Shown here: piece after piece, positions 1 to 64,000 of the stretch
How the letters are laid out: each line of letters begins with the position of its first letter
Numbering within the stretch: the stretch's first letter is position 1
NCBI GenBank assembly: GCA_030524035.1
Contig: JAUNHG010000002.1
Coordinates: 310,001 to 374,000 of the forward strand
DNA length: 64,000 bases
Direction: 5' to 3'
DNA from: Kocuria sp.
Lineage (GTDB): Bacteria; Actinomycetota; Actinomycetes; Actinomycetales; Micrococcaceae
Notes under the pieces: model-generated
Told to the model about the DNA's origin: nothing
Database searches by the model: none
The model's input: the letters and a program-made list of their open reading frames with translations, nothing else
Translations under genes and position numbers: made by a program

Positions 1-174
1 GGCATTGTGTGGGGCACCCTGGCCACCTTGTTTGTGGCCACTCCACTGTACGCCGCCTTGCGGTCTACAGAATCTGCCGTCAAAAAACAGGAAGCACAGG
101 CCATGGAGTTGAGGCACACCGCAAAGAGCTTGGACAACACACGGTCCCGGCAGGTGACACGCCCGAGTCCGTGA
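1..174 (+). CDS. secF: SecF, C-terminal end (partial)
   Basis: The first frame is open from base 1 to a TGA at 172-174 and gives 57 residues. It begins in a hydrophobic segment (GTLATLFVATPLYAAL), matching the last membrane helix of SecF, followed by a polar cytoplasmic tail. SecF works with SecD in the Sec translocase and uses the proton gradient to complete protein export. The next gene is relA, and secD-secF-relA is a common actinobacterial order. Only the tail is visible, so the identification rests on that helix and on position. Confidence 0.72.
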   Translation, partial: GIVWGTLATLFVATPLYAALRSTESAVKKQEAQAMELRHTAKSLDNTRSRQVTRPSP

Positions 175-191
175 AAGCTGGGTGACCTGCC

Positions 192-197
192 TAGACT
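192..197 (+). promoter_or_regulatory. Candidate -10 box upstream of relA
   Basis: TAGACT fits the actinobacterial TANNNT -10 consensus and lies 18 bases after the secF stop. A convincing -35 is absent. A short inverted repeat (CCCCG/CGGGG, 202-213) and another (GATAC/GTATC, 223-237) follow in the presumed leader. The same hexamer occurs upstream of aspS and near the right end of the window. Confidence 0.35.
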
Positions 198-261
198 AGA
201 GCCCCGCACGGGGTAACTTCGTGATACTGAGCGTATCGGGGACCGTCGGAAGGGGGCAGCT

Positions 262-2664
262 GTGGAGGACTCTCCAGACCTGAATGCTAACGCTGAGGTG
301 TCGTCGTGGACGCAGACCGGGCGCGCTCAGACTGTGTCCGGTAGCTCGGGAACTCACGGAGTGCTTCCAGCGTCCCGCCCAGTTTTTGGCCGCCCAGTAT
401 TCCCCGGACGTTCGGAGCGGACACGTTCGACATTGTCCTACTTATCGGGTGCCTCCGTTTCCCGGTCTCCGCTGATTGAACCCTTGCTGCGTACCGTGCG
501 TGAAAACGCTCCGGATGAGGACCTTACGGTGCTGCAGCGGGCCTTTGCTGTCGCTGACCGTCAGCACGAAGGTCAAAAACGCAAAAGTGGCGACCCGTAC
601 ATTACGCATCCCGTGGCAGTAACTACCATTCTGGCTGAACTCGGGATGACTGGTTCGGTGCTGGTGGCGGCCTTACTGCACGATACGGTGGAAGACACTG
701 ACTACACTTTGGAGCAGCTCACTCAAGATTTTGGGGAGGAAGTTGCCCAACTGGTGGACGGTGTAACCAAGCTGGATAAAGTCCAGTATGGTGAACACGC
801 TCAGGCGGAAACTGTTCGCAAAATGATTGTGGCCATGGCGCGGGATATCAGGGTTTTGTTAATCAAACTGGCTGATCGACTGCATAATGCTCGCACATGG
901 CGTTTTGTGTCTCAGGAATCTTCGGCAAAAAAAGCGAGGGAGACCCTGGAAATATTTGCCCCCTTGGCGCATCGCTTAGGGTTGAATACTATTAAGTGGG
1001 AATTAGAAGACCTTTCCTTCGCCGCGCTTTACCCTAAGATCTACGATGAAATTGTGCGTATGGTGGGGGAGCGTCAACCGCAGCGTGAGCGAAATTTAGC
1101 GGAGATTCGCACCCTCGTGGCGGAAGATCTTGCCCAATCTAGAATAGATGCGGTCATCACTGGGCGGCCTAAACACTACTATTCCGTGTATCAAAAAATG
1201 ATTGTGCGGGGTAAAGACTTTGATGAAATCCATGATCTTCTGGCCGTTCGAGTCTTGGTCTCCTCTGTTCGAGAGTGTTATGCGGCGCTAGGGTCTTTGC
1301 ATGCCCGATGGCGTCCTCTGCCTGGGCGGTTTAAAGATTACATTGCCATGCCAAAATTCAATATGTATCAATCCTTACACACAACAGTGTTGGGGCCCGG
1401 TGGGCGGCCGGTGGAGATTCAGATCCGCACTCACGAAATGCATCAGCGTGCGGAATATGGTGTGGCTGCGCATTGGAAATATAAGGATCACGCGCAGCGT
1501 GGGGGTAATCCCACTAAATCTGGTTCTCAGGATATGGGGTGGTTAAAGTCTTTGGTGTCGTGGCAGGACGATACCAAAGACTCCACCGAATTCCTTGACT
1601 CGCTGCGCTATCACATTGATACCAAAGAAGTGTATGTTTTTACTCCCCGTGGAGATGTTATGGCTTTACCCGCAGGATCCACGCCGGTGGATTTCGCGTA
1701 TGCGGTGCACACAGAGGTAGGGGATAAAACCATCGGTGCCCGCGTCAATGGAAAACTCGTGGCGCTGTCTTCTGCTTTACAGCACGGTGACTGGGTGGAG
1801 GTCTTGACGTCCAAGTCCCCCCACGCGGCCCCTTCTCAGGACTGGTTAAAGTTTGTTTCCTCCCCGCGGGCACGACAGAAGATCAAACAGTTCTTCACGA
1901 AGGAGCGACGTGAAGAAGCTATTACGCGGGGGCAGGAAGTGTTAACGCGTGCATTGCGTAAACATCATTTGCCGCTGCAGCGCACCGTGACTCAGGAAGC
2001 GTTGGTGTCGGTGGCACAACAGCTCAACCGCTCTGATATCACGGCTTTATACGAGGCTATCGGCAATGAAACCGTTTCCGCGCGGGATGTGATTGACCTG
2101 CTGGTTGAGTCCGCCGGTGGTGCTGAAGGTTCGGCCGAAGACGTGGTGGACACTATCTCGCCTATTCACCCCGTGCGTCACGGCGTGGCAGATCCCGGGG
2201 TAGCGGTGGATGGTGCCACGGATGTCTACATTAAGCTAGCCCGGTGCTGCACCCCGGTTCCCCCGGATCAGATCATCGGATTTGTCACCCGTGGCCAAGG
2301 CATATCTGTTCACCGGACAGACTGCGTGAACATGACTAGCCAGGCCGATTCGGAGCGTAAGGTCGCCGTACACTGGGCGCCCACCCAGTCATCAGTATTT
2401 TTAGTGGAAATTCAGGTGGAAGCGCTGGATCGGCAAAAATTGTTGTCAGATGTTACTCGTGTGCTTTCTGAAAATCATGTGAATATTTTGTCCGCTAACG
2501 TTCATACGTCCTCGGATCGTTTGGCTATCTCACGATTTTCCTTTGAAATGGGAGACGCCAAGTACTTGGATCACGTGCTTCATCAGGTCCGCAATATTGA
2601 CGGGGTGTATGACGTATACCGGACATCAGCGCACAAGCGTTTGCCCGGCCCATCGCGCCCTTAA
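262..2664 (+). CDS. relA: RelA/SpoT-family (p)ppGpp synthetase/hydrolase
   Basis: This is a bifunctional long RSH enzyme that makes and degrades (p)ppGpp, the stringent-response alarmone. The 800 residues show an unconserved N-terminal stretch of about 70, an HD hydrolase domain with H116 and HDTVED at 140-145, a synthetase domain (GRFKDYIAMPK near 355, QSLHTT near 370), a TGS domain at about 455-515, a Cys-containing zinc-finger region (ARCCTPVPPD, near 660) and a C-terminal ACT domain over roughly the last 90 residues. Hydrolase residues are intact, so both activities are expected. The GTG start at 262 has a purine-rich ribosome binding site (GGAAGGGGG) just upstream. The gene follows secF in the usual order and converges on the next gene. 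Confidence 0.96.
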   Translation: MEDSPDLNANAEVSSWTQTGRAQTVSGSSGTHGVLPASRPVFGRPVFPGRSERTRSTLSYLSGASVSRSPLIEPLLRTVRENAPDEDLTVLQRAFAVADRQHEGQKRKSGDPYITHPVAVTTILAELGMTGSVLVAALLHDTVEDTDYTLEQLTQDFGEEVAQLVDGVTKLDKVQYGEHAQAETVRKMIVAMARDIRVLLIKLADRLHNARTWRFVSQESSAKKARETLEIFAPLAHRLGLNTIKWELEDLSFAALYPKIYDEIVRMVGERQPQRERNLAEIRTLVAEDLAQSRIDAVITGRPKHYYSVYQKMIVRGKDFDEIHDLLAVRVLVSSVRECYAALGSLHARWRPLPGRFKDYIAMPKFNMYQSLHTTVLGPGGRPVEIQIRTHEMHQRAEYGVAAHWKYKDHAQRGGNPTKSGSQDMGWLKSLVSWQDDTKDSTEFLDSLRYHIDTKEVYVFTPRGDVMALPAGSTPVDFAYAVHTEVGDKTIGARVNGKLVALSSALQHGDWVEVLTSKSPHAAPSQDWLKFVSSPRARQKIKQFFTKERREEAITRGQEVLTRALRKHHLPLQRTVTQEALVSVAQQLNRSDITALYEAIGNETVSARDVIDLLVESAGGAEGSAEDVVDTISPIHPVRHGVADPGVAVDGATDVYIKLARCCTPVPPDQIIGFVTRGQGISVHRTDCVNMTSQADSERKVAVHWAPTQSSVFLVEIQVEALDRQKLLSDVTRVLSENHVNILSANVHTSSDRLAISRFSFEMGDAKYLDHVLHQVRNIDGVYDVYRTSAHKRLPGPSRP

Positions 2665-2695
2665 GATTACTGCTCCTGCGCAAAAGTTGCCCGCG

Positions 2696-3370
2696 TCAGA
2701 GCCTGGCCCCCTTCGGTATATCCAATCCCAACCGACGGCATGCTTTGCGGATGGTGACCACCGCCTGAGGTCGATGCGGGACTCGGGGACGTGTGTGTAA
2801 CAGACGCACCACATCAGATGGGTTCACTCCCAAGTGCGGTGCTTGCAACATCACAAGTAACGCGGCAAAAGCATCCGGGTGCTGCCAGCACGCCAGATCG
2901 GCTGCCGTGCGTAAGGGTGTCGTGACGCGTACCCCGTAAAACTGATCAACATCCATCGGTTCATAAAGCACCTGCCGGATCGTCCAGCGTACTGTGGCTG
3001 TGGGAGGAGCCGGGCGTATGGACGAACGGTGCTCACGGTGAGTTAAAAACTCCACGACTGAAGGGGTGGAGGCGCAGGAATAGAACCAGGCGGCTGAAGC
3101 GCGGTGCAGCACGGCATTGTGCACAATCCCAGGTGGCATCGTGAGCTTGATAGCCGCGGCTTTCATGTGCCGGGTAACCCCCATGCCTACCGCTGCGTAC
3201 ACGGGACCTAGGACCCGTAACAGCATGCCATCGTGTACCAGTGCGGTAAGTTCAGAACGACTCAGCCCGCCATAGCTTGGGCTAGCGGTCCAGATCAGCT
3301 CAAAGTTCTGGGGAATGTTCGACGCAGCAGCTACTGGGTATGGCGGAGAATCGACGGTCATAACCACCAT
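2696..3370 (-). CDS. AbiEi-antitoxin-like winged-helix protein
   Basis: This is a protein of about 224 residues. Its N-terminal part (GLSRSELTALVHDGMLLRVLGPVYAA) resembles the winged-helix start of type IV AbiEi antitoxins and related orphan proteins common in Actinobacteria. The rest (LRTAADLACW and a basic C-terminus) fits the same broad group of DNA-binding-like proteins. No AbiEii nucleotidyltransferase toxin is adjacent, so a functional toxin-antitoxin pair is not supported. Start choice: ATG at 3370 has GAGG a few bases upstream. A TTG nine codons further out and an ATG three codons in are alternatives. It is convergent with relA. Function unknown. Confidence 0.6.
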   Translation of the reverse strand: MVVMTVDSPPYPVAAASNIPQNFELIWTASPSYGGLSRSELTALVHDGMLLRVLGPVYAAVGMGVTRHMKAAAIKLTMPPGIVHNAVLHRASAAWFYSCASTPSVVEFLTHREHRSSIRPAPPTATVRWTIRQVLYEPMDVDQFYGVRVTTPLRTAADLACWQHPDAFAALLVMLQAPHLGVNPSDVVRLLHTRPRVPHRPQAVVTIRKACRRLGLDIPKGARL

Positions 3371-3392
3371 CGAACCTCGTTGGCAGTGAGTG

Positions 3393-3436
3393 GGCAAAGA
3401 CCTGCGCTGCCCCTGTGGACATCGCAGGTCTTTGCC
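3393..3436 (-). terminator. 14-bp hairpin after the DUF349 gene
   Basis: The arms GGCAAAGACCTGCG (3393-3406) and CGCAGGTCTTTGCC (3423-3436) are perfect complements around a 16-base loop, immediately after the minus-strand DUF349 stop codon. There is no clear U-run, as is common for actinobacterial terminators. It lies just upstream of the AbiEi-like gene, also on the minus strand, so it separates the two transcripts. Confidence 0.6.
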
Positions 3437-4831
3437 TCACAAGCCAGCAGCTGTCCGTTGGATCATCTCCAACATATTGCGGGCATCCGCCAGTTCACGG
3501 GACAGCTTGTCCGCGCGGGTGGTGTCACCGGTGCTTTCTGCTGCCGTGAGCTGTTCTTGCAATTGAGTGACCTTGTCTTGCGCCTGAGCGAGCAGAGCGT
3601 GGGAGCGCAGTTCAGACTCCGATGCCACCTGCGTGGTTCGATGACTTGAATCGGCGCTGCGAACAGCTTCTTCGACGGTTTGTAGTTCGCTTTCAATCCG
3701 TTTGAAGTGTGCACGGGGAACCTTACCGATCTGATCCCAACGCTGTTGGATATCGGATAGTTTTTTGCGGGCGCTGCGAACATCCGTGACTGGTAATAAC
3801 TGCTGGGCTTCTTCCACCAAAGCAGTTTTGAGCTCAAGGTTGCGTTCAAATTCCTGCTCGACCTGATCGTGAGCCGCCTGACGGGCGGCGAAAAAGACAT
3901 CTTGAGCTGCACGGAATCGCGACCACAAAGCGTCATCATCACGGCGCGAAGCCCGGGGAGACGCCTTCCAACGGTCCATCAGGTCGCGGTATTTGCCCGC
4001 TGTCAGGTTCCACTCTGTGGAGTGCTGCAAAGCTTCGGCTTCCGCGATCAATTTCTCTTTGATGCGTTTTGCCTCGGCATTGGCTTCATCCAGTTGTGAG
4101 AAGTAGGCACGACGATGGCGGTCAAAGGCAGTGCGCGCATTGCGGAAACGTTTCCATAATGCGTCTTCGTCCTTACGAGAAAGGCGAATCCCTGATTTCT
4201 GGTGTGATTTCCATTCGTCAAATAATTCGGCCATCCGTGTGGAAGATTGTTTCCATTGGATTTTTTCCGGTTCTTGTTGTGCGATCTGCTCTGCTTCACA
4301 CACGATCGCGTCGCGCTGCGCAAAATGTTCTGCTTTGGCCGCTTCCGTGGCCCGTTTGTGCTCTGCTTCTAGCTCAGCAATCCTGGGGCGTAGGGATTCC
4401 AGCCGTGCTTCTAGGGCTTTGATGTCACCCACTAAGTGACGTTCGGCCAGCTGCGCCATGACCTGATCAGCATTGCGATTCATATCCGACGACGCCGTGT
4501 TGGCTTCCACCCGCTGTTCTAAGACGTCGACCATGGTTTTGACGTCTTCGAACTTCTTGACGAAATAAGCCAAAGCGTCGTCGGCGGAAACATCAGGCAC
4601 TTGACCGCACAGCACGCGTTCCCCATCAACCAGGACGTACACATGGCCATCATCAGTGACTTCACCAAAAGGTCGGGCAGCTTCAAGTTGCTCTGTGCGT
4701 AACCCATCGGAGGTACCGTGATGAAGGGTATCGGTGGTCGAGGGGGAAGGGGCCACACCCGAAGGTTTGATGGCTGCAGGCGTGGGCACCTGGGGCTGGG
4801 TTTGGTCGTCGGATTTGAGACGTTCTGTCAC
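3437..4831 (-). CDS. DUF349 domain protein
   Basis: This is a charged, largely helical protein of 464 residues. A low-complexity Pro/Thr/Ser N-terminus (about 60 residues) is followed by a coiled-coil region and three repeats of the DUF349 type, recognisable by W(K/R)-rich blocks such as FDEWKSH, DEDALWKRFR, DRWKAS, DDDALWSRFR and RWDQIGKVPR. The C-terminal 60 residues form another coiled coil. DUF349 proteins are widespread in Actinobacteria but of uncertain biochemical role. The GTG start at 4831 has only a weak ribosome binding site. It is divergent from hisS, and its leader holds a strong hairpin. Confidence 0.85.
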   Translation of the reverse strand: MTERLKSDDQTQPQVPTPAAIKPSGVAPSPSTTDTLHHGTSDGLRTEQLEAARPFGEVTDDGHVYVLVDGERVLCGQVPDVSADDALAYFVKKFEDVKTMVDVLEQRVEANTASSDMNRNADQVMAQLAERHLVGDIKALEARLESLRPRIAELEAEHKRATEAAKAEHFAQRDAIVCEAEQIAQQEPEKIQWKQSSTRMAELFDEWKSHQKSGIRLSRKDEDALWKRFRNARTAFDRHRRAYFSQLDEANAEAKRIKEKLIAEAEALQHSTEWNLTAGKYRDLMDRWKASPRASRRDDDALWSRFRAAQDVFFAARQAAHDQVEQEFERNLELKTALVEEAQQLLPVTDVRSARKKLSDIQQRWDQIGKVPRAHFKRIESELQTVEEAVRSADSSHRTTQVASESELRSHALLAQAQDKVTQLQEQLTAAESTGDTTRADKLSRELADARNMLEMIQRTAAGL

Positions 4832-4851
4832 CGCTGAAACTCTTTCACTCG

Positions 4852-4890
4852 TGCCGGACTGTTCCCTTCGGGTTCCTGGATCGTCCGGCA
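4852..4890 (-). promoter_or_regulatory. Hairpin in the DUF349 5' leader
   Basis: TGCCGGAC (4852-4859) and GTCCGGCA (4883-4890) form a perfect 8-bp stem about 20 bases upstream of the DUF349 start, with a smaller CCC-TTCG-GG hairpin in its loop. A second, weaker inverted repeat (GTGGG/CCCAC) is at about 4897-4918. Both are in the divergent region shared with hisS, so they may be an RNA leader structure or DNA operators. Confidence 0.4.
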
Positions 4891-5014
4891 GCTTGTCTGT
4901 GGGCTACGCGAGTAACCCACAGCACCCTACGAAAGACCATGGTATCCATGGGGCACACTAGCGCGAATGCGGTGGAAGTCACCGTGGCCTTCTGGCTAAT
5001 GCCTCGCCTGCCCA

Positions 5015-5020
5015 TAGGAT
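5015..5020 (+). promoter_or_regulatory. Candidate -10 box of hisS
   Basis: TAGGAT lies 47 bases before the chosen hisS start. The same hexamer occurs at similar distances upstream of efp and leuS. No good -35 hexamer is visible. Confidence 0.35.
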
Positions 5021-5066
5021 GGTTCGCGTACCTTTTGTGACCCTCTCACTTGCAGGAGACATGCTC

Positions 5067-6422
5067 ATGGCCTCGACACCCTCCCTTTCCGGGTTTCCCG
5101 AGTGGCTACCACAGCATCGACTGGTGGAGTTACACGTGCTGGATACCTTGAGGGAGACGTTTGAGCTCCACGGGTTTTCCTCGATTGAAACCCGCGCAGT
5201 GGAAACAGTGGAACATCTGCTGCGTAAGGGAGAGATTGATAAAGAGGTCTATGGGATTTCACGCTTGGCGGAGGACGAGCACGCCACCGCGACTGCGTCG
5301 GAAGGCAAACTGGCTTTGCACTTTGACCTCACGGTTCCGTTTGCTCGGTACGTGCTAGAAAACGCTGGACACTTGAATTTTCCGTTCCGTCGATATCAAA
5401 TCCAGAAAGTCTGGCGCGGGGAACGTCCGCAGGAAGGCCGTGCCCGGGAATTCACGCAGGCAGATATCGACGTTGTTGCGGAAAACACCCTGCCGTTCCG
5501 GTATGACATTGAACTGGCATTGGTGATGATTGAAGCCCTTTCTGCATTACCGGTTCCTGAGTTTGTGTTGCGCGTCAACAACCGAAAACTGGCCGAAGGT
5601 TTTTACCGAGGCATTGGTTTGACGGATGCTCCTTCCGTGCTGAGGGAGATCGACAAACTGGAAAAAATTGGAGCCGACAAGGTCATGAAAAACCTGTGTG
5701 ATCATGTGGGTGCCACGGCTGAGCAAGCCAAAGCAGCGCTGCGTTTGGCTGCTATCCGCACCGAAGACACAGGGTTTGTGCAACAAGTCAGGGACTTAGG
5801 CGTCACCGACGAGCTCATGGAAGAAGGTCTCCAGGAGTTGGGCGAGTTAGTGGAAGAGGGAACGCGCCGGGCGCCGGGGCGCATTGTGGCTGATTTATCC
5901 ATCGCTCGCGGGTTGGATTATTACACGGGCACGGTGTACGAAACGGTGTTGGTGGGCCACGAAAAGCTCGGTTCCATTTGTTCCGGTGGTCGTTATGAAT
6001 CCCTGGCTTCCACGGGCCGTAAGGCGTATCCGGGTGTGGGGTTGTCGATTGGTGTTACCCGTCTGGTGTCACGGATTATCAGTCAGGATTTGGCATCGGT
6101 TTCCCGGCCTGTGCCCACGACTGTGCTCGTGTCGTTAGCGGATGAAGACAGCTGGTCTGCGGCCCAGGACGTTGCTATTCAACTCCGCAGCCGGGGTATT
6201 GCTTGCGAAGTCTCTGCGACCGCAGCCAAGTTTGGTAAACAGATCAAGTACGCCGATAAACGCGGTATCCCGTTTGTCTGGTTTTCTACGGCTCACGACG
6301 ACGGCTCTGTGGTGCATGAGGTGAAAGATATTCGGTCGGGAGAACAAATTGTTGCAGACCCTCACACGTGGCTGCCCCCGGCTGGGGATATGGGCGTGCA
6401 GGTCACTGCCACAGGTCGTTGA
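5067..6422 (+). CDS. hisS: Histidyl-tRNA synthetase
   Basis: This class II aminoacyl-tRNA synthetase charges tRNA-His. The signatures are the motif 2 region (RYQIQKVWRGERPQEGRAREFTQ), the HisRS-specific RGLDYYTGTVYE and motif 3 (GVGLSIGVTRL), followed by an anticodon-binding domain in about the last 100 residues. The ATG at 5067 is chosen because AGGAG (5054-5058) sits eight bases upstream, giving 451 residues, normal for the family. An ATG at 5061 is too close to that site, and starts further upstream add an unconserved segment. It is followed by aspS, as is usual in Actinobacteria, but with its own gap of about 115 bases and a candidate promoter there. Confidence 0.96.
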   Translation: MASTPSLSGFPEWLPQHRLVELHVLDTLRETFELHGFSSIETRAVETVEHLLRKGEIDKEVYGISRLAEDEHATATASEGKLALHFDLTVPFARYVLENAGHLNFPFRRYQIQKVWRGERPQEGRAREFTQADIDVVAENTLPFRYDIELALVMIEALSALPVPEFVLRVNNRKLAEGFYRGIGLTDAPSVLREIDKLEKIGADKVMKNLCDHVGATAEQAKAALRLAAIRTEDTGFVQQVRDLGVTDELMEEGLQELGELVEEGTRRAPGRIVADLSIARGLDYYTGTVYETVLVGHEKLGSICSGGRYESLASTGRKAYPGVGLSIGVTRLVSRIISQDLASVSRPVPTTVLVSLADEDSWSAAQDVAIQLRSRGIACEVSATAAKFGKQIKYADKRGIPFVWFSTAHDDGSVVHEVKDIRSGEQIVADPHTWLPPAGDMGVQVTATGR

Positions 6423-6438
6423 TCTTTCTGGGTGTCTG

Positions 6439-6444
6439 TAGACT
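6439..6444 (+). promoter_or_regulatory. Candidate -10 box of aspS
   Basis: TAGACT occurs 16 bases after the hisS stop and about 93 bases before the aspS start, suggesting that aspS has a promoter of its own. The leader contains an inverted repeat, GATGCA/TGCATC (6484-6500). Confidence 0.3.
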
Positions 6445-6537
6445 CGGGCACGGAAAATCTTCGGGCGGTTGATGGCGCTGCATGATGCATGCGGTGCATC
6501 CCGGACCACGTCAGACAAAAACGTAAGGAATTTATCG

Positions 6538-8310
6538 GTGCTGCGCACTCATACCCTTGGCGAAATCGATTCCGATCTCATCGGGCAAACTGTCACCCTG
6601 GCCGGGTGGGTAGGGCGTCGTCGTGACCACGGCGGTGTTGCTTTTGTGGACCTGCGTGATGCCTCCGGTGTGGCCCAGGTGGTAATACGAGACGAAAAGG
6701 ACTTTGACCACCTGCGTAACGAATATGTTTTGCAGGTGACGGGTACGGTGGAACGTCGCCCAGAAGGTAATGAAAACCCCCATTTGGCGTCGGGGCAGGT
6801 GGAGGTCATGGCTGATCACGTTACGGTGCTCAACACCGCTGCTCCTCTGCCATTCCAAATTGATGAACATGTGGAGGTTGGGGAAGAAGCCCGATTGAAG
6901 TACCGCTATTTAGATTTACGGCGTACGGAGCCGGCGCGCATTATGCGTCTGCGCTCAGAAGTAAACCGCGTGGCCCGCACGGTTTTGCATGATCGTGGTT
7001 ATCTGGAGGTGGAAACCCCCACGCTGACCCGTTCCACGCCGGAAGGTGCCCGTGATTTTCTCGTGCCTGCCCGTTTAGCCCCTGGGTCTTGGTACGCACT
7101 ACCGCAATCTCCACAGTTGTTTAAGCAGCTATTGCAGGTGGGCGGTGTGGAAAAGTACTTCCAGATTGCCCGCTGTTACCGGGATGAAGATTTCCGCGCT
7201 GATCGGCAACCAGAGTTTACTCAGCTAGATATTGAAGCTTCTTTTGTGGAGCAGGATGACATCATAGAACTGGGTGAAGCACTGATCCGTCAGTTGTGGG
7301 CATTAATTGACGTTGACATCACTACGCCCATTCCGCGTATGACTTACGCGGATGCAATGGAAAAATACGGTTCCGATAAACCAGATCTTCGGTTCGGTGT
7401 GGAACTCAAAGATCTCACGGAGTACTTTTCGCACACGCCTTTTCGGGTATTCCAAGCTCCGTATGTCGGGGCGGTGGTGATGCCAGGTGGCGCCTCTCAG
7501 CCTCGGCGCACGTTGGATGCTTGGCAGGAATGGGCTAAGCAGCGTGGCGCTAAAGGGCTGGCTTATGTCTTACTTAAAGACGACGGCGAGATCACCGGTC
7601 CGGTCGCCAAGAACATTACTGATGCTGAAAAAGCAGGGCTGGCGGAAGCTACCGGTGCCCAGCCAGGTGATTGCATTTTCTTTGCTGCCGGTGACCCCAA
7701 ACCTTCCCGAGCCCTGCTGGGGGCAGCCCGGGTGGAAATCGGACATCGCACGGGGCTTGTGCAGGAGGGGGACTGGGCTTTTGTGTGGGTAGTTGATGCC
7801 CCACTGTTCGAATCCGTTTCTGACGCTGTGGCATCCGGTGACGTAGCGGTGGGTTCCGGAGCCTGGACTGCTGTGCACCATGCGTTTACTTCCCCCAAGC
7901 CGGAATACCTCCAGACGTTTGACACTAACCCCGGCGAGGCTCTGGCCTACGCTTACGACATCGTGTGCAATGGGGTGGAATTGGGGGGCGGTTCCATCCG
8001 TATCCACCAACGTGAGGTCCAGGACCGGGTTTTCCGGGTCATGGGACTTTCCCCCGAGCAGATCCAGGAAAAGTTCGGTTTCTTACTGGAGGCTTTTTCC
8101 TTCGGTGCACCGCCCCATGGGGGGATTGCCTTGGGGTGGGACCGTGTGGTGTCCATGTTGGCTGGGGTGGATTCGATTCGTGAGGTTATTGCTTTCCCCA
8201 AGACCGGTGGTGGATACGATCCCCTGACAGCTGCTCCGGCCCCTATTACCGCCGATCAGCGGAAGGAAGCTGGTGTCGACGCGCGACCTGGAACACAAGC
8301 TGATTCGTAG
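6538..8310 (+). CDS. aspS: Aspartyl-tRNA synthetase
   Basis: This class IIb synthetase of bacterial type has 590 residues. It contains an N-terminal OB-fold anticodon domain ([18 protein letters not shown]), motif 2 ([19 protein letters not shown]), a bacterial GAD insertion in the middle, and motif 3 ([13 protein letters not shown]). Actinobacterial AspRS is often non-discriminating and also charges tRNA-Asn, but this cannot be decided from the sequence. The GTG at 6538 is chosen over upstream starts because AAGGAA (6525-6530) is seven bases away and the protein then begins LRTHTLGEI, as in the family. It ends three bases from the stop of the convergent PAP2-like gene. Confidence 0.96.
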
Positions 8311-8313
8311 GCT

Positions 8314-8949
8314 CTAGAGCCAATGGTGCCAGGCTAACGTGTAGAGTCCGCCGAGCAGTATTCCAATCCAGATCCCCACCACGCATTGCCAGTATGTGTG
8401 GTCGCGGGTCCGTTGTCGTGCCCAGGTTACGATCACTGGGATCACCCAGCTCACCAGCACTAAGCTGCCATCAATGACGACGGGTAGTGTGACGGCAAAG
8501 GCCGCGGCCATGGCGCTGTGAGCAGAAACTTTCCAGATCAGCGTGACCACTGCGAGCGTGATGACCCCGGATAAGAGAAGCACGGTGGTGACGGTGATGG
8601 ACCGAGGAATTCTGAGTGCATCCGCGAGTAGAACATGAACCAATAACGCGGTACCCATCAGCACAGCGACGGAAGTGTAGACAGGCAAACGATGCTCGCG
8701 GCGTCTGACGTAGCGTGTTTCGACTACTCCTCGCCGCGAAAGGTAGATCAACACAGCCATGGGAAGCCCTAACACCACCGCTGCTGTAACGACTGCCCAC
8801 CACAAACCCTGATGACCGTCCTCCGTGACCCCGGCTGCGAGTAACAGCACGGTGCCCAAGATTGCCGGTGAACAGATGGCAGCCACGACTTCTGCCACTT
8901 TATGGAGTAGGGGTGCCGTGGAGGATGTGGAGAGAGTACCGCTGGTCAT
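8314..8949 (-). CDS. PAP2-like integral membrane protein
   Basis: This protein of about 211 residues has five or six hydrophobic segments. Two short blocks, KVSAHSA (near 145) and RQRTRDHTYWQ (near 185), occupy the places of the PSGH and SRxxxxxH motifs of type 2 phosphatidic-acid phosphatases. The N-terminal KxxxxxxRP motif is replaced by a weaker RRREHRLPV stretch. It is therefore a degenerate PAP2-family member: it may act on a prenyl- or phospholipid phosphate in the membrane, or be catalytically altered. ATG at 8949 is preferred; no ribosome binding site is seen, but a TACGAT box lies seven bases upstream, compatible with a leaderless message. Confidence 0.65.
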   Translation of the reverse strand: MTSGTLSTSSTAPLLHKVAEVVAAICSPAILGTVLLLAAGVTEDGHQGLWWAVVTAAVVLGLPMAVLIYLSRRGVVETRYVRRREHRLPVYTSVAVLMGTALLVHVLLADALRIPRSITVTTVLLLSGVITLAVVTLIWKVSAHSAMAAAFAVTLPVVIDGSLVLVSWVIPVIVTWARQRTRDHTYWQCVVGIWIGILLGGLYTLAWHHWL

Positions 8950-8997
8950 AGGAAGGATCGTAGTTCGTCTGTCAGACTCACCCGATAGCCTGGCAGG
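8950..8997. promoter_or_regulatory. Divergent promoter region, possible leaderless starts
   Basis: Only 48 bases separate the divergent PAP2-like gene and rarA. On the plus strand TAGCCT (8986-8991) ends six bases before the rarA GTG. On the minus strand TACGAT ends seven bases before the PAP2-like ATG. Neither start has a Shine-Dalgarno sequence. TANNNT at this distance is the usual arrangement for leaderless transcripts in Actinobacteria. Confidence 0.45.
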
Positions 8998-10458
8998 GTG
9001 AGTGGTTCCCTTTTTGACCTTCCACCGGACCAGAACCCTGACGCATCGGGTCACACCGAGGACGCCGCAGATTCAGAGGTGTATCCGGGGCGTGTGACGG
9101 CAGCGCGTCGCCCTGCCGCACCATTAGCTGTTCGTATGCGTCCGCGTAGCTTGGCGGAAGTAGTAGGTCAAAAACATTTGCTCACACCGGGGGCACCCTT
9201 GCATGTGTTGGCTGGTGATGATCATGGTCCCGCTGGTCCGAGTTCCATCATCTTGTGGGGCCCACCGGGCACGGGTAAGACCACATTGGCCCATGTAATC
9301 GCACGGGGCCCGTACCGGAAGTTTGTGGAACTTTCTGCAATCACAGCTGGTGTTAAAGATGTTCGCGCTGTGATGGATCAGGCTTTAACTGACCGTGATC
9401 TCCACAGACGAACCACGGTGCTGTTCTTGGATGAAATTCACCGATTCACTAAAGCCCAGCAAGATGCTTTACTGCCCGGGGTGGAGAATCGGTGGGTGGT
9501 GCTGGTGGCAGCAACCACCGAAAATCCGTCTTTTTCAGTGATTGCGCCTTTGCTATCGCGGTCGTTGTTATTGACTTTGCAGCCGCTAGAGCCCGGGGAC
9601 ATCGGTGAGCTCATTGACCGAGCCGTGGCGGATCCCCGGGGCCTCGATGGGGAGGTTCACCTGGATCCTGCTGCGCGTTCGCATCTGTTAGAACTGTGTG
9701 GTGGGGATGCTCGTAAAGCGCTGACGGGTCTGGAAGCCGCTGCTGCGGTGGCATTATCAACAGCCGCCAGGCATAGCGACTATTCCTCATCTGCAAAAGA
9801 AGTGCCTTCTATTCCGGTGGTTACTGTGGAGCACACCGCCGAGGCCATGAATCGTGCGGTGCTGCGTTACGACCGTGACGGCGACCAGCATTACGACGTC
9901 ATTTCGGCATTCATCAAGTCCATTCGCGGCTCGGACGTGGATGCTGCTCTGCACTATTTGGCGCGCATGATCGAAGCCGGGGAAGACCCGCGCTTTATTG
10001 CCCGGCGGTTAATCATTTCTGCTGCGGAAGATATTGGAACCGCTGATCCTACGGCGTTGCAGACTGCGGTGGCAGCGGCTCACGCCGTGCAGATGATCGG
10101 CATGCCAGAAGGCAGGATTCCTTTGGCGGAAGCCACCATTGTTTTGGCTACTGCACCGAAGTCCAATGCCGCCTATCTGGCCATCGAACAGGCCATCGCA
10201 GATGTCCGGTCAGGTAAGGCCGGTGCCGTGCCATTGCACTTACGAGATGCGCACTACAAGGGGGCCCAACAGCTTGGACATGGTGCAGGTTATATTTACG
10301 CGCATGACGCCACCAACGGTGTGGCCATGCAGCAGTACCCGCCGGATGAGTTGGTGGGGAAGGACTACTACCACCCACGCCCCTACGGCAATGATCGAGA
10401 ACTAGCGGAACGCGTGGCGAAATTACGCCAGATTATCCGTGGTGACTCTAACGGGTAG
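8998..10458 (+). CDS. rarA: Replication-associated recombination protein RarA (MgsA)
   Basis: This AAA+ ATPase of the clamp-loader-like RarA/MgsA/WRNIP1 family acts at stalled replication forks. Its 486 residues include Walker A (GPPGTGKTT, 88-96), Walker B (LFLDEIHRF, about 141-150), sensor-1 (ATTENPSF) and the family C-terminal domain ([25 protein letters not shown]). The GTG start has no ribosome binding site but follows a -10-like box by six bases. It overlaps the convergent regulator gene by 11 bases. Confidence 0.94.
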
Positions 10459-11422
10459 GTGTCGTGTTTCGGGCATCCATGTACGTCAGGATATGGGCGG
10501 CTGTCTGGTCGTCAATCACCAGGTCCGTCACTGCTCCTGACCGTAAAGCACCCAGAATGCCTTTGACTTTATGCTGGCCAGATGCCACACAAAGTCGCCG
10601 AGGGATTCTCGCCAGCTCCGTGGGGGTGGGGCCGGAGGCCCTGCGGTTGGGTTCAATATCCGCGTAGGTGCCGTCTTCCCGAATAAACACAGTGCAGATA
10701 TCTCCCACAACCTGGTTTTCACGCAAACTGCGCATAGTTTCTGCGTTCAAATACCCTTCCGAATACACCTGAGAAAGTACCGGCCCGTGGAAAGCGCCCA
10801 CACTGAACACTGCCACGTCGGCTGATGCCCTGACCGATAAAATATGACGGATTGAGGACTCTTTCCATAACTGTGTGCGGGTTTGTTCCCAGTCGAAAAA
10901 AGCAGGTGTTGGGAAGGAATAGAGTTCGGCGTTAAAGGCCCGCGCCATGGTGGAAAGCACGGGGCGCGATGCGCTTACCCCCACAGAACGGGGCCCCACC
11001 GCACCGTTGAGCTGAACCACGGTGACGTCGTCCACGGGGGAGGGGCGCAGATGAGAAGCCACCATAGAGGTTGTCGTACCCCAGGCCACGCCTAAAACTG
11101 TTCCATCCGTGATCCAGTCGCCTAGCAAGTTGGCCGCATACCGGGATGCTGCTTCCAGTTGTTGAGTGGGGTTAGCGTTTTTTATGGTGCCCGCCACATG
11201 TGTTCGGATGCCAAACAGTTCATTCATACGTCGGGTGGTGTGGTCGGATGGGTTGGTGGGTATCCGCAGGGATACGGTGACGATTCCTCGCTCCTTGGCC
11301 AGTGACAACATGCGTGAAACTGTTGATCGGGAAACCTGTAATCGTTGCGCTACTGCCCCCATGGTCATTCCTTGCACAAAATACAGCTCACAGACGTGGT
11401 ACAGCGATGAGTCGTCGTGCAC
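10448..11422 (-). CDS. SorC/DeoR-type sugar-binding transcriptional regulator
   Basis: The 324-residue protein has an N-terminal helix-turn-helix ([22 protein letters not shown], about 18-39) and a C-terminal sugar-phosphate-binding domain of the SorC type ([49 protein letters not shown]). Such proteins sense phosphorylated sugars or polyols and usually control a neighbouring catabolic operon. It is divergent from glpD-glpF-glpK, so glycerol-3-phosphate or a related compound is the natural guess for the ligand; that is inference. GTG at 11422 is chosen because GGGAGGGG lies just upstream. Confidence 0.85.
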
Positions 11423-11437
11423 GGATCCCCTCCCAGC

Positions 11438-11490
11438 ATGCACGTTTGTGCATAGAACTTGAGCATACGTGCATTGTGGGTGCATGGTGG
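11438..11490. promoter_or_regulatory. Probable operator palindromes between the SorC regulator and glpD
   Basis: A perfect inverted repeat, ATGCAC-GTTT-GTGCAT, lies at 11438-11453, just upstream of the regulator start. Further copies of its half-site follow: GCATACGTGCAT at 11463-11474 and GGTGCATGG at about 11479-11487. Repeated TGCAC/GTGCA half-sites in the gap between a regulator and its divergent target operon are typical operator architecture. The promoter elements of glpD itself are not clear. Confidence 0.55.
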
Positions 11491-11557
11491 TGCGCAAGCA
11501 ATGCGGCGGGCGTCACATTTGCTGGAGACATATCTACTGATTTGAGGCGAATTTTCT

Positions 11558-13309
11558 GTGCGAACCACTTCCATGTCCTCTGTATCTCGTCAGGCTGCGC
11601 TGGATGCCCTCGCTGCCACTGACCCCTCGGCGTTGAATGGCGAGGCCGAACTTGATGTTTTGGTGATTGGAGGTGGCATTACCGGAGCAGGAATTGCCCT
11701 TGACGCTGCTACGCGCGGATTGCGCACCGGTATCGTGGAGGCCCAAGATTGGGCTGGCGGGACATCCCGGTGGTCGTCCAAGCTGGTGCATGGTGGATTG
11801 CGGTACTTACAACAGCTTGATTTCAAACTTGTGGCCGAGGCCTTAAGCGAGCGGGAACGGCTGCTTTATACACTAGCCCCTCATCTGGTGAAACCTGTTC
11901 CGTTCCTGTACCCCATTACTCGGCCTGTGTGGGAACGACCGTATGTCACCGCAGGAATCGGGCTGTACGACACACTGGCACATGTGGGTTCAAAGGTTGC
12001 TTCTATGCCATTCCACCGGCATATGAGTGCGCGTGGAGTGAGTAAAGCCTTCCCCAGCATCAAACCCGGAAGCATGGTAGGGGCGGTCAAGTACTGGGAT
12101 GGCAAAGTTGATGACGCACGACTGGTCTTAACTCTCATTCGTACCGCCGTGGGCTATGGAGCATTGGCGGCTTCCCGCACCCGGGTGACGGGTCTGGACA
12201 CCAATGACCGCGGTGCTGTGGTGGGTGCGCATATCGAGGACCTAGAAAGTGGACGTGAATTTACGGTCCGTGCACGCAAAGTCATTGCTGCAACCGGGGT
12301 TTGGACAGAAAAAACTCAGGATATGGCTCAGGTGGATGGCGGCCTGAAAGTTTTGGCGTCTAAAGGTATTCACATCGTCGTTGCGCGTGAGCGCATCAAG
12401 GGCGATGTAGGACTGATTCTTCAGACAGAAAAATCTGTGTTGTTTGTGATCCCTTGGGATCGCCATTGGCTGATTGGCACCACAGATACCCCATACGACC
12501 ATGACATATCTGCACCTGTAGCAAGCGGTGCGGATATTGATTATGTGCTGGAACACGCCAATGTGGTCTTGAACGACCCCTTAACCCGCGACGATGTCAT
12601 CGGCGCTTTTGCCGGGTTGCGTCCGCTGCTGCAGCCGGGGCTCAAAGATGGAGCTGAGGCTGTCTCCACCAAGGTATCCCGCGAACACACCGTGACCGAG
12701 GTGACCCCCGGGCTGATCTCCATTGCCGGAGGGAAGTTGACCACCTACCGTGTGATGGCCCGGGACGCTGTCGATTTTGCTCTCGGGGAGCAGGAAGCTA
12801 AACGTCTGCCGTCGGTGACTGATCGTACTCTGCTGTACGGAGCCGACGGCTACCTTCCGCTTACCCGTCAGGTGGAGCAGATTGCAGCCCGTTATCACTG
12901 GGAGCCTGCCACGGTGGAGCACCTGCTCAACCGCTATGGTTCAGCGATCTCAGAGATCGAAGCACTCGTGGAAGAGCGTCCTGACTTGGGTGTTCCTTTA
13001 AGCGGTGCTCCACAATACCTACGGGCTGAGATCGTGCAGGCAGCACGTCACGAAGGCGCGCTGCACGTGGAAGACGTTTTTGACACCCGTACCCGTATGA
13101 CCTTTGACCAACCGAACCACGGTTTGGCTGCGATCGAGGAAGCTGGGGAATTGCTGGCTGCCGAGCTGGGGTGGGACGCCCACCGTCTGGCCCAGGAAAC
13201 TGCGGCTTACCGAGCTCGGTGTGCGGCAGAAGACGCCGCAGCCAGCGCGCACGATGACGCTGCTGCCGCTCAGCGACGAGCTGCAGCGCCGTCCTTGGAA
13301 ACCATGTAA
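11558..13309 (+). CDS. glpD: Aerobic glycerol-3-phosphate dehydrogenase
   Basis: This FAD enzyme of the membrane surface oxidises glycerol-3-phosphate to dihydroxyacetone phosphate and passes electrons to the quinone pool. The 583 residues show the FAD-binding glycine motif (VIGGGITGAG, about 36-45), the family block TSRWSSKLVHGGLRYL, IPWDRHWLIGTTDTPYDHD, and the C-terminal GlpD domain. The last 40 residues are Ala-rich. GTG at 11558 has GAGG about 11 bases upstream; an ATG five codons later is an alternative. It is first in glpD-glpF-glpK, divergent from the SorC-type regulator. Confidence 0.95.
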   Translation: MRTTSMSSVSRQAALDALAATDPSALNGEAELDVLVIGGGITGAGIALDAATRGLRTGIVEAQDWAGGTSRWSSKLVHGGLRYLQQLDFKLVAEALSERERLLYTLAPHLVKPVPFLYPITRPVWERPYVTAGIGLYDTLAHVGSKVASMPFHRHMSARGVSKAFPSIKPGSMVGAVKYWDGKVDDARLVLTLIRTAVGYGALAASRTRVTGLDTNDRGAVVGAHIEDLESGREFTVRARKVIAATGVWTEKTQDMAQVDGGLKVLASKGIHIVVARERIKGDVGLILQTEKSVLFVIPWDRHWLIGTTDTPYDHDISAPVASGADIDYVLEHANVVLNDPLTRDDVIGAFAGLRPLLQPGLKDGAEAVSTKVSREHTVTEVTPGLISIAGGKLTTYRVMARDAVDFALGEQEAKRLPSVTDRTLLYGADGYLPLTRQVEQIAARYHWEPATVEHLLNRYGSAISEIEALVEERPDLGVPLSGAPQYLRAEIVQAARHEGALHVEDVFDTRTRMTFDQPNHGLAAIEEAGELLAAELGWDAHRLAQETAAYRARCAAEDAAASAHDDAAAAQRRAAAPSLETM

Positions 13310-13320
13310 GGAGTCGTTTG

Positions 13321-14109
13321 ATGTCAGCTTTACCCGCTCTGCTGCCATTGGAAAAGGCAGCAGAAGAAATCTCACTGGCCAGTGTGTTCTGGTCTGAAGT
13401 CCTGGGCACGGGCATGCTCACACTCTTGGGTGTGGGTGTGGTGGCCAACCACCTCTTGAGCAAAACTAAAGGCAACGCTGGTGGTTGGCTCATGATCAAC
13501 TTTGGGTGGGGTCTTGCTGTGTTTGCCGGTGTGTACGTCAGCTGGCAGTCCGGAGCTCACCTGAACCCCGCCGTCACTGTAGGTATCTGGGCATCAGGAG
13601 CGGAAGAATATGCTCCAGGAGTGGCGGTCACGCTGGCTTCCACACTGGTGTACTTTGCTGCTGAATTTGTGGGAGCCTTCCTGGGGGCAGTGCTGTGTTG
13701 GCTGGCCTACAAACAACACTTTGATGAACCTTTGGACCCCGCTGCCAAACTCGGTGTGTTTTCCACGGGGCCAGAAATCCGTTCCTACCCTTGGAACGTG
13801 TTGACGGAAGTGATCGCTACTTTTGTGTTGGTTTTTGTGATTCTGATGTTCGGTGGAACACCATCCGGGCTGGGGCCGTTGGCGGTGGCTATGTTGGTGA
13901 TCAGCATTGGTGCGAGTTTGGGTGGTCCCACCGGTTACGCCATCAACCCCGCCCGTGACTTGGGTCCCCGTGTGGCTCATGCCGTTCTGCCGATTCAGGG
14001 TAAGGGTGGTAGCGATTGGGCCTACGCGTGGGTTCCTGTGCTTGGCCCCGTGATTGGTGGCTTGATCGCCGGTGGTGTGTTCCAGCTATACCCCGCCGCA
14101 AATTTCTGA
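13321..14109 (+). CDS. glpF: Glycerol uptake facilitator (aquaglyceroporin)
   Basis: This MIP-family channel of 262 residues has six membrane helices and the two pore NPA motifs, NPA at 82-84 (HLNPAVTVG) and NPARD at 209-213 (YAINPARDLGPR). The Asp after the second NPA is characteristic of glycerol facilitators as opposed to water-only aquaporins. The ATG at 13321 is preceded by AAGGAG, which overlaps the glpD stop codon, so translation is probably coupled. A TTG one codon earlier is less likely. Confidence 0.95.
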   Translation: MSALPALLPLEKAAEEISLASVFWSEVLGTGMLTLLGVGVVANHLLSKTKGNAGGWLMINFGWGLAVFAGVYVSWQSGAHLNPAVTVGIWASGAEEYAPGVAVTLASTLVYFAAEFVGAFLGAVLCWLAYKQHFDEPLDPAAKLGVFSTGPEIRSYPWNVLTEVIATFVLVFVILMFGGTPSGLGPLAVAMLVISIGASLGGPTGYAINPARDLGPRVAHAVLPIQGKGGSDWAYAWVPVLGPVIGGLIAGGVFQLYPAANF

Positions 14110-14183
14110 AGGTTTATAGTCACGCCTCTTCGTATCAACCCGTGAAACACTCGACCGCCACAAGGACGTGAGGAGTCAATATC

Positions 14184-15728
14184 ATGAGCACTACCGAGTC
14201 GGTTAAACAGGGCCAAGCGCAGTACGTCATGGCCATTGACCAGGGGACTACAAGTTCCCGGGCCATTATTTTTGACCATGCCGGGCAGATTGTGAGCACT
14301 GGCCAGCTGGAGCACCAGCAAATCTTCCCCAAGGCAGGTTGGGTGGAACATGACCCCCAGGAAATCTGGCGCAATGTGCGCAAAGTGGTTGCGGATGCGC
14401 TCGCTGAAGCTGAACTGTCTGCAGCAGATTTAGCGGCAGTGGGCATCACCAATCAGCGTGAAACCACTGTGGTTTGGGACAAAACCACAGGTGAACCGGT
14501 GTGCAACGCGATTGTGTGGCAGGACACCCGCACAGCCAAACTTGCGGAACAACTTGGGGGAGAAGACGGCGCGGATAAGTACAAGGACCGCGTGGGTTTG
14601 CCCTTGGCCAGTTATTTTTCTGGCCCCAAAATTGCGTGGATCCTCGATAACGTTGGTGGAGCGCGTCAGAAAGCAGAAGCTGGTGATCTGCTGTTTGGTA
14701 CCACTGATTCCTGGCTGGTGTGGAATATGACCGGGGGCACTAAAGGCGGCGTGCATGTCACGGATGTGACTAACGCGTCCCGGACCATGCTAATGAACCT
14801 TGACACCTTGGACTGGAACCCGGAGATCGCTGAAGACATGGGCATTCCGTTATCCATGTTGCCGGAAATCAAATCATCCTCTGAGGTGTACGGGCACGGT
14901 CGGCAGGGCGGTTTCCTCAAAGATGTCCCGATTGCCGGCATCCTGGGGGACCAGCAAGCTGCCATGTTCGGACAGGCGTGTTTTGAACCCGGTATGGGGA
15001 AAAACACCTATGGCACGGGATCATTTGTGCTGATGAATGTTGGCACGGAGGTTGTGCATTCTGAACACGGACTGTTGTCGACCGTGTGCTACAAGCTTGG
15101 TGACGAAGCCCCGGTGTATGCACTGGAAGGTTCCATCGCGGTGACTGGTTCCTTGATTCAGTGGCTGCGCGATAATTTGGGCCTGTTCTCTGATGCTTCC
15201 CAGGTAGAAGCCTTGGCAGGGGAAGTTGAGGACAATGGTGGGGCGTATTTTGTCCCGGCGTTCTCTGGCTTGTTCGCCCCACACTGGCGCGATGACGCCC
15301 GTGGTGCTTTGGTGGGCTTGACCCGATACGTCAATAAGTCACATATTGCCCGGGCAGCTTTGGAAGCTACCGCTTACCAGTCCCGCGAAGTCATTGAGGC
15401 CATGAATAAGGACTCCGATGTGGACATGCAGGAACTTAAAGTGGATGGTGGCATGACCGCTAATGAACTCCTGATGCAGTTTCAGGCGGACCAGCTAAAT
15501 ATTCCGGTGATCCGTCCTCGGGTAACGGAAACCACGGCACTGGGTGCTGCGTATGCGGCCGGTATTGCGGTGGGGTTCTGGAAGGGGACGGAGGACGTGG
15601 CCGCTAACTGGGCTGAGGACACCAGGTGGGAACCCACCGAAGACGCCGAAACGACGGCTAAGTACTTCCGTAACTGGCAGAAAGCAGTGACCAAGACTTT
15701 CGATTGGGTCGATGCCGACGTTGACTGA
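14184..15728 (+). CDS. glpK: Glycerol kinase
   Basis: This FGGY-family kinase phosphorylates glycerol with ATP to glycerol-3-phosphate, trapping glycerol that enters through GlpF. Its 514 residues contain the N-terminal phosphate-binding block ([13 protein letters not shown], about 16-28), [13 protein letters not shown], the glycerol-binding region (GTTDSWLVW), [10 protein letters not shown] and the C-terminal FGGY signature ([18 protein letters not shown]). The ATG at 14184 has AGGAG eight bases upstream. The gap of 74 bases after glpF has no obvious terminator, so it is read as the third gene of the operon. Confidence 0.96.
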
Positions 15729-16063
15729 AGCCGTCTACATCGCCCGGGTCTCTTCAGGCCAATACGCCCGTGGGCAGTATCACCGGGGAGCCCGGGGAAT
15801 GTGGTGGTGACATAACTGCTACAGTTGATCGGTCGGTCGGCAAGGCGTCTTATTTCGTGCGTCGGGGGTGCTTCAACCACACACCTCGAGCAGGATGGGT
15901 CGCTTGTAGCTCTGCGGGATTGCGGCTGATCCCCACCTCTCCGCGTGGACCAATCCACGCCCGGAGGCCGAACCGAGCAGTTCATGATGTCAATCTTGTT
16001 GTTGCCAGGAAAACCTTCTGCAGCAACAGTCACGGACATCACCGCGTGAAAGGTGACACATCG
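15729..16063 (+). promoter_or_regulatory. rpsD promoter and 5' leader
   Basis: This 335-base gap has no credible gene. A -10-like TACAGT is at 15820-15825 within a longer motif (15807-15827) that recurs upstream of the DUF948 gene. The presumed leader of over 200 bases contains a hairpin at 15940-15965 (CGTGGA/TCCACG with a CCAA loop, extended by TCCG/CGGA across a two-base bulge). Ribosomal protein S4 controls its own synthesis through mRNA structure in other bacteria, so an S4-binding leader is possible but not shown. A clear glpK terminator was not seen. Confidence 0.4.
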
Positions 16064-16699
16064 GTGTCTGACAATGCATTGCGCGCGCGCCGCCAGGTGC
16101 GCAAGTCCCGCGCTTTGGGTATTCCGCTGACGCCCAAAGCTGAAAAGTACTTCGAGCGCCGTCCTTACGGTCCCGGTGAGCACGGCCGTGCCCGCCGCAA
16201 GGCTGATTCGGACTACAAAGTTCGACTGCTGGAAAAGCAGCGTCTGCGTGCTCAATACAACATTCGTGAGAAGCAGATGCACCGCGCCTATGTGGAAGCA
16301 AAGCGTCGTGAAGGCCAGACCGGTGAAAACTTGATCCGGTTGTTGGAATCTCGCCTGGATGCTTTGGTTTTGCGTGCTGGTTTTGCCCGCACCATGGCAC
16401 AGGCACGCCAACTGGTGGTTCATCGCCACATTTTGGTGAATGGTCAGCGCGTGGATCGCCCATCATTCCTGGTGAAGCCGGGGCAGATGATTCATGTCCA
16501 CGAAAAGTCCGAAAAGATGGTGCCTTTCCAGGTGGCCGCCACTGGGGCGCATCAGGATGTTCTGCCGAATGTTCCGCCGTACCTCACGGTGGAAATCGAT
16601 AAATTACAGGCCACCTACACCCGTTTGCCGGAGCGCTCTGAGGTGCCGGTGACTTGTGAAGAACAGCTTGTGGTCGAGTACTACGCGCGTATGGCCTGA
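16064..16699 (+). CDS. rpsD: 30S ribosomal protein S4
   Basis: S4 is a primary 16S rRNA-binding protein that nucleates 30S assembly. The 211 residues include the N-terminal block ([20 protein letters not shown]), PYGPGEHGR and the S4 RNA-binding domain (about 95-160: [29 protein letters not shown]). The short N-terminus without a zinc-binding Cys cluster is of the C-minus type. GTG at 16064 is chosen because AAAGGTG lies nine bases upstream and the protein then begins like other actinobacterial S4 proteins; starts upstream extend into the non-coding leader. It is monocistronic, followed by a strong hairpin. Confidence 0.96.
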
Positions 16700-16731
16700 G
16701 TGGTTGTACGTACGACACCACTGTGTTCTGC

Positions 16732-16771
16732 CATGTGGCCCCCGCACCGTTTAACGGTTGGGGGCCACATG
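16732..16771 (+). terminator. rpsD terminator hairpin
   Basis: CATGTGGCCCCC (16732-16743) pairs perfectly with GGGGGCCACATG (16760-16771), and the interior ACCGTT/AACGGT can extend the stem. It starts 32 bases after the rpsD stop. There is no U-run, as often in high-GC Gram-positives. Confidence 0.75.
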
Positions 16772-16838
16772 CTTGCCGCGTACCGTTCGGTAGGGTTGCG
16801 GGGCCGAAAGCCGCGCCGTCAGGCCTGTCATCGGCACC

Positions 16839-16859
16839 GTGACCTATTAGTTACAGTAG
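16839..16859 (+). promoter_or_regulatory. Candidate promoter of the DUF948-alaS operon
   Basis: TACAGT at 16852-16857 follows GTGAC (16839-16843) by eight bases. The identical layout, GTGAC-N8-TACAGT, is upstream of rpsD. The start codon of the DUF948 gene is about 45 bases downstream. Confidence 0.4.
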
Positions 16860-16902
16860 AGACCACATTGCCCAGCCCGTTCGTAAGGAGCCCACGGAGT
16901 TC

Positions 16903-17673
16903 ATGACCGGAGGAGATATCGCGGGCCTGATCGCCGCAGGTGTATTTGCCGTCCTCGTGGCTTTGTTAGCAGTCCCCATCGTCAAGTTGGGCCGTGTGTT
17001 CGACGAACTGCGCCTGTGGGTGCGTGACTTGAACGCAGAAACCGAACCTCTGATCAACGAAATGGTGCGGACGGTGGCTACCACCAACTCCCAGTTGGAG
17101 AAGGTGGATGGCATTACGGATAACGTCTCGGATGCTTCGGCGAATGTTTCTGCCATGACTTCTCTGGTGGCCTCAACAGTGGGGCAGCCGATTATCAAGG
17201 TCGCTGCGTTTTCTTCCGGTGTGCGGCGAGCTTTCAGCCCCCAGGCTGTACGCGAGCGCCGGGAGCAGGAACGGAAGATGCGTGCCGCCCCCTCATCGCC
17301 ACCAGACCGCACGATAATCCCCGATCCGCCCTCGTCGGCTGCGGAACCGGTGGTGTCTTCTGCTGAGACTGCTTCATCGTCACCATCGGATACCGCGCGA
17401 CGTCCCTGGTGGGAGGGGACCGAGTTTGACACCCCACCCCGCTCGGACGCACCGGCCGCCGGGAGTTCTGTGGATTCAGCACCGCGTGACCCCATGGATC
17501 TTGATATTGACCCTGCCATTGCCCCCGAACCTGTGGTGATTGATGCCCACCCCGGTGCAGCAACGGCCCACACCGGACGGGTTCCCGGCGTTCCTTCTGG
17601 CCGCGGCCGGCATGTTGCCAGTTCGGTAGAGCATCATGGCGCTGATAGTCGGTACCCGGAGGACGCACGATGA
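16903..17673 (+). CDS. DUF948 domain membrane-anchored protein
   Basis: The 256-residue protein begins with one membrane segment (IAGLIAAGVFAVLVALLAVPIV, about 6-27), then an amphipathic helical region typical of DUF948 (roughly 35-110). It ends in a long Ser/Pro/Asp-rich tail (115-256) that is unlikely to fold. DUF948 proteins sit between rpsD and alaS in many Actinobacteria; their function is not known. AAGGAG is 12 bases and CGGAG three bases before the ATG. The stop overlaps the start of the next gene (ATGA). Confidence 0.8.
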   Translation: MTGGDIAGLIAAGVFAVLVALLAVPIVKLGRVFDELRLWVRDLNAETEPLINEMVRTVATTNSQLEKVDGITDNVSDASANVSAMTSLVASTVGQPIIKVAAFSSGVRRAFSPQAVRERREQERKMRAAPSSPPDRTIIPDPPSSAAEPVVSSAETASSSPSDTARRPWWEGTEFDTPPRSDAPAAGSSVDSAPRDPMDLDIDPAIAPEPVVIDAHPGAATAHTGRVPGVPSGRGRHVASSVEHHGADSRYPEDAR

Positions 17674-18044
17674 GCACGGCGGCAAGATTGGCGTTGTTGG
17701 CCGCTGGAGCTGCTGTGGGGGCGGTAGCGACCCGGTGGGCGGGTTCAGAATCCGTTCGTCGGGCGTTCTCTGGCTCCACGTCGTCGGCACTTGAAGGCAG
17801 AGATCCAACAGATTCGAGAATGGTTTCAACGGGTCAGTCTGGGGCATCAGAACCTATGCGGGAAAACAAATGGGCCACCCGGGCGCTGCGTATTGCCCAA
17901 GATGTACGGGTGGCCATGAATCAGAGGGAGGGTGAACTGCGCCAGCAGCTCGGGCTGCCGTCCCCGGAAAATATTCGTTCTCGTCAGGCTTTGCGGTCTC
18001 ACACAGCCCATGGAGACCTGCCGACTGGACCAGAGATCAACTGA
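17670..18044 (+). CDS. Small conserved protein next to DUF948 (DUF6167-like)
   Basis: This protein of 124 residues has an Ala-rich hydrophobic N-terminus (ARLALLAAGAAVGAVATRW), a variable middle, and a conserved-looking basic block (RIAQDVRVAMNQREGELRQQLG). Its position between DUF948 and alaS matches a family annotated as DUF6167 in related genomes. Assignment is by context and shape. It is translationally coupled to the DUF948 gene by a four-base overlap. Confidence 0.7.
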   Translation: MSTAARLALLAAGAAVGAVATRWAGSESVRRAFSGSTSSALEGRDPTDSRMVSTGQSGASEPMRENKWATRALRIAQDVRVAMNQREGELRQQLGLPSPENIRSRQALRSHTAHGDLPTGPEIN

Positions 18045-18077
18045 CCGCGTGACAGAATTAAGGACCACGAATTACCC

Positions 18078-20774
18078 ATGCTGACCCATGAGATCACCGA
18101 ACGATGGTTGAACTATTTCCAGAAGCAAGGCCACACCGTCGTTCCCTCCGCTTCCCTGGTATCTACTCAACCGGGTTCTATGTTCACAATTGCGGGTATG
18201 GTGCCGTTCATCCCGTATTTCTTGGGTCAGGAACAAGCCCCGTGGTCTCGGGCTACCTCAGTGCAGAAATGCATCCGCACCCTTGATATTGACGAAGTAG
18301 GAAAAACCGCTCGTCATGGAACGTTTTTCCAGATGGCGGGTAATTTCTCTTTTGGTGATTACTTTAAAGAAAAAGCTATCCCCATGGCATGGGAGCTATT
18401 GACCACATCGGTAGATGAGGGTGGTTATGGACTGGATCCCGAACGTTTATGGGTGACCATTTACGAAGGTGATGATGAAGCCTACGACCTATGGCGCCAT
18501 ACCGTGGGTCTGCCGGATCATCGGATTCAGCGTATGTCCAAGGAGGAAAACTATTGGGACACCGGACAGCCTGGTCCGGCTGGCCCAGATTCGGAAATTT
18601 TTTATGACCGTGGACCCCGTTACGGTCAAGAAGGTGGTCCTGCGGTTGATGACGACCGCTATGTGGAAATCTGGAACCTGGTGTTTATGCAGTACCAGCG
18701 GGGTGAAGGTACCGGGAAAGACTACGAAATCCTGGGAGAGTTACCACGTAAGAACATTGACACCGGTATGGGCGTGGAACGTATGGCCATGCTGTTACAG
18801 GGTGTAGAGAATTTCTACGAAACTGATCAGGTCAGGCCGGTGTTAGATGCTGCCGCACAGTTATCTGGCAAGACCTACCATGGGGCCGAAAGTGCCCAGG
18901 ACGAAGGGTACGACGACGACGTTCGGATGCGCGTGGTGGCCGATCATGTTCGGTCATCCATGATGTTGATTGCCGATGGAGTGACCCCCGGTAACGAAGG
19001 TCGAGGCTACATCCTGCGTCGCCTACTGCGTCGGGCTGTTCGTGCCATGCGTTTGTTGGGTGTCACTGAACCGTGTTTAAACGTGTTGCTCCCAGCTTCA
19101 CGTGATGCCATGGGGGAGATGTTCCCTGTGGTGGTTGAAGAATTTGACCGGATCTCGCGGGTTGCTTATGCGGAAGAAAAAGCTTTTTTAAAGACCATCG
19201 AATCCGGTACATCACGTCTAGATCAAGCCGTGGTTGAGGCGAAAAGTCAGGGAGGAGCTGTGGCCGGCGCAGAAGCTTTTGCTCTGCACGACACCTATGG
19301 ATTCCCGATTGATTTGACTTTGGAAATGGCCGCAGAAGCCGGGGTGGCCGTGGATGAAGATGCTTTCCGGGCCTTGATGGAAGAACAGCGCAACCGCGCT
19401 CGTCAGGATGCCCAATCAAAGAAGGGCGCCCACGCAGATTTATCTGTGCTCAGAGCCTTACAGGAGCAGCGTGATTCGTTGTTCACGGGGTACACGGAAA
19501 CCACCACCGCTACGACTGTGCGAGCTTTACTGGTGGACGGAGCCACAGTGCCCGCAGCAGCTGAAGGTGACAGCGTGGAAGTGGTTCTGGACTCCACTCC
19601 TTTTTATGCTGAATCCGGTGGTCAGGCAGCGGATGTTGGAACCATTACGGGGCATGGCTTTGCCTTGACCGTGATCGATGTTCAACAGCCCGTTAAGGGG
19701 TTGTCTGTCCATCGCGCCAGGGTGAATTCTGGTCAGATTGTGGCGGGGGATGACGCCGTCGCGACTATTGACGTGCGGCGTCGCCGTGATGCTGAAATGG
19801 CGCACACCGGAACACACATTGTGCATGCGGCACTGCATGAGGTGCTGGGGCCGGAAGCTGTGCAGCGGGGTTCTTTCAATAAAGAGGGCTATCTGCGGTT
19901 TGACTTTGCTTGGGGTGAGGCCATGTCTGATGGTCAAAAACAGGAAGTAGAAGGGCTTGCGAACACAGTTGTTCGCGACAATCACGAAGTCATCACTACT
20001 GAAATGCCCCTGGCCGAGGCCAAAGAACTGGGTGCTATGAGCCTGTTCGGTGAAAAATATGGTGATCGGGTGCGTGTGGTGGAGCTCAACGGACCTTGGT
20101 CACGGGAACTGTGTGGTGGCACGCACGTGAGTAGTACCGCTCAGATTGGGTCGCTCTCCCTGATCTCTGAAAGCTCCGTGGGGTCGGGGAACCGGCGTGT
20201 AGAGGCCTTGGTCGGACTGGATTCTTTTGAGCATTTGGTGGCGGAACGCGCGGTGGTGAACCAGCTGACTGAGCTGCTGAAGGTCCAACACTCTGCACAG
20301 CTTCCTGAGCGCATTCAGGACACCCTGGATAAACTGCGCGCAGCCGAGAAAGAGCTGGCCACATTACGCCGGGAGAAGTTAACCGCTCAGGCGGGTACCC
20401 TGCTGGATTCAGCCCAAGATCTAGGTGCCGTCCAGGCCATCACTCATGATCTGGGGGAAGTCGCCGGGCCGGAGGATCTGCGCAGCTTGGCGCTGGACCT
20501 ACGAGGGAGGATAGGCGAACGTCCAGCCGTGGTGGCTGTTGTGGGGGTGGCTAACGGCCGTCCTTTGGTTCTTGTAGCTACGACTGAATCAGCTCGTCAG
20601 GCTGGGGCATCAGCTGGCGCGTTGGTGCGTACCGCAGCGGGAGTTCTTGGTGGCGGTGGCGGTGGTAAGGATGATATTGCTCAGGGCGGTGGCCAGGACG
20701 TTACCCAAACTGGCGCGGCTCTGGACGCCATTATCGCTGACCTTCGCGCTCTGACGGGTAATAGTCATGCCTGA
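18078..20774 (+). CDS. alaS: Alanyl-tRNA synthetase
   Basis: This class II synthetase of 898 residues has a catalytic domain (HTVVPSASLVS; QKCIRTLDIDEVGKTARHGTFFQMAGNFSFGDYFK), a tRNA-recognition domain and an editing domain whose zinc ligands are all present: H576 and H580 (HTGTH), C679 and H683 (CGGTH). The C-terminal DHHA1/oligomerisation region carries the Gly-rich block GGGGGGKDDIAQGGG. The ribosome binding site (AAGGAC) is rather far from the ATG, about 15 bases. The stop overlaps the ruvX start by eight bases. Confidence 0.96.
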   Translation: MLTHEITERWLNYFQKQGHTVVPSASLVSTQPGSMFTIAGMVPFIPYFLGQEQAPWSRATSVQKCIRTLDIDEVGKTARHGTFFQMAGNFSFGDYFKEKAIPMAWELLTTSVDEGGYGLDPERLWVTIYEGDDEAYDLWRHTVGLPDHRIQRMSKEENYWDTGQPGPAGPDSEIFYDRGPRYGQEGGPAVDDDRYVEIWNLVFMQYQRGEGTGKDYEILGELPRKNIDTGMGVERMAMLLQGVENFYETDQVRPVLDAAAQLSGKTYHGAESAQDEGYDDDVRMRVVADHVRSSMMLIADGVTPGNEGRGYILRRLLRRAVRAMRLLGVTEPCLNVLLPASRDAMGEMFPVVVEEFDRISRVAYAEEKAFLKTIESGTSRLDQAVVEAKSQGGAVAGAEAFALHDTYGFPIDLTLEMAAEAGVAVDEDAFRALMEEQRNRARQDAQSKKGAHADLSVLRALQEQRDSLFTGYTETTTATTVRALLVDGATVPAAAEGDSVEVVLDSTPFYAESGGQAADVGTITGHGFALTVIDVQQPVKGLSVHRARVNSGQIVAGDDAVATIDVRRRRDAEMAHTGTHIVHAALHEVLGPEAVQRGSFNKEGYLRFDFAWGEAMSDGQKQEVEGLANTVVRDNHEVITTEMPLAEAKELGAMSLFGEKYGDRVRVVELNGPWSRELCGGTHVSSTAQIGSLSLISESSVGSGNRRVEALVGLDSFEHLVAERAVVNQLTELLKVQHSAQLPERIQDTLDKLRAAEKELATLRREKLTAQAGTLLDSAQDLGAVQAITHDLGEVAGPEDLRSLALDLRGRIGERPAVVAVVGVANGRPLVLVATTESARQAGASAGALVRTAAGVLGGGGGGKDDIAQGGGQDVTQTGAALDAIIADLRALTGNSHA

Positions 20775-21351
20775 TATCGGCGCGGTATCGCGCCCCCTGG
20801 ATCTGCGGATGAGGGGACGTCGAATGGGGGTTGATGTGGGTAAAGTCCGAATTGGGCTGGCAATCACCGACCCTGATGCGACATTGGCCACGCCGTTGAG
20901 CATGGTACAGCGGGATACAAAAAAGAACTTTGATGTCAAGATTGTCGCGAAGGAGGCGGCTGCACATGATGTTGTGGAAATCGTCGTGGGCTTGCCGTTA
21001 TCCATGTCAGGACAGCACACCGAATCCACGCGCGATGCGTTGACGTGGGCGCAGCGCCTTTCTGACAGACTAGAACGCAATGGCCACAGTGCCATGGTGC
21101 ACATGGTGGATGAACGTTGGACCAGTGTGCAGGCGCACCGGCAACTGCTGGACGCAGGGCTTTCGCGCAAAGAGCACAAAGCCAAGGTGGATCAGCAGGC
21201 GGCGGTCACAATTTTAGAGGCGGCTTTGGCAACAGCGCGCCGCGCCGTAGATGACCGTGATCTTTCCGTTATCGAAAGATCCGATCAGAATATTGACATG
21301 ATCAAGGAAGGTTCTGCCTTGTCCGCCAACCCGGAGGGAGACCTCACGTGA
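20767..21351 (+). CDS. ruvX: RuvX/YqgF pre-16S rRNA nuclease family protein
   Basis: This RNase H-like protein has 194 residues with the family blocks GVDVGKVRIGLA (first catalytic Asp), VVGLPLSMSG, VDERWTSVQA and the final DQQAAVTILE. Family members process the 5' end of 16S rRNA and have also been proposed as Holliday-junction resolvases. It overlaps alaS and mltG on both sides, so it is co-translated with them. An N-terminal extension of about 18 residues precedes the conserved domain, and the start could be internal. Confidence 0.92.
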   Translation: MPDIGAVSRPLDLRMRGRRMGVDVGKVRIGLAITDPDATLATPLSMVQRDTKKNFDVKIVAKEAAAHDVVEIVVGLPLSMSGQHTESTRDALTWAQRLSDRLERNGHSAMVHMVDERWTSVQAHRQLLDAGLSRKEHKAKVDQQAAVTILEAALATARRAVDDRDLSVIERSDQNIDMIKEGSALSANPEGDLT

Positions 21352-22517
21352 GCGACCACGAGCGTGGTCCTGAGAATCAGGTCCGACAGCGAACACGCCC
21401 GGAAGACTCTAAGGAGCTTTCCGGGGCCTTTCAGGTGGAGGAACGTTCGGAAGCCCAGCTTCTGCGCCTTAAGAAGCGACACAACCTTTCTCTCCTGGGG
21501 GCCATCGCGTTGTTCACTGCCGCGATGGTTTTTACCGTGGCTGTGCTGGGCAACAGTTTCGGCTGGTTTGAACGGCGTGACTACCGTGGTGAAGGTAAGG
21601 AGCCCGTGAACTTCACTATTGAAGAAGGCGACACGGTAGAACAAGTGGGGATTGACCTCGCGAATCAAGACATTGTTGCTCACCCCGGAAGGTTCATTGA
21701 AACCTTCAACGAAAGCCATCAGGGCGAGTTCATCCAACCTGGTGATTACGAGATGCGCAAACAAATGAGTTCTCAGGCGGCGGTGAGTGTTCTCATGGAC
21801 GAGGGAGATCCCACCAATTACGCGGCCGTGGACAACACGTTGCGTATGGACGACACTTTTGAAGTACTTTCAGAATCCACCGGTATTTCCGTCCAGGAAT
21901 TTGAGGATGCGGCTGAGGACCCCACAAAATTTGGGGTCTCTGACGAGTTCCCCACAATTGAGGGTTACCTGCACCCCGGTGAGTACCGATTTGCTCTGGA
22001 CGCCACCCCAGATGAGATCTTGCAGGAAATGGTTGATCGCACCAACGCCACGTTGGAACGCAATAACGTGCCCAAGGATCAAGTGTTCCGCGTGCTTACG
22101 ATTGCCTCACTCGTGGAATTTGAAGGTGTCCCATCCGACTACGCCGATGTTGCCGGGGCAATCTACAACCGCATTGATCGCCCGGATGATGAAACCAACG
22201 GTTATATCCAGTCCGACGCCTCAGTGACCTACGGGTTGGGGCGACGTTCCTATGATTTTTCTGACGCGGAGCGTAAGGACGCGAGCAATAAATACAACAC
22301 GTTTGCTAACCCGGGGCTTCCTGTGGGACCGATTGGGTCCCCTGGAGATGAATCGATTGACGCTGCGGCTAACCCAGCGGATAACGACTACTACTACTGG
22401 GTGACCGTCAACCTGGACAGTGGTGAAACCAAGTTCGGAAAAGACTTCGAGGAGCACGAAGTCAACGTCGCTGAGTACCAAGCGTGGTGTTCGAATAACC
22501 CCGGACGGTGTGACTGA
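21348..22517 (+). CDS. mltG: Endolytic murein transglycosylase MltG (YceG-like)
   Basis: This membrane-anchored lytic transglycosylase is thought to cut nascent glycan strands and release them from synthesis. The 389 residues comprise a charged cytoplasmic tail, one membrane helix (about 48-70), and an outer YceG domain with GYLHPGEYRF, the catalytic region IASLVEFEG (Glu at about 257) and the C-terminal LPVGPIGSPG..AAANP block. The GTG start overlaps the ruvX stop. It lies in the alaS-ruvX-mltG-aroE order typical of Actinobacteria. Confidence 0.93.
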   Translation: MSDHERGPENQVRQRTRPEDSKELSGAFQVEERSEAQLLRLKKRHNLSLLGAIALFTAAMVFTVAVLGNSFGWFERRDYRGEGKEPVNFTIEEGDTVEQVGIDLANQDIVAHPGRFIETFNESHQGEFIQPGDYEMRKQMSSQAAVSVLMDEGDPTNYAAVDNTLRMDDTFEVLSESTGISVQEFEDAAEDPTKFGVSDEFPTIEGYLHPGEYRFALDATPDEILQEMVDRTNATLERNNVPKDQVFRVLTIASLVEFEGVPSDYADVAGAIYNRIDRPDDETNGYIQSDASVTYGLGRRSYDFSDAERKDASNKYNTFANPGLPVGPIGSPGDESIDAAANPADNDYYYWVTVNLDSGETKFGKDFEEHEVNVAEYQAWCSNNPGRCD

Positions 22518-22522
22518 TCACT

Positions 22523-23437
22523 GTGGTGACCCACAAGCCGGTTCCTGAGTCTGCCGCCCACGGTCAAGCCTATGCGGCGGTAGTGGGTCATCCGATCAGT
22601 CACTCCCGGTCGCCGGAGCTACACACGGCGGCTTACGGTGTTTTAGGTGCGGAATTGGTCTACCGGGCGGTGGACCTCACGGAATCCGAATTGCCGGGTC
22701 ACACGGAGCAGTTACGGGGGGATCCGCTGTGGCGAGGATTGTCTGTGACGATGCCGCTGAAATCTCAAGCAGCTTCCCTGTGCGATGATCTGACCTCACT
22801 AGCCCGCGTGGTGGGGGTGGTGAACACCGTAATCCCGGCTGGCCAGGGGCGGTTAATGGGGCACAATACGGATGTTGCCGGGATTATTGGTGCGGTGCGT
22901 GCAGCGGGAGCGGTGCCATCGAAGCCCCGGGTGGCAATTTTGGGCGGTGGAGGTACAGCCACCGCTGCTGTTGTTGCTGCGCAAGGGCTAGGTGCGGGCG
23001 CTGTGGATGTCTGGGTCCGGTCATTTACCCGCGCACACCGGGTGGTAGCTGCGGCTCGGGCGGCTGGTGTTGCCCTAGATCTGAAACCCTGGGAACAGGC
23101 TGTTCAGCACCTCACAACCTACGACGTGGTGGTGGCCACGCTGCCTCCGCACGGTTGTGATGAACTTGCCGCAGCGCTAAAGAATATTCCTGAGAACGCC
23201 ACAACAGGTGTTCTGCTGGATGTTGCCTACGATCCCTGGCCATCGGCTATTGCTCAGGCTTGGACAAACGTCGGCGGACATGTTGCCGCCGGGTTAGAGA
23301 TGCTGATTTTCCAAGCTGTGGATCAGATCGCGATGTTCACAGGAGTTGACTTAAGCAATAACCGGTCCCGACGGCAGGCTGTGGTGGATGCGATGTGTGC
23401 CGCGGTGGGGCGGGCCTCTTTGCCTGCGAGCCCGTAA
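22523..23437 (+). CDS. aroE: Shikimate dehydrogenase
   Basis: This enzyme reduces 3-dehydroshikimate to shikimate with NADPH. The 304 residues show the substrate-binding block HPISHSRSPELH (about 23-34), the catalytic Lys in TMPLKSQA, NTDVAGI and the nucleotide-binding ILGGGGTATAA. Two GTG codons (22523 and 22526) are possible starts, five bases after the mltG stop; no clear ribosome binding site is present, so coupling to mltG is likely. It is followed by aroC, aroK and aroB. Confidence 0.93.
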   Translation: MVTHKPVPESAAHGQAYAAVVGHPISHSRSPELHTAAYGVLGAELVYRAVDLTESELPGHTEQLRGDPLWRGLSVTMPLKSQAASLCDDLTSLARVVGVVNTVIPAGQGRLMGHNTDVAGIIGAVRAAGAVPSKPRVAILGGGGTATAAVVAAQGLGAGAVDVWVRSFTRAHRVVAAARAAGVALDLKPWEQAVQHLTTYDVVVATLPPHGCDELAAALKNIPENATTGVLLDVAYDPWPSAIAQAWTNVGGHVAAGLEMLIFQAVDQIAMFTGVDLSNNRSRRQAVVDAMCAAVGRASLPASP

Positions 23438-23493
23438 AATCACCCATGGTTCAACCCACTATCTGACGTCCATCACTCAAGGAGAAACGCGCC

Positions 23494-24741
23494 ATGCTCC
23501 GTTGGCTCACAGCCGGAGAATCCCACGGGGAGGCCCTGGTTGGCATTATGGAAGGTGTCCCCGCAGGGGTGGCTCTGACATCGTCGGATATTCAGGCTGC
23601 TTTGGCCCGGCGCCGGTTGGGGTACGGCCGGGGCGCGCGTATGAAGTTTGAGCAGGACGCGGTTCGACTCCTGGGAGGTGTGCGGCACGGAGTCACCCAA
23701 GGGGGACCGGTGGCTGTGGAAATCGCTAATACTGAGTGGCCCAAATGGGAGCAGGTGATGAACGCGGATCCTGTGGATTCGGCTGAGCTGGAAGGTAAAG
23801 CACGCAATGCTGCGTTGACTCGTCCTCGGCCAGGTCACGCTGACTTTACCGGAATGCAGAAATACGCTCATACGGAAGCCCGCCCAGTGTTAGAGCGTGC
23901 TTCTGCGCGTGAAACCGCAACTCGTGTGGCGTTAGGAGTGGTGGCTTCCAAAATCCTGGCAGCCCTGGGAGTCGGCGTGGTATCGCACACCACCGCGGTG
24001 GGGGCGGCCCAGGTGCCGTTGGATGCTGCCCGGCCCACCCCGGAAGACGTAGAGACATTGGATCGTGATCCCCTGCGGTGCTTTGACGCTGCGACGTCCG
24101 CCGCAATGGTCCAGGCTGTAGATGCCGCCCATAAGAATGGCGAAACTTTGGGCGGCGTTGTGGAAGTTCTGGCGTACGGGTTGCCGCCAGGACTGGGTTC
24201 TTATGTGCATTGGGATCGTCGTCTAGACGCCCGGTTGGCCGGTGCTCTCATGGGCATACAAGCCATTAAAGGCGTAGAAGTCGGTGATGGTTTCCTGACC
24301 GCGGCGCGGCCGGGATCGGCTGCTCATGACGAAATCATGATTGGTGATGACGGTCAAGTGCACCGGGTGTCTAATCGTGCTGGAGGAATTGAAGGCGGGA
24401 TGTCTATCGGCGATGTCTTGCGGGTACGCGCGGCTATGAAACCTATTGCCACCGTTCCCAAAGCGTTGCGAACGGTGGATGTTTCCACCCGAGAACCGGC
24501 GAGGGCTCATCACCAGCGCTCGGATGTGTGCGCGGTTCCTGCCGCCGGTGTGGTGGCGGAGGCCATGACTGCTCTGGTGTTAGCGGATGCCGCCCTGGAG
24601 AAATTCGGTGGCGACAACATCACTGAAACTATCCGCAATAGGGACTCCTACGTGGCTTCCATGGACCATAGCCTGCGTTCTTCTGGGGAATTAGGAAGTT
24701 TTGAGGGTACGGAAGCACCCGCTGAGGAACGTCACGCATGA
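23494..24741 (+). CDS. aroC: Chorismate synthase
   Basis: This FMN-dependent enzyme converts EPSP to chorismate, the last shikimate step. The 415 residues carry the three family signatures: [18 protein letters not shown] at the N-terminus, [14 protein letters not shown] in the middle and [17 protein letters not shown] near the C-terminus. The ATG at 23494 has AAGGAG about nine bases upstream. The stop overlaps aroK as ATGA. Confidence 0.96.
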
Positions 24742-25418
24742 ACGGGAAGTTTTCGCCAAAGGATTTTGCCCGTTCCCTGGCCCATTCAGTCTTGCGAAAC
24801 CCTGGGGGACGGATTGCCGGGCGGGGTGGGGACCTTGGTCCCGTGGGGACCCCCGGTACCGCTGCTTTGACCCAGCCTGTCGTGTTAATTGGCCCTATGG
24901 CGGCAGGTAAGTCATTTCTGGCCCAGCACATGGCACGGTTTTTTGGGTATGGCTTTGTGGATGCCGACCAATTGATCGTGCAGAAACACGGGGTGATTAG
25001 GGATATTTTTACCCAGCACGGGGAAAAGTATTTCCGTGATCTTGAAGCGGATGCGATTGAAGAAGTCCTGGCAGATCCACAGTATGCCAATGCAATCTTT
25101 GCTGTCGGCGGTGGAGCGCCCATGACGGAGCGGGTGAGTGCCGTATTGCGTGATGAACTGGTGGCATACCTAGAAGTAGATGCTGCCACGGTCCTCCCAC
25201 GGATTACGGACAGCACCTCTCGTCCGATGCTCCAGCCTGATCCGCCCACGCGTTGGCTGGAGCTCTTGGAAGCTAGGGCACCTCGGTACGAGGAACTGGC
25301 AGATATCCGGGTGGATGGTACTCGGCGGCGTCAGATTGCAGATATTGCCCAGGATCTGCACAACGAGATCCAGCGGATGCACGGGCGTCAGCATCCATTA
25401 CCGAAGGATATTTCATGA
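24738..25418 (+). CDS. aroK: Shikimate kinase with N-terminal extension
   Basis: This enzyme phosphorylates shikimate with ATP. The core contains Walker A (GPMAAGKS, 52-59), the shikimate-binding Asp in [22 protein letters not shown] and the lid SRPML. The protein has 226 residues, about 50 more than the usual length. The extra part is N-terminal, Gly/Pro-rich and not obviously structured. The upstream start is supported by the ATGA overlap with aroC, but an internal start near the core cannot be excluded. Confidence 0.92.
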
Positions 25419-26500
25419 CGACCACACGCATTCCGGTCACCGGTTCTTTAGCCTGCGAAAACTACGACGTCCTGGTGGGACGGGGGTTGATGGGTGAGCT
25501 GAAAGAAGTTTTGGGGCAACAGGTCACAAAGGTTTTAGTAATTCACCCCCAGGCTTTAGAAGCTAACGGTCAAGTGGTAGTGGACCAGCTCACGGCTGAT
25601 GGGTATCAGGTATTTCAGGCGGTGATTCCTGATGCTGAAGAAGGCAAGCGTCTGGAAGTAGCAGGTTTCTGTTGGCAAGCTTTAGGGCAGGCAGATTTCA
25701 GCCGTAGTGACGCAGTGGTTTCCGTGGGTGGTGGTGCGGTGACTGATCTGGCGGGTTTTGTAGCGGCTACGTGGTTACGCGGTGTGCGGGTGGTTCATGT
25801 GCCCACTACGTTCTTAGGCATGGTGGATGCAGCTGTCGGCGGCAAAACCGGGATCAACACGGCAGAAGGTAAAAATTTGGTGGGTGCTTTTCACCCACCA
25901 GCCGGGGTCTTGTGTGATCTCAATGCATTGAGTACATTGCCGGTCCACGAACTGTTAACCGGTATGGCTGAGACCGTTAAATGTGGGTTTATCGCTGATC
26001 CCACGATCCTGGAACTCTTAGAACAGCACCCTGAGCAAGCACAGGATCCCGCGTCTGAAGTATTGCGTGAGTTGGTTGAACGTTCCGTGCGGGTGAAGGC
26101 GCAGGTGGTGTCGGAGGACTTCAAGGAGTCCGGACGCCGTGAGTATTTGAATTATGGCCACACGTTGGGTCATGCCATTGAAAATAATGAACGCTACCAG
26201 TGGCGTCATGGAGCGGCGGTATCTATTGGCATGATGTATGCCGCGCATCTGGCACGGACCGCAGGAACACTGCCGGATGCTGTTGTGGAAAGGCATTACA
26301 GGATTTTGGAGTCCTTAAGGCTGCCCACGGGGTACCGGTCTGACCAGTGGCCCAAATTATTGGAAGTCATGAAGCGAGATAAAAAAACCCGTGGCGGTTT
26401 GCTGAGGTTCGTCGTTTTAGACAACATTGCGCGTCCGCGCATCATGGAAGTTCCGGACCCTTCCGTGCTATTTGCCGCATATCAAGAAATCGCAGAGTGA
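25415..26500 (+). CDS. aroB: 3-Dehydroquinate synthase
   Basis: This NAD- and metal-dependent enzyme cyclises DAHP to 3-dehydroquinate, the second shikimate step. The 361 residues contain VVSVGGGAVTDLAGFVAATWLRG, PTTFLGMVDAAVGGKTGIN and the metal-binding GHTLGHAIE. The ATG overlaps the aroK stop (ATGA), giving a tightly coupled aroC-aroK-aroB set. A separate promoter for efp is likely in the 94-base gap that follows. Confidence 0.96.
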   Translation: MTTTRIPVTGSLACENYDVLVGRGLMGELKEVLGQQVTKVLVIHPQALEANGQVVVDQLTADGYQVFQAVIPDAEEGKRLEVAGFCWQALGQADFSRSDAVVSVGGGAVTDLAGFVAATWLRGVRVVHVPTTFLGMVDAAVGGKTGINTAEGKNLVGAFHPPAGVLCDLNALSTLPVHELLTGMAETVKCGFIADPTILELLEQHPEQAQDPASEVLRELVERSVRVKAQVVSEDFKESGRREYLNYGHTLGHAIENNERYQWRHGAAVSIGMMYAAHLARTAGTLPDAVVERHYRILESLRLPTGYRSDQWPKLLEVMKRDKKTRGGLLRFVVLDNIARPRIMEVPDPSVLFAAYQEIAE

Positions 26501-26552
26501 CTTCCTGCGATAGCTGTCCGTGAGCGGCTGCGTGAGTGACGCTTGGCCTTGA

Positions 26553-26558
26553 TAGGAT
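26553..26558 (+). promoter_or_regulatory. Candidate -10 box of efp
   Basis: TAGGAT lies 36 bases before the efp GTG start in the aroB-efp gap. The same hexamer precedes hisS and leuS. The -35 is weak. Confidence 0.35.
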
Positions 26559-26594
26559 GGCCCGAATCCACCCGAACATACTGAAGAGAGCACT

Positions 26595-27158
26595 GTGGCA
26601 ACCACCAACGATATTAAAAATGGCACCGTTTTGAACCTGGACGGGAACTTGTGGAGCGTTATTGAGTTCCAGCACGTCAAGCCCGGTAAGGGTGGCGCTT
26701 TTGTGCGTACTAAGCTGCGCAATGTGACTTCTGGCAAAGTGGTGGACAAGACGTTCAACGCCGGCGCCAAGGTGGACACGGCAACGGTGGACCGTTCTGA
26801 GTACCAGTACCTGTACAAGGACGGCGCAGATTTTGTGTTCATGGATAACTCCACGTATGACCAACTCACTATCCCAGCCGCCGTGGTGGGAGACGCTGAA
26901 AACTTCATGTTGGAAAACACCAACGCGGTGATCGCTATGCATGAAGGTGCTCCGTTATACATCGAACTTCCGCCTTCGGTGGTCCTGGAAATCACCTACA
27001 CCGAACCTGGGCTGCAGGGAGACCGATCCACGGGCGGTACCAAGCCCGCGACCTTGGAAACTGGTTATCAGATCCAGGTGCCGTTGTTCTTAGAGAACAA
27101 CACTCGGGTGAAGGTTGACACCCGTACGGGTGAGTACCTGGGCCGCGTCACCGAATGA
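26595..27158 (+). CDS. efp: Translation elongation factor P
   Basis: EF-P binds between the P and E sites of the ribosome and relieves stalling at polyproline. The 187 residues show the three-domain family pattern, with the domain I loop KPGKGGAFV and a Lys at position 32 at its tip. The C-terminal GEYLGRV is typical. No EpmA-type modification genes are nearby, in keeping with actinobacterial EF-P, which generally has an unmodified Lys. GTG start; the stop overlaps nusB. Confidence 0.96.
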
Positions 27159-27616
27159 GCGGGGCGCGGACCAAGGCCCGGACTCGGGCTGTGGAAATTC
27201 TCTTTGAGGCTGAACAACGCAGTGAAGATCCCATCCAGGTACTGGAGCGACGTCGCTCCAACTCACAGCAACTTTTTGGTGCCTACACCGAGGAGCTGGT
27301 GCGGGGAGTATTGGCACGCCGTGACGAAATTGACGAAACGATCCAGACCTGGGCGCGTGGGTGGACACTGGAACGGATGCCCGCCGTGGACCGTACCATT
27401 CTGCGTTTGGGTACGTGGGAACTTTTGTTTAATGATGACGTTCCTGACACCGTTGCGGTGGATGAAGCCGTCGGGTTGGCCAAACAGCTGAGCACCGATG
27501 ACTCACCATCGTTCGTCAACGGGGTATTAGGACGGCTACAGACCGTGAAACCCACATTGGTGGATGTCGACACTCCCGTGGCAGCTATTCCCGAGCCACA
27601 GCCTGATACCGACTAG
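27155..27616 (+). CDS. nusB: Transcription antitermination factor NusB
   Basis: NusB binds boxA RNA with S10 in the rRNA antitermination complex. The 153-residue all-helical protein shows [49 protein letters not shown] and [14 protein letters not shown], all family blocks. It begins at an ATGA overlap with efp, the usual efp-nusB pairing. Confidence 0.95.
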
Positions 27617-27644
27617 TCCGGTGCTAGGGTTTTAGTGCAGCGGC

Positions 27645-27690
27645 TCATCCCTTTAAATCCGTCCTGTGAGGCGGGGAAGGACGGCAGCAC
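27645..27690 (+). promoter_or_regulatory. PyrR-binding leader hairpin covering the pyrR ribosome binding site
   Basis: CCGTCC (27659-27664) and GGACGG (27679-27684) form a stem whose loop region carries TCCTGTGAGGC, an exact fit to the PyrR-binding consensus UCCNGNGAGGY known from Bacillus and mycobacteria. The purine block GGGGAAGGA (27673-27681), the only good ribosome binding site for pyrR, is inside the loop and 3' arm. PyrR bound with UMP or UTP would therefore hide it, giving translational repression instead of attenuation. A -10-like TAGGGT is at 27625-27630. The consensus match is seen; the mechanism is inferred. Confidence 0.8.
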
Positions 27691-27692
27691 TT

Positions 27693-28304
27693 ATGAGTCA
27701 ATCACCGTATTACGACCAAAGTCCCCGCCGGGCGGACTCCGAATCTCGGCGCATCCTTTCTGCAGCTGATATTGATCGTGCTTTGACGCGTATTGCCCAT
27801 GAAATTCTGGAATCTCATCGTGGAGCCCAGGACGTCGTGCTTCTGGGTATTGCGCGGCGTGGTTACCCCTTGGCCCAGCGTTTGGCCAGCAAACTGTCGC
27901 AGTTTGATGCATTTGATCCCGCAACTTCCCTTGGTCAACTGGATGTCACCATGTATCGGGACGACCTTTGGCGTCAGCCGTCTCGGGTGCCTTCACCAAC
28001 TCTGATGCCACAGCGCGGCGTCGATAACCTGACGGTGGTTTTGGTGGACGATGTGCTGTATTCAGGTCGTACAATTCGCGCAGCGTTGGACGCGTTAACG
28101 GAACTTGGGCGTCCTGCGGTTGTGCGTTTGGCGGTTCTGGTGGATCGCGGTCATCGGCAACTTCCAATCCGTGCCGACTTTGTGGGAAAAAACGTGCCAA
28201 CCGCAACGCGGGAAATGGTGAAGGTCCGACTACAAGAACTTGATGCGCTAGATACCACACACACGGACGAAGGTTCAGTGGATGAGGTGGTGATTCTGGG
28301 ATGA
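27693..28304 (+). CDS. pyrR: PyrR bifunctional pyr operon regulator / uracil phosphoribosyltransferase
   Basis: PyrR senses UMP/UTP and binds pyr mRNA; it usually also has uracil phosphoribosyltransferase activity. The 203 residues contain the PRPP motif [14 protein letters not shown] (about 115-128), [12 protein letters not shown] and [23 protein letters not shown]. The ATG at 27693 is chosen; an upstream in-frame GTG would lie inside the RNA hairpin. The stop overlaps pyrB (ATGA). It heads pyrR-pyrB-pyrC-orf-carA-carB-pyrF, the same order as in mycobacteria. Confidence 0.95.
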
Positions 28305-29278
28305 AGCATCTTTTGAGCACTCGGGATATTTCCCGGCAGCAGGCAATCCAGATCTTAGACACAGCGGACCGAATGGCCCAGATTGGGCAGCAGTCTGTGA
28401 AAAAATTGCCGACCCTGCGTGGTCGTACCGTGGTCAATCTCTTTTTTGAAGATTCCACGCGGACCCGGATTTCGTTTGAAACCGCCGCAAAACGTTTATC
28501 GGCGGATGTCATCAATTTCTCAGCGAAGGGATCATCCGTCTCGAAGGGCGAATCTTTAAAAGACACAGCGCAAACGCTGATGGCGATGAACGCCGACGCA
28601 GTGGTGATCCGTCATGGTGCATCGGGGGCTCCGCAACGACTGGCAACTGCCGGGTGGATTGATGCTGCCGTCCTGAACGCCGGGGATGGACAGCATGAAC
28701 ACCCGACTCAAGCCCTGCTGGATGCCATGACCTTGCGTGAACACCGGGCTGAACTTAACGGCGAAGACACGCACGGTATGGGGCTGGATGGTATGCGTGT
28801 GGTGATCGTGGGCGATGTTCTACACTCGCGCGTTGCCCGGTCAAATATGTGGTTACTCACCACCTTGGGGGCTCGGGTGACTTTTGTGGCTCCCCCAACC
28901 CTTGCGCCAGTGCGGACAGGGGATTGGCCAGCAAACATAGTGTTTAACCTGGATGAGGCCTTAGCCCAGCAACCAGATGCCGTGATGCTTTTGCGGGTTC
29001 AGCGTGAACGAATGCATGCTGCCTTTTTCCCTTCCGAGTCTGAATACGCCCGCTGGTGGGGGCTGACCCCTGAACGGCTTGCCATGTTAGATCGGGCAGG
29101 TGCCACGACCGCCATCATGCATCCGGGTCCTATGAATCGAGGGCTTGAAATTTCTTCGGTGGCCGCTGATTCCTCACGCTCCACTGTGCTGCGCCAGGTG
29201 TCCAACGGTGTGGCGGTACGTATGGCCTGCCTATACCTGTTATTGACAGGGGATGACGTTCAGGAGGATCCGTTGTGA
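28301..29278 (+). CDS. pyrB: Aspartate carbamoyltransferase, catalytic chain
   Basis: This enzyme condenses carbamoyl phosphate with aspartate. The 325 residues show the carbamoyl-phosphate loop FFEDSTRTR (STRTR at 52-56), [20 protein letters not shown] and [11 protein letters not shown]. No pyrI regulatory chain is present in the operon, as usual in Actinobacteria. It starts at an overlap with pyrR. Confidence 0.96.
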
Positions 29279-29333
29279 GCGTGCTGAGGTTATGCATCAT
29301 GCCCGTATACACAAGAACGAAAGGTTGCTGCCG

Positions 29334-30683
29334 ATGGTAAGCCAGCACCAGGGACCAACCGGGGGCAGTGATACCGGTCGGTGGTTGATTCGCCGCGCCA
29401 ATCTGGTGGGGGAGCGAACCGTAGATATCGTGGTTGCGGATGGCGTGATTGAGCAGATTGGACCGGAGATTGACGATGCCCATGCCAGGGTTATCGACGC
29501 GGTAGGTCATGTCGCCCTGCCGGGCTTGGTGGATATCCATACGCACTTACGTCAACCTGGCCGAGAAGATGCGGAGACAGTCGAAACGGGCACGCAAGCT
29601 GCAGCCAAAGGGGGCTACACTGCTGTTTTTGCGATGGCTAACTCATCCCCCGTGGCTGATACAGCGGGAGTGGTTGAACAAGTATGGAGGCTGGGCCGGG
29701 CAGCCGGGTGGGCCCAAGTGCAGCCTGTTGGCGCCGTCAGCGTGGGGTTGGCTGGTGCACAGTTATCCGAGATTGGTGCCATGGCCCAATCTCAAGCACA
29801 GGTCCGCGTGTTCTCTGATGACGGAAAATGCGTGTATGACCCTCTCCTGATGCGACGTGCTCTGGAGTATGTCAAAACGTTTGACGGTGTCGTCGCCCAG
29901 CATGCACAGGAACCGCGTTTAACGGAACAAGCCCAGATGAACGAAGGTGCGGTGTCGGCAGACGTGGGGCTGGCGGGGTGGCCAGCGGTTGCGGAAGAAG
30001 CGATTATTGCCCGCGATGTCTTGCTAGCTCAGCATGTTGGTTCGCGGGTTCATATCTGTCACCTTTCCACTAAAGGATCCGTGGAATTAGTGCGGTGGGC
30101 TAAGGACAAAGGAATTGATGTCACCGCTGAAGTCACACCGCATCACCTGTTGTTGACTGAAGAATTGGTGCGCAGTTTTGATCCGGTCTACAAAGTTAAC
30201 CCGCCCCTACGCACGCAGGAAGATGTGGACGCGGTTCGACAGGCCGTGGCAGATGGCACGATTGACGTGGTGGGCACAGACCATGCTCCACATCCGGTGG
30301 AAGACAAAGAATGTGAGTGGTCATGCGCGGCCATGGGCATGACGGGGCTAGAAACTGCGCTGTCGGTAGTGCAGCACACTCTGATTGACACCGGTTTGAT
30401 CACATGGCGTGATGTAGCGCGGATCATGTCCGAAACCCCAGCTCAGATTGGGAGACTACGAGGCCAGGGTAGGCCGTTAGACGTTGGGGAACCTGCCAAC
30501 CTTGTGCTGTTCGACCCCGGAGCCCAAACCACCGTTGATCCGCAGACACACGTATCAAAAGGGCGCAATAGTCCATACACGGGAATGACCTTGCCGGGTT
30601 CTGTGCGCGCTACTTTTTTCTACGGTCACCCTGTGGTTTTAGATGGTGTTCTCACAACACCGCATCCGGGGGTGGCTCGGTGA
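29334..30683 (+). CDS. pyrC: Dihydroorotase
   Basis: This zinc amidohydrolase closes the pyrimidine ring, converting carbamoyl aspartate to dihydroorotate. The 449 residues carry the metal-binding HTHLRQPG (69-76), FSDDGKCVYD, HICHLSTKGS, TPHHLLLTEE and GTDHAPHP, which place it in the class I/PyrC-multifunctional group. ATG at 29334 is chosen because AAAGG lies nine bases upstream. Longer starts overlap pyrB and add an unconserved segment. Confidence 0.95.
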   Translation: MVSQHQGPTGGSDTGRWLIRRANLVGERTVDIVVADGVIEQIGPEIDDAHARVIDAVGHVALPGLVDIHTHLRQPGREDAETVETGTQAAAKGGYTAVFAMANSSPVADTAGVVEQVWRLGRAAGWAQVQPVGAVSVGLAGAQLSEIGAMAQSQAQVRVFSDDGKCVYDPLLMRRALEYVKTFDGVVAQHAQEPRLTEQAQMNEGAVSADVGLAGWPAVAEEAIIARDVLLAQHVGSRVHICHLSTKGSVELVRWAKDKGIDVTAEVTPHHLLLTEELVRSFDPVYKVNPPLRTQEDVDAVRQAVADGTIDVVGTDHAPHPVEDKECEWSCAAMGMTGLETALSVVQHTLIDTGLITWRDVARIMSETPAQIGRLRGQGRPLDVGEPANLVLFDPGAQTTVDPQTHVSKGRNSPYTGMTLPGSVRATFFYGHPVVLDGVLTTPHPGVAR

Positions 30684-30726
30684 ATGGCATGATCGCGATC
30701 CACCCCGTGGACGATCGGACGTTGTG

Positions 30727-31257
30727 ATGGATGAGAAGTTGCTGACTGCCTTGCTACTAGCTGTCGTTGTGGTGGTGATTTTTACTCTCGCGGCACGTGG
30801 GTGGATGCGTCGTACCCAACGCGAAGCTGCAGGTCCTTTGCCAGAGCTGCCTGCAGATCTCGACACTCGTGAACCGATCGCAGTGGTGCCTGGCATGTAT
30901 GTGGCCACGTGTTGGCATCGCAGTCATTTACAACGTGTTATGGCTCACCACATGGGGATTCGTACGTCCGCCAGGGTTTTTGTATACCCGGATGGCGTGC
31001 TATATGACCGCGATGGCGCTTTACCCGTGTGGGTTGATGCTCACGCTGTAATGGGCCACGGAACCACATCGGGAATGGTGGGCAAGTTTGTGGAGCGTGA
31101 TGGCATCGTGGTGTTGTCCTGGCGCTGGGGCGATGAGGTAGTCGATACCGGCATGCGCGCCCAATCCCGCGAAGGTAAAACCCAGTTATTGGCAGCCTTT
31201 GATGAGCTGGCCCCAGTACACCCCGCCCCTGTTACTGCCACGAAGGAGACCCCGTGA
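30727..31257 (+). CDS. Membrane-anchored protein of the pyr operon (Rv1382-like position)
   Basis: This protein of about 176 residues begins with one N-terminal membrane helix ([19 protein letters not shown]) followed by a soluble domain of unknown function. A protein of this layout sits between pyrC and carA in mycobacteria and many other Actinobacteria (Rv1382 in M. tuberculosis), which is the basis of the match. No motif reveals an activity. The GTG/ATG pair at 30724/30727 is the likely start, with a weak ribosome binding site. The stop overlaps the carA start region. Confidence 0.75.
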
Positions 31258-32444
31258 TGTTGTTGTCAACGACACCCGCAGTCTTGGTTTTGGAAGATGG
31301 CCGAATTTTTCGGGGACGCGCCTGGGGAGTTACTGGACAGGCGCTGGGAGAGGCTGTTTTTAGTACCGGGATGACCGGTTACCAGGAAACGATCACGGAT
31401 CCCTCTTATGCCGGACAAATCGTGATTCACACCGCACCGCATATCGGTAATACAGGCACTAACACCGCTGACGATGAGTCACGGCGGATTTGGGTAGAAG
31501 GCTATGTGGTGCGTGAAGCTTCTCGTGTGGCTTCTAACTGGCGGAACGAAAAACCGTTGGATGTTGTACTCGCCGAGCAGGGCGTCGTCTCCATATGCGA
31601 TATAGATACACGTGCGGTCACCCGCCACCTGCGTGATAAAGGCGCCATGAAGGCTGGTGTTTTTTCAGGCGATGCCTTGGAACACAAAACTGAGGCTGAG
31701 CTTGTGGAGGTCGTCCGCCAGCAACCTTCTATGGCTGGGCGGCAATTGGCTGAAACAGTCAGCGTGGATCAGACCTACGTAGTGGAACCGTCCGATCACG
31801 GATGGGAGGGGGAACCCCTGTTCGATGTTGTGGCTGTGGATCTGGGCATCAAGGCCATGACACCACAGCGTATGGCGGAGCGTGGCTTGCGTGTGCACGT
31901 GGTGCCTGCTCGCAGCACGTGGGAACAGATCCGTACAATGGAACCGGACGGCGTGTTCATGTCTAATGGTCCCGGTGATCCGCAGGCCGCACAGCAACAG
32001 GTTGAGGTGTTGCGTGAGGTGCTCCGTTCACGGACACCTTTTTTTGGTATCTGTTTTGGTCACCAAATGTTGGGCAGAGCGCTGGGATTCTCCACCTATA
32101 AGTTGCCGTTTGGGCACCGGGGGATTAATCAGCCCGTTATGGACCTGCGAACCGGAAAGGTTGAAATCACCGCACAGAACCATGGGTTTGCGGTGGATGC
32201 CCCTGTTGATGGACCCGTCATAGCGCCTGTCGCAGAGTTTGGGCGCGTGGAAGTCTCCCATATTGGCCTCAATGATCGTGTGGTGGAGGGACTAGTGTGC
32301 CTGGATATCCCCGCTTTTTCTGTTCAATACCACCCAGAATCGGCAGCTGGTCCGCATGATGCTGCTTATCTTTTTGATCGATTTGTGCACATGCTGGGCG
32401 GCGATTCCATGGCCGTTCAGCAACCGCAGAAGGAGCAGAGCTGA
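31257..32444 (+). CDS. carA: Carbamoyl-phosphate synthase small subunit
   Basis: This is the glutaminase subunit, delivering ammonia to CarB. The 395 residues include the N-terminal small-subunit domain ([27 protein letters not shown]) and a class I glutamine amidotransferase domain with the nucleophile in [12 protein letters not shown] and the His/Glu pair in [14 protein letters not shown] at 31257 has AAGGAG eight bases upstream; a GTG one codon earlier is possible. It overlaps carB as TGATG. Confidence 0.96.
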
Positions 32445-35400
32445 TGCCACGCAGAACAGATGTAAACAGTGTGTTGGTGATCGGTTCAGGTCCCATTGTG
32501 ATTGGGCAGGCTGCGGAGTTTGACTATTCCGGAACTCAGGCGCTGCGGGTATTGAAAGAAGAGGGTCTGCGGGTCGTTCTTGTCAACTCCAATCCCGCCA
32601 CGATTATGACTGATCCCGAATTTGCGGATGCCACATATGTAGAACCCATCACCCCGGAGGTGGTGGAAAAAATCATTGCTAAAGAGCGCCCGGATGCTAT
32701 TTTGCCCACGTTGGGCGGACAAACGGCTCTCAATACTGCCATTGCCTTAGACGCCAACGGTGTCCTGGATCGGTACAACGTAGAGTTGATCGGCGCCAAT
32801 ATTGCGGCGATCAATCTTGGTGAGGACCGTGAAGCTTTTAAAGGTGTCGTACAGCGTTGTGGAGCTGAATCGGCTCGTTCGGAAATTGTGCATTCAATGG
32901 AGGAAGCGCTAGCAGCTGCTGATCGTCTGGGTTATCCCATGGTGGTACGCCCTTCGTTCACGATGGGTGGTTTGGGCTCCGGGATGGCCTACACCGAAGA
33001 TGACCTGCATCGAATTGCCGGAGCTGGATTGCAGTACTCACCGACCACTGAGGTCTTGCTCGAAGAATCCATTCTGGGGTGGAAAGAGTACGAGCTTGAA
33101 ATGATGCGCGATGCCAACGACAACGTGGTGGTCGTGTGTTCGATTGAAAATTTTGATCCCGTTGGTGTGCATACTGGGGATTCGATAACAGTTGCCCCGG
33201 CATTGACACTGACAGATCGTGAGTACCAAAAGCTACGTGACGTGGCCATCGCCGTGATCCGTGAAGTTGGTGTGGATACCGGTGGATGTAATATCCAGTT
33301 TGCGGTGGATCCCCAGACCGGTCGAGTAGTGGTCATTGAAATGAACCCACGAGTGTCGCGGTCATCGGCATTAGCTTCTAAAGCCACCGGATTCCCCATC
33401 GCCAAGATTGCGACCAAGTTATCCTTGGGCTACACCCTTGATGAAATTCCCAATGACATCACCCAGAAAACCCCGGCCTCTTTTGAACCGACGCTTGATT
33501 ACGTGGTGGTGAAGGTTCCGCGCTTTGCCTTTGAAAAGTTTCCAGCGGCTGATCCGACATTGACCACCACGATGAAGTCTGTGGGGGAAGCCATGGCAAT
33601 GGGACGCAATTTCACAGAGGCTCTGCAAAAAGCCATGCGTTCTTTAGAACAGAAAGAATCGTCTTTCACCTTTCAACTCTTGGAAGACTCAGAGAGTGCT
33701 CAGGGGTTTGAGGAAGCGCTGGAAGCTGCTCGCACCCCCACCACGGAACGAATTTATGCGGTGCAACAGGCGCTGCTACAAGGCGCAACAATTCAGCAGG
33801 TTCATGAGGTCACAAAGATTGACCCATGGTTCTTAGACCAAATTCAGGTACTCAATGATGTGGCTGAGGTCATCCGACAGGACCCTAATCTTTCGGTCAC
33901 TACCCTGCAATTAGCTAAGCGGCATGGTTTTTCGGATGCACAAATTGGTGAGCTTGCACATGTGAGCGAGGACGTAGTCCGTGGCGTGCGGCATGCACTG
34001 GGCATTCGCCCAGTCTTTAAGACAGTTGATACCTGTGCGGCAGAGTTTGAAGCTTTCACCCCGTATCACTATTCGTCATATGACGAAGAGAACGAGGTTG
34101 CTGCTCACGACAAGCCTTCCATCATGATTTTGGGTTCAGGTCCCAACCGGATTGGTCAGGGCATTGAGTTTGACTACTCCTGTGTGCATGCCTCCATGGT
34201 GTTACGTCAAGCGGGCTATGAAACCGTCATGGTTAATTGCAACCCAGAAACGGTTTCTACGGATTATGACGTCTCCACGCGGCTGTACTTTGAACCTCTG
34301 ACCTTTGAAGACGTGCTGGAGATTGTGAACGCTGAACGTTCCACGGGTGGCCTACTGGGCGTTTATGTGCAACTGGGAGGGCAGACCCCCTTAAAATTGG
34401 CAGCACAGCTTAAAGCCGCCGGTGTACCGATTTTGGGCACTACTCCGGAAGCCATTGATCTTGCTGAAGACCGTGGAGAATTTGCCCGGGTTTTACAGGA
34501 AGCAGGGTTGCGGCAGCCGCGTAATGGCACGGCATATACGTTCGACGATGCTCGCATGATTGCCAACGACATCGGATACCCCGTGCTGGTGCGCCCCTCT
34601 TATGTCTTGGGGGGCCGGGGTATGGAGATCGTGTACACGGATCAACAGCTGCGTTCCTACCTGGATAACGCCACAGAAGTTTCTGCTGGGCGTCCAGCGC
34701 TGATTGACAAATTCCTTGAGGATGCCATCGAAATTGACGTGGACGCGCTCTATGACGGCGAAGAACTTTATGTGGGCGGGGTTATGGAGCACATTGAGGA
34801 AGCAGGGATTCATTCAGGTGATTCCGCGTGCACTTTGCCCCCGATCACTTTGGGTCCGGATGTCATTGAGCGAGTCTGGGACGCCACACAAGCTATTGCG
34901 GCGGGAGTCGGGGTTCGAGGGCTGATCAATATTCAGTTCGCCTTGACATCCGACATCTTGTATGTGATTGAAGCTAATCCTCGTGCTTCTCGGACGGTGC
35001 CGTTCGTGTCAAAGGCGACGGGGATTCAGTTGGCAAAAGCAGCTGTGCTGATTGGTACCGGCACCTCGATACGTCAGTTGCGCGCTGAAGGGCTGTTATT
35101 GCCAGAAGGTGATGGTGCCCGTCTTCCAGAAGCCGCGTCCGTGGCGGTGAAGGAGGCGGTGTTGCCGTTTGCCAGGTTCCGCACCCATGACGGTGCGGTG
35201 GTGGACTCCTTGCTAGGTCCAGAAATGCGATCAACCGGCGAGGTGATGGGTATTGATAAGTACTTCGACACGGCCTTCGCTAAAGCACAAGCTGGTGTTG
35301 GGGGAGCCTTGCCCACCGAGGGCAAGATCTTTGTATCGGTGACTAATAAAGATAAGCGGGCATCCGTGGTTTATGTGCGCATGTTCAAAGAACTTGGTTT

Positions 35401-35794
35401 TGAGGTGGTATCTACTGGGGGTACCGCTCAAGTACTTCAACGTAACGGTATTGAATCGACAACCGTCGCCAAGATCTCTGACGCCCAGGAGGGCGAGCGC
35501 ACCATCATTGACCTGATAGAAAATGGTGAAATCTCTCTTGTGTTTAATACACCTTCTAGCGGAGGAGAAGCCCGGGGGGACGGTTACGAAATCCGGGCCG
35601 CAGCCACGAGTGTGGGAGTGCCTATTGTGACCACCGTGGCAGAAATTGGTGCTGCCGTTCAAGCCATTACCGCCCTACGTTCGTATTCCTGGGATGTGGT
35701 ATCCCTGCAGGAGCACGCGCGACGCTTATCGAGTGCTCCTGCCGACACCGTGGTTGGTCTGGCGCGCCAGGATGATGATGTCTACACGTACTGA
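32444..35794 (+). CDS. carB: Carbamoyl-phosphate synthase large subunit
   Basis: This 1116-residue enzyme makes carbamoyl phosphate from bicarbonate, ammonia and two ATP. It has two homologous ATP-grasp halves, each starting with a matching block ([21 protein letters not shown] and [19 protein letters not shown]), an oligomerisation region between them and a C-terminal MGS-like allosteric domain (last 130 residues or so) where UMP binds in other bacteria. Conserved features such as [28 protein letters not shown] and [18 protein letters not shown] are present. Confidence 0.97.
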
Positions 35795-36680
35795 AAATAG
35801 TGGGCAACGTGAGCCCTATGGTGTGCGCCTAGGGAAGGCTTTGGCGCAGAACGGACCGTTATGTGTGGGGATTGATGCCCATCCACAGATCATGAATGCC
35901 TGGGGTTTGCCGCAGAGCCCTGCGGGACTTTTGCGATTATCCATGACGGTGATTGAGGCCTTGGCAGGTCGAGTAGCAGCCATTAAACCTCAAGTGGCAT
36001 GGTACGAAGCATACGGTTCTTCGGGCATAGCAGTATTGGAACAGACACTGGCTGCGGCTCGGGAAGCCGGAGTGCTCAGTATTGCTGATGCTAAGCGGGG
36101 GGATATTGGATCCACGATGCAGGCATATGGTTATACATGGCTCTCTGACGATTCTGCATTGGCGGCGGATGCCGTCACTCTGAGTCCGTACCTAGGCGTT
36201 GATTCTTTAACTCCTGCTTTTGAGTTGGCGGAGGCAACGGGGCGAGGGACCTACGTTTTAGCGCTGACGTCTAATCCGGAAGGCTTGTCTGTGCAGCGTG
36301 CGGGCGGGTCCCGTCCTGTGGCAGCTCAGGTGGTGAATGCTGTGGAGCGGCGCAACGCATGTCGACAGGACACGCCAGAAAACAAGCGTAACCAAATTGT
36401 TATAAAATCACATGGCATTGTGGTGGGGGCCACTGTGGGCTCATCGTTGCGTGATGCTGGAGTGAGCCTTGCTGGCTTCACAGGTTCGATCCTTGCGCCA
36501 GGTTATGGAGCGCAAGGGGCCACCATTTCTGCACTTAGCGAAGCATTTGCCCAGGTCAGAGGTAAGATTTTGGTGAACTCGGCGCGTGCGGTGCTGCGCG
36601 AGGGGCCCACGGTTAGTGGTTTGCGGCGCGCAGCAGAGGCTGCAACGCATAAACTCACGCCAGTGGTTGCAATTACATAA
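35778..36680 (+). CDS. pyrF: Orotidine 5'-phosphate decarboxylase (type 2)
   Basis: This enzyme decarboxylates OMP to UMP, the final step of the pathway. The 300 residues contain [19 protein letters not shown] and the catalytic block [11 protein letters not shown], which mark the longer actinobacterial type 2 form. Three consecutive ATG codons (35772, 35775, 35778) lie inside the end of carB. The third is favoured because AGG is six bases upstream. It overlaps carB by 17 bases. No orotate-producing pyrD or pyrE is in the window. Confidence 0.94.
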
Positions 36681-36781
36681 ACACTACTGACGGGTAGGGC
36701 AATTTTCTTTCGAACATCATTGACAGGTGGTCTTGGAGGCATGCCGCTGGAATGTGACCCCCATTTTGATGTGATTACGCA

Positions 36782-36842
36782 TAAACTCGCTTGTGGCAGC
36801 GGATCACTTCGGTTCTGGTCGAATCGTGGGCCCGAGATCCGC
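36782..36842 (+). promoter_or_regulatory. Candidate promoter and structured leader of mihF
   Basis: TAAACT at 36782-36787 fits TANNNT in the 187-base gap after pyrF. Downstream, GCGGATC (36799-36805) and GATCCGC (36836-36842) form a 7-bp stem whose interior can pair further (TTCG/CGAA). A TTGACA at 36720-36725 has no matching -10. Confidence 0.35.
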
Positions 36843-36867
36843 ATAACCAGAGAGGGAGAAAACCAAC

Positions 36868-37182
36868 ATGGCATTGCGTATGTTGACTGATGATGAGCGT
36901 GCAGCTGCACGTCAGAAAGCTACGGCCGCTCGCGCCGTCCGTGCTGAAGCGAAGGCTGCGCTTAAAGAGCGCAAGATCACTGTCGCCAAAATTCTGGAAC
37001 GTGCCCAGGAGGAAGAGGCCTTGAGTCGGCTCAAGGTGTCAGACCTTTTAGAGGCTGCCCCAGGAATCGGCAAAGTGCGTTCTGCCGCCATCATGGAAGA
37101 AATCGGCATCGCTAAGACACGACGCGTCCGTGGACTCGGTGTGCACCAACGCAAAGCGCTGATCGAATACCTCGATTCCTGA
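36868..37182 (+). CDS. mihF: Integration host factor, actinobacterial type (MihF)
   Basis: This 104-residue nucleoid protein binds DNA without sequence homology to Gram-negative IHF. It has a basic N-terminal helix region (ARQKATAARAVRAEAKAALKERK) and a helix-hairpin-helix-like DNA-binding core (LLEAAPGIGKVRSAAIMEEIGI). It is restricted to Actinobacteria and is normally found just before gmk, as here. A GAGGGAG ribosome binding site precedes the ATG by about nine bases. Confidence 0.94.
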   Translation: MALRMLTDDERAAARQKATAARAVRAEAKAALKERKITVAKILERAQEEEALSRLKVSDLLEAAPGIGKVRSAAIMEEIGIAKTRRVRGLGVHQRKALIEYLDS

Positions 37183-37238
37183 TCAGCTTGCTTGTACCGA
37201 TGGTGCTGTTTCCGGCACTCTGCGGTAATAACGATCCC

Positions 37239-37283
37239 AACTTTCGGGTGTCTTCTGCAGTGTTGTGGAAGGCACCCGAAGTT
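37239..37283 (+). terminator. Long hairpin between mihF and gmk
   Basis: AACTTTCGGGTG (37239-37250) pairs with CACCCGAAGTT (37273-37283) except for one bulged T, and CTTC/GAAG extends the stem inward. It lies 57 bases after the mihF stop and 74 bases before gmk. There is no U-run. It is most likely the mihF terminator; an attenuator acting on gmk is also possible. Confidence 0.55.
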
Positions 37284-37356
37284 GTTGCTGCCGGTAGGGT
37301 GGTGAAAACCGTTGAGCAGTTGATGCGTGTACAGGTTCGTCGAAAGGTTGTTGCTC

Positions 37357-37971
37357 GTGTTCGCTGAGTCCAGAATCCCAACTGCTGGTAGCCCGAACGA
37401 CAGCGCATCAATCACCGTTTTGGCTGGACCTACCGCCGTGGGGAAAGGAACGGTTTCTGCTTTCATACGGGACCATTACCCACAGGTGTGGCTCTCCGTA
37501 TCGGCTACTACCCGTCATCCACGACCGGGAGAAATTGACGGCGTTCACTATTTTTTTGTGGATGACAGTGAGTTCGATCGTTTGGTGACAGAAGACCAGA
37601 TGCTCGAATGGGCGGTAGTTCACAATTCCTATCGATACGGAACACCACGACACAAGGTCTTTGAGGCGGTAGACCAGGGACGCAAAGTGTTGCTGGAGAT
37701 TGATTTGCAGGGAGCCCGGCAGATTCGGACCACCTTGCCAGATGCACAATTTGTGTTTTTAGCTCCTCCCACATGGGATGAATTGGTCTCTCGGTTAATC
37801 GGACGCGGGACTGAGACGCCTGATGAACAGCGGGTACGGCTAGAAACCGCTAGGATGGAACTCGCGGCTGAGCCCGAATTTGATCACACAGTGGTCAACG
37901 ACCGGGTAGAGGCTGCTGCGGCAGCGCTTGTTGAACTTATGGGTCTTAACCCGCATTCGGGCGCGTCTTGA
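37357..37971 (+). CDS. gmk: Guanylate kinase
   Basis: This enzyme phosphorylates GMP to GDP. The 204 residues contain the P-loop ([11 protein letters not shown], about 22-32), the GMP-binding blocks [19 protein letters not shown] and [14 protein letters not shown], and [14 protein letters not shown] at 37357 is preferred because AAAGG is nine bases upstream; a GTG ten codons earlier is possible. The gene is followed at 19 bases by rpoZ, a common pairing. Confidence 0.95.
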
Positions 37972-37990
37972 ACCGCTGACAGACATCCAC

Positions 37991-38497
37991 ATGGTTGGGA
38001 GCAATCTTTTGTCCATTCAGAACCAGGGCATCGTCGAACCCCCGGTTGACCGCCTTTTGGCGAAATCCGATTCCAAGTACGGGTTGGTGATTTTTGCTGC
38101 GCGGCGTGCTCGGCAGATCAACGCGTATTACTCACAGCTACACGAAGGACTGTTTGAGTACGTTGGCCCCCTGGTCGACGTCGAGCTGAATGAAAAGTCC
38201 TTATCTGTTGCGCTGCGTGAAATTGATGGGGGGTTGATTGACTCCACCGTGGTTGAAACTGCGGGTTTTTCCGAGAACGGTCAGTTGATCTCTGAATCTG
38301 AGCTAGCGGGGACTGACTTCTATGGTGAGAACTTCTTTGATGCCTCAGCAGATGTTGACTCCTCCATGGTCTTCTCTGATACCCCCGTGGTGACGGAAGA
38401 AGATCCCGCCGATGCCCAGCAGAATGATTCCGCTGCACTATCGCTAGATACGCCAGTTGGTGAAGATCAGGCTGAAAGCACGCCCGAAGACTTTTAA
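37991..38497 (+). CDS. rpoZ: RNA polymerase omega subunit with acidic C-terminal tail
   Basis: Omega assists folding and assembly of RNA polymerase around beta-prime. Residues 1-86 match the actinobacterial omega core ([51 protein letters not shown]). The protein then continues for 82 residues with 21 Asp/Glu and no Lys or Arg by count, unlike the usual length of about 85-110. The reading frame is open with no sign of a frameshift. ATG at 37991 has no good ribosome binding site. It is placed between gmk and coaBC as expected. Confidence 0.93.
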
Positions 38498-38513
38498 GGT
38501 TTGACGGACATCC

Positions 38514-39788
38514 ATGCGCATTGTGCTAGGCATAGGGGGGGGCATTGCTGCCTATAAAGCGGCAATGCTCCTTCGCCTTTTTTCTGAAGCTGGTCATCAT
38601 GTGGTGCCTATCCCTACCCGGTCGGCGCTGGAGTTCGTGGGCGCAGCGACCTGGGAAGCTCTGTCCGGTGAGGTGGTCACCACTGATGTTTTTGACCGGG
38701 TGTCTACGGTGAACCACGTGAGCCAAGGGCAGGCGGCTGATCTGGTGGTGGTCGCCCCGGCTACCGCTGACCTCTTGGCGCGTGCTGCGCATGGACATGC
38801 TGATGATTTACTCACCACGACCCTGTTAGCCACACAAGCCTCGGTGCTTTTTGCCCCGGCCATGCACACAGAGATGTGGGATCACCCGGCGGTTCAAGCC
38901 AACGTGGCGACTTTGCGCAGCCACGGACACACTGTGCTAGAGCCGGATGTGGGGCGACTGACCGGAAAAGATTCAGGAGCTGGGCGTCTTCCGTCCCCTG
39001 AAGCCATTCGCGATGCGGCCTTGGCCTTAGTTCAGGAGGACTCGGCGGATACCCCATTGCGTGGAGTGAGCGCGGTTGTCTCCACAGGCGGTACCCGGGA
39101 GCCACTCGACCCCGTGCGTTATCTAGGAAACCGTTCTTCGGGAAAACAAGGGATCGCTATCGCTGAAGCTTTGGCGGCCGCTGGGGCCGCCGTGGAACTC
39201 GTCGCAGCCCATGTGGATGTTCCGTTGCCCGATGAACACACTGCCAGACCGGGTAGTGTGCGGGTCACCCGTGTCAGTTCAGCCGATGAACTCCAACGGG
39301 TGATGGAGAACTTTGCCCGTTCCGCACAGGTCGTGGTGATGACAGCGGCCGTGGCAGATTTTCGCCCGGTGCGGGTGGAACGCACAAAAATCAAGAAAAC
39401 TGAGGACGCCGCGGAAGCACCCACCATCCACTTGGTGCGCAACCCAGACATCCTGCAGGGGCTGGTGGAACAACGCCGAGCCCATCAGCGAGAGCAGATT
39501 GTGGTGGGTTTTGCAGCTGAAACAGGTGACGATCAGTATGATCCGCTCACCTTAGGTAAAGCCAAGATGAGACGTAAGGGTTGTGACCTGCTGTGCGTCA
39601 ACCAAGTGGGCACAGACCTTGTGTTTGGTCAGGACGCCACCACGGTGACGATTTTGTCCTCCCACGGTGCACCACCGGTTACTGTGCAAGGCTCCAAACA
39701 TGATGTTGCGGTGGAGCTGACTCGCCATATCGTCACGCTGCGTGACAGACGCCACGATGGGCCGGATGGTGCCCATCGTGCACGGTGA
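38514..39788 (+). CDS. coaBC: Bifunctional phosphopantothenoylcysteine decarboxylase/synthase
   Basis: This protein catalyses two successive steps of coenzyme A synthesis. The N-terminal CoaC flavoprotein has [11 protein letters not shown], the catalytic His at 68 (VNHVSQG) and PAMHTEMW (about 115-122). The C-terminal CoaB half has [24 protein letters not shown] and the Lys-containing [14 protein letters not shown]. The length of 424 residues is normal. The start is an ATG with a weak ribosome binding site, and the stop region overlaps a possible metK start. Confidence 0.95.
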
Positions 39789-39798
39789 CAGCATTCGG

Positions 39799-39804
39799 TA
39801 CCCT
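39799..39804 (+). promoter_or_regulatory. Possible -10 box for a leaderless metK message
   Basis: TACCCT ends seven bases before the GTG at 39812, the preferred metK start, which has no ribosome binding site. This matches leaderless promoter spacing but overlaps the coaBC-metK junction. The evidence is weak. Confidence 0.25.
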
Positions 39805-39811
39805 GATAGAT

Positions 39812-41059
39812 GTGACTTCCACGCTCCGCGCCGATCAACACCCCGCCCGCCATTCAGCTCAGACCACCGGGCATACCAGCCTCTTCACGTCAGAATCTGT
39901 TACCGAGGGGCACCCGGATAAAATCTGTGATCGGATCTCAGATTCCATTCTTGATGCTCTGTTGCTCAGCGACCCCGACTCATCCGTGGCGGTGGAAACC
40001 ATGGCAACCACCGGGCTGGTTCATGTTGCTGGGGAAGTCAAGTCGAGGGGGTATGTGGAGATCCCCTCAATTGTCCGGAAAACCATTTTGGATATTGGCT
40101 ACAACTCCTCAGTTCAAGGGTTTGACGGAAAGTACTGCGGCGTATCTATTTCCGTAGGGGAGCAGTCCCCGGAAATTTACGATGGTGTCTTTAACTCCTG
40201 GGAATCCCGTGAAGGTACAGCTCGTGATCCTCATGACGCCCAGGGAGCTGGAGACCAAGGCATTATGTTTGGGTATGCCTCCAACGAAACCGACGTTTTG
40301 ATGCCTGCTGCTATTCACTGGGCACATAAGTTATCGGAACAGCTCACCAGGGTGCGTAAAACCGCTGTATTACCTGACCTGCGTCCGGATGGCAAAACGC
40401 AGGTCACGTTGCGTTATGACGGCCTGAAGCCAGTAGCCGTGGATACCGTGGTGGTATCAGCTCAACATGCGGAAAATTACGCTTTGGATCAGCTACGTCA
40501 TGATCTCCGCGAATCCGTGATCCAGCCCGTCCTTGAAGAAACCGGATTAGATGTGGATGACGTCACGATCATCATTAATCCCGCTGGAAACTTTATTACT
40601 GGAGGCCCCGTAGGTGATGCGGGTTTAACGGGCCGCAAAATCATTGTAGATACCTACGGAGGAATGGCCCGTCACGGGGGCGGGGCTTTTTCTGGAAAAG
40701 ATCCGTCGAAAGTAGACCGTTCAGCGGCATACGCTATGCGATGGGTAGCCAAAAACATTGTGGCCGCTGGCCTAGCGGATCGAGCTGAGACCCAGGTGGC
40801 CTACGCCATTGGTAAGGCGCGTCCGGTGGGGGTTTATGTTGATACTTTCGGGACCGAAACTGTGGATCCCGCAGCCATTGAACACGCTGTCAAGGACGTC
40901 TTTGATCTTCGTCCGTTAGCCATTATCGAAGAGCTCAACCTTCAACGGCCGATCTACGCCAAAACAGCTGCAGGTGGTCATTTTGGTCGTCAAGATCCCG
41001 ATTTCACGTGGGAGCGCACTGACCGCGCTGATGCTTTACGTCGTGCTGTGAATGCCTAA
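39812..41059 (+). CDS. metK: S-adenosylmethionine synthetase
   Basis: This enzyme makes S-adenosylmethionine from ATP and methionine. The 415 residues contain [28 protein letters not shown], the phosphate-binding [22 protein letters not shown] and the C-terminal VDTFGTE. The GTG at 39812 gives an N-terminus (TSTLRADQ) like related proteins. A GTG at 39785 overlapping the coaBC stop is the alternative and adds nine residues. Confidence 0.95.
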
Positions 41060-43286
41060 CCACCGGTCGGAACAGCCCTCAGCTGAGCACGCCGGGCAAC
41101 CTGCGGGGGAGCAACTTGCCCTTATCAGGCTCTCCGCAGAGCTTGACGGCAATAGCGAGGCGTCTGCGGATGGAAAGGCTACCGGTGCACGGCGATCTCC
41201 GAAAATGCACGACCACACCCCGGCCTATCTGGCGGAAGATCGCCCCGTTGCCAGCGTGATCTTGGAAACGCACCTACCCCATCTTGACCGCACGTTTGAC
41301 TATGGGGTTCCCCGTGACTTGGCGGAGCACGCAGTGCCGGGCACCCGGGTTCGGGTGCGTTTTGGTTCCCAGCAGATGACGGGGTGGCTGGTTGAACGTC
41401 GTCATGATTCGGAGGTACCACGGCAGCGTCTTCAACCTGTGCAGAGAGTGATTTCTGCTGGCCCGGTTCTGACGGGGGACACCTTATCCGTCGCGCGTCT
41501 GGTCGCAGCACGTTCAGCTGGTGTGGTTTCTGATGTGCTCAGGGCAGCTGTGCCACCACGGGTGGCCGCCGTCGAAAAACAGTATGCCGATCTGCTGGAA
41601 TCAGCCACTACTGACACACAGCAGTCTTCTTCCCAAGAAGATGGCCTCGCACCATTCGATGACACAGCGATTGCTGGCGATATGCGTGAGACTGCTCAGC
41701 GTCTATGGTCGCTCTACGAGAACGGAGCCGACGTGTGGCAACGGATCGGCACTGACACATCCGGATCCGTTACCCCGGTTCGCGCTGTTCTCCAGGGGTT
41801 ACCTGCACACGCTGAACACACTTACCTTGATCTGGTGGCATACGCTGTGGCTACAGTCCACGCCACGGGGCGCGGCGCTATTGTGGTGGTGCCAGATGCC
41901 AAAACTCTGGATCGTCTGCAGGCGTCGCTGGAAGCTGTGGTTCCCCGTGAGATCGTCGCCCGGCTGCACGGTGACGACAAACCCACCCCGCGTTATCGGG
42001 CCTTCATGGACATTCTGTGTGGCACTCGCACCGTCGCGCTAGGTACGCGCACCGTGGCATGGGCCCCTGTACATAACCTCGGTCTGATGGTGGTCATCAA
42101 TGATGGTGATTCTGCCTTGGTGGAACAGCGGGCACCGTACCACCACGCTCGTGATGTTGCTCTGCTCCGTAGCGAGCACCAGAAAGTAGGTGTACTGCTG
42201 GCTTCACAGACCGTGACCCCGGAAGCACAGCGGTTGGTGGATACCGGATGGGCCACCCCAGTGTGGCCGCAACGCCGTGTTCTGCGTAGTAGTGCCCCTC
42301 GGGTCATTGCTACGGCAGATTCCTGGCACAGTGAACACGACAGCTTGGCAGGACGCGCACGTTTGCCGGAAACAGCGTTTCGAACCACACGGGAAGCGTT
42401 AGAACGTGGCCCTGTGCTAGTGCAAGTAGCCCGGGGTGGTTATGCACCAACCCTCGCTTGTGAGAGATGCCGCAGCACGGCCCGCTGTACGGTGTGTGAC
42501 GGGCCTTTGACGCTTGTGTCCAAAGATACTTTGCCGGTGTGTGCTTGGTGCTCTCGAGAGGCATTGGCATGGTCCTGTGCCGTGTGTTCACACACTAGGT
42601 GGCGGATGTCATCAGTCGGGGCGCATCGTACTGCTGAAGAGTTGGGACGTGCGTTTCCGCATGTTCCGGTCATTGCATCCTCCGGTGATCACATTCGACG
42701 CACTGTTGCGGCAGAACCTGCCCTAGTTGTTGCCACCCCGGGAGCGGAGCCATGGACCGAAGGCGGATACGCGGCTGCGTTATTGCTTGATGGTGATCGC
42801 ATGCTTTCTCGCCCCGGGCTGCGCGCAGAAGAAGAAACGCTGCGCCGGTGGTTCGATGCTGCCGCGCTTGTTCGCTCTTCAACGGACGGGGGAGTGGTGG
42901 TGGTCACTTCCGAACATGAGCGGGCGGTGAACACTTTGGTGCGTTGGGATCCTGCGGGACATGCCACTCGGGAACTAACGGAACGACGCGCATTGCATTT
43001 GCCCCCAGCTGTTCGATCAGCAGCGTTAAGTGGTCCAGCACCCGCTGTGGAGCATTTTCTTGACCTCTTAGGGCGCAACAGTCTGGAACCGGTGGTCCGT
43101 ATCATCGGGCCGTCTCCTCTCCCGGGTGCTGATAACAACGACAGCACCCGTAGAGCTTTGTTATTTTTCCCGTACACAGTGGCAGCTGACGTCACGCAAC
43201 GATTACGGGCAGCTCGCGCGGAAGCTTCCGCACTGCGGCGCTTTGGTCCGGTTCAGGTTCGCTGCGACATTGCTGATCTTTTATAA
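41052..43286 (+). CDS. priA: Primosomal protein PriA, ATPase-deficient actinobacterial form
   Basis: PriA restarts collapsed replication forks. The 744 residues hold an N-terminal DNA-binding part ([32 protein letters not shown]), a degenerate helicase region and the zinc-binding Cys cluster ([13 protein letters not shown] to [16 protein letters not shown], about 470-516). No Walker A GxGKT is present and the DExH position reads INDGD, so ATP-driven unwinding is not expected. This loss is known for actinobacterial PriA. Its start overlaps the metK stop. A downstream fmt gene, common after priA, is absent here. Confidence 0.88.
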
Positions 43287-43288
43287 GC

Positions 43289-44425
43289 TCATGTGGATCG
43301 CGCCCGGTGAACTGTATCCACCACAGACAGCGCTTTGTGTGCGGAATCCACCCACGACGACCGTTGAGCCACTACTAACCCGCGCTTAATCATTGACCAC
43401 GATACGTGGGGGTCTTCCAGTTCACGCACCGCCGCGGCGAACCTGGCATGGTCGCCGACCGGTATATAGCGGGCTGCACCTTCGGTGACTTCGTGAAATA
43501 TAGGGATTTGCGAGCAAATCACGGGGGCACCGGCGCTGAGCGCCTCCATAAGGGGGAGCCCGTACCCCTCTGCTTTGGAAGCGTGCACTAAGGCTGTTGC
43601 GTTCTGCAGCAGCGATCGGTATGTGTTGTCATCCACCCCGTTGTGGAATACCAGCCGCGCTTGTGGAGCCAAGGACGTTAATTCCTCACGACGTGCCTGG
43701 CTAATGGGTGAGATCAGGTGCAGGTGATAGTCCGGGAGCAACGACGCCATCCGTACTAGGGTTTCCACATCCTTATACAGCATGAAAGATCCCATGTAGA
43801 CCAAGATCCGGGGGTTCTCACGGTGGCGCTTTTCCCAGGAGCTACGTGCGGTTTCCAGGGGAACCACCCATTGTGGGTCTGCGGCATTCGGCACGATATG
43901 AACGGGGCGGGAGGTCAGGGCACGGTCACGGATCAGGTCAGCCGAAGTGCGTGAGACCGTCGCGACGGCATCGGCACGGTTTAAAGCCAGACGTTGTGGC
44001 AAAGGGCTGGCATGGAACACACGCCACCCTGCTCGAACCGGAGCTGGTAAATCCGGGGGAGGCGTGGGGTGGTCGTAATAAATCAGATCATGCAAAGTCA
44101 GAATGAGTCCAAAACGGCGTCGAAAAGCGCCCATGGTTTGCATGGGAGAAAACACCACGTCCGCTCTAAGACGGTTGAGGAGCTGGCCGGTGAATATTTC
44201 CCGCGCTGATACCGGGTCGCACCCCAGAAACCACTCCAGAGCCGGCAGCTTTTCTACCTGTTGAGGGTCTGAGACCATCAGCAGTACATCAAGGTCCGGT
44301 CGGGAGGATGCTACCTGGGCTATCCCGTGAGCTAAGCCGGTGATATACCGCGAAATGCCGTCATGACGGCCAACCCGCACGTAGCGTGCATCAAGTACCA
44401 AACGAAGACGGCCGGGGGGTGTCAT
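43289..44425 (-). CDS. GT4-family glycosyltransferase
   Basis: This 378-residue protein has the two-domain GT-B fold of family 4: an N-terminal acceptor half (LVLDARYVRVGRHDGISRYITGLAHG) and a C-terminal donor half with ILVYMGSFMLYKDVETLVRMA and the EX7E signature in KAEGYGLPLMEAL. Such retaining enzymes use nucleotide sugars, often mannose or glucose, on lipid or polysaccharide acceptors; the substrate cannot be told. It starts two bases after the stop of the alpha/beta hydrolase gene, so the two form an operon. It converges on priA. Confidence 0.85.
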   Translation of the reverse strand: MTPPGRLRLVLDARYVRVGRHDGISRYITGLAHGIAQVASSRPDLDVLLMVSDPQQVEKLPALEWFLGCDPVSAREIFTGQLLNRLRADVVFSPMQTMGAFRRRFGLILTLHDLIYYDHPTPPPDLPAPVRAGWRVFHASPLPQRLALNRADAVATVSRTSADLIRDRALTSRPVHIVPNAADPQWVVPLETARSSWEKRHRENPRILVYMGSFMLYKDVETLVRMASLLPDYHLHLISPISQARREELTSLAPQARLVFHNGVDDNTYRSLLQNATALVHASKAEGYGLPLMEALSAGAPVICSQIPIFHEVTEGAARYIPVGDHARFAAAVRELEDPHVSWSMIKRGLVVAQRSSWVDSAHKALSVVDTVHRARST

Positions 44426-44427
44426 GG

Positions 44428-45447
44428 TTATCGCTTTCGACGCCGTGCGATGACGGGTAGGAGTTGTGTGAGTTGGGAGGTATTCGGGGTAGCGGTGTCA
44501 AGGCTCGGAAGATCATCGTGTATTTCGAGTGGCTCTGGTGCCGGTCCGGAGAGAAATTCATCCACGAGCTGTGCTACTTCCTCTGCTTTTTCGTAGTGAA
44601 TCAGGTGCCCAACATCGGCAAAGTCATGGTGTCGGTGACGGCGAATCCACGCAGCCATCCGGCGCTGTGATTCCGGCGTCCCCAGGGGGTCTGCACCGCC
44701 GGTGATCAAAAGCACCGGCATAGCTAACAGGGGAGCAACTTCAGCTACTGTGCCGGTTGCCGATGCGTGGTAGACCTCCCGGATCACCTGATTCCGTGAA
44801 TAACCACCGAAGTAAGCACGGTGTTGGTTCAGGATGTATCGCCGGAGGTCGGGGTCTGTGGTGGTGGTCATAGCCCGACTCATCACATCCGTGGCCAGGT
44901 TGCTGCGTAACACCTTGTCTCCCAGCCCAAACGGTAGCTTGGTGCCCAAGGTGTAGTAGGTATCCGCGACTGCGGCAGCAAAAGTATTGGACGTTGCCAG
45001 GGCGGGCTGGCTAATCGGGTTGACCAGTATTAAGCGCTGCACCATGCGTGGGGACTGTGCAGCCATGTGGGCTGTGATAACAGACCCAAAAGAATGCCCC
45101 AGTAAGGCAATGCCTTGTCCACTGTCGGGGGTCACAGAATGATCTGTGAGGCGCTGAATAAATTGGCGGAGGAACTGCACGTAATGTGCAACATTGTGCT
45201 GACGCGCTGCATCGCCGCCGTGGGGGAAAGGTTCAGAGAGCCCAAACCCTGGCAGATCCGGAACCACCACGTGGTATCGCGATCGCAAGGCATCGGCAAT
45301 TAATTGCAGCCCGTGGTGGTCCCCCCGGAACCCATGAATCATCACCAGTAATGGTTTGTTGTGGGTATCGACGTCGTAAAACCAATACCGGACCTTGTGG
45401 CCGTCCATCATCATGCTGCGTCGTTCAGCCCGGGGGTTTTCCAGCAT
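44428..45447 (-). CDS. Alpha/beta hydrolase
   Basis: The 339 residues show the complete catalytic set: the nucleophile elbow GHSFGS (Ser119), the acid in TGGADPLG and the His in VGHLIHYE, plus the oxyanion block [12 protein letters not shown]. There is no signal peptide, so it is likely cytoplasmic. The substrate is unknown. A similarly placed glycosyltransferase follows immediately and may act on the same lipid or glycan pathway. GAAAGG is close upstream of the ATG. It is divergent from leuS with about 108 bases between. Confidence 0.85.
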
Positions 45448-45497
45448 GTTTTCCTTTCACGTCGGTGGACTGCACCATGGTCACACGGTGTCCGGGC

Positions 45498-45503
45498 TAG
45501 GAT
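45498..45503 (+). promoter_or_regulatory. Candidate -10 box of leuS
   Basis: TAGGAT lies 53 bases before the chosen leuS start, in the gap divergent to the hydrolase gene. The same box precedes hisS and efp. No strong -35 is visible. Confidence 0.35.
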
Positions 45504-45555
45504 AGTGCGAATTGATAACCGCACCATGAATGTACAGTGTGAAAAGGTGAGGCAC

Positions 45556-48084
45556 GTGAGCACACAGCAGGACACCACCGGTCAGCACGCACCCGCAACA
45601 GCGGGTGGTCCTTATGCGTGGAACCACCAAGAACTTGAGTCCCGGTGGGGCGGTTGGTGGGAGCAGCAAGGCGTGTTTCGTCCGCTTGATGACGGTTCAA
45701 AACCCCGCCGGTACGTGCTCGATATGTTTCCGTACCCTTCCGGGGATCTTCATATGGGGCATGCGGAAGCCTTTGCCATGGGTGATGTGGTGGCACGCTA
45801 TTGGCGTTTGCGGGGCTATGACGTGATGCATCCGATTGGCTGGGACTCTTTTGGTTTACCCGCAGAAAATGCCGCTATCAAAAGAAATGAGCACCCTGCG
45901 GGGTGGACGTATAAAAATATTGAAACCCAAAAGTACTCTTTTAAGCGGTATGGTATTGCGGTGGACTGGGACCGAGAAATACATACTTCGGATCCGGAAT
46001 ACTACCATTGGACCCAATGGCTGTTCCTGAAGTTCTATGAGCAAGGACTGGCGTACCGCAAAGATTCTCTGGTGAACTGGTGTCCCAAAGACCAAACAGT
46101 CTTAGCCAATGAGCAAGTGGTCAATGGCGCGTGCGAACGGTGCCATACCCCAGTGACCAAAAAATCTCTGAACCAGTGGTACTTCCGGATTACCGATTAT
46201 GCGGATCGTCTGCTGGATGACATGAATCAACTGGAGGGCGCATGGCCTGAACGTGTTTTGACTATGCAGCGCCATTGGATTGGTCGATCCCAAGGTGCGC
46301 ACGTGAAGTTTGTGATTGACGATGCACCTGGAGCTAAGGGACAGCAGGAAGTCATCGTATTTACTACACGCCCAGACACTCTGTATGGGGTAACGTTTTT
46401 TGTGGTGGCCGCCGATGCTGATGTTGCCCAGGATTTAGTAACGGAAGACAAAGCAGAAGAGTTGGCCGCATACCGGGAGCGGATCAAAGCACTGTCTGAT
46501 ATTGAACGCCAGTCCACGGATCGCGAAAAAACCGGTGTGTTTTTAGGTCGTTATGCTCGTAATCCACTGAGTGGGCAGAAAATTCCGGTGTGGGCTGCGG
46601 ATTATGTGCTTTCTGATTACGGCACAGGGGCGATTATGGCGGTTCCCGCCCATGACCAACGGGATTTGGACTTTGCCACAACGTTTAATCTGCCCGTGCA
46701 GGTGGTTATTGCTACTGACGATGAAGATCCTGCGGTGAGCGGTGTAGCCGTGACCGGTAAAGGTCGCCTGGTGAATTCCGGGCCATTAGACGGATTGACC
46801 ACAAAAGATGCCATAACCCAGGCCGTAGCGATCCTTGAAGAATCCGGGATCGGTGAGGCCACAGTGAACTACCGGCTGCGCGATTGGTTGTTGTCCCGTC
46901 AACGGTTCTGGGGAGCCCCCATTCCTATCATCCACTGTGCATCGTGTGGTGAGGTTCCGGTGCCGCAGGATCAGTTGCCGGTGCGGTTGCCCGACGATCT
47001 CCGTGGCGAACAGTTGGCACCCAAGGGGCAGTCCCCTTTGGCTGCCGCCAGTGATTGGGTGAACATCACCTGTCCCTCCTGCGGTGGGGCAGCGCAGCGG
47101 GACACAGACACAATGGACACCTTCGTGGATTCCTCCTGGTATTTCCTGCGGTACACCTCACCGAACGATGCCACAGCAGCCTTTGACCGTGATGCTGTGC
47201 GACGTTGGGGTCAGGTAGATCAGTATGTGGGTGGTGTAGAGCACGCGATTTTGCACCTGCTGTACGCCCGTTTTTTCACCAAAGTGCTATATGACATGGG
47301 GTTGATCGAACATGCGGAGCCTTTTGCCCATCTGTTAAACCAAGGACAAGTGCTTAACGGTGGTCGGGCAATGTCCAAGTCTTTGGGTAATGGTGTGGAC
47401 TTGGGCGAACAGATTGACACCTTTGGTGTGGACGCTGTGCGTCTGGCTATGGTGTTTGCGTCCCCACCGGAAGACGATGTGGATTGGGCTGATGTTTCCC
47501 CATCTGGTGCTCAAAAATTCTTGGGCCGTGCGTGGCGGTTGGCGCAGGATGTCACATCTGCTCCTGGTGCAGATGCTGCCCACGGTGCGGTGGAGGTACG
47601 GCGTGCCACACATCGCACCGTGGCAGACGCACAGGCGTTATTGGACCAGCACAAGTTCAACGTGGTGATTGCCAAGACCATGGAACTGGTCAATACGTTG
47701 CGTAAGGCGATTGATTCCGGTGCCGGTCCTGCAGATCCTGCAGATCCTGCAGTCCGTGAAGGGGTGGAGGTTGTCGCAATTCTGTTGTCCTTAGTCGCTC
47801 CGTACACCGCAGAAGATATGTGGCACGCTCTGGGCCATGACGATGCCGTCCTGCGTGCAGGGTGGCCTGTCGTGGATGAATCGTTGCTTGTGGACGATAC
47901 GATCACTGCTGTGGTGCAGGTTCAGGGCAAGGTGAAAGATCGCCTGGAGGTTCCGCTGGATATCACGGAGTCGGATCTTCAGCAGCGTGCTTTGGCCTCT
48001 GAGGTCATTCAGGAAGTGATTGGTCAGTCCTCTGTGCGTAAGGTGATTGTGCGAGCACCCAAATTGGTCAATATCGTGATCTGA
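45556..48084 (+). CDS. leuS: Leucyl-tRNA synthetase
   Basis: This class Ia synthetase of 842 residues shows HIGH as HMGH (66-69), a CP1 editing domain ([32 protein letters not shown]), the zinc-ribbon-like CASCGE...CPSCGG pair and the KMSKS loop as AMSKS (605-609). The anticodon-binding and C-terminal domains follow. GTG at 45556 is chosen: AAAGG is seven bases upstream and the protein then has family length. An ATG ten codons earlier is possible. The AMSKS form is also found in mycobacterial LeuRS. Confidence 0.96.
47728..47752 (+). repeat. 9-base tandem repeat inside leuS
   Basis: CCTGCAGAT occurs twice in tandem followed by a partial third copy, encoding PADPADPA. It is in frame and in a loop of the C-terminal part of LeuRS, so copy-number changes would add or remove three residues. 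Confidence 0.6.
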
Positions 48085-48111
48085 TCTAGTCACTAGCTTC
48101 CGCGCACCTGT

Positions 48112-48134
48112 CCGTTGTGGTGACTCCACACCGG
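48112..48134 (+). terminator. Possible leuS terminator hairpin
   Basis: CCG-T-TGTGG and CCACA-C-CGG pair across a TGACT loop with one mismatch, 28 bases after the leuS stop. It is weaker than the other terminators in the window and has no U-run. The rest of the 137-base gap to comEA shows nothing definite. Confidence 0.35.
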
Positions 48135-48221
48135 AATATTGTGGGGACGCCGGGCAAATAACCCTCCACAGATCTGAGTAACTGCAAGACCGGTTGGGGC
48201 CCTCGGTGCTGTGGTGGGGGC

Positions 48222-49151
48222 ATGAGCCCTGTGAATCACCGGGGTCGAAGCCGTCTGGGACCGGATGCTCCGGTGGAACGGTTGCGTGGACTCCTGGCCG
48301 ATGACGCTGTTGACCACCGCGGCGGAATCCTTGACGAATTTGACCACACCCATGACACCGATCACGCTGCGGTACCCGTAGCCGAGGTTACTTCCACTCT
48401 GCGAGTGGATGAACAGTCTGTAGGGACTGGGTCGTCCCGGCGTTCCCCCGTGCGGTGGAAGGTTCCGTGGGCGGCGGTTGTGCTGGCGCTAGTGGCTTTG
48501 ATCGCCGTGATGGCGAGCATAATGTGGCCGGATGCCGGGCGCACTGAGGGTGCCAGTCTTCCTGACGGCACAACGGCATCACTGGGTGTCATGGCACCAA
48601 CCGGTGAACCAGATCCTGGTCACAGTGCCGCTCCTAGACTGCATACCACCGGAGCGCAACCGGAAACTGTCTATGTCCATGTGGTGGGTGAAGTTAAGCG
48701 TCCCGGGGTGGTGAAAATACCCGGTGACGGTCGAGTCCAGGACGCTGTGGAGGCAGCCGGCGGTCTCACCCCGGACGCTGTTGTGGACCATGTGAACCTG
48801 GCGGCTCCGGTTACGGATGGAGCCCAGATCGTAATTCCCGATGCAGCCGGAGATCAGCAATTGGCGACACAAGCCGCTGTTGCACCGGGGTCGTCACCGA
48901 CAACCGGGGGCAACACAGCGACCAGTTTTGGTTCCCCTGACGCATCCGGTGCGGGGCAGGGACTGGTCAATCTGAATACCGCCACAGAAGCTGAATTAGA
49001 AACCTTGCCACGGGTAGGACCGGTAATGGCCCAACGGATTATTGAGCACCGAGATCGGGTGGGTGGATTCCGCAACGTTGAAGAACTTGATGATGTTTCC
49101 GGAATCGGTTCGGCCATGCTCGCCACGCTCACACCCCTGGTGACGGTGTGA
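48222..49151 (+). CDS. comEA: ComEA-family DNA-binding competence protein
   Basis: The 309 residues consist of a variable N-terminal cytoplasmic part, one membrane helix (about 82-101), an SLBB domain (VYVHVVGEVKRPGVVKIPGDGRV, about 150-200) and a C-terminal pair of helix-hairpin-helix motifs (GLVNLNTATEAELETLPRVGPVMAQRIIEHR, last 65 residues). Such proteins bind double-stranded DNA outside the membrane and pass it to ComEC. It overlaps comEC by four bases. The pilus genes of a full competence system are not in the window. Confidence 0.92.
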   Translation: MSPVNHRGRSRLGPDAPVERLRGLLADDAVDHRGGILDEFDHTHDTDHAAVPVAEVTSTLRVDEQSVGTGSSRRSPVRWKVPWAAVVLALVALIAVMASIMWPDAGRTEGASLPDGTTASLGVMAPTGEPDPGHSAAPRLHTTGAQPETVYVHVVGEVKRPGVVKIPGDGRVQDAVEAAGGLTPDAVVDHVNLAAPVTDGAQIVIPDAAGDQQLATQAAVAPGSSPTTGGNTATSFGSPDASGAGQGLVNLNTATEAELETLPRVGPVMAQRIIEHRDRVGGFRNVEELDDVSGIGSAMLATLTPLVTV

Positions 49152-51766
49152 CGTCACTGCAACGCCATCATCTGCTGGCTCCGCTGCCCACTGTGGATAT
49201 CAGGTTAGTCCCAGCGGGTATCACGGCATGGACCACGGCACTGGTGGTCACGGGGCAGTGGTTTACCGCACCCTTAGAGTCTCAAAACTGGTGGGCTACA
49301 TGGGGTGTGGCTGGTGCAGTGGCTTTGGGGGTTGGTGCAACCGGAGCTCTACTGTCGGCACTGGTGTGCCTACGTGCGCTGCGGCCAGACACCCAAGGGA
49401 GACCACTAACGAAACATTGGTGCCATCCCTTTTGGAGTCAGGCGATCCCCAGTGCTGTGTTATGCGTACTGATCTCGGGGACTGTTGCCGTTTGTGCTGT
49501 CGACCAGCAAGTAACAGAACACCAAGCCGTAACCATGAGCATGACGACAGAATCTGCACCAGAGGTGGCGGCGAGCCATTCACCGGGCGCGGCATACAGA
49601 ATCCGATTGACCGTTACTGATCGCCCGGTTCCCTGGCACGCTAGCGCATCCGCCGATGTTACTTCCTGGGCCAGGGGCAGTGGTGAAGCCGCATCCGGTG
49701 TCGTCGTGCCAGTACGTGGTGATGGTTTTTCTGCCACCGTATTTGCCGAGAATCCCCAGTGGAGACAGCTGAGGGCTGGTGATCGAGTCACCGCTGTAGT
49801 GACTCGATCACCAGAAAGTGGGGGAGAAATTGTTTTAAGGTCGGCAAGCCCGCCGGAGGTTGTGGGGAGGGACGAACCCACGGGGTTGATGGGATGGGTC
49901 GAAACATCCACCACGCGTTTTATGGCGGATGCTCTCAACCGTGGCCCGGAAGCTGCCAGTTTGCTTCCCGGGATGACCTACGGGGACCGAAGCGGTTTTG
50001 ACCCTGCCCTCGAACAGGCGATGAAAGACACCGGGCTGACGCATTTAACTGCCGTATCCGGCTCTAACTGTGCTTTGGTGATGATCCTGACCGGACATAT
50101 GGTGTTGAGCTTCGGGGCCGGGCGAAAAACCTGTATAACAGTGGGTCTGTTCGCGTTAGGGCTTTTTGTGGTGTTGGTGGGACCTGATGCCTCAGTGCTC
50201 CGGGCAGCTGTTATGGGACTGGTTGCTGCCATCGGCGTGTTGGCAGGGCGTGGTGGGGCCTCATTGGCTGCGCTCAGTGTTGCCGTATGTGGCTTGCTCA
50301 TCGTGGACCCCGGGTGGGGCAGAGATTTCGGATTTGCATTATCCGTGTGCGCCACCGCCGGAATCGTAGTGACTGGCCGTCCCCTTATTCGCATCCTGAC
50401 GTGCCGACTTCCTCCGTTTTTGGCGACAGCCATCGCTATCCCGGTCGTAGCCCAGCTGTGGTGTGCTGCCGTGCTGACGCTTTTGACTCCCAGCGTTCCG
50501 GTGTTTTCTGTTCTGGCCAATGCCGTCGTAGCTCCCACGGTGCCGGTGATCACGGTACTTGGTTTATTGGCGTTGTTGTGCTTTGGACAACCAGTCGCAG
50601 TTGGCCACGTTGTGGGGCAGGCACTACTAAACCTTGGTGAGTTGCCCGTGACATTCGTGGCAACAACAGCCAGGTTTTTTGCGGGACTTCCGGCAGCGGT
50701 GTTGCCGTGGTGGTCACCTCCGCTTGGTCCCATCGTGATGGCGTTGATCTGTCTGGTAATGATCCTCGCAGTGCATCGTTGGGATGCTCGACTGACTCGT
50801 CGTTTGACTTCCGGAATGGTTGACACTACACCGGTGGCGTTGTCTGTGCCCGAGGACTATTGGCATCGAGTACGGCGTCGTCAACGGTGGATCACCGTAG
50901 GTTCGTGGACTGTGGCGCTCGCGTGTGTGGTGATTTTCGTAGCGGGGCTATTCGTGAAGCCCGCTATTCGAGAGGACTGGATGGCCCTCATGTGCGATGT
51001 AGGACAAGGTGATGCCCTCCTGATCCGTGGAAGCACGGGGGAGAAAACCAACACGGTGCTGATTGATACGGGCCCAGACCCCACCGCTGTGCAACGGTGC
51101 CTGAAAGATGCGGGGGTTACCAACCTAGACCTATTGATCCTTAGTCATGACCACGCAGATCACGTGGCTGGTGCAGCAGGACTAGATCGCCACGTACATA
51201 TTGAGCATGTGTGGTGGTCTACCGGCACGGGCAAACCACCCCATGAAATCTCCGCATGGGACACCCCTTCTAATACCCCGTCGCCGGGAACTGTACTGGA
51301 AACGGAGACGATGAAGATTGATGTTCTTGCGGCTTCTACAAGACCATCTATGAGGGTGGATTCCAGCGGAGAGAACAACGCCTCGCTGGCGGTACGTATA
51401 CAGCTTCTGGGCAATCGTGATTTTCCCACAACGACGGTGTTTTCTGCAGGGGACCTAGAAGAAGGCGGCGCCGATCGCTTACTGCGAGAATACGGTGACC
51501 AGCCGGGGGGACCATTAGATGCTGACGTTCTGAAAGTTTCACATCATGGAGCAGCCAATGGTGGAACAGCGATTGTGGATGCCACCTCACCCGCCGTCGC
51601 ATTGATTTCCGTGGGTGCAGATAACAGCTACGGGCATCCGAGCCCACGCATTACATCCCATCTGAGTGCCGCGGGGATTATGGTGGCCCGTACAGACCAA
51701 TTAGGCGCTATCGGGCTGTACCCGGACTACACTCGGCAAGAGTTAGAAGTCCGCTCCTTGCGGTAA
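49148..51766 (+). CDS. comEC: ComEC/Rec2 DNA internalisation protein
   Basis: This polytopic membrane protein forms the channel for single-stranded DNA during uptake. The 872 residues hold N-terminal helices, a soluble OB-like segment (about 140-250), the ComEC core (LTHLTAVSGSNCALVMIL) with many helices, and a C-terminal metallo-beta-lactamase domain with H667-D-H669...D671-H672 (LSHDHADH), VSHHGAANGG and GADNSYGHPSP. An unusual perfect inverted repeat lies in the OB-like segment. GTG start overlaps comEA. No sign of disruption. Confidence 0.93.
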   Translation: MTSLQRHHLLAPLPTVDIRLVPAGITAWTTALVVTGQWFTAPLESQNWWATWGVAGAVALGVGATGALLSALVCLRALRPDTQGRPLTKHWCHPFWSQAIPSAVLCVLISGTVAVCAVDQQVTEHQAVTMSMTTESAPEVAASHSPGAAYRIRLTVTDRPVPWHASASADVTSWARGSGEAASGVVVPVRGDGFSATVFAENPQWRQLRAGDRVTAVVTRSPESGGEIVLRSASPPEVVGRDEPTGLMGWVETSTTRFMADALNRGPEAASLLPGMTYGDRSGFDPALEQAMKDTGLTHLTAVSGSNCALVMILTGHMVLSFGAGRKTCITVGLFALGLFVVLVGPDASVLRAAVMGLVAAIGVLAGRGGASLAALSVAVCGLLIVDPGWGRDFGFALSVCATAGIVVTGRPLIRILTCRLPPFLATAIAIPVVAQLWCAAVLTLLTPSVPVFSVLANAVVAPTVPVITVLGLLALLCFGQPVAVGHVVGQALLNLGELPVTFVATTARFFAGLPAAVLPWWSPPLGPIVMALICLVMILAVHRWDARLTRRLTSGMVDTTPVALSVPEDYWHRVRRRQRWITVGSWTVALACVVIFVAGLFVKPAIREDWMALMCDVGQGDALLIRGSTGEKTNTVLIDTGPDPTAVQRCLKDAGVTNLDLLILSHDHADHVAGAAGLDRHVHIEHVWWSTGTGKPPHEISAWDTPSNTPSPGTVLETETMKIDVLAASTRPSMRVDSSGENNASLAVRIQLLGNRDFPTTTVFSAGDLEEGGADRLLREYGDQPGGPLDADVLKVSHHGAANGGTAIVDATSPAVALISVGADNSYGHPSPRITSHLSAAGIMVARTDQLGAIGLYPDYTRQELEVRSLR
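49776..49814. repeat. Perfect 16-base inverted repeat inside comEC
   Basis: CTGGTGATCGAGTCAC (49776-49791) is followed after seven bases by its exact reverse complement GTGACTCGATCACCAG (49799-49814). The element is wholly within the comEC frame, around residues 210-223, and encodes a plain stretch (AGDRVT...VTRSPE). It can form a very stable hairpin in mRNA or a cruciform in DNA. Confidence 0.9.
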
Positions 51767-51787
51767 ACGGTAGGGGATTCTTGAAGC

Positions 51788-52795
51788 ATGCCACCACGTA
51801 AAAGTGACCGTTCAGCCTCCGCAGCACCCACCTGGCGGGATGTTGAACCTGCTGCTTTGATCTTGCTTACCGGCAAAGAGGGCTACTTGGCTGCCCGTGC
51901 GGTAGAACGCATCCGGTCGTTGGTGAAGCGCGCCAGTGGGGAAGTGGAATTCACTCGTGTTGATGCCGCTACTTATGGTGCCGGGCAGTTGTCCGTGCTG
52001 GCCAGCCCTTCTCTTTTTGGGGAAGCGAAAGTGATCGTGCTCGAAGATCTTGCTCACATGACGGATGATCTTTTGACGGATGCTTTGGCCTACGTACAAC
52101 ATCCGGATCCCGATGTTGTCACCGTCTTTGTACACAGTGGGGGAACACGTGGCAAAAAACTGCTGGACGCCCTGAAATCCGTGGCCGTGGTCGTGGAGTG
52201 CACACCGTTAAAAAATGACCGGGAAAAAGTTGATTTTGTCCGTCATGAGTTCCGCATCCATGGACGCAGCATTGAACCAGATGCCGCGCGAGCATTGACA
52301 GAGGCTGTTGGAACTTCAACATCTGAATTGGCTGCAGCATGTGCACAGCTTTTGTCTGATGGACCCGAGCACATCACCTATGACGTGGTGGATACCTACT
52401 ACGGAGGGCGGGTAGAAGCTACTGCCTTCAAAGTGGCAGATGCCGTGCTAGCTGGACGGTTGGAGGCTGCTTTGAAACTGTGGCGTCAAGCCCTTGATAC
52501 GGGTACAGATCCTGTGCCTATGGTGGCTGCCCTGGCGGTTAAAGTCCGACTGGTAGCTGCCGTTCATGGTGTCCGTGGGTCCACTGGTCAGTTAGCAGGG
52601 GCCGTCGGTGCGGCACCGTGGCAGGTGGAACGAGCCCAACAAGAAAGCCGCCGCTTTGAGCAAGAAGATATGGTGGCGGCGTTACAAGCATTGGCCGATG
52701 CAGACGCCCAAGTTAAAGGAGAATCCCGGGATGCTGCTTACGCAGTAGAACGGGCAATCACAACCATTGCGCTCTCCGCACGTCGTTCAGTCTGA
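51788..52795 (+). CDS. holA: DNA polymerase III subunit delta
   Basis: Delta opens the beta sliding clamp as part of the clamp loader. The 335 residues follow the family: an N-terminal AAA-like domain (LILLTGKEGYLAARAVERIR; SPSLFGEAKVIVLED), a middle domain (LTEAVGTSTSELAAACAQLL) and a helical C-terminal collar domain. Delta lacks a functional ATP site, as here. It follows comEC by 21 bases in the comEA-comEC-holA order and is closed by a bidirectional hairpin. Confidence 0.92.
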   Translation: MPPRKSDRSASAAPTWRDVEPAALILLTGKEGYLAARAVERIRSLVKRASGEVEFTRVDAATYGAGQLSVLASPSLFGEAKVIVLEDLAHMTDDLLTDALAYVQHPDPDVVTVFVHSGGTRGKKLLDALKSVAVVVECTPLKNDREKVDFVRHEFRIHGRSIEPDAARALTEAVGTSTSELAAACAQLLSDGPEHITYDVVDTYYGGRVEATAFKVADAVLAGRLEAALKLWRQALDTGTDPVPMVAALAVKVRLVAAVHGVRGSTGQLAGAVGAAPWQVERAQQESRRFEQEDMVAALQALADADAQVKGESRDAAYAVERAITTIALSARRSV

Positions 52796-52805
52796 CCGGC
52801 GTGAT

Positions 52806-52856
52806 ATAGATCAAGCCGCAGACCGTGCGTTACGCGAGGCTTGCGGCTTGATCTAT
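52806..52856. terminator. Bidirectional terminator between holA and rpsT
   Basis: ATAGATCAAGCCGCA (52806-52820) and TGCGGCTTGATCTAT (52842-52856) form a perfect 15-bp stem with a 21-base loop. It lies between the ends of two convergent genes and can serve both. No strong U-run on either strand. Confidence 0.8.
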
Positions 52857-52883
52857 CAGCGGCGATGACTGGTGTTTTGGCGT

Positions 52884-53147
52884 TCAGGCCATCCGATTGA
52901 CGCGTGCAGCCAGTCCAGACTTTTTGTTAGCTGCGTTGTTCTTGTGCAGGACGCCCTTGGAAACGGCTTTGTCATATTTGCGAGAAACTTCACGTAGTGC
53001 GGTGGTCGCAGCGTCCTTATCACCGGAAGCTACGGCTGCATCGAGGCGACGCACGTAGGTTTTCAACTCAGACTTGTATGCGTTGTTGCGCAGACGAGCT
53101 TTCTCATTGGTCAGAATGCGCTTTTTCTGGGACTTGATGTTGGCCAC
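52884..53147 (-). CDS. rpsT: 30S ribosomal protein S20
   Basis: S20 is a small basic protein that binds 16S rRNA early in assembly. The 87 residues match the family throughout ([42 protein letters not shown]). The start is GTG at 53147 with AAGGAG seven bases upstream. It is transcribed alone and ends at the holA terminator. Confidence 0.96.
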
Positions 53148-53293
53148 AGATAACTCCTTTTGAGTGAGCGATGATCGGTCAGTGAGGGCAAACGGACGGT
53201 GTCACCGACTGAGACGTTGAGAGTGGGGATGCTCTTGTGGCGTCCTGTCCGCAGTGCCCGACGATCAGTGCGGACACACAGCGGAAAACTCTA
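53148..53293 (-). promoter_or_regulatory. rpsT promoter and structured leader
   Basis: On the minus strand TAGAGT (plus-strand 53288-53293) is the best -10, giving a leader of roughly 130 bases. The leader contains a perfect 8-bp stem, TGTCCGCA/TGCGGACA (53246-53276). S20 autoregulation is known in E. coli; whether this leader serves that purpose is not shown. Confidence 0.4.
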
Positions 53294-53317
53294 GCAGAAG
53301 CGCCCGCCAACGTGGAG

Positions 53318-53893
53318 TCACCGGGCGTGAAGTGCTTGAACTACCGTGTCGAAACGTTCGCGTTCCAAAACGGCACCGTCTCGACGAATATCTGCTTCCA
53401 GCACGCGGATCACACGGTCTACTCGAACTTCTGAGGGGCGTCCTTGTCGGTCCCATTTGCCCATGCCGATATCTACGTAATTGTTATCACGTGAGCGCTC
53501 GTTATTGCGATCTTTGGAGGTCAACATCAATCCCAATAAGTATTCACCGTCACGCCCTACCAACAGAATGGGGCGGTCTTTGCCTTGGTTGTAATTTTCC
53601 TGGAACGGCACCCAGGCCCACACAATTTCCCCAGGATCAGCCTTGCCATCCGGGTGGGGGTTATAGCTGGGGTTGATACGGCCTACGTAATCACCGGGGT
53701 AGGGCTTGGAAAGCTGGCCAGCTTCTCCACCAGCGGCGTGCCGTGAGCCCGAATGTGAGGGGACAGTAGACGTTGCTACTGCCCTGGAACGGCGTTGGGT
53801 GGAAGTCGCACGGGATTGGTACCTCCGGGTCCGACGGTAGACAGTCATCGCCATGCGGATGAGTCGTTTGATATTGGCATCCATGGTGGTCAT
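53318..53893 (-). CDS. PemK/MazF-like protein without partner antitoxin
   Basis: This protein of about 191 residues has a basic, probably disordered N-terminus of about 70 residues (YRRTRRYQSR). A PemK/MazF-like barrel follows: GEIVWAWVPFQE, KDRPILLVGRDGEYLLGLMLTSKDR and RVDRVIRV. MazF toxins are mRNA endonucleases, but this family lies next to rpsT in many Micrococcales without an antitoxin gene and may not be a toxin. None of the flanking frames encodes a small antitoxin. ATG at 53893 is preferred over one three codons further in. It is divergent from crtE. Confidence 0.72.
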   Translation of the reverse strand: MTTMDANIKRLIRMAMTVYRRTRRYQSRATSTQRRSRAVATSTVPSHSGSRHAAGGEAGQLSKPYPGDYVGRINPSYNPHPDGKADPGEIVWAWVPFQENYNQGKDRPILLVGRDGEYLLGLMLTSKDRNNERSRDNNYVDIGMGKWDRQGRPSEVRVDRVIRVLEADIRRDGAVLERERFDTVVQALHAR

Positions 53894-53945
53894 TGAACCA
53901 CCACAGGAAGATATCTGGTTGCTTTCAGCTCCATGACGAGTCAAG

Positions 53946-55022
53946 GTGTGGTCCAATGAGGGGGTGACCTTCACGCATTCCGACGCAGCTGCCGGCCCCC
54001 CGCCTGTTCTTGAGGCCTTCTTGGAAGACTCGCGACAGCGTGCGGCCAAAATTTGCCCCAGTTTTGAGGGACTCTGGGCTGAAATCACACGGTTGAGCAG
54101 TGGAGGTAAGCGTTTGCGTCCAACACTTGTGGCTATGGCAGCGCGGCCTTACGGAGCTGATGTTCCTCCTGTGGCAGTCGAGACAGTGGGGGCAGCGTTT
54201 GAACTACTGCATAGTGCGCTGATTATCCATGACGATGTGATTGACCGTGATACCCGGCGTCGTCACGAACCCACATTGCATGGCGCTGCTCAGCAGCGCG
54301 TCACGGCACGTGGCGTTGGAGCTGACCGCGCCGAGCACTACGGGTATAGCGTGGGGATTATCGCCGGCGACTTAGCTCTGATGGGGGCTCAACGGTTAGT
54401 CCGCTCGGCCAGACTGCAGTCTATGGTGAGCGAGCGAGTCATGGAGTTATTGGACCAGGCGGTATTTGCCTCGGCAGCGGGCGAACTGATGGACATCGAT
54501 CACGCTTTACCGGACTTTTTGCCTTCTTCTGATGCTGTCGTGCAGGCCACATGGTTGAAAACTTCTGTGTATTCCTTTGAAGCTCCGTTGCAAGCTGGAG
54601 CACTGGTGGCTGGTGCCCCGGAGGACCACATTCAGGCATTAGGGGATATCGGTATGCACTTGGGCTTGGCTTTTCAATTAGCGGATGATTTGTTGGGCGT
54701 GTTTGGCAACGATGAGTACACGGGTAAATCCATTGATAATGATCTTCGGGAAGGCAAACACACACTGTTGATCGCCGAAGCGATGGCTCGTGATGACAAC
54801 CACCGTGTGCGCTCCTTAATGGCACAGCCTTGTTTATCCCAGGAAGACACCCAAATCCTTCGGAGTTTTTTGACGGAAAGTGGTGCACGCCAGGCGGTAG
54901 AAACTCGTGCTCGTGAGGCGGCGGCCCATGCGCGGAAAATTGCAGAAGATGCGCAGCTTCCTGCCCCCTTGATTCAGGATGTCCATGCTGTGGCGCGTGA
55001 TGCTGTGGAGCGTATGCGATGA
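53946..55022 (+). CDS. crtE: Geranylgeranyl diphosphate synthase (carotenoid type)
   Basis: This polyprenyl synthase is expected to supply C20 diphosphate to CrtB and C5/C15 precursors to the pathway. The 358 residues contain the first Asp-rich motif DDVID (96-100), GGKRLRP, and the second Asp-rich region FQLADDLLGVFGND (about 243-256) followed by GKSIDNDLREGKHTLL. GTG at 53946 or 53964 may be the start; neither has a strong ribosome binding site. It is first in a five-gene operon, with its stop overlapping crtB (ATGA). Confidence 0.9.
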   Translation: MWSNEGVTFTHSDAAAGPPPVLEAFLEDSRQRAAKICPSFEGLWAEITRLSSGGKRLRPTLVAMAARPYGADVPPVAVETVGAAFELLHSALIIHDDVIDRDTRRRHEPTLHGAAQQRVTARGVGADRAEHYGYSVGIIAGDLALMGAQRLVRSARLQSMVSERVMELLDQAVFASAAGELMDIDHALPDFLPSSDAVVQATWLKTSVYSFEAPLQAGALVAGAPEDHIQALGDIGMHLGLAFQLADDLLGVFGNDEYTGKSIDNDLREGKHTLLIAEAMARDDNHRVRSLMAQPCLSQEDTQILRSFLTESGARQAVETRAREAAAHARKIAEDAQLPAPLIQDVHAVARDAVERMR

Positions 55023-55972
55023 CTGCCGAGAGCGTATCTTCTAACCGCATAGCAGCTCAGCGTTACGACCATGCGGCGCAGACAGCTGCAGCTACCGTGA
55101 TCACGGCCTATTCAACGTCTTTTGGCATGGCGTGCCGACTCCTTAGCTCAGATGTTCGTACACAGGTGCGCTCCGTGTATGCCCTGGTGCGTGTGGCGGA
55201 TGAAATTGTTGATGGTGCTAGCGCGGGATCGGGAGTGAGTCCCGAAGAGGCATGGGATCTTCTTCAAGAACTGGAAGCAGAAACTTTAGCGAGTATCACA
55301 CGTGGTTTTTCCACAAATTTGGTGGTTCATGCTTTTTCGTTGGCTGCCAGGCAAGCCGACATCACGGACGAATTAATATCTCCCTTTTTCGCCTCCATGC
55401 GGGCGGATTTAGATCTTGAGATACACTCAGACGCCTCCTTAGATCAATATGTGTATGGGTCAGCCGAAGTCGTGGGGCTGATGTGTCTCAAGATTTTTCT
55501 GGCGTCGTCTCCGGTGGGTCCCGGCCAGGAAAAGGAGTTAGTTTCTGGGGCGCGTCGCTTGGGCGCAGCCTTCCAGAAGATCAACTTTCTGCGGGATCTT
55601 TCCCAGGACTACATCATGCTGGGGCGGGTGTATATTCCGGGGACAACCCCCCAGGTTTTCAATGAGTCGATTAAAAACAATATTTTAGATGATATCCAGG
55701 GCGACCTTATTGCAGCCCGTGCAGTCATTGACGACCTCCCTGATAATTCCCGCACCGCCGTGCTGGTTGCCCATGACCTCTTTGCGGAATTAGCGCGCCG
55801 TTTGCGAGCAACACCCGCTGATGATCTGCTGACCGTTCGTGTTCGTGTACCAGATACTTACAAAGTTTTTCTACTGGCGCGTGCAATGGGGACCGCTAGG
55901 GCAGTGCCGTGGATCAAGGACATAACCGCACGTCATGGCATCCCACAATCGTCTAGGAGTTCATTGTCATGA
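55019..55972 (+). CDS. crtB: Phytoene synthase
   Basis: This enzyme condenses two geranylgeranyl diphosphates to phytoene. The 317 residues carry the two Asp-rich substrate-Mg motifs, DEIVD (61-65) and NFLRDLSQDYIMLGRVYIP (about 195), and the block YSTSFGMACRLL. It overlaps crtE and crtI by four bases each, so the first three genes are translationally coupled. Confidence 0.94.
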   Translation: MTAESVSSNRIAAQRYDHAAQTAAATVITAYSTSFGMACRLLSSDVRTQVRSVYALVRVADEIVDGASAGSGVSPEEAWDLLQELEAETLASITRGFSTNLVVHAFSLAARQADITDELISPFFASMRADLDLEIHSDASLDQYVYGSAEVVGLMCLKIFLASSPVGPGQEKELVSGARRLGAAFQKINFLRDLSQDYIMLGRVYIPGTTPQVFNESIKNNILDDIQGDLIAARAVIDDLPDNSRTAVLVAHDLFAELARRLRATPADDLLTVRVRVPDTYKVFLLARAMGTARAVPWIKDITARHGIPQSSRSSLS

Positions 55973-57552
55973 CCCAGAACGTCACGGTGATCGGAGGCGG
56001 TATCAGCGGGTTAGCCGCAGCTGCTTTACTAGCCAAAGATGGCCATCGAGTCACGCTTTTTGAACGTGGTACCTGTACGGGTGGACGCGTGGGTGTGTAT
56101 AGACGTGACGGTTTCACCTTCGATACGGGACCCTCGTGGTATCTGATGCCGGAGGTTTTTGAACATTTTTTCCGCCTCATGGGGACGAGTGCGCAGCGTG
56201 AGTTAGACCTCACACGCTTAGAACCGGCGTATCGTGTTTTTGGGCAAAATTATGCTGAACCCTTGGATATTCGTGCGGATCTTGAAGATACGGTAAGGGT
56301 CTTTGAGTCTGTGGAACCGGGAGCAGGTGCAAAGATTCGTGACTATGTCGCATCAGCAGATCGTACATATAACCTGGCAGTGCAACACTTCCTTTACACC
56401 TCGTTCTCCTCACCCAAGACTTTTGCGCGTCTGCTGAACTTTGATGTGTTGCGACATCTGCCCAGCCTCGGCAAACACCTCATAAGTTCGCTGCACGCAC
56501 TAACACACCAGACCGTTAAAGACACCAGACTTCGACAAATTTTGGGATATCCCGCAGTATTTTTGGCTTCCCGTCCTCGGCAGACACCATCGATCTATCA
56601 CCTGATGTCGCGCATGGATTTGGCGGATTCTGTGCAGTATCCAACAGGTGGGTTCTTTACTATCATCCAAGCGATCGAAAGATTAGCCAGGGAGTACGGT
56701 GTAGATATCGTCCTCAACGCGAACGTGGAACGTATTCTAACTGTCCCTAATAAACAGGGAAAATACTCCGCAAAAGTTACCGGGGTGCAATGGCGTGATG
56801 CAGATGGTGCGTTGCGCGACCATACGGCAGAGCGTGTGATTTCCGCAGGGGATCTGCACCACCTGGAAACTACGATGTTGCCAGAACACCTACAGACATA
56901 TCCGCGGTCGCGCTGGGCTCGACAGCAGACAGGGCCGGGCGCTGTTTTGGTACTACTCGGTGTGCGTGGGGCCATTCCACAATTAACCCATCACAATTTA
57001 TTTTTCACAGAGGATTGGGATACGAACTTTAGTGCGATTTTTGATGATCCCACCCGAGTGCCTGACCCCGCGTCAATCTATGTGTGTAAACCATCTGAAA
57101 CAGACGAATCTATAGCTCCTGAAGGCGACGAAAACCTCTTTGTGTTGGTGCCAGTCCCTGCAGACGTCAGCATTGGACACGGTGGTAATGATGAACAAGG
57201 TTCGCCACAAGTAGAGGCTGTGGCGGATCGAGTAATAGCCCAGATCGCAGCATGGGCAGATGTGCCGGATTTAGCGCAACGAATCGTGGTTCGCCGCACT
57301 ATAGGACCCGCAGATTTTGCGGATAATTACCACGCATGGCGCGGTAATGTTCTGGGCCCAGCGCACACACTGCGGCAGTCAGCGTTCTTACGGGGGAGGA
57401 TGCGCAGCCGTACAGTCGATGGATTGCATTATTGCGGATCCACTACTGTGCCTGGAATTGGCCTTCCTATGTGTTTGATCAGTGCGGAAAATATTCTCAA
57501 GGATTTTCGTTCAAACACCACGACGGCACCCCTACCTGAACCGCAAAATTAA
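55969..57552 (+). CDS. crtI: Phytoene desaturase (lycopene-forming)
   Basis: This FAD enzyme introduces four double bonds into phytoene to give lycopene. The 527 residues show the FAD motif VIGGGISGLAAAALLAKDGHRV (about 7-28), DTGPSWYLMPEVFE and the C-terminal CrtI signature GLHYCGSTTVPGIGLPMCLISAE. Fully desaturated lycopene is the product expected from the downstream lycopene cyclase and elongase genes. The gap to the next gene is four bases. Confidence 0.94.
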   Translation: MTQNVTVIGGGISGLAAAALLAKDGHRVTLFERGTCTGGRVGVYRRDGFTFDTGPSWYLMPEVFEHFFRLMGTSAQRELDLTRLEPAYRVFGQNYAEPLDIRADLEDTVRVFESVEPGAGAKIRDYVASADRTYNLAVQHFLYTSFSSPKTFARLLNFDVLRHLPSLGKHLISSLHALTHQTVKDTRLRQILGYPAVFLASRPRQTPSIYHLMSRMDLADSVQYPTGGFFTIIQAIERLAREYGVDIVLNANVERILTVPNKQGKYSAKVTGVQWRDADGALRDHTAERVISAGDLHHLETTMLPEHLQTYPRSRWARQQTGPGAVLVLLGVRGAIPQLTHHNLFFTEDWDTNFSAIFDDPTRVPDPASIYVCKPSETDESIAPEGDENLFVLVPVPADVSIGHGGNDEQGSPQVEAVADRVIAQIAAWADVPDLAQRIVVRRTIGPADFADNYHAWRGNVLGPAHTLRQSAFLRGRMRSRTVDGLHYCGSTTVPGIGLPMCLISAENILKDFRSNTTTAPLPEPQN

Positions 57553-57556
57553 CACC

Positions 57557-57916
57557 ATGACGTTACTAAATTTCACACATCTTTTCATTTTGTTGACGAG
57601 TATGGCGGGTATGGTCATTCTGGATTTTCGCCATCGATTGTTTTTCTTTGCGTCGCCACGACGAGCAGCAGTAGTGACATGTATTGGTGTCATATTTTTT
57701 ATAGTATGGGATATTGCAGGAATCGCTCACGGAATTTTTTTACATGGGAATTCAGATATGGATACCGGAATTCTATTGGGTCCTGAAATGCCCATAGAAG
57801 AGATCGTATTTTTGACGTTCTTGTGTTACCTCACTATGAATCTACTTGTTGCGATGGAGCGTGGCTTGTGGTACTGGAGTGGTAGAGAGCAGGGCCCTCC
57901 GGAGGAGACCCAGTGA
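57557..57916 (+). CDS. crtYe: C50 carotenoid (lycopene) cyclase subunit, CrtYe-type
   Basis: This 119-residue membrane protein has about three helices and the cyclase hallmark PIEE (79-82, in EMPIEEIVFLTFL). It belongs to the small-subunit family of heterodimeric lycopene cyclases found in CrtYe/CrtYf of Corynebacterium and CrtYg/CrtYh of Micrococcus. With the other subunit it would cyclise the elongated C50 backbone; the ring type cannot be told from the sequence. ATG at 57557 gives family length; starts further upstream lie inside crtI. The base composition is richer in A/T than the neighbouring genes. Confidence 0.88.
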   Translation: MTLLNFTHLFILLTSMAGMVILDFRHRLFFFASPRRAAVVTCIGVIFFIVWDIAGIAHGIFLHGNSDMDTGILLGPEMPIEEIVFLTFLCYLTMNLLVAMERGLWYWSGREQGPPEETQ

Positions 57917-59085
57917 CATACGGAGAACTCATTCTTGTTTTTTGTTCACTGGCCACCCTGCCTGGTGTTTTATTGGTGCAGATTGGTGCACTTCGTGTTC
58001 GCTTCAAGCTGTTGTGCGTGGCAGGTGTGCTGCTAGTCCTTGTGGCGTTAACGATTATCTTTGATTCACTGATCATTGCAGCGGGATTTGTGGAATATAA
58101 CCAGACCAAATTGAGTGGGATCACACTATGGAAAGCTCCTGTTGAAGATATTTCTTACGTATTAGCAGGTTCTATACTGCTCCCGGTTTTATGGTGGATA
58201 GGGGAGCATCCTGAGCGCGCAAAATCTCAAATTTTTACATGGATGTCTACCAGTCGACCTGTATCCTGGGTAAACACGGCCTATCCATTTGCCGCCGCTT
58301 ATTTCTTAACGACGGGAAAAGTTGACGATGTTTTGATTGTCGGAACACTATTTTTTCTCATTCCATATAACTTTTTGATGTATGGAATCAATGATGTTTT
58401 TGATTACGAATCCGATCTTCGCAACCCCCGCAAAGGCGGCCTTGAAGGGGTAGTGATCGATCGTTCGCAGCATCGGGGAATTTTGGCGGCCTCTGTGGCA
58501 CTAACATTACCTTTCACTCTATATTTGCTATTCGTTGGTGATTATGCTGCAACGGTGGTTTTGATTATAAGTTTATTTGCAGTGATTGCCTACAGTATAA
58601 AAGGTTTACGTTTTAAAGAAAAACCTTTTCTGGATGCTGCGACATCAGCCACTCATTTTGTCTCTCCTATGGTGTACGGATTAATGATAGCTAAGGCCGA
58701 ATGGAACTGGACTTTGGTGGCAATTACTTCGGCCTTTTTTCTGTGGGGTATGGCTTCTCAAGCTTTTGGGGCAGTTCAAGACATTCAAGCGGACCGTGCG
58801 GGTGGAATACGGTCGATAGCAACAGTTCTGGGGGCTCGCGCTACCGTGTGGAATGCGGCAGCTATGTATTTGGCGGCTGGTGTGGTGCTGCTGTTTACCC
58901 CACAGCCGGCTACCAGTGCAGCACTATGTGTTCTGCCATATATCGCCAACATGCTTCCTTTCCTTGCTATTGACGATGCCACATGCGAGCAAGCTCATCA
59001 GGGATGGAAGCGGTTTTTATGGATTAATTACGTGGTGGGGTTTGTGGTTACCATGCTCTTGATCCAGGTCAAATTAGGTGGTTGA
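57913..59085 (+). CDS. Fused C50 cyclase subunit (CrtYf-type) and lycopene elongase (CrtEb-type)
   Basis: One open frame of 390 residues carries two proteins that are separate in Corynebacterium. Residues 1-100 form a second CrtY-type subunit with helices and the motif PVED (76-79). After a short linker, residues 115-390 form a UbiA-type prenyltransferase with both Asp motifs, NDxxDxxxD (N160-D168) and DxxxD (D290-D294), and several membrane helices. The elongase adds dimethylallyl units to lycopene; the cyclase part works with the product of the preceding gene. It starts at a GTGA overlap with crtYe. A comparable fusion (LbtBC) has, from memory, been described in Dietzia. Parts of the gene are unusually A/T-rich. 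Confidence 0.88.
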   Translation: MTYGELILVFCSLATLPGVLLVQIGALRVRFKLLCVAGVLLVLVALTIIFDSLIIAAGFVEYNQTKLSGITLWKAPVEDISYVLAGSILLPVLWWIGEHPERAKSQIFTWMSTSRPVSWVNTAYPFAAAYFLTTGKVDDVLIVGTLFFLIPYNFLMYGINDVFDYESDLRNPRKGGLEGVVIDRSQHRGILAASVALTLPFTLYLLFVGDYAATVVLIISLFAVIAYSIKGLRFKEKPFLDAATSATHFVSPMVYGLMIAKAEWNWTLVAITSAFFLWGMASQAFGAVQDIQADRAGGIRSIATVLGARATVWNAAAMYLAAGVVLLFTPQPATSAALCVLPYIANMLPFLAIDDATCEQAHQGWKRFLWINYVVGFVVTMLLIQVKLGG

Positions 59086-59161
59086 CCACAGTGGTTACCC
59101 CGGCAATATGGGCCAGTAGCGTGGTAGCGTTGGGGAGCCAAACCATCATGAAAGGTCCGTT

Positions 59162-61015
59162 GTGTCCCCACAGGCTGCTATGCCACCGGTGCCTGCGAAC
59201 ACCGGCCCATCGTTATTGCGGAATTTTTGTATCATCGCGCATATCGACCATGGCAAGTCCACGTTAGCTGACCGCATGTTGCAAGCCACCGGTGTGGTCA
59301 CTCCACGGGAGATGAAGGCCCAATATTTGGACCGCATGGACATCGAACGAGAGCGTGGCATCACGATCAAATCACAGGCTGTTCGCATGCCATGGGGCGT
59401 GGACGGTGTGGATTACGCCCTAAATATGATTGATACTCCAGGGCACGTGGACTTCACCTACGAGGTTTCCCGGTCGCTAGCCGCCTGTGAAGGTGCTTTA
59501 CTCCTAGTCGATGCAGCTCAAGGAATAGAAGCCCAGACATTGGCGAACTTATATCTAGCGATGGAAAATGACCTCACTATTATCCCGGTACTGAATAAAA
59601 TTGACCTTCCTGCTGCTCAGCCTGATAAATATGCTGAAGAACTTGGTAGTTTGATTGGCGAGGATCCCGACCAAGTCTTGAGGGTTTCCGGTAAGACCGG
59701 TGAGGGGGTTGAGGCTTTACTTGACCGGATTGTTCATGAGATTCCCGCCCCACACGGCGACGCGGATTCCGCTAGCAGGGCTATGATCTTTGATTCGGTT
59801 TTTGATACTTATCGGGGTGTGGTCACCTATGTTCGTGTGGTGGATGGAAAACTCACTCCCCGTGAACGTATCAAGATGATGTCCACTGGTGTTGAGCACG
59901 AACTCTTAGAAATCGGTGTAATTTCCCCAGAGCCCCAACCCACCAAAGGCTTGAGCGTGGGAGAAGTTGGTTATCTGATCACGGGGGTTAAAGATGTGAG
60001 ACAGTCACGTGTGGGTGACACTGTGACGGCAGCGGCCAAAGGGGCAATAGAAGAGTTGGGGGGATATGAAGATCCCCAACCTATGGTATTTTCCGGATTA
60101 TTTCCCATCGATGGTTCTGATTATCCAGCCTTACGGGACGCTCTAGAAAAGCTGCAGCTTAATGACGCTGCGTTGGTGTGGGAACCGGAAACCTCTGCTG
60201 CTTTGGGATTTGGGTTCCGGTGTGGGTTTTTGGGGTTACTGCATCTTGAAATTACCCGGGAACGATTAGAGCGAGAGTTCGACCTGGCGTTGATTTCCAC
60301 GGCCCCCTCAGTGTCATATGACGTCACTATGGAAGATGGCACGCAGATGGTGGTAACGAACCCCTCTGAATTTCCCGAAGGAAAAATTCAGAAAATTGAA
60401 GAACCTATGGTGTCAGCTACCATCCTGGCTCCCTCTGAATTTGTCGGAACTATCATGGAATTATGCCAGTCAAAACGCGGTCAGATGGGGGGGATGGATT
60501 ATCTTTCCGAGGATCGCGTAGAGCTACGTTATCGTTTACCCTTAGCGGAGATTGTCCTAGATTTCTTTGATCAGTTAAAGTCACGAACAAAAGGCTATGC
60601 CTCCTTGGACTGGAAAGCTGAGGGGCAAGAAGCCGCCGATTTAGTGAAAGTAGATCTCCTGTTACAGGGAGAACGTGTTGACGCCTTTTCTGCTATCACC
60701 CATAAAGATAAGGCATATTCTTACGGCGTCATGATGGCGAGCAAACTCAAGGATCTCATTCCACGTCAACAGTTTGAAGTTCCTATCCAAGCGGCCATTG
60801 GGTCGCGCATTATTGCTCGTGAAAATATCCGGGCAATGCGCAAAGATGTGTTATCCAAATGTTATGGTGGGGATATCTCTCGAAAGCGAAAATTGCTGGA
60901 AAAGCAAAAAGAAGGTAAGAAACGTATGAAAATGGTCGGGCGGGTTGAAGTGCCGCAGGAAGCATTTGTGGCCGCTCTATCCTCTGACTCCGGGTCTAGC
61001 GATAAGAAAAAATAG
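59162..61015 (+). CDS. lepA: Elongation factor 4 (LepA)
   Basis: This translational GTPase back-translocates or rescues ribosomes and affects 30S assembly. The 617 residues show G1 (AHIDHGKST, 26-34), G3 (DTPGHVDF), G4 (NKIDLP), and the LepA-specific C-terminal domain ([23 protein letters not shown]). GTG at 59162 has AAAGG seven bases upstream. A candidate -10 (TAGCGT, around 59124) would give its own promoter after the crt operon. Confidence 0.97.
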
Positions 61016-61056
61016 TGTTTTTTATCGTGCCACTATGCTGGGGTAGGAGTTAGCCT

Positions 61057-62307
61057 ATGCCCGCTCTTCCCGATGGCGATCCAGCGCCGGTAGACGGCTT
61101 GCTGCCTCCGCCAGCTGTTTCTGAGGCAGCGGCACGTGATCTCAGCTTGTATGTTCACGTGCCGTTTTGTTCTGTGCGCTGTGGTTATTGCGATTTCAAT
61201 ACTTACACAGCACAGGAACTAGGCACTCAAGTTTCCCAGGCTGCGTATTACCTGGATGCTGAGCGGGAGATTCGCTTTGCGGCATCGGTCTTAGAAACCT
61301 CTGGTGCCCCGCATCGACAACTCAGCACAGTGTTTTTTGGGGGTGGTACTCCCACCCGATTGGCCAGTGCGGATTTGGTCAGCATTCTGGCGACGGCTCG
61401 CGATGTTTTCGGTATCCACGAAACAGCGGAAGTTACCACTGAAGCTAATCCGGATTCCGTGAGCGCTGAAGATCTCCGGATGCTGGCTGCCGGCGGCTTC
61501 ACCCGAGTGTCTTTCGGTATGCAGTCAGCGGTTGCTCATGTGTTAGCTACCTTAGAGCGCACACACGACCCCGTCAACGTGGCGACAGCGGTTCGCTGGG
61601 CCGCCGAGGCCGGACTGTCGGTCAGTGTCGACTTAATTTACGGAACCCCTGGGGAGTCTTTAGCGGATTGGGAGCGTTCCCTCACAGAGGCGCTGTCATA
61701 CAACCCCGATCATATTAGTGCTTATTCATTGATTATTGAGGGTGGGGCAAAAATGGCGGCTGCGGTGCGGCGAGCAGAAATCCCGGATGTGGACCCAGAT
61801 GACCAGGCAGAAAAGTACGAGTTGGCGGATTCTCTGCTGAAAAGCGCGGGTTATCAGTGGTACGAAATTTCTAATTGGTCGCGTACCGCGCATGGTAGAA
61901 CTGCCGAACAAAACAGGTCACGCCACAATCTGGCGTACTGGCATAACCAAGATTGGTGGGGGGTAGGTCCCGGTGCTCATAGCCACATAGGGGGAGTGCG
62001 TTGGTGGAACCGCAAGCATCCAGTTCCCTATGCGAATGCTCTTCGAGCAGGACAGTCCCCGGCCATCGGTCGAGAAACTTTAGATGCTTCCACACAACAT
62101 TTTGAACGCATCATGTTAGAAACCCGCACCGTAGACGGTCTGCCTATCGAAGCGTTGGATACTGCCGGGCGCCACGAGGTAGGCGCACTGGTAGCAGACG
62201 GACTGCTTGAGGGGCGCGAGGCGATCAATGGAAAAGTTGTATTGACATTACGCGGCCGTTTATTAGGGGATACTGTGGTTAGGCGTTTGTTGCCTCAATC
62301 ATCGTGA
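61057..62307 (+). CDS. hemW: HemW-like radical SAM protein
   Basis: HemW is a haem chaperone related to oxygen-independent coproporphyrinogen oxidase. The 416 residues contain the radical SAM cluster motif C38-x3-C42-x2-C45 (CSVRCGYC), HVPF just before it, VFFGGGTPTRL and the C-terminal HemW domain. In Actinobacteria this is the protein after lepA. TAGGAG is eight bases before the ATG. The stop overlaps the convergent DUF4870 gene by 13 bases. Confidence 0.92.
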   Translation: MPALPDGDPAPVDGLLPPPAVSEAAARDLSLYVHVPFCSVRCGYCDFNTYTAQELGTQVSQAAYYLDAEREIRFAASVLETSGAPHRQLSTVFFGGGTPTRLASADLVSILATARDVFGIHETAEVTTEANPDSVSAEDLRMLAAGGFTRVSFGMQSAVAHVLATLERTHDPVNVATAVRWAAEAGLSVSVDLIYGTPGESLADWERSLTEALSYNPDHISAYSLIIEGGAKMAAAVRRAEIPDVDPDDQAEKYELADSLLKSAGYQWYEISNWSRTAHGRTAEQNRSRHNLAYWHNQDWWGVGPGAHSHIGGVRWWNRKHPVPYANALRAGQSPAIGRETLDASTQHFERIMLETRTVDGLPIEALDTAGRHEVGALVADGLLEGREAINGKVVLTLRGRLLGDTVVRRLLPQSS

Positions 62308-62876
62308 ACTTCACGAACGCCAACGATTTCCCCGGACGCAGTGAGCGGCGCTGATGACATTCGCTCTGCCCGGCGCTCGGCTCGACGACGAGTCACAATG
62401 TCGTACAAATACCAGTTAAACCGGTACACAAAAGGGCGTCCCTTATTTACCGCAATGGCTGCTTGCATAGAACACACAGCAAGGAACAGCCAGGCTCCGG
62501 CAGCCGCGAGCGCAAAAACCCAACCAACATAAGGGATGAAGCCAAGCAGCGCCCCACTGATCACCGCCACAGTGGGAGCCATGGTGAAATTGGCGGCCTC
62601 CAACGACTCTTGTTCAGCGAACCGTGCGCGTCCTCTGGACCACCGATGGATCACGATGGCAGGCAGGCAACCGGCGATGCCAAGCATGTGTGCCAACGTA
62701 GCCATCTGCTGATCTTCGGCCACGCTCACAGTGTTGCTGGGGCGAGCAGCCAGACCCTCAAACGGTGTGTCGTCAGACTCCGCTGAACCCGTGGGCGAGG
62801 ACGGTTGCCCCGAACCGGTACCTTGGGATGGTTCTTCTTCGCCGGGTCGCTGGTTGCTGTCGGTCGAAACAGCCAC
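62295..62876 (-). CDS. DUF4870 membrane protein
   Basis: The 193 residues have a Ser/Glu/Pro-rich N-terminus (about 50 residues), then the DUF4870 domain with three helices (MATLAHMLGIAGCLPAIVI; APTVAVISGALLGFIPYVG; AAAGAWLFLAVCSMQAAIAV). A basic C-terminus (RRRAERRAER) follows. Function unknown. The GTG start at 62876 has AAGGTGG upstream. It follows DUF3097 after a possible terminator. Confidence 0.82.
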   Translation of the reverse strand: MAVSTDSNQRPGEEEPSQGTGSGQPSSPTGSAESDDTPFEGLAARPSNTVSVAEDQQMATLAHMLGIAGCLPAIVIHRWSRGRARFAEQESLEAANFTMAPTVAVISGALLGFIPYVGWVFALAAAGAWLFLAVCSMQAAIAVNKGRPFVYRFNWYLYDIVTRRRAERRAERMSSAPLTASGEIVGVREVHDD

Positions 62877-62929
62877 GGTCCACCTTCATGCTCAACACCA
62901 CACGGACGTGTGGTTCAACGGTCAAAGAT

Positions 62930-62949
62930 TCGCCGCCCACTGGGGGCGA
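62930..62949 (-). terminator. Possible DUF3097 terminator
   Basis: TCGCC-g-CCC and GGG-GGCGA pair with a three-base loop and one bulge, about 20 bases after the DUF3097 stop on the minus strand, followed there by ATCTTT. A second perfect hairpin, ACCACAC/GTGTGGT (62897-62914), lies between it and the DUF4870 start. Confidence 0.45.
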
Positions 62950-62969
62950 CGTCACGGTCATGATGTATT

Positions 62970-63848
62970 TTACCCGGCGTTGCTGTTCATGCCGGGGACG
63001 GTCACAAAATCTATAAGTTCCTCAACTCGGCCGAGAAGTTGTGGTTCCAGGTCCGCGTAAGTCTCCACGCGGGAAAGAATTCGACTCCATGCTTTACCCA
63101 GGTCATCTGGGGTTTCTGCCGGCCAGCCTAGCCCACGGCAGATCCCGGTTTTCCAGTCTGTGCCGTAAGGGACCTGCGGCCACGCTGTGATATTGAGCAC
63201 GGATGGTTTGACGGACTGCCAAATATCAACGTACGGGTGCCCCAGGATCAGAACATTGCCCGCAGCCGAGGGGATCCGCATGGTTTCTTCAGCGATCCGA
63301 GATTCTTTGGATCCTGCCACATGGTGGTCAATCAAGACTCCTAGTCGCCTAGTGGGACTAGGGGCAAACTGTTGAACAGTGGCTGCAAGGTCATCAATAC
63401 CGTGCAGTGGTTCCACCACAATCCCTTCCACCGCAAGGTCATGACCCCATACTTTGACGATGAGTTCAGCGTCGTGCTTACCCTCTACCCAGATGCGCGA
63501 TGCCTGGGCTGTACGTGCGCGGAAACCTTCAACCTCAACTGATCCGGAGCGGGTGTGTCGTGTAGTTGGCCGCCCAGCCTGTCTCTGCGGCTCCGTGGCA
63601 ATAACCGGTTTTCCTTCGTATAAAAAACCTGGCCCAAGGGGAAAAGCGCGGACCTTGCCCCGGCGATCTTCAAGGTTCATGACTCGCATACCGCCGATGG
63701 TTTCCACACGAACCACGGCCCCCACCCAGCCTGTCGATACTTCTTCTAGCACCATCCCAGCGGCGACAGGCAATGGCTGTGCTTGGTGTGGGCGTCGTTG
63801 CTGGTTGAGGTCTTCTAAGCTGCTTGGGCCCCACGAAGAATCTGGCAT
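62970..63848 (-). CDS. DUF3097 family protein
   Basis: This conserved actinobacterial protein has 292 residues. Blocks typical of the family include AGMVLEEVSTGWVGAVVRVE, VWVEGKHDAEL-like RIWVEGKHDAELIVKVWG, LGVLIDHHVAGSKESRIA and LILGHPYVDIWQ. The family is sometimes likened to TOPRIM-like nucleases on the basis of the EGKHD...LIDH pattern; no activity is established here. ATG at 63848 is chosen because AGGAG lies a few bases upstream. In related genomes it is followed by hrcA, which would lie beyond the window. Confidence 0.85.
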   Translation of the reverse strand: MPDSSWGPSSLEDLNQQRRPHQAQPLPVAAGMVLEEVSTGWVGAVVRVETIGGMRVMNLEDRRGKVRAFPLGPGFLYEGKPVIATEPQRQAGRPTTRHTRSGSVEVEGFRARTAQASRIWVEGKHDAELIVKVWGHDLAVEGIVVEPLHGIDDLAATVQQFAPSPTRRLGVLIDHHVAGSKESRIAEETMRIPSAAGNVLILGHPYVDIWQSVKPSVLNITAWPQVPYGTDWKTGICRGLGWPAETPDDLGKAWSRILSRVETYADLEPQLLGRVEELIDFVTVPGMNSNAG

Positions 63849-63923
63849 CGCTCTCCTGGCGTGTTTATTCACACCCGTACCGTGGTGAATCGCTGGAGTG
63901 CGCAGGATCACCGTGTGTTTCAC

Positions 63924-64000
63924 ATCAGCTGCGAGCGTATCAAGGGCTTAGCGTGAAGCATCTCAACGACCCGGACGGTTAGACTTCCTGAGCACTGCTC
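63924..64000. other. Terminal intergenic stretch
   Basis: These 77 bases end the window and hold no gene. TAGACT (about 63981-63986) on the plus strand resembles a -10 box and is followed by GAGCACT, which is reminiscent of half a CIRCE element (TTAGCACTC). If hrcA follows, this would be its promoter; only a few bases are visible. Confidence 0.2.

Follow-up and report, generated by a model that had tools for sequence, protein, structure and literature searches.

The analysed window, a 64,000-nucleotide stretch of a Kocuria sp. contig, carries five carotenoid genes in the order crtE-crtB-crtI-crtYe-fusion, the fusion being the final gene (Table 1). The open reading frame listed for crtYe begins farther upstream, within crtI. 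The stop of crtYe and the start of the fusion overlap by 4 nt (GTGA). The stretch made up of these two genes (57557-59085) has a GC content of 44-46%, as compared to 56% for the window. Scanning the operon for promoters and terminators returned fewer sites than were found in shuffled sequences.

Table 1. Features of the carotenoid operon, its divergent neighbour and the parts of the fusion gene (window coordinates).
Feature	Position	Strand	Details
PemK/MazF-like gene	53318-53893	minus	listed ORF to 54088
crtE-type polyprenyl (GGPP) synthase	53946..55022	+	PF00348 E 3.1e-47; start codon uncertain
crtB, phytoene synthase	55019..55972	+	PF00494 E 2.6e-37
crtI, phytoene desaturase	55969..57552	+	TIGR02734 523.5 bits
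crtYe-type partner cyclase subunit	57557..57916	+	119 aa from ATG; TIGR03462 52.8 bits; PIEE motif
crtYf-crtEb fusion (LbtBC-type)	57913..59085	+	CrtYf-like cyclase subunit and UbiA-type lycopene elongase; 390 aa, GTG start
Cyclase half, residues 1-98	57913..58206	+	Pfam PF18916, TIGR03462, AF2 model
PVED motif, residues 76-79	58138-58149		in cyclase half
Junction, residues 99-115	58207..58257	+	short; predicted helix 100-113 (AF2)
Elongase half, residues 116-390	58258..59082	+	UbiA fold; PF01040, PRK13105
NDVFDYESD motif, residues 160-168	58390-58416		in elongase half
DIQAD motif, residues 290-294	58780-58794		second elongase motif

The initial annotation had described the last gene as a CrtYf-like cyclase subunit joined in one frame to a complete UbiA-type elongase with both sets of motifs intact, and this description holds. 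The gene is a single open frame of 390 codons, present in one copy in its genome of 2.3 Mb, and both of its domains pass curated cut-offs. The cyclase half is matched by Lycopene_cyc (PF18916) over residues 9-85 (31.7 bits, Pfam cut-off 27) and by TIGR03462 (CarR_dom_SF) over residues 13-94, at 40.4 bits against an NCBIfam cut-off of 39.4, a margin of 1 bit. The UbiA domain PF01040 spans residues 124-368 (E 1.5e-25, above the Pfam cut-off) and PRK13105 covers residues 102-387 (437.6 bits, NCBIfam cut-off 217). As in lycopene elongases of the CrtEb/LbtC kind, NDxxDxxxD and DxxxD both occur in a UbiA fold. As in heterodimeric cyclases, the two subunits each exceed the TIGR03462 cut-off and carry a P-x-E-D/E motif (PVED in the fusion, PIEE in the partner). 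One frame encodes a lycopene cyclase domain and then a UbiA elongase, the arrangement of LbtBC. The gene is thus very likely an LbtBC-type fusion within a complete Kocuria C50-carotenoid operon.

A search for the same architecture showed that 12 further Kocuria genomes encode the fusion; 11 have a full-length copy at 59-70% protein identity to the window protein, and in one the copy is interrupted by a contig end. The nearest named relatives of the window are Kocuria coralli, K. dechangensis and an uncultured Kocuria. In each of the 12 Kocuria copies measured, the window's among them, the P of PxED and the S of SRP are spaced 38 residues apart. The dN/dS ratio between two of these genomes (L002 and L003) is ∼0.13 in the cyclase half and ∼0.12 in the elongase half; dS is below 1 in this pair and saturated in pairs with the window sequence. 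Both halves are, judging from these ratios, under purifying selection. A sequencing error hiding a stop between residues 100 and 115, which the initial annotation had named as a possible flaw, is excluded in practice because independent Kocuria assemblies share the frame.

The frame might nevertheless yield two proteins, if translation also began around codon 110 or if the product were cleaved. The window does contain an in-frame ATG at codon 110-111, three codons before SRP and approximately where separate elongases begin. This ATG is not conserved, and no Shine-Dalgarno-like tetramer lies shortly upstream of it in the scanned stretch. No internal start codon common to all Kocuria copies was found, and two of the genomes (L139 and L141) lack ATG, GTG and TTG throughout the scanned stretch. 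A separate elongase from an internal start was rejected on the grounds of this lack of conservation. The shared frame, the fixed spacing, the selection on both halves and the absence of a conserved start make both sequencing error and a two-protein product unlikely, the latter with only a very small chance of being correct.

We infer the enzymatic activities, the order of steps, the stoichiometry and the route to the fusion as follows. CrtE, CrtB and CrtI would produce lycopene, to whose ends the elongase half would add C5 units from dimethylallyl diphosphate. The cyclase half, together with the separately encoded CrtYe, would then close the end rings to give a cyclic C50 pigment. The fusion would tie one cyclase subunit to one elongase, so that both would enter the membrane together. 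If the cyclase half were instead a vestige, the operon would yield an acyclic C50 pigment only, a reading in line with the red C50 pigments reported for Kocuria (PMC13028206). We consider this hardly credible: the PVED motif and the CrtYe partner are both intact, the cyclase half appears to be under purifying selection, and the CruF hydratase family (PF04240) has no match in the window's genome or in 23 further Kocuria genomes. A bacterioruberin route via CruF was rejected for these genomes on the same result.

The architecture is already known from Dietzia, so that the find itself is ordinary; what is added here is its recurrence in Actinomycetota. The Dietzia precedent, LbtBC, which the initial annotation had named, was confirmed as having the same architecture (PMC6393565). 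LbtBC and LbtA of Dietzia sp. CQ4 were described by Tao 2007, as relayed in passages of PMC6393565 and PMC6669644. LbtA and LbtBC expressed in Escherichia coli yield C.p.450 (PMC6393565), and LbtBC alone elongates lycopene in Corynebacterium glutamicum to the acyclic C50 carotenoid bisanhydrobacterioruberin (PMC5678898). In both genera the cyclase subunit precedes the elongase, a separate partner is encoded upstream, and the partner gene overlaps the fusion by 4 nt (for lbtA and lbtBC, PMC6393565). The earlier suggestion that a separate CrtYe partner sets the Kocuria fusion apart from Dietzia therefore fails, because LbtBC has the same kind of partner in LbtA. The two do differ in the junction, which is 64-101 residues long and variable in the Dietzia loci read and fixed at 38 in Kocuria; the known product of the Dietzia system has beta rings. 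The published primers for CQ4 lbtBC had no exact match among the loci searched.

The three functions are also found in two systems with separate genes. CrtYe, CrtYf and CrtEb of C. glutamicum (decaprenoxanthin, epsilon rings) are encoded in the order crtYe-crtYf-crtEb after crtB and crtI, as in Kocuria, but there crtYf is not joined to crtEb, and crtE is separated from crtB by cg0722. Micrococcus luteus CrtE2, CrtYg and CrtYh (sarcinaxanthin, gamma rings) share the functions, the bacterial family and a related elongase with Kocuria; their genes are separate and the elongase comes first.

We take the reference sequences in our trees to be those of M. luteus NCTC 2665, C. glutamicum ATCC 13032 and C. 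efficiens. In agreement with the initial annotation, which assigned no ring type, no firm grouping with an epsilon, gamma or beta reference was obtained in trees of the cyclase halves or of all domains. The best tree places the Kocuria cyclase halves with Corynebacterium (support 75). M. luteus alone as their sister was rejected (AU p 0.006), and a grouping with M. luteus together with the Glutamicibacter group was not (AU p 0.26). The trees are blurred by long branches, chiefly those of Dietzia and Corynebacterium.

Kocuria and Dietzia could have inherited the fusion from a common origin and make the same beta-ring pigment, C.p.450. The shared architecture, gene order and 4-nt overlap point this way, and a joint clade is not rejected for the three domains (AU p 0.38) or for the cyclase halves (AU p 0.395). 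Against it, Kocuria and Dietzia were never joined in unconstrained trees, the junctions differ as described above, and the elongase half falls into one group with Micrococcus and unfused Kocuria genes, at weak support (81). We regard this origin as possible but rather doubtful.

Beyond Kocuria, fused frames occur among the loci examined in Dietzia, the Paenarthrobacter/Rothia group, a Curtobacterium and Microbacterium sp. STN6, and the fused state demands a minimum of 5 changes on the 105-row tree. Common clades were rejected for Kocuria with Paenarthrobacter/Rothia (AU p 0.015), with Microbacterium STN6 (AU p 0.0005) and with Curtobacterium (AU p 0.026), and for Dietzia with Paenarthrobacter/Rothia (AU p 0.043). 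These were two-tree AU tests on quick trees of sets smaller than 105 rows; the groups were picked after tree inspection and the p values are raw per test, and they serve as a guide. On the sequences compared, the fusion appears to have arisen more than once in Actinomycetota.

We found 15 loci, some of them from the same genome, in which crtYf and crtEb share a frame and are separated by exactly one stop (L034, L035, L036, L038, L042, L052, L077, L079, L157-L161, L230 and L235). Among them are Glutamicibacter, Paeniglutamicibacter, Rhodoluna, Demequina and a genome that we take to be C. efficiens. Such single-stop pairs in relatives suggest that stop loss is an easy route to fusion, and the Kocuria fusion probably arose when two neighbouring genes lost the stop that separated them. 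Three loci, titled Acidobacteria (L034), Sporosarcina (L036) and Planococcus (L105), carry actinobacterial C50 clusters; the aligned proteins of the first two are identical to those of Micrococcaceae genomes, so contamination or misnaming is likely for these.

The initial annotation had also proposed that the fusion allows substrate channelling. The AF2 model of the protein (pLDDT 89.7, pTM 0.82) has three predicted transmembrane helices in the cyclase half (3-23, 29-56 and 77-98), followed by the junction helix and then the elongase. The part from about residue 103 onward matches UbiA structures with Z of 20-22 (4od4, Z 22.2; 4tq4, Z 21.8); the fold search used the whole-protein model, and these matches concern its C-terminal part, with nothing firm for the cyclase half. 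A sequence search of solved structures returned a weak chlorophyll synthase match and nothing else. The Asp-motif loops of UbiA enzymes are cytoplasmic. Given this, the helix order and the loop charges of the model suggest that PVED and the elongase Asp motifs would lie at opposite faces of the membrane, in which case passing the intermediate straight from one active site to a neighbouring one would not be the obvious interpretation. The two modelled active sites could still reach opposite ends of one carotenoid. Separately encoded elongases and cyclases are functional, and so is a mixed operon that combines crtE2 of M. luteus with crtYeYf of C. efficiens (PMC6393565); elongase and cyclase of different species can thus work together, and the chemistry does not require the fusion. 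One further idea, which we consider a long shot, is that joining of CrtYf and CrtEb was repeatedly favoured because the two enzymes act together as a single complex within the membrane; in Kocuria the junction, fixed at 38 residues, would then make a rigid bifunctional enzyme whose active sites, at opposite faces, serve opposite ends of a membrane-spanning carotenoid.

Ten other Kocuria genomes encode crtYf and crtEb separately. The members of this set that were included in the trees do not cluster with the fused genes as a single group: most fall near Micrococcus and one (L027) elsewhere. A published K. rhizophila cluster has been likened to the sarcinaxanthin cluster of M. luteus (PMC12500396). 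The fusion is common in Kocuria and absent from Kocuria species with a distantly related C50 cluster, and these natural fused and split pairs make the question of an elongase-cyclase complex testable by comparison.

The operon of the window is flanked by rpsT/pemK and lepA, as it is in four relatives (G017, G006, G001 and G024); the other fused Kocuria genomes have no rpsT, pemK or lepA neighbour within the fetched stretch. With rpsT on one side and crtE on the other, the PemK/MazF-like gene is divergent from the operon; four relatives that share this layout keep it at 49-60% identity. A second UbiA gene adjoins a CrtI-like gene in several Kocuria (L143, 4912-7226; L145, L146, L147, L149 and L153), and in four fused Kocuria genomes a second UbiA gene lies beside the operon on the opposite strand.
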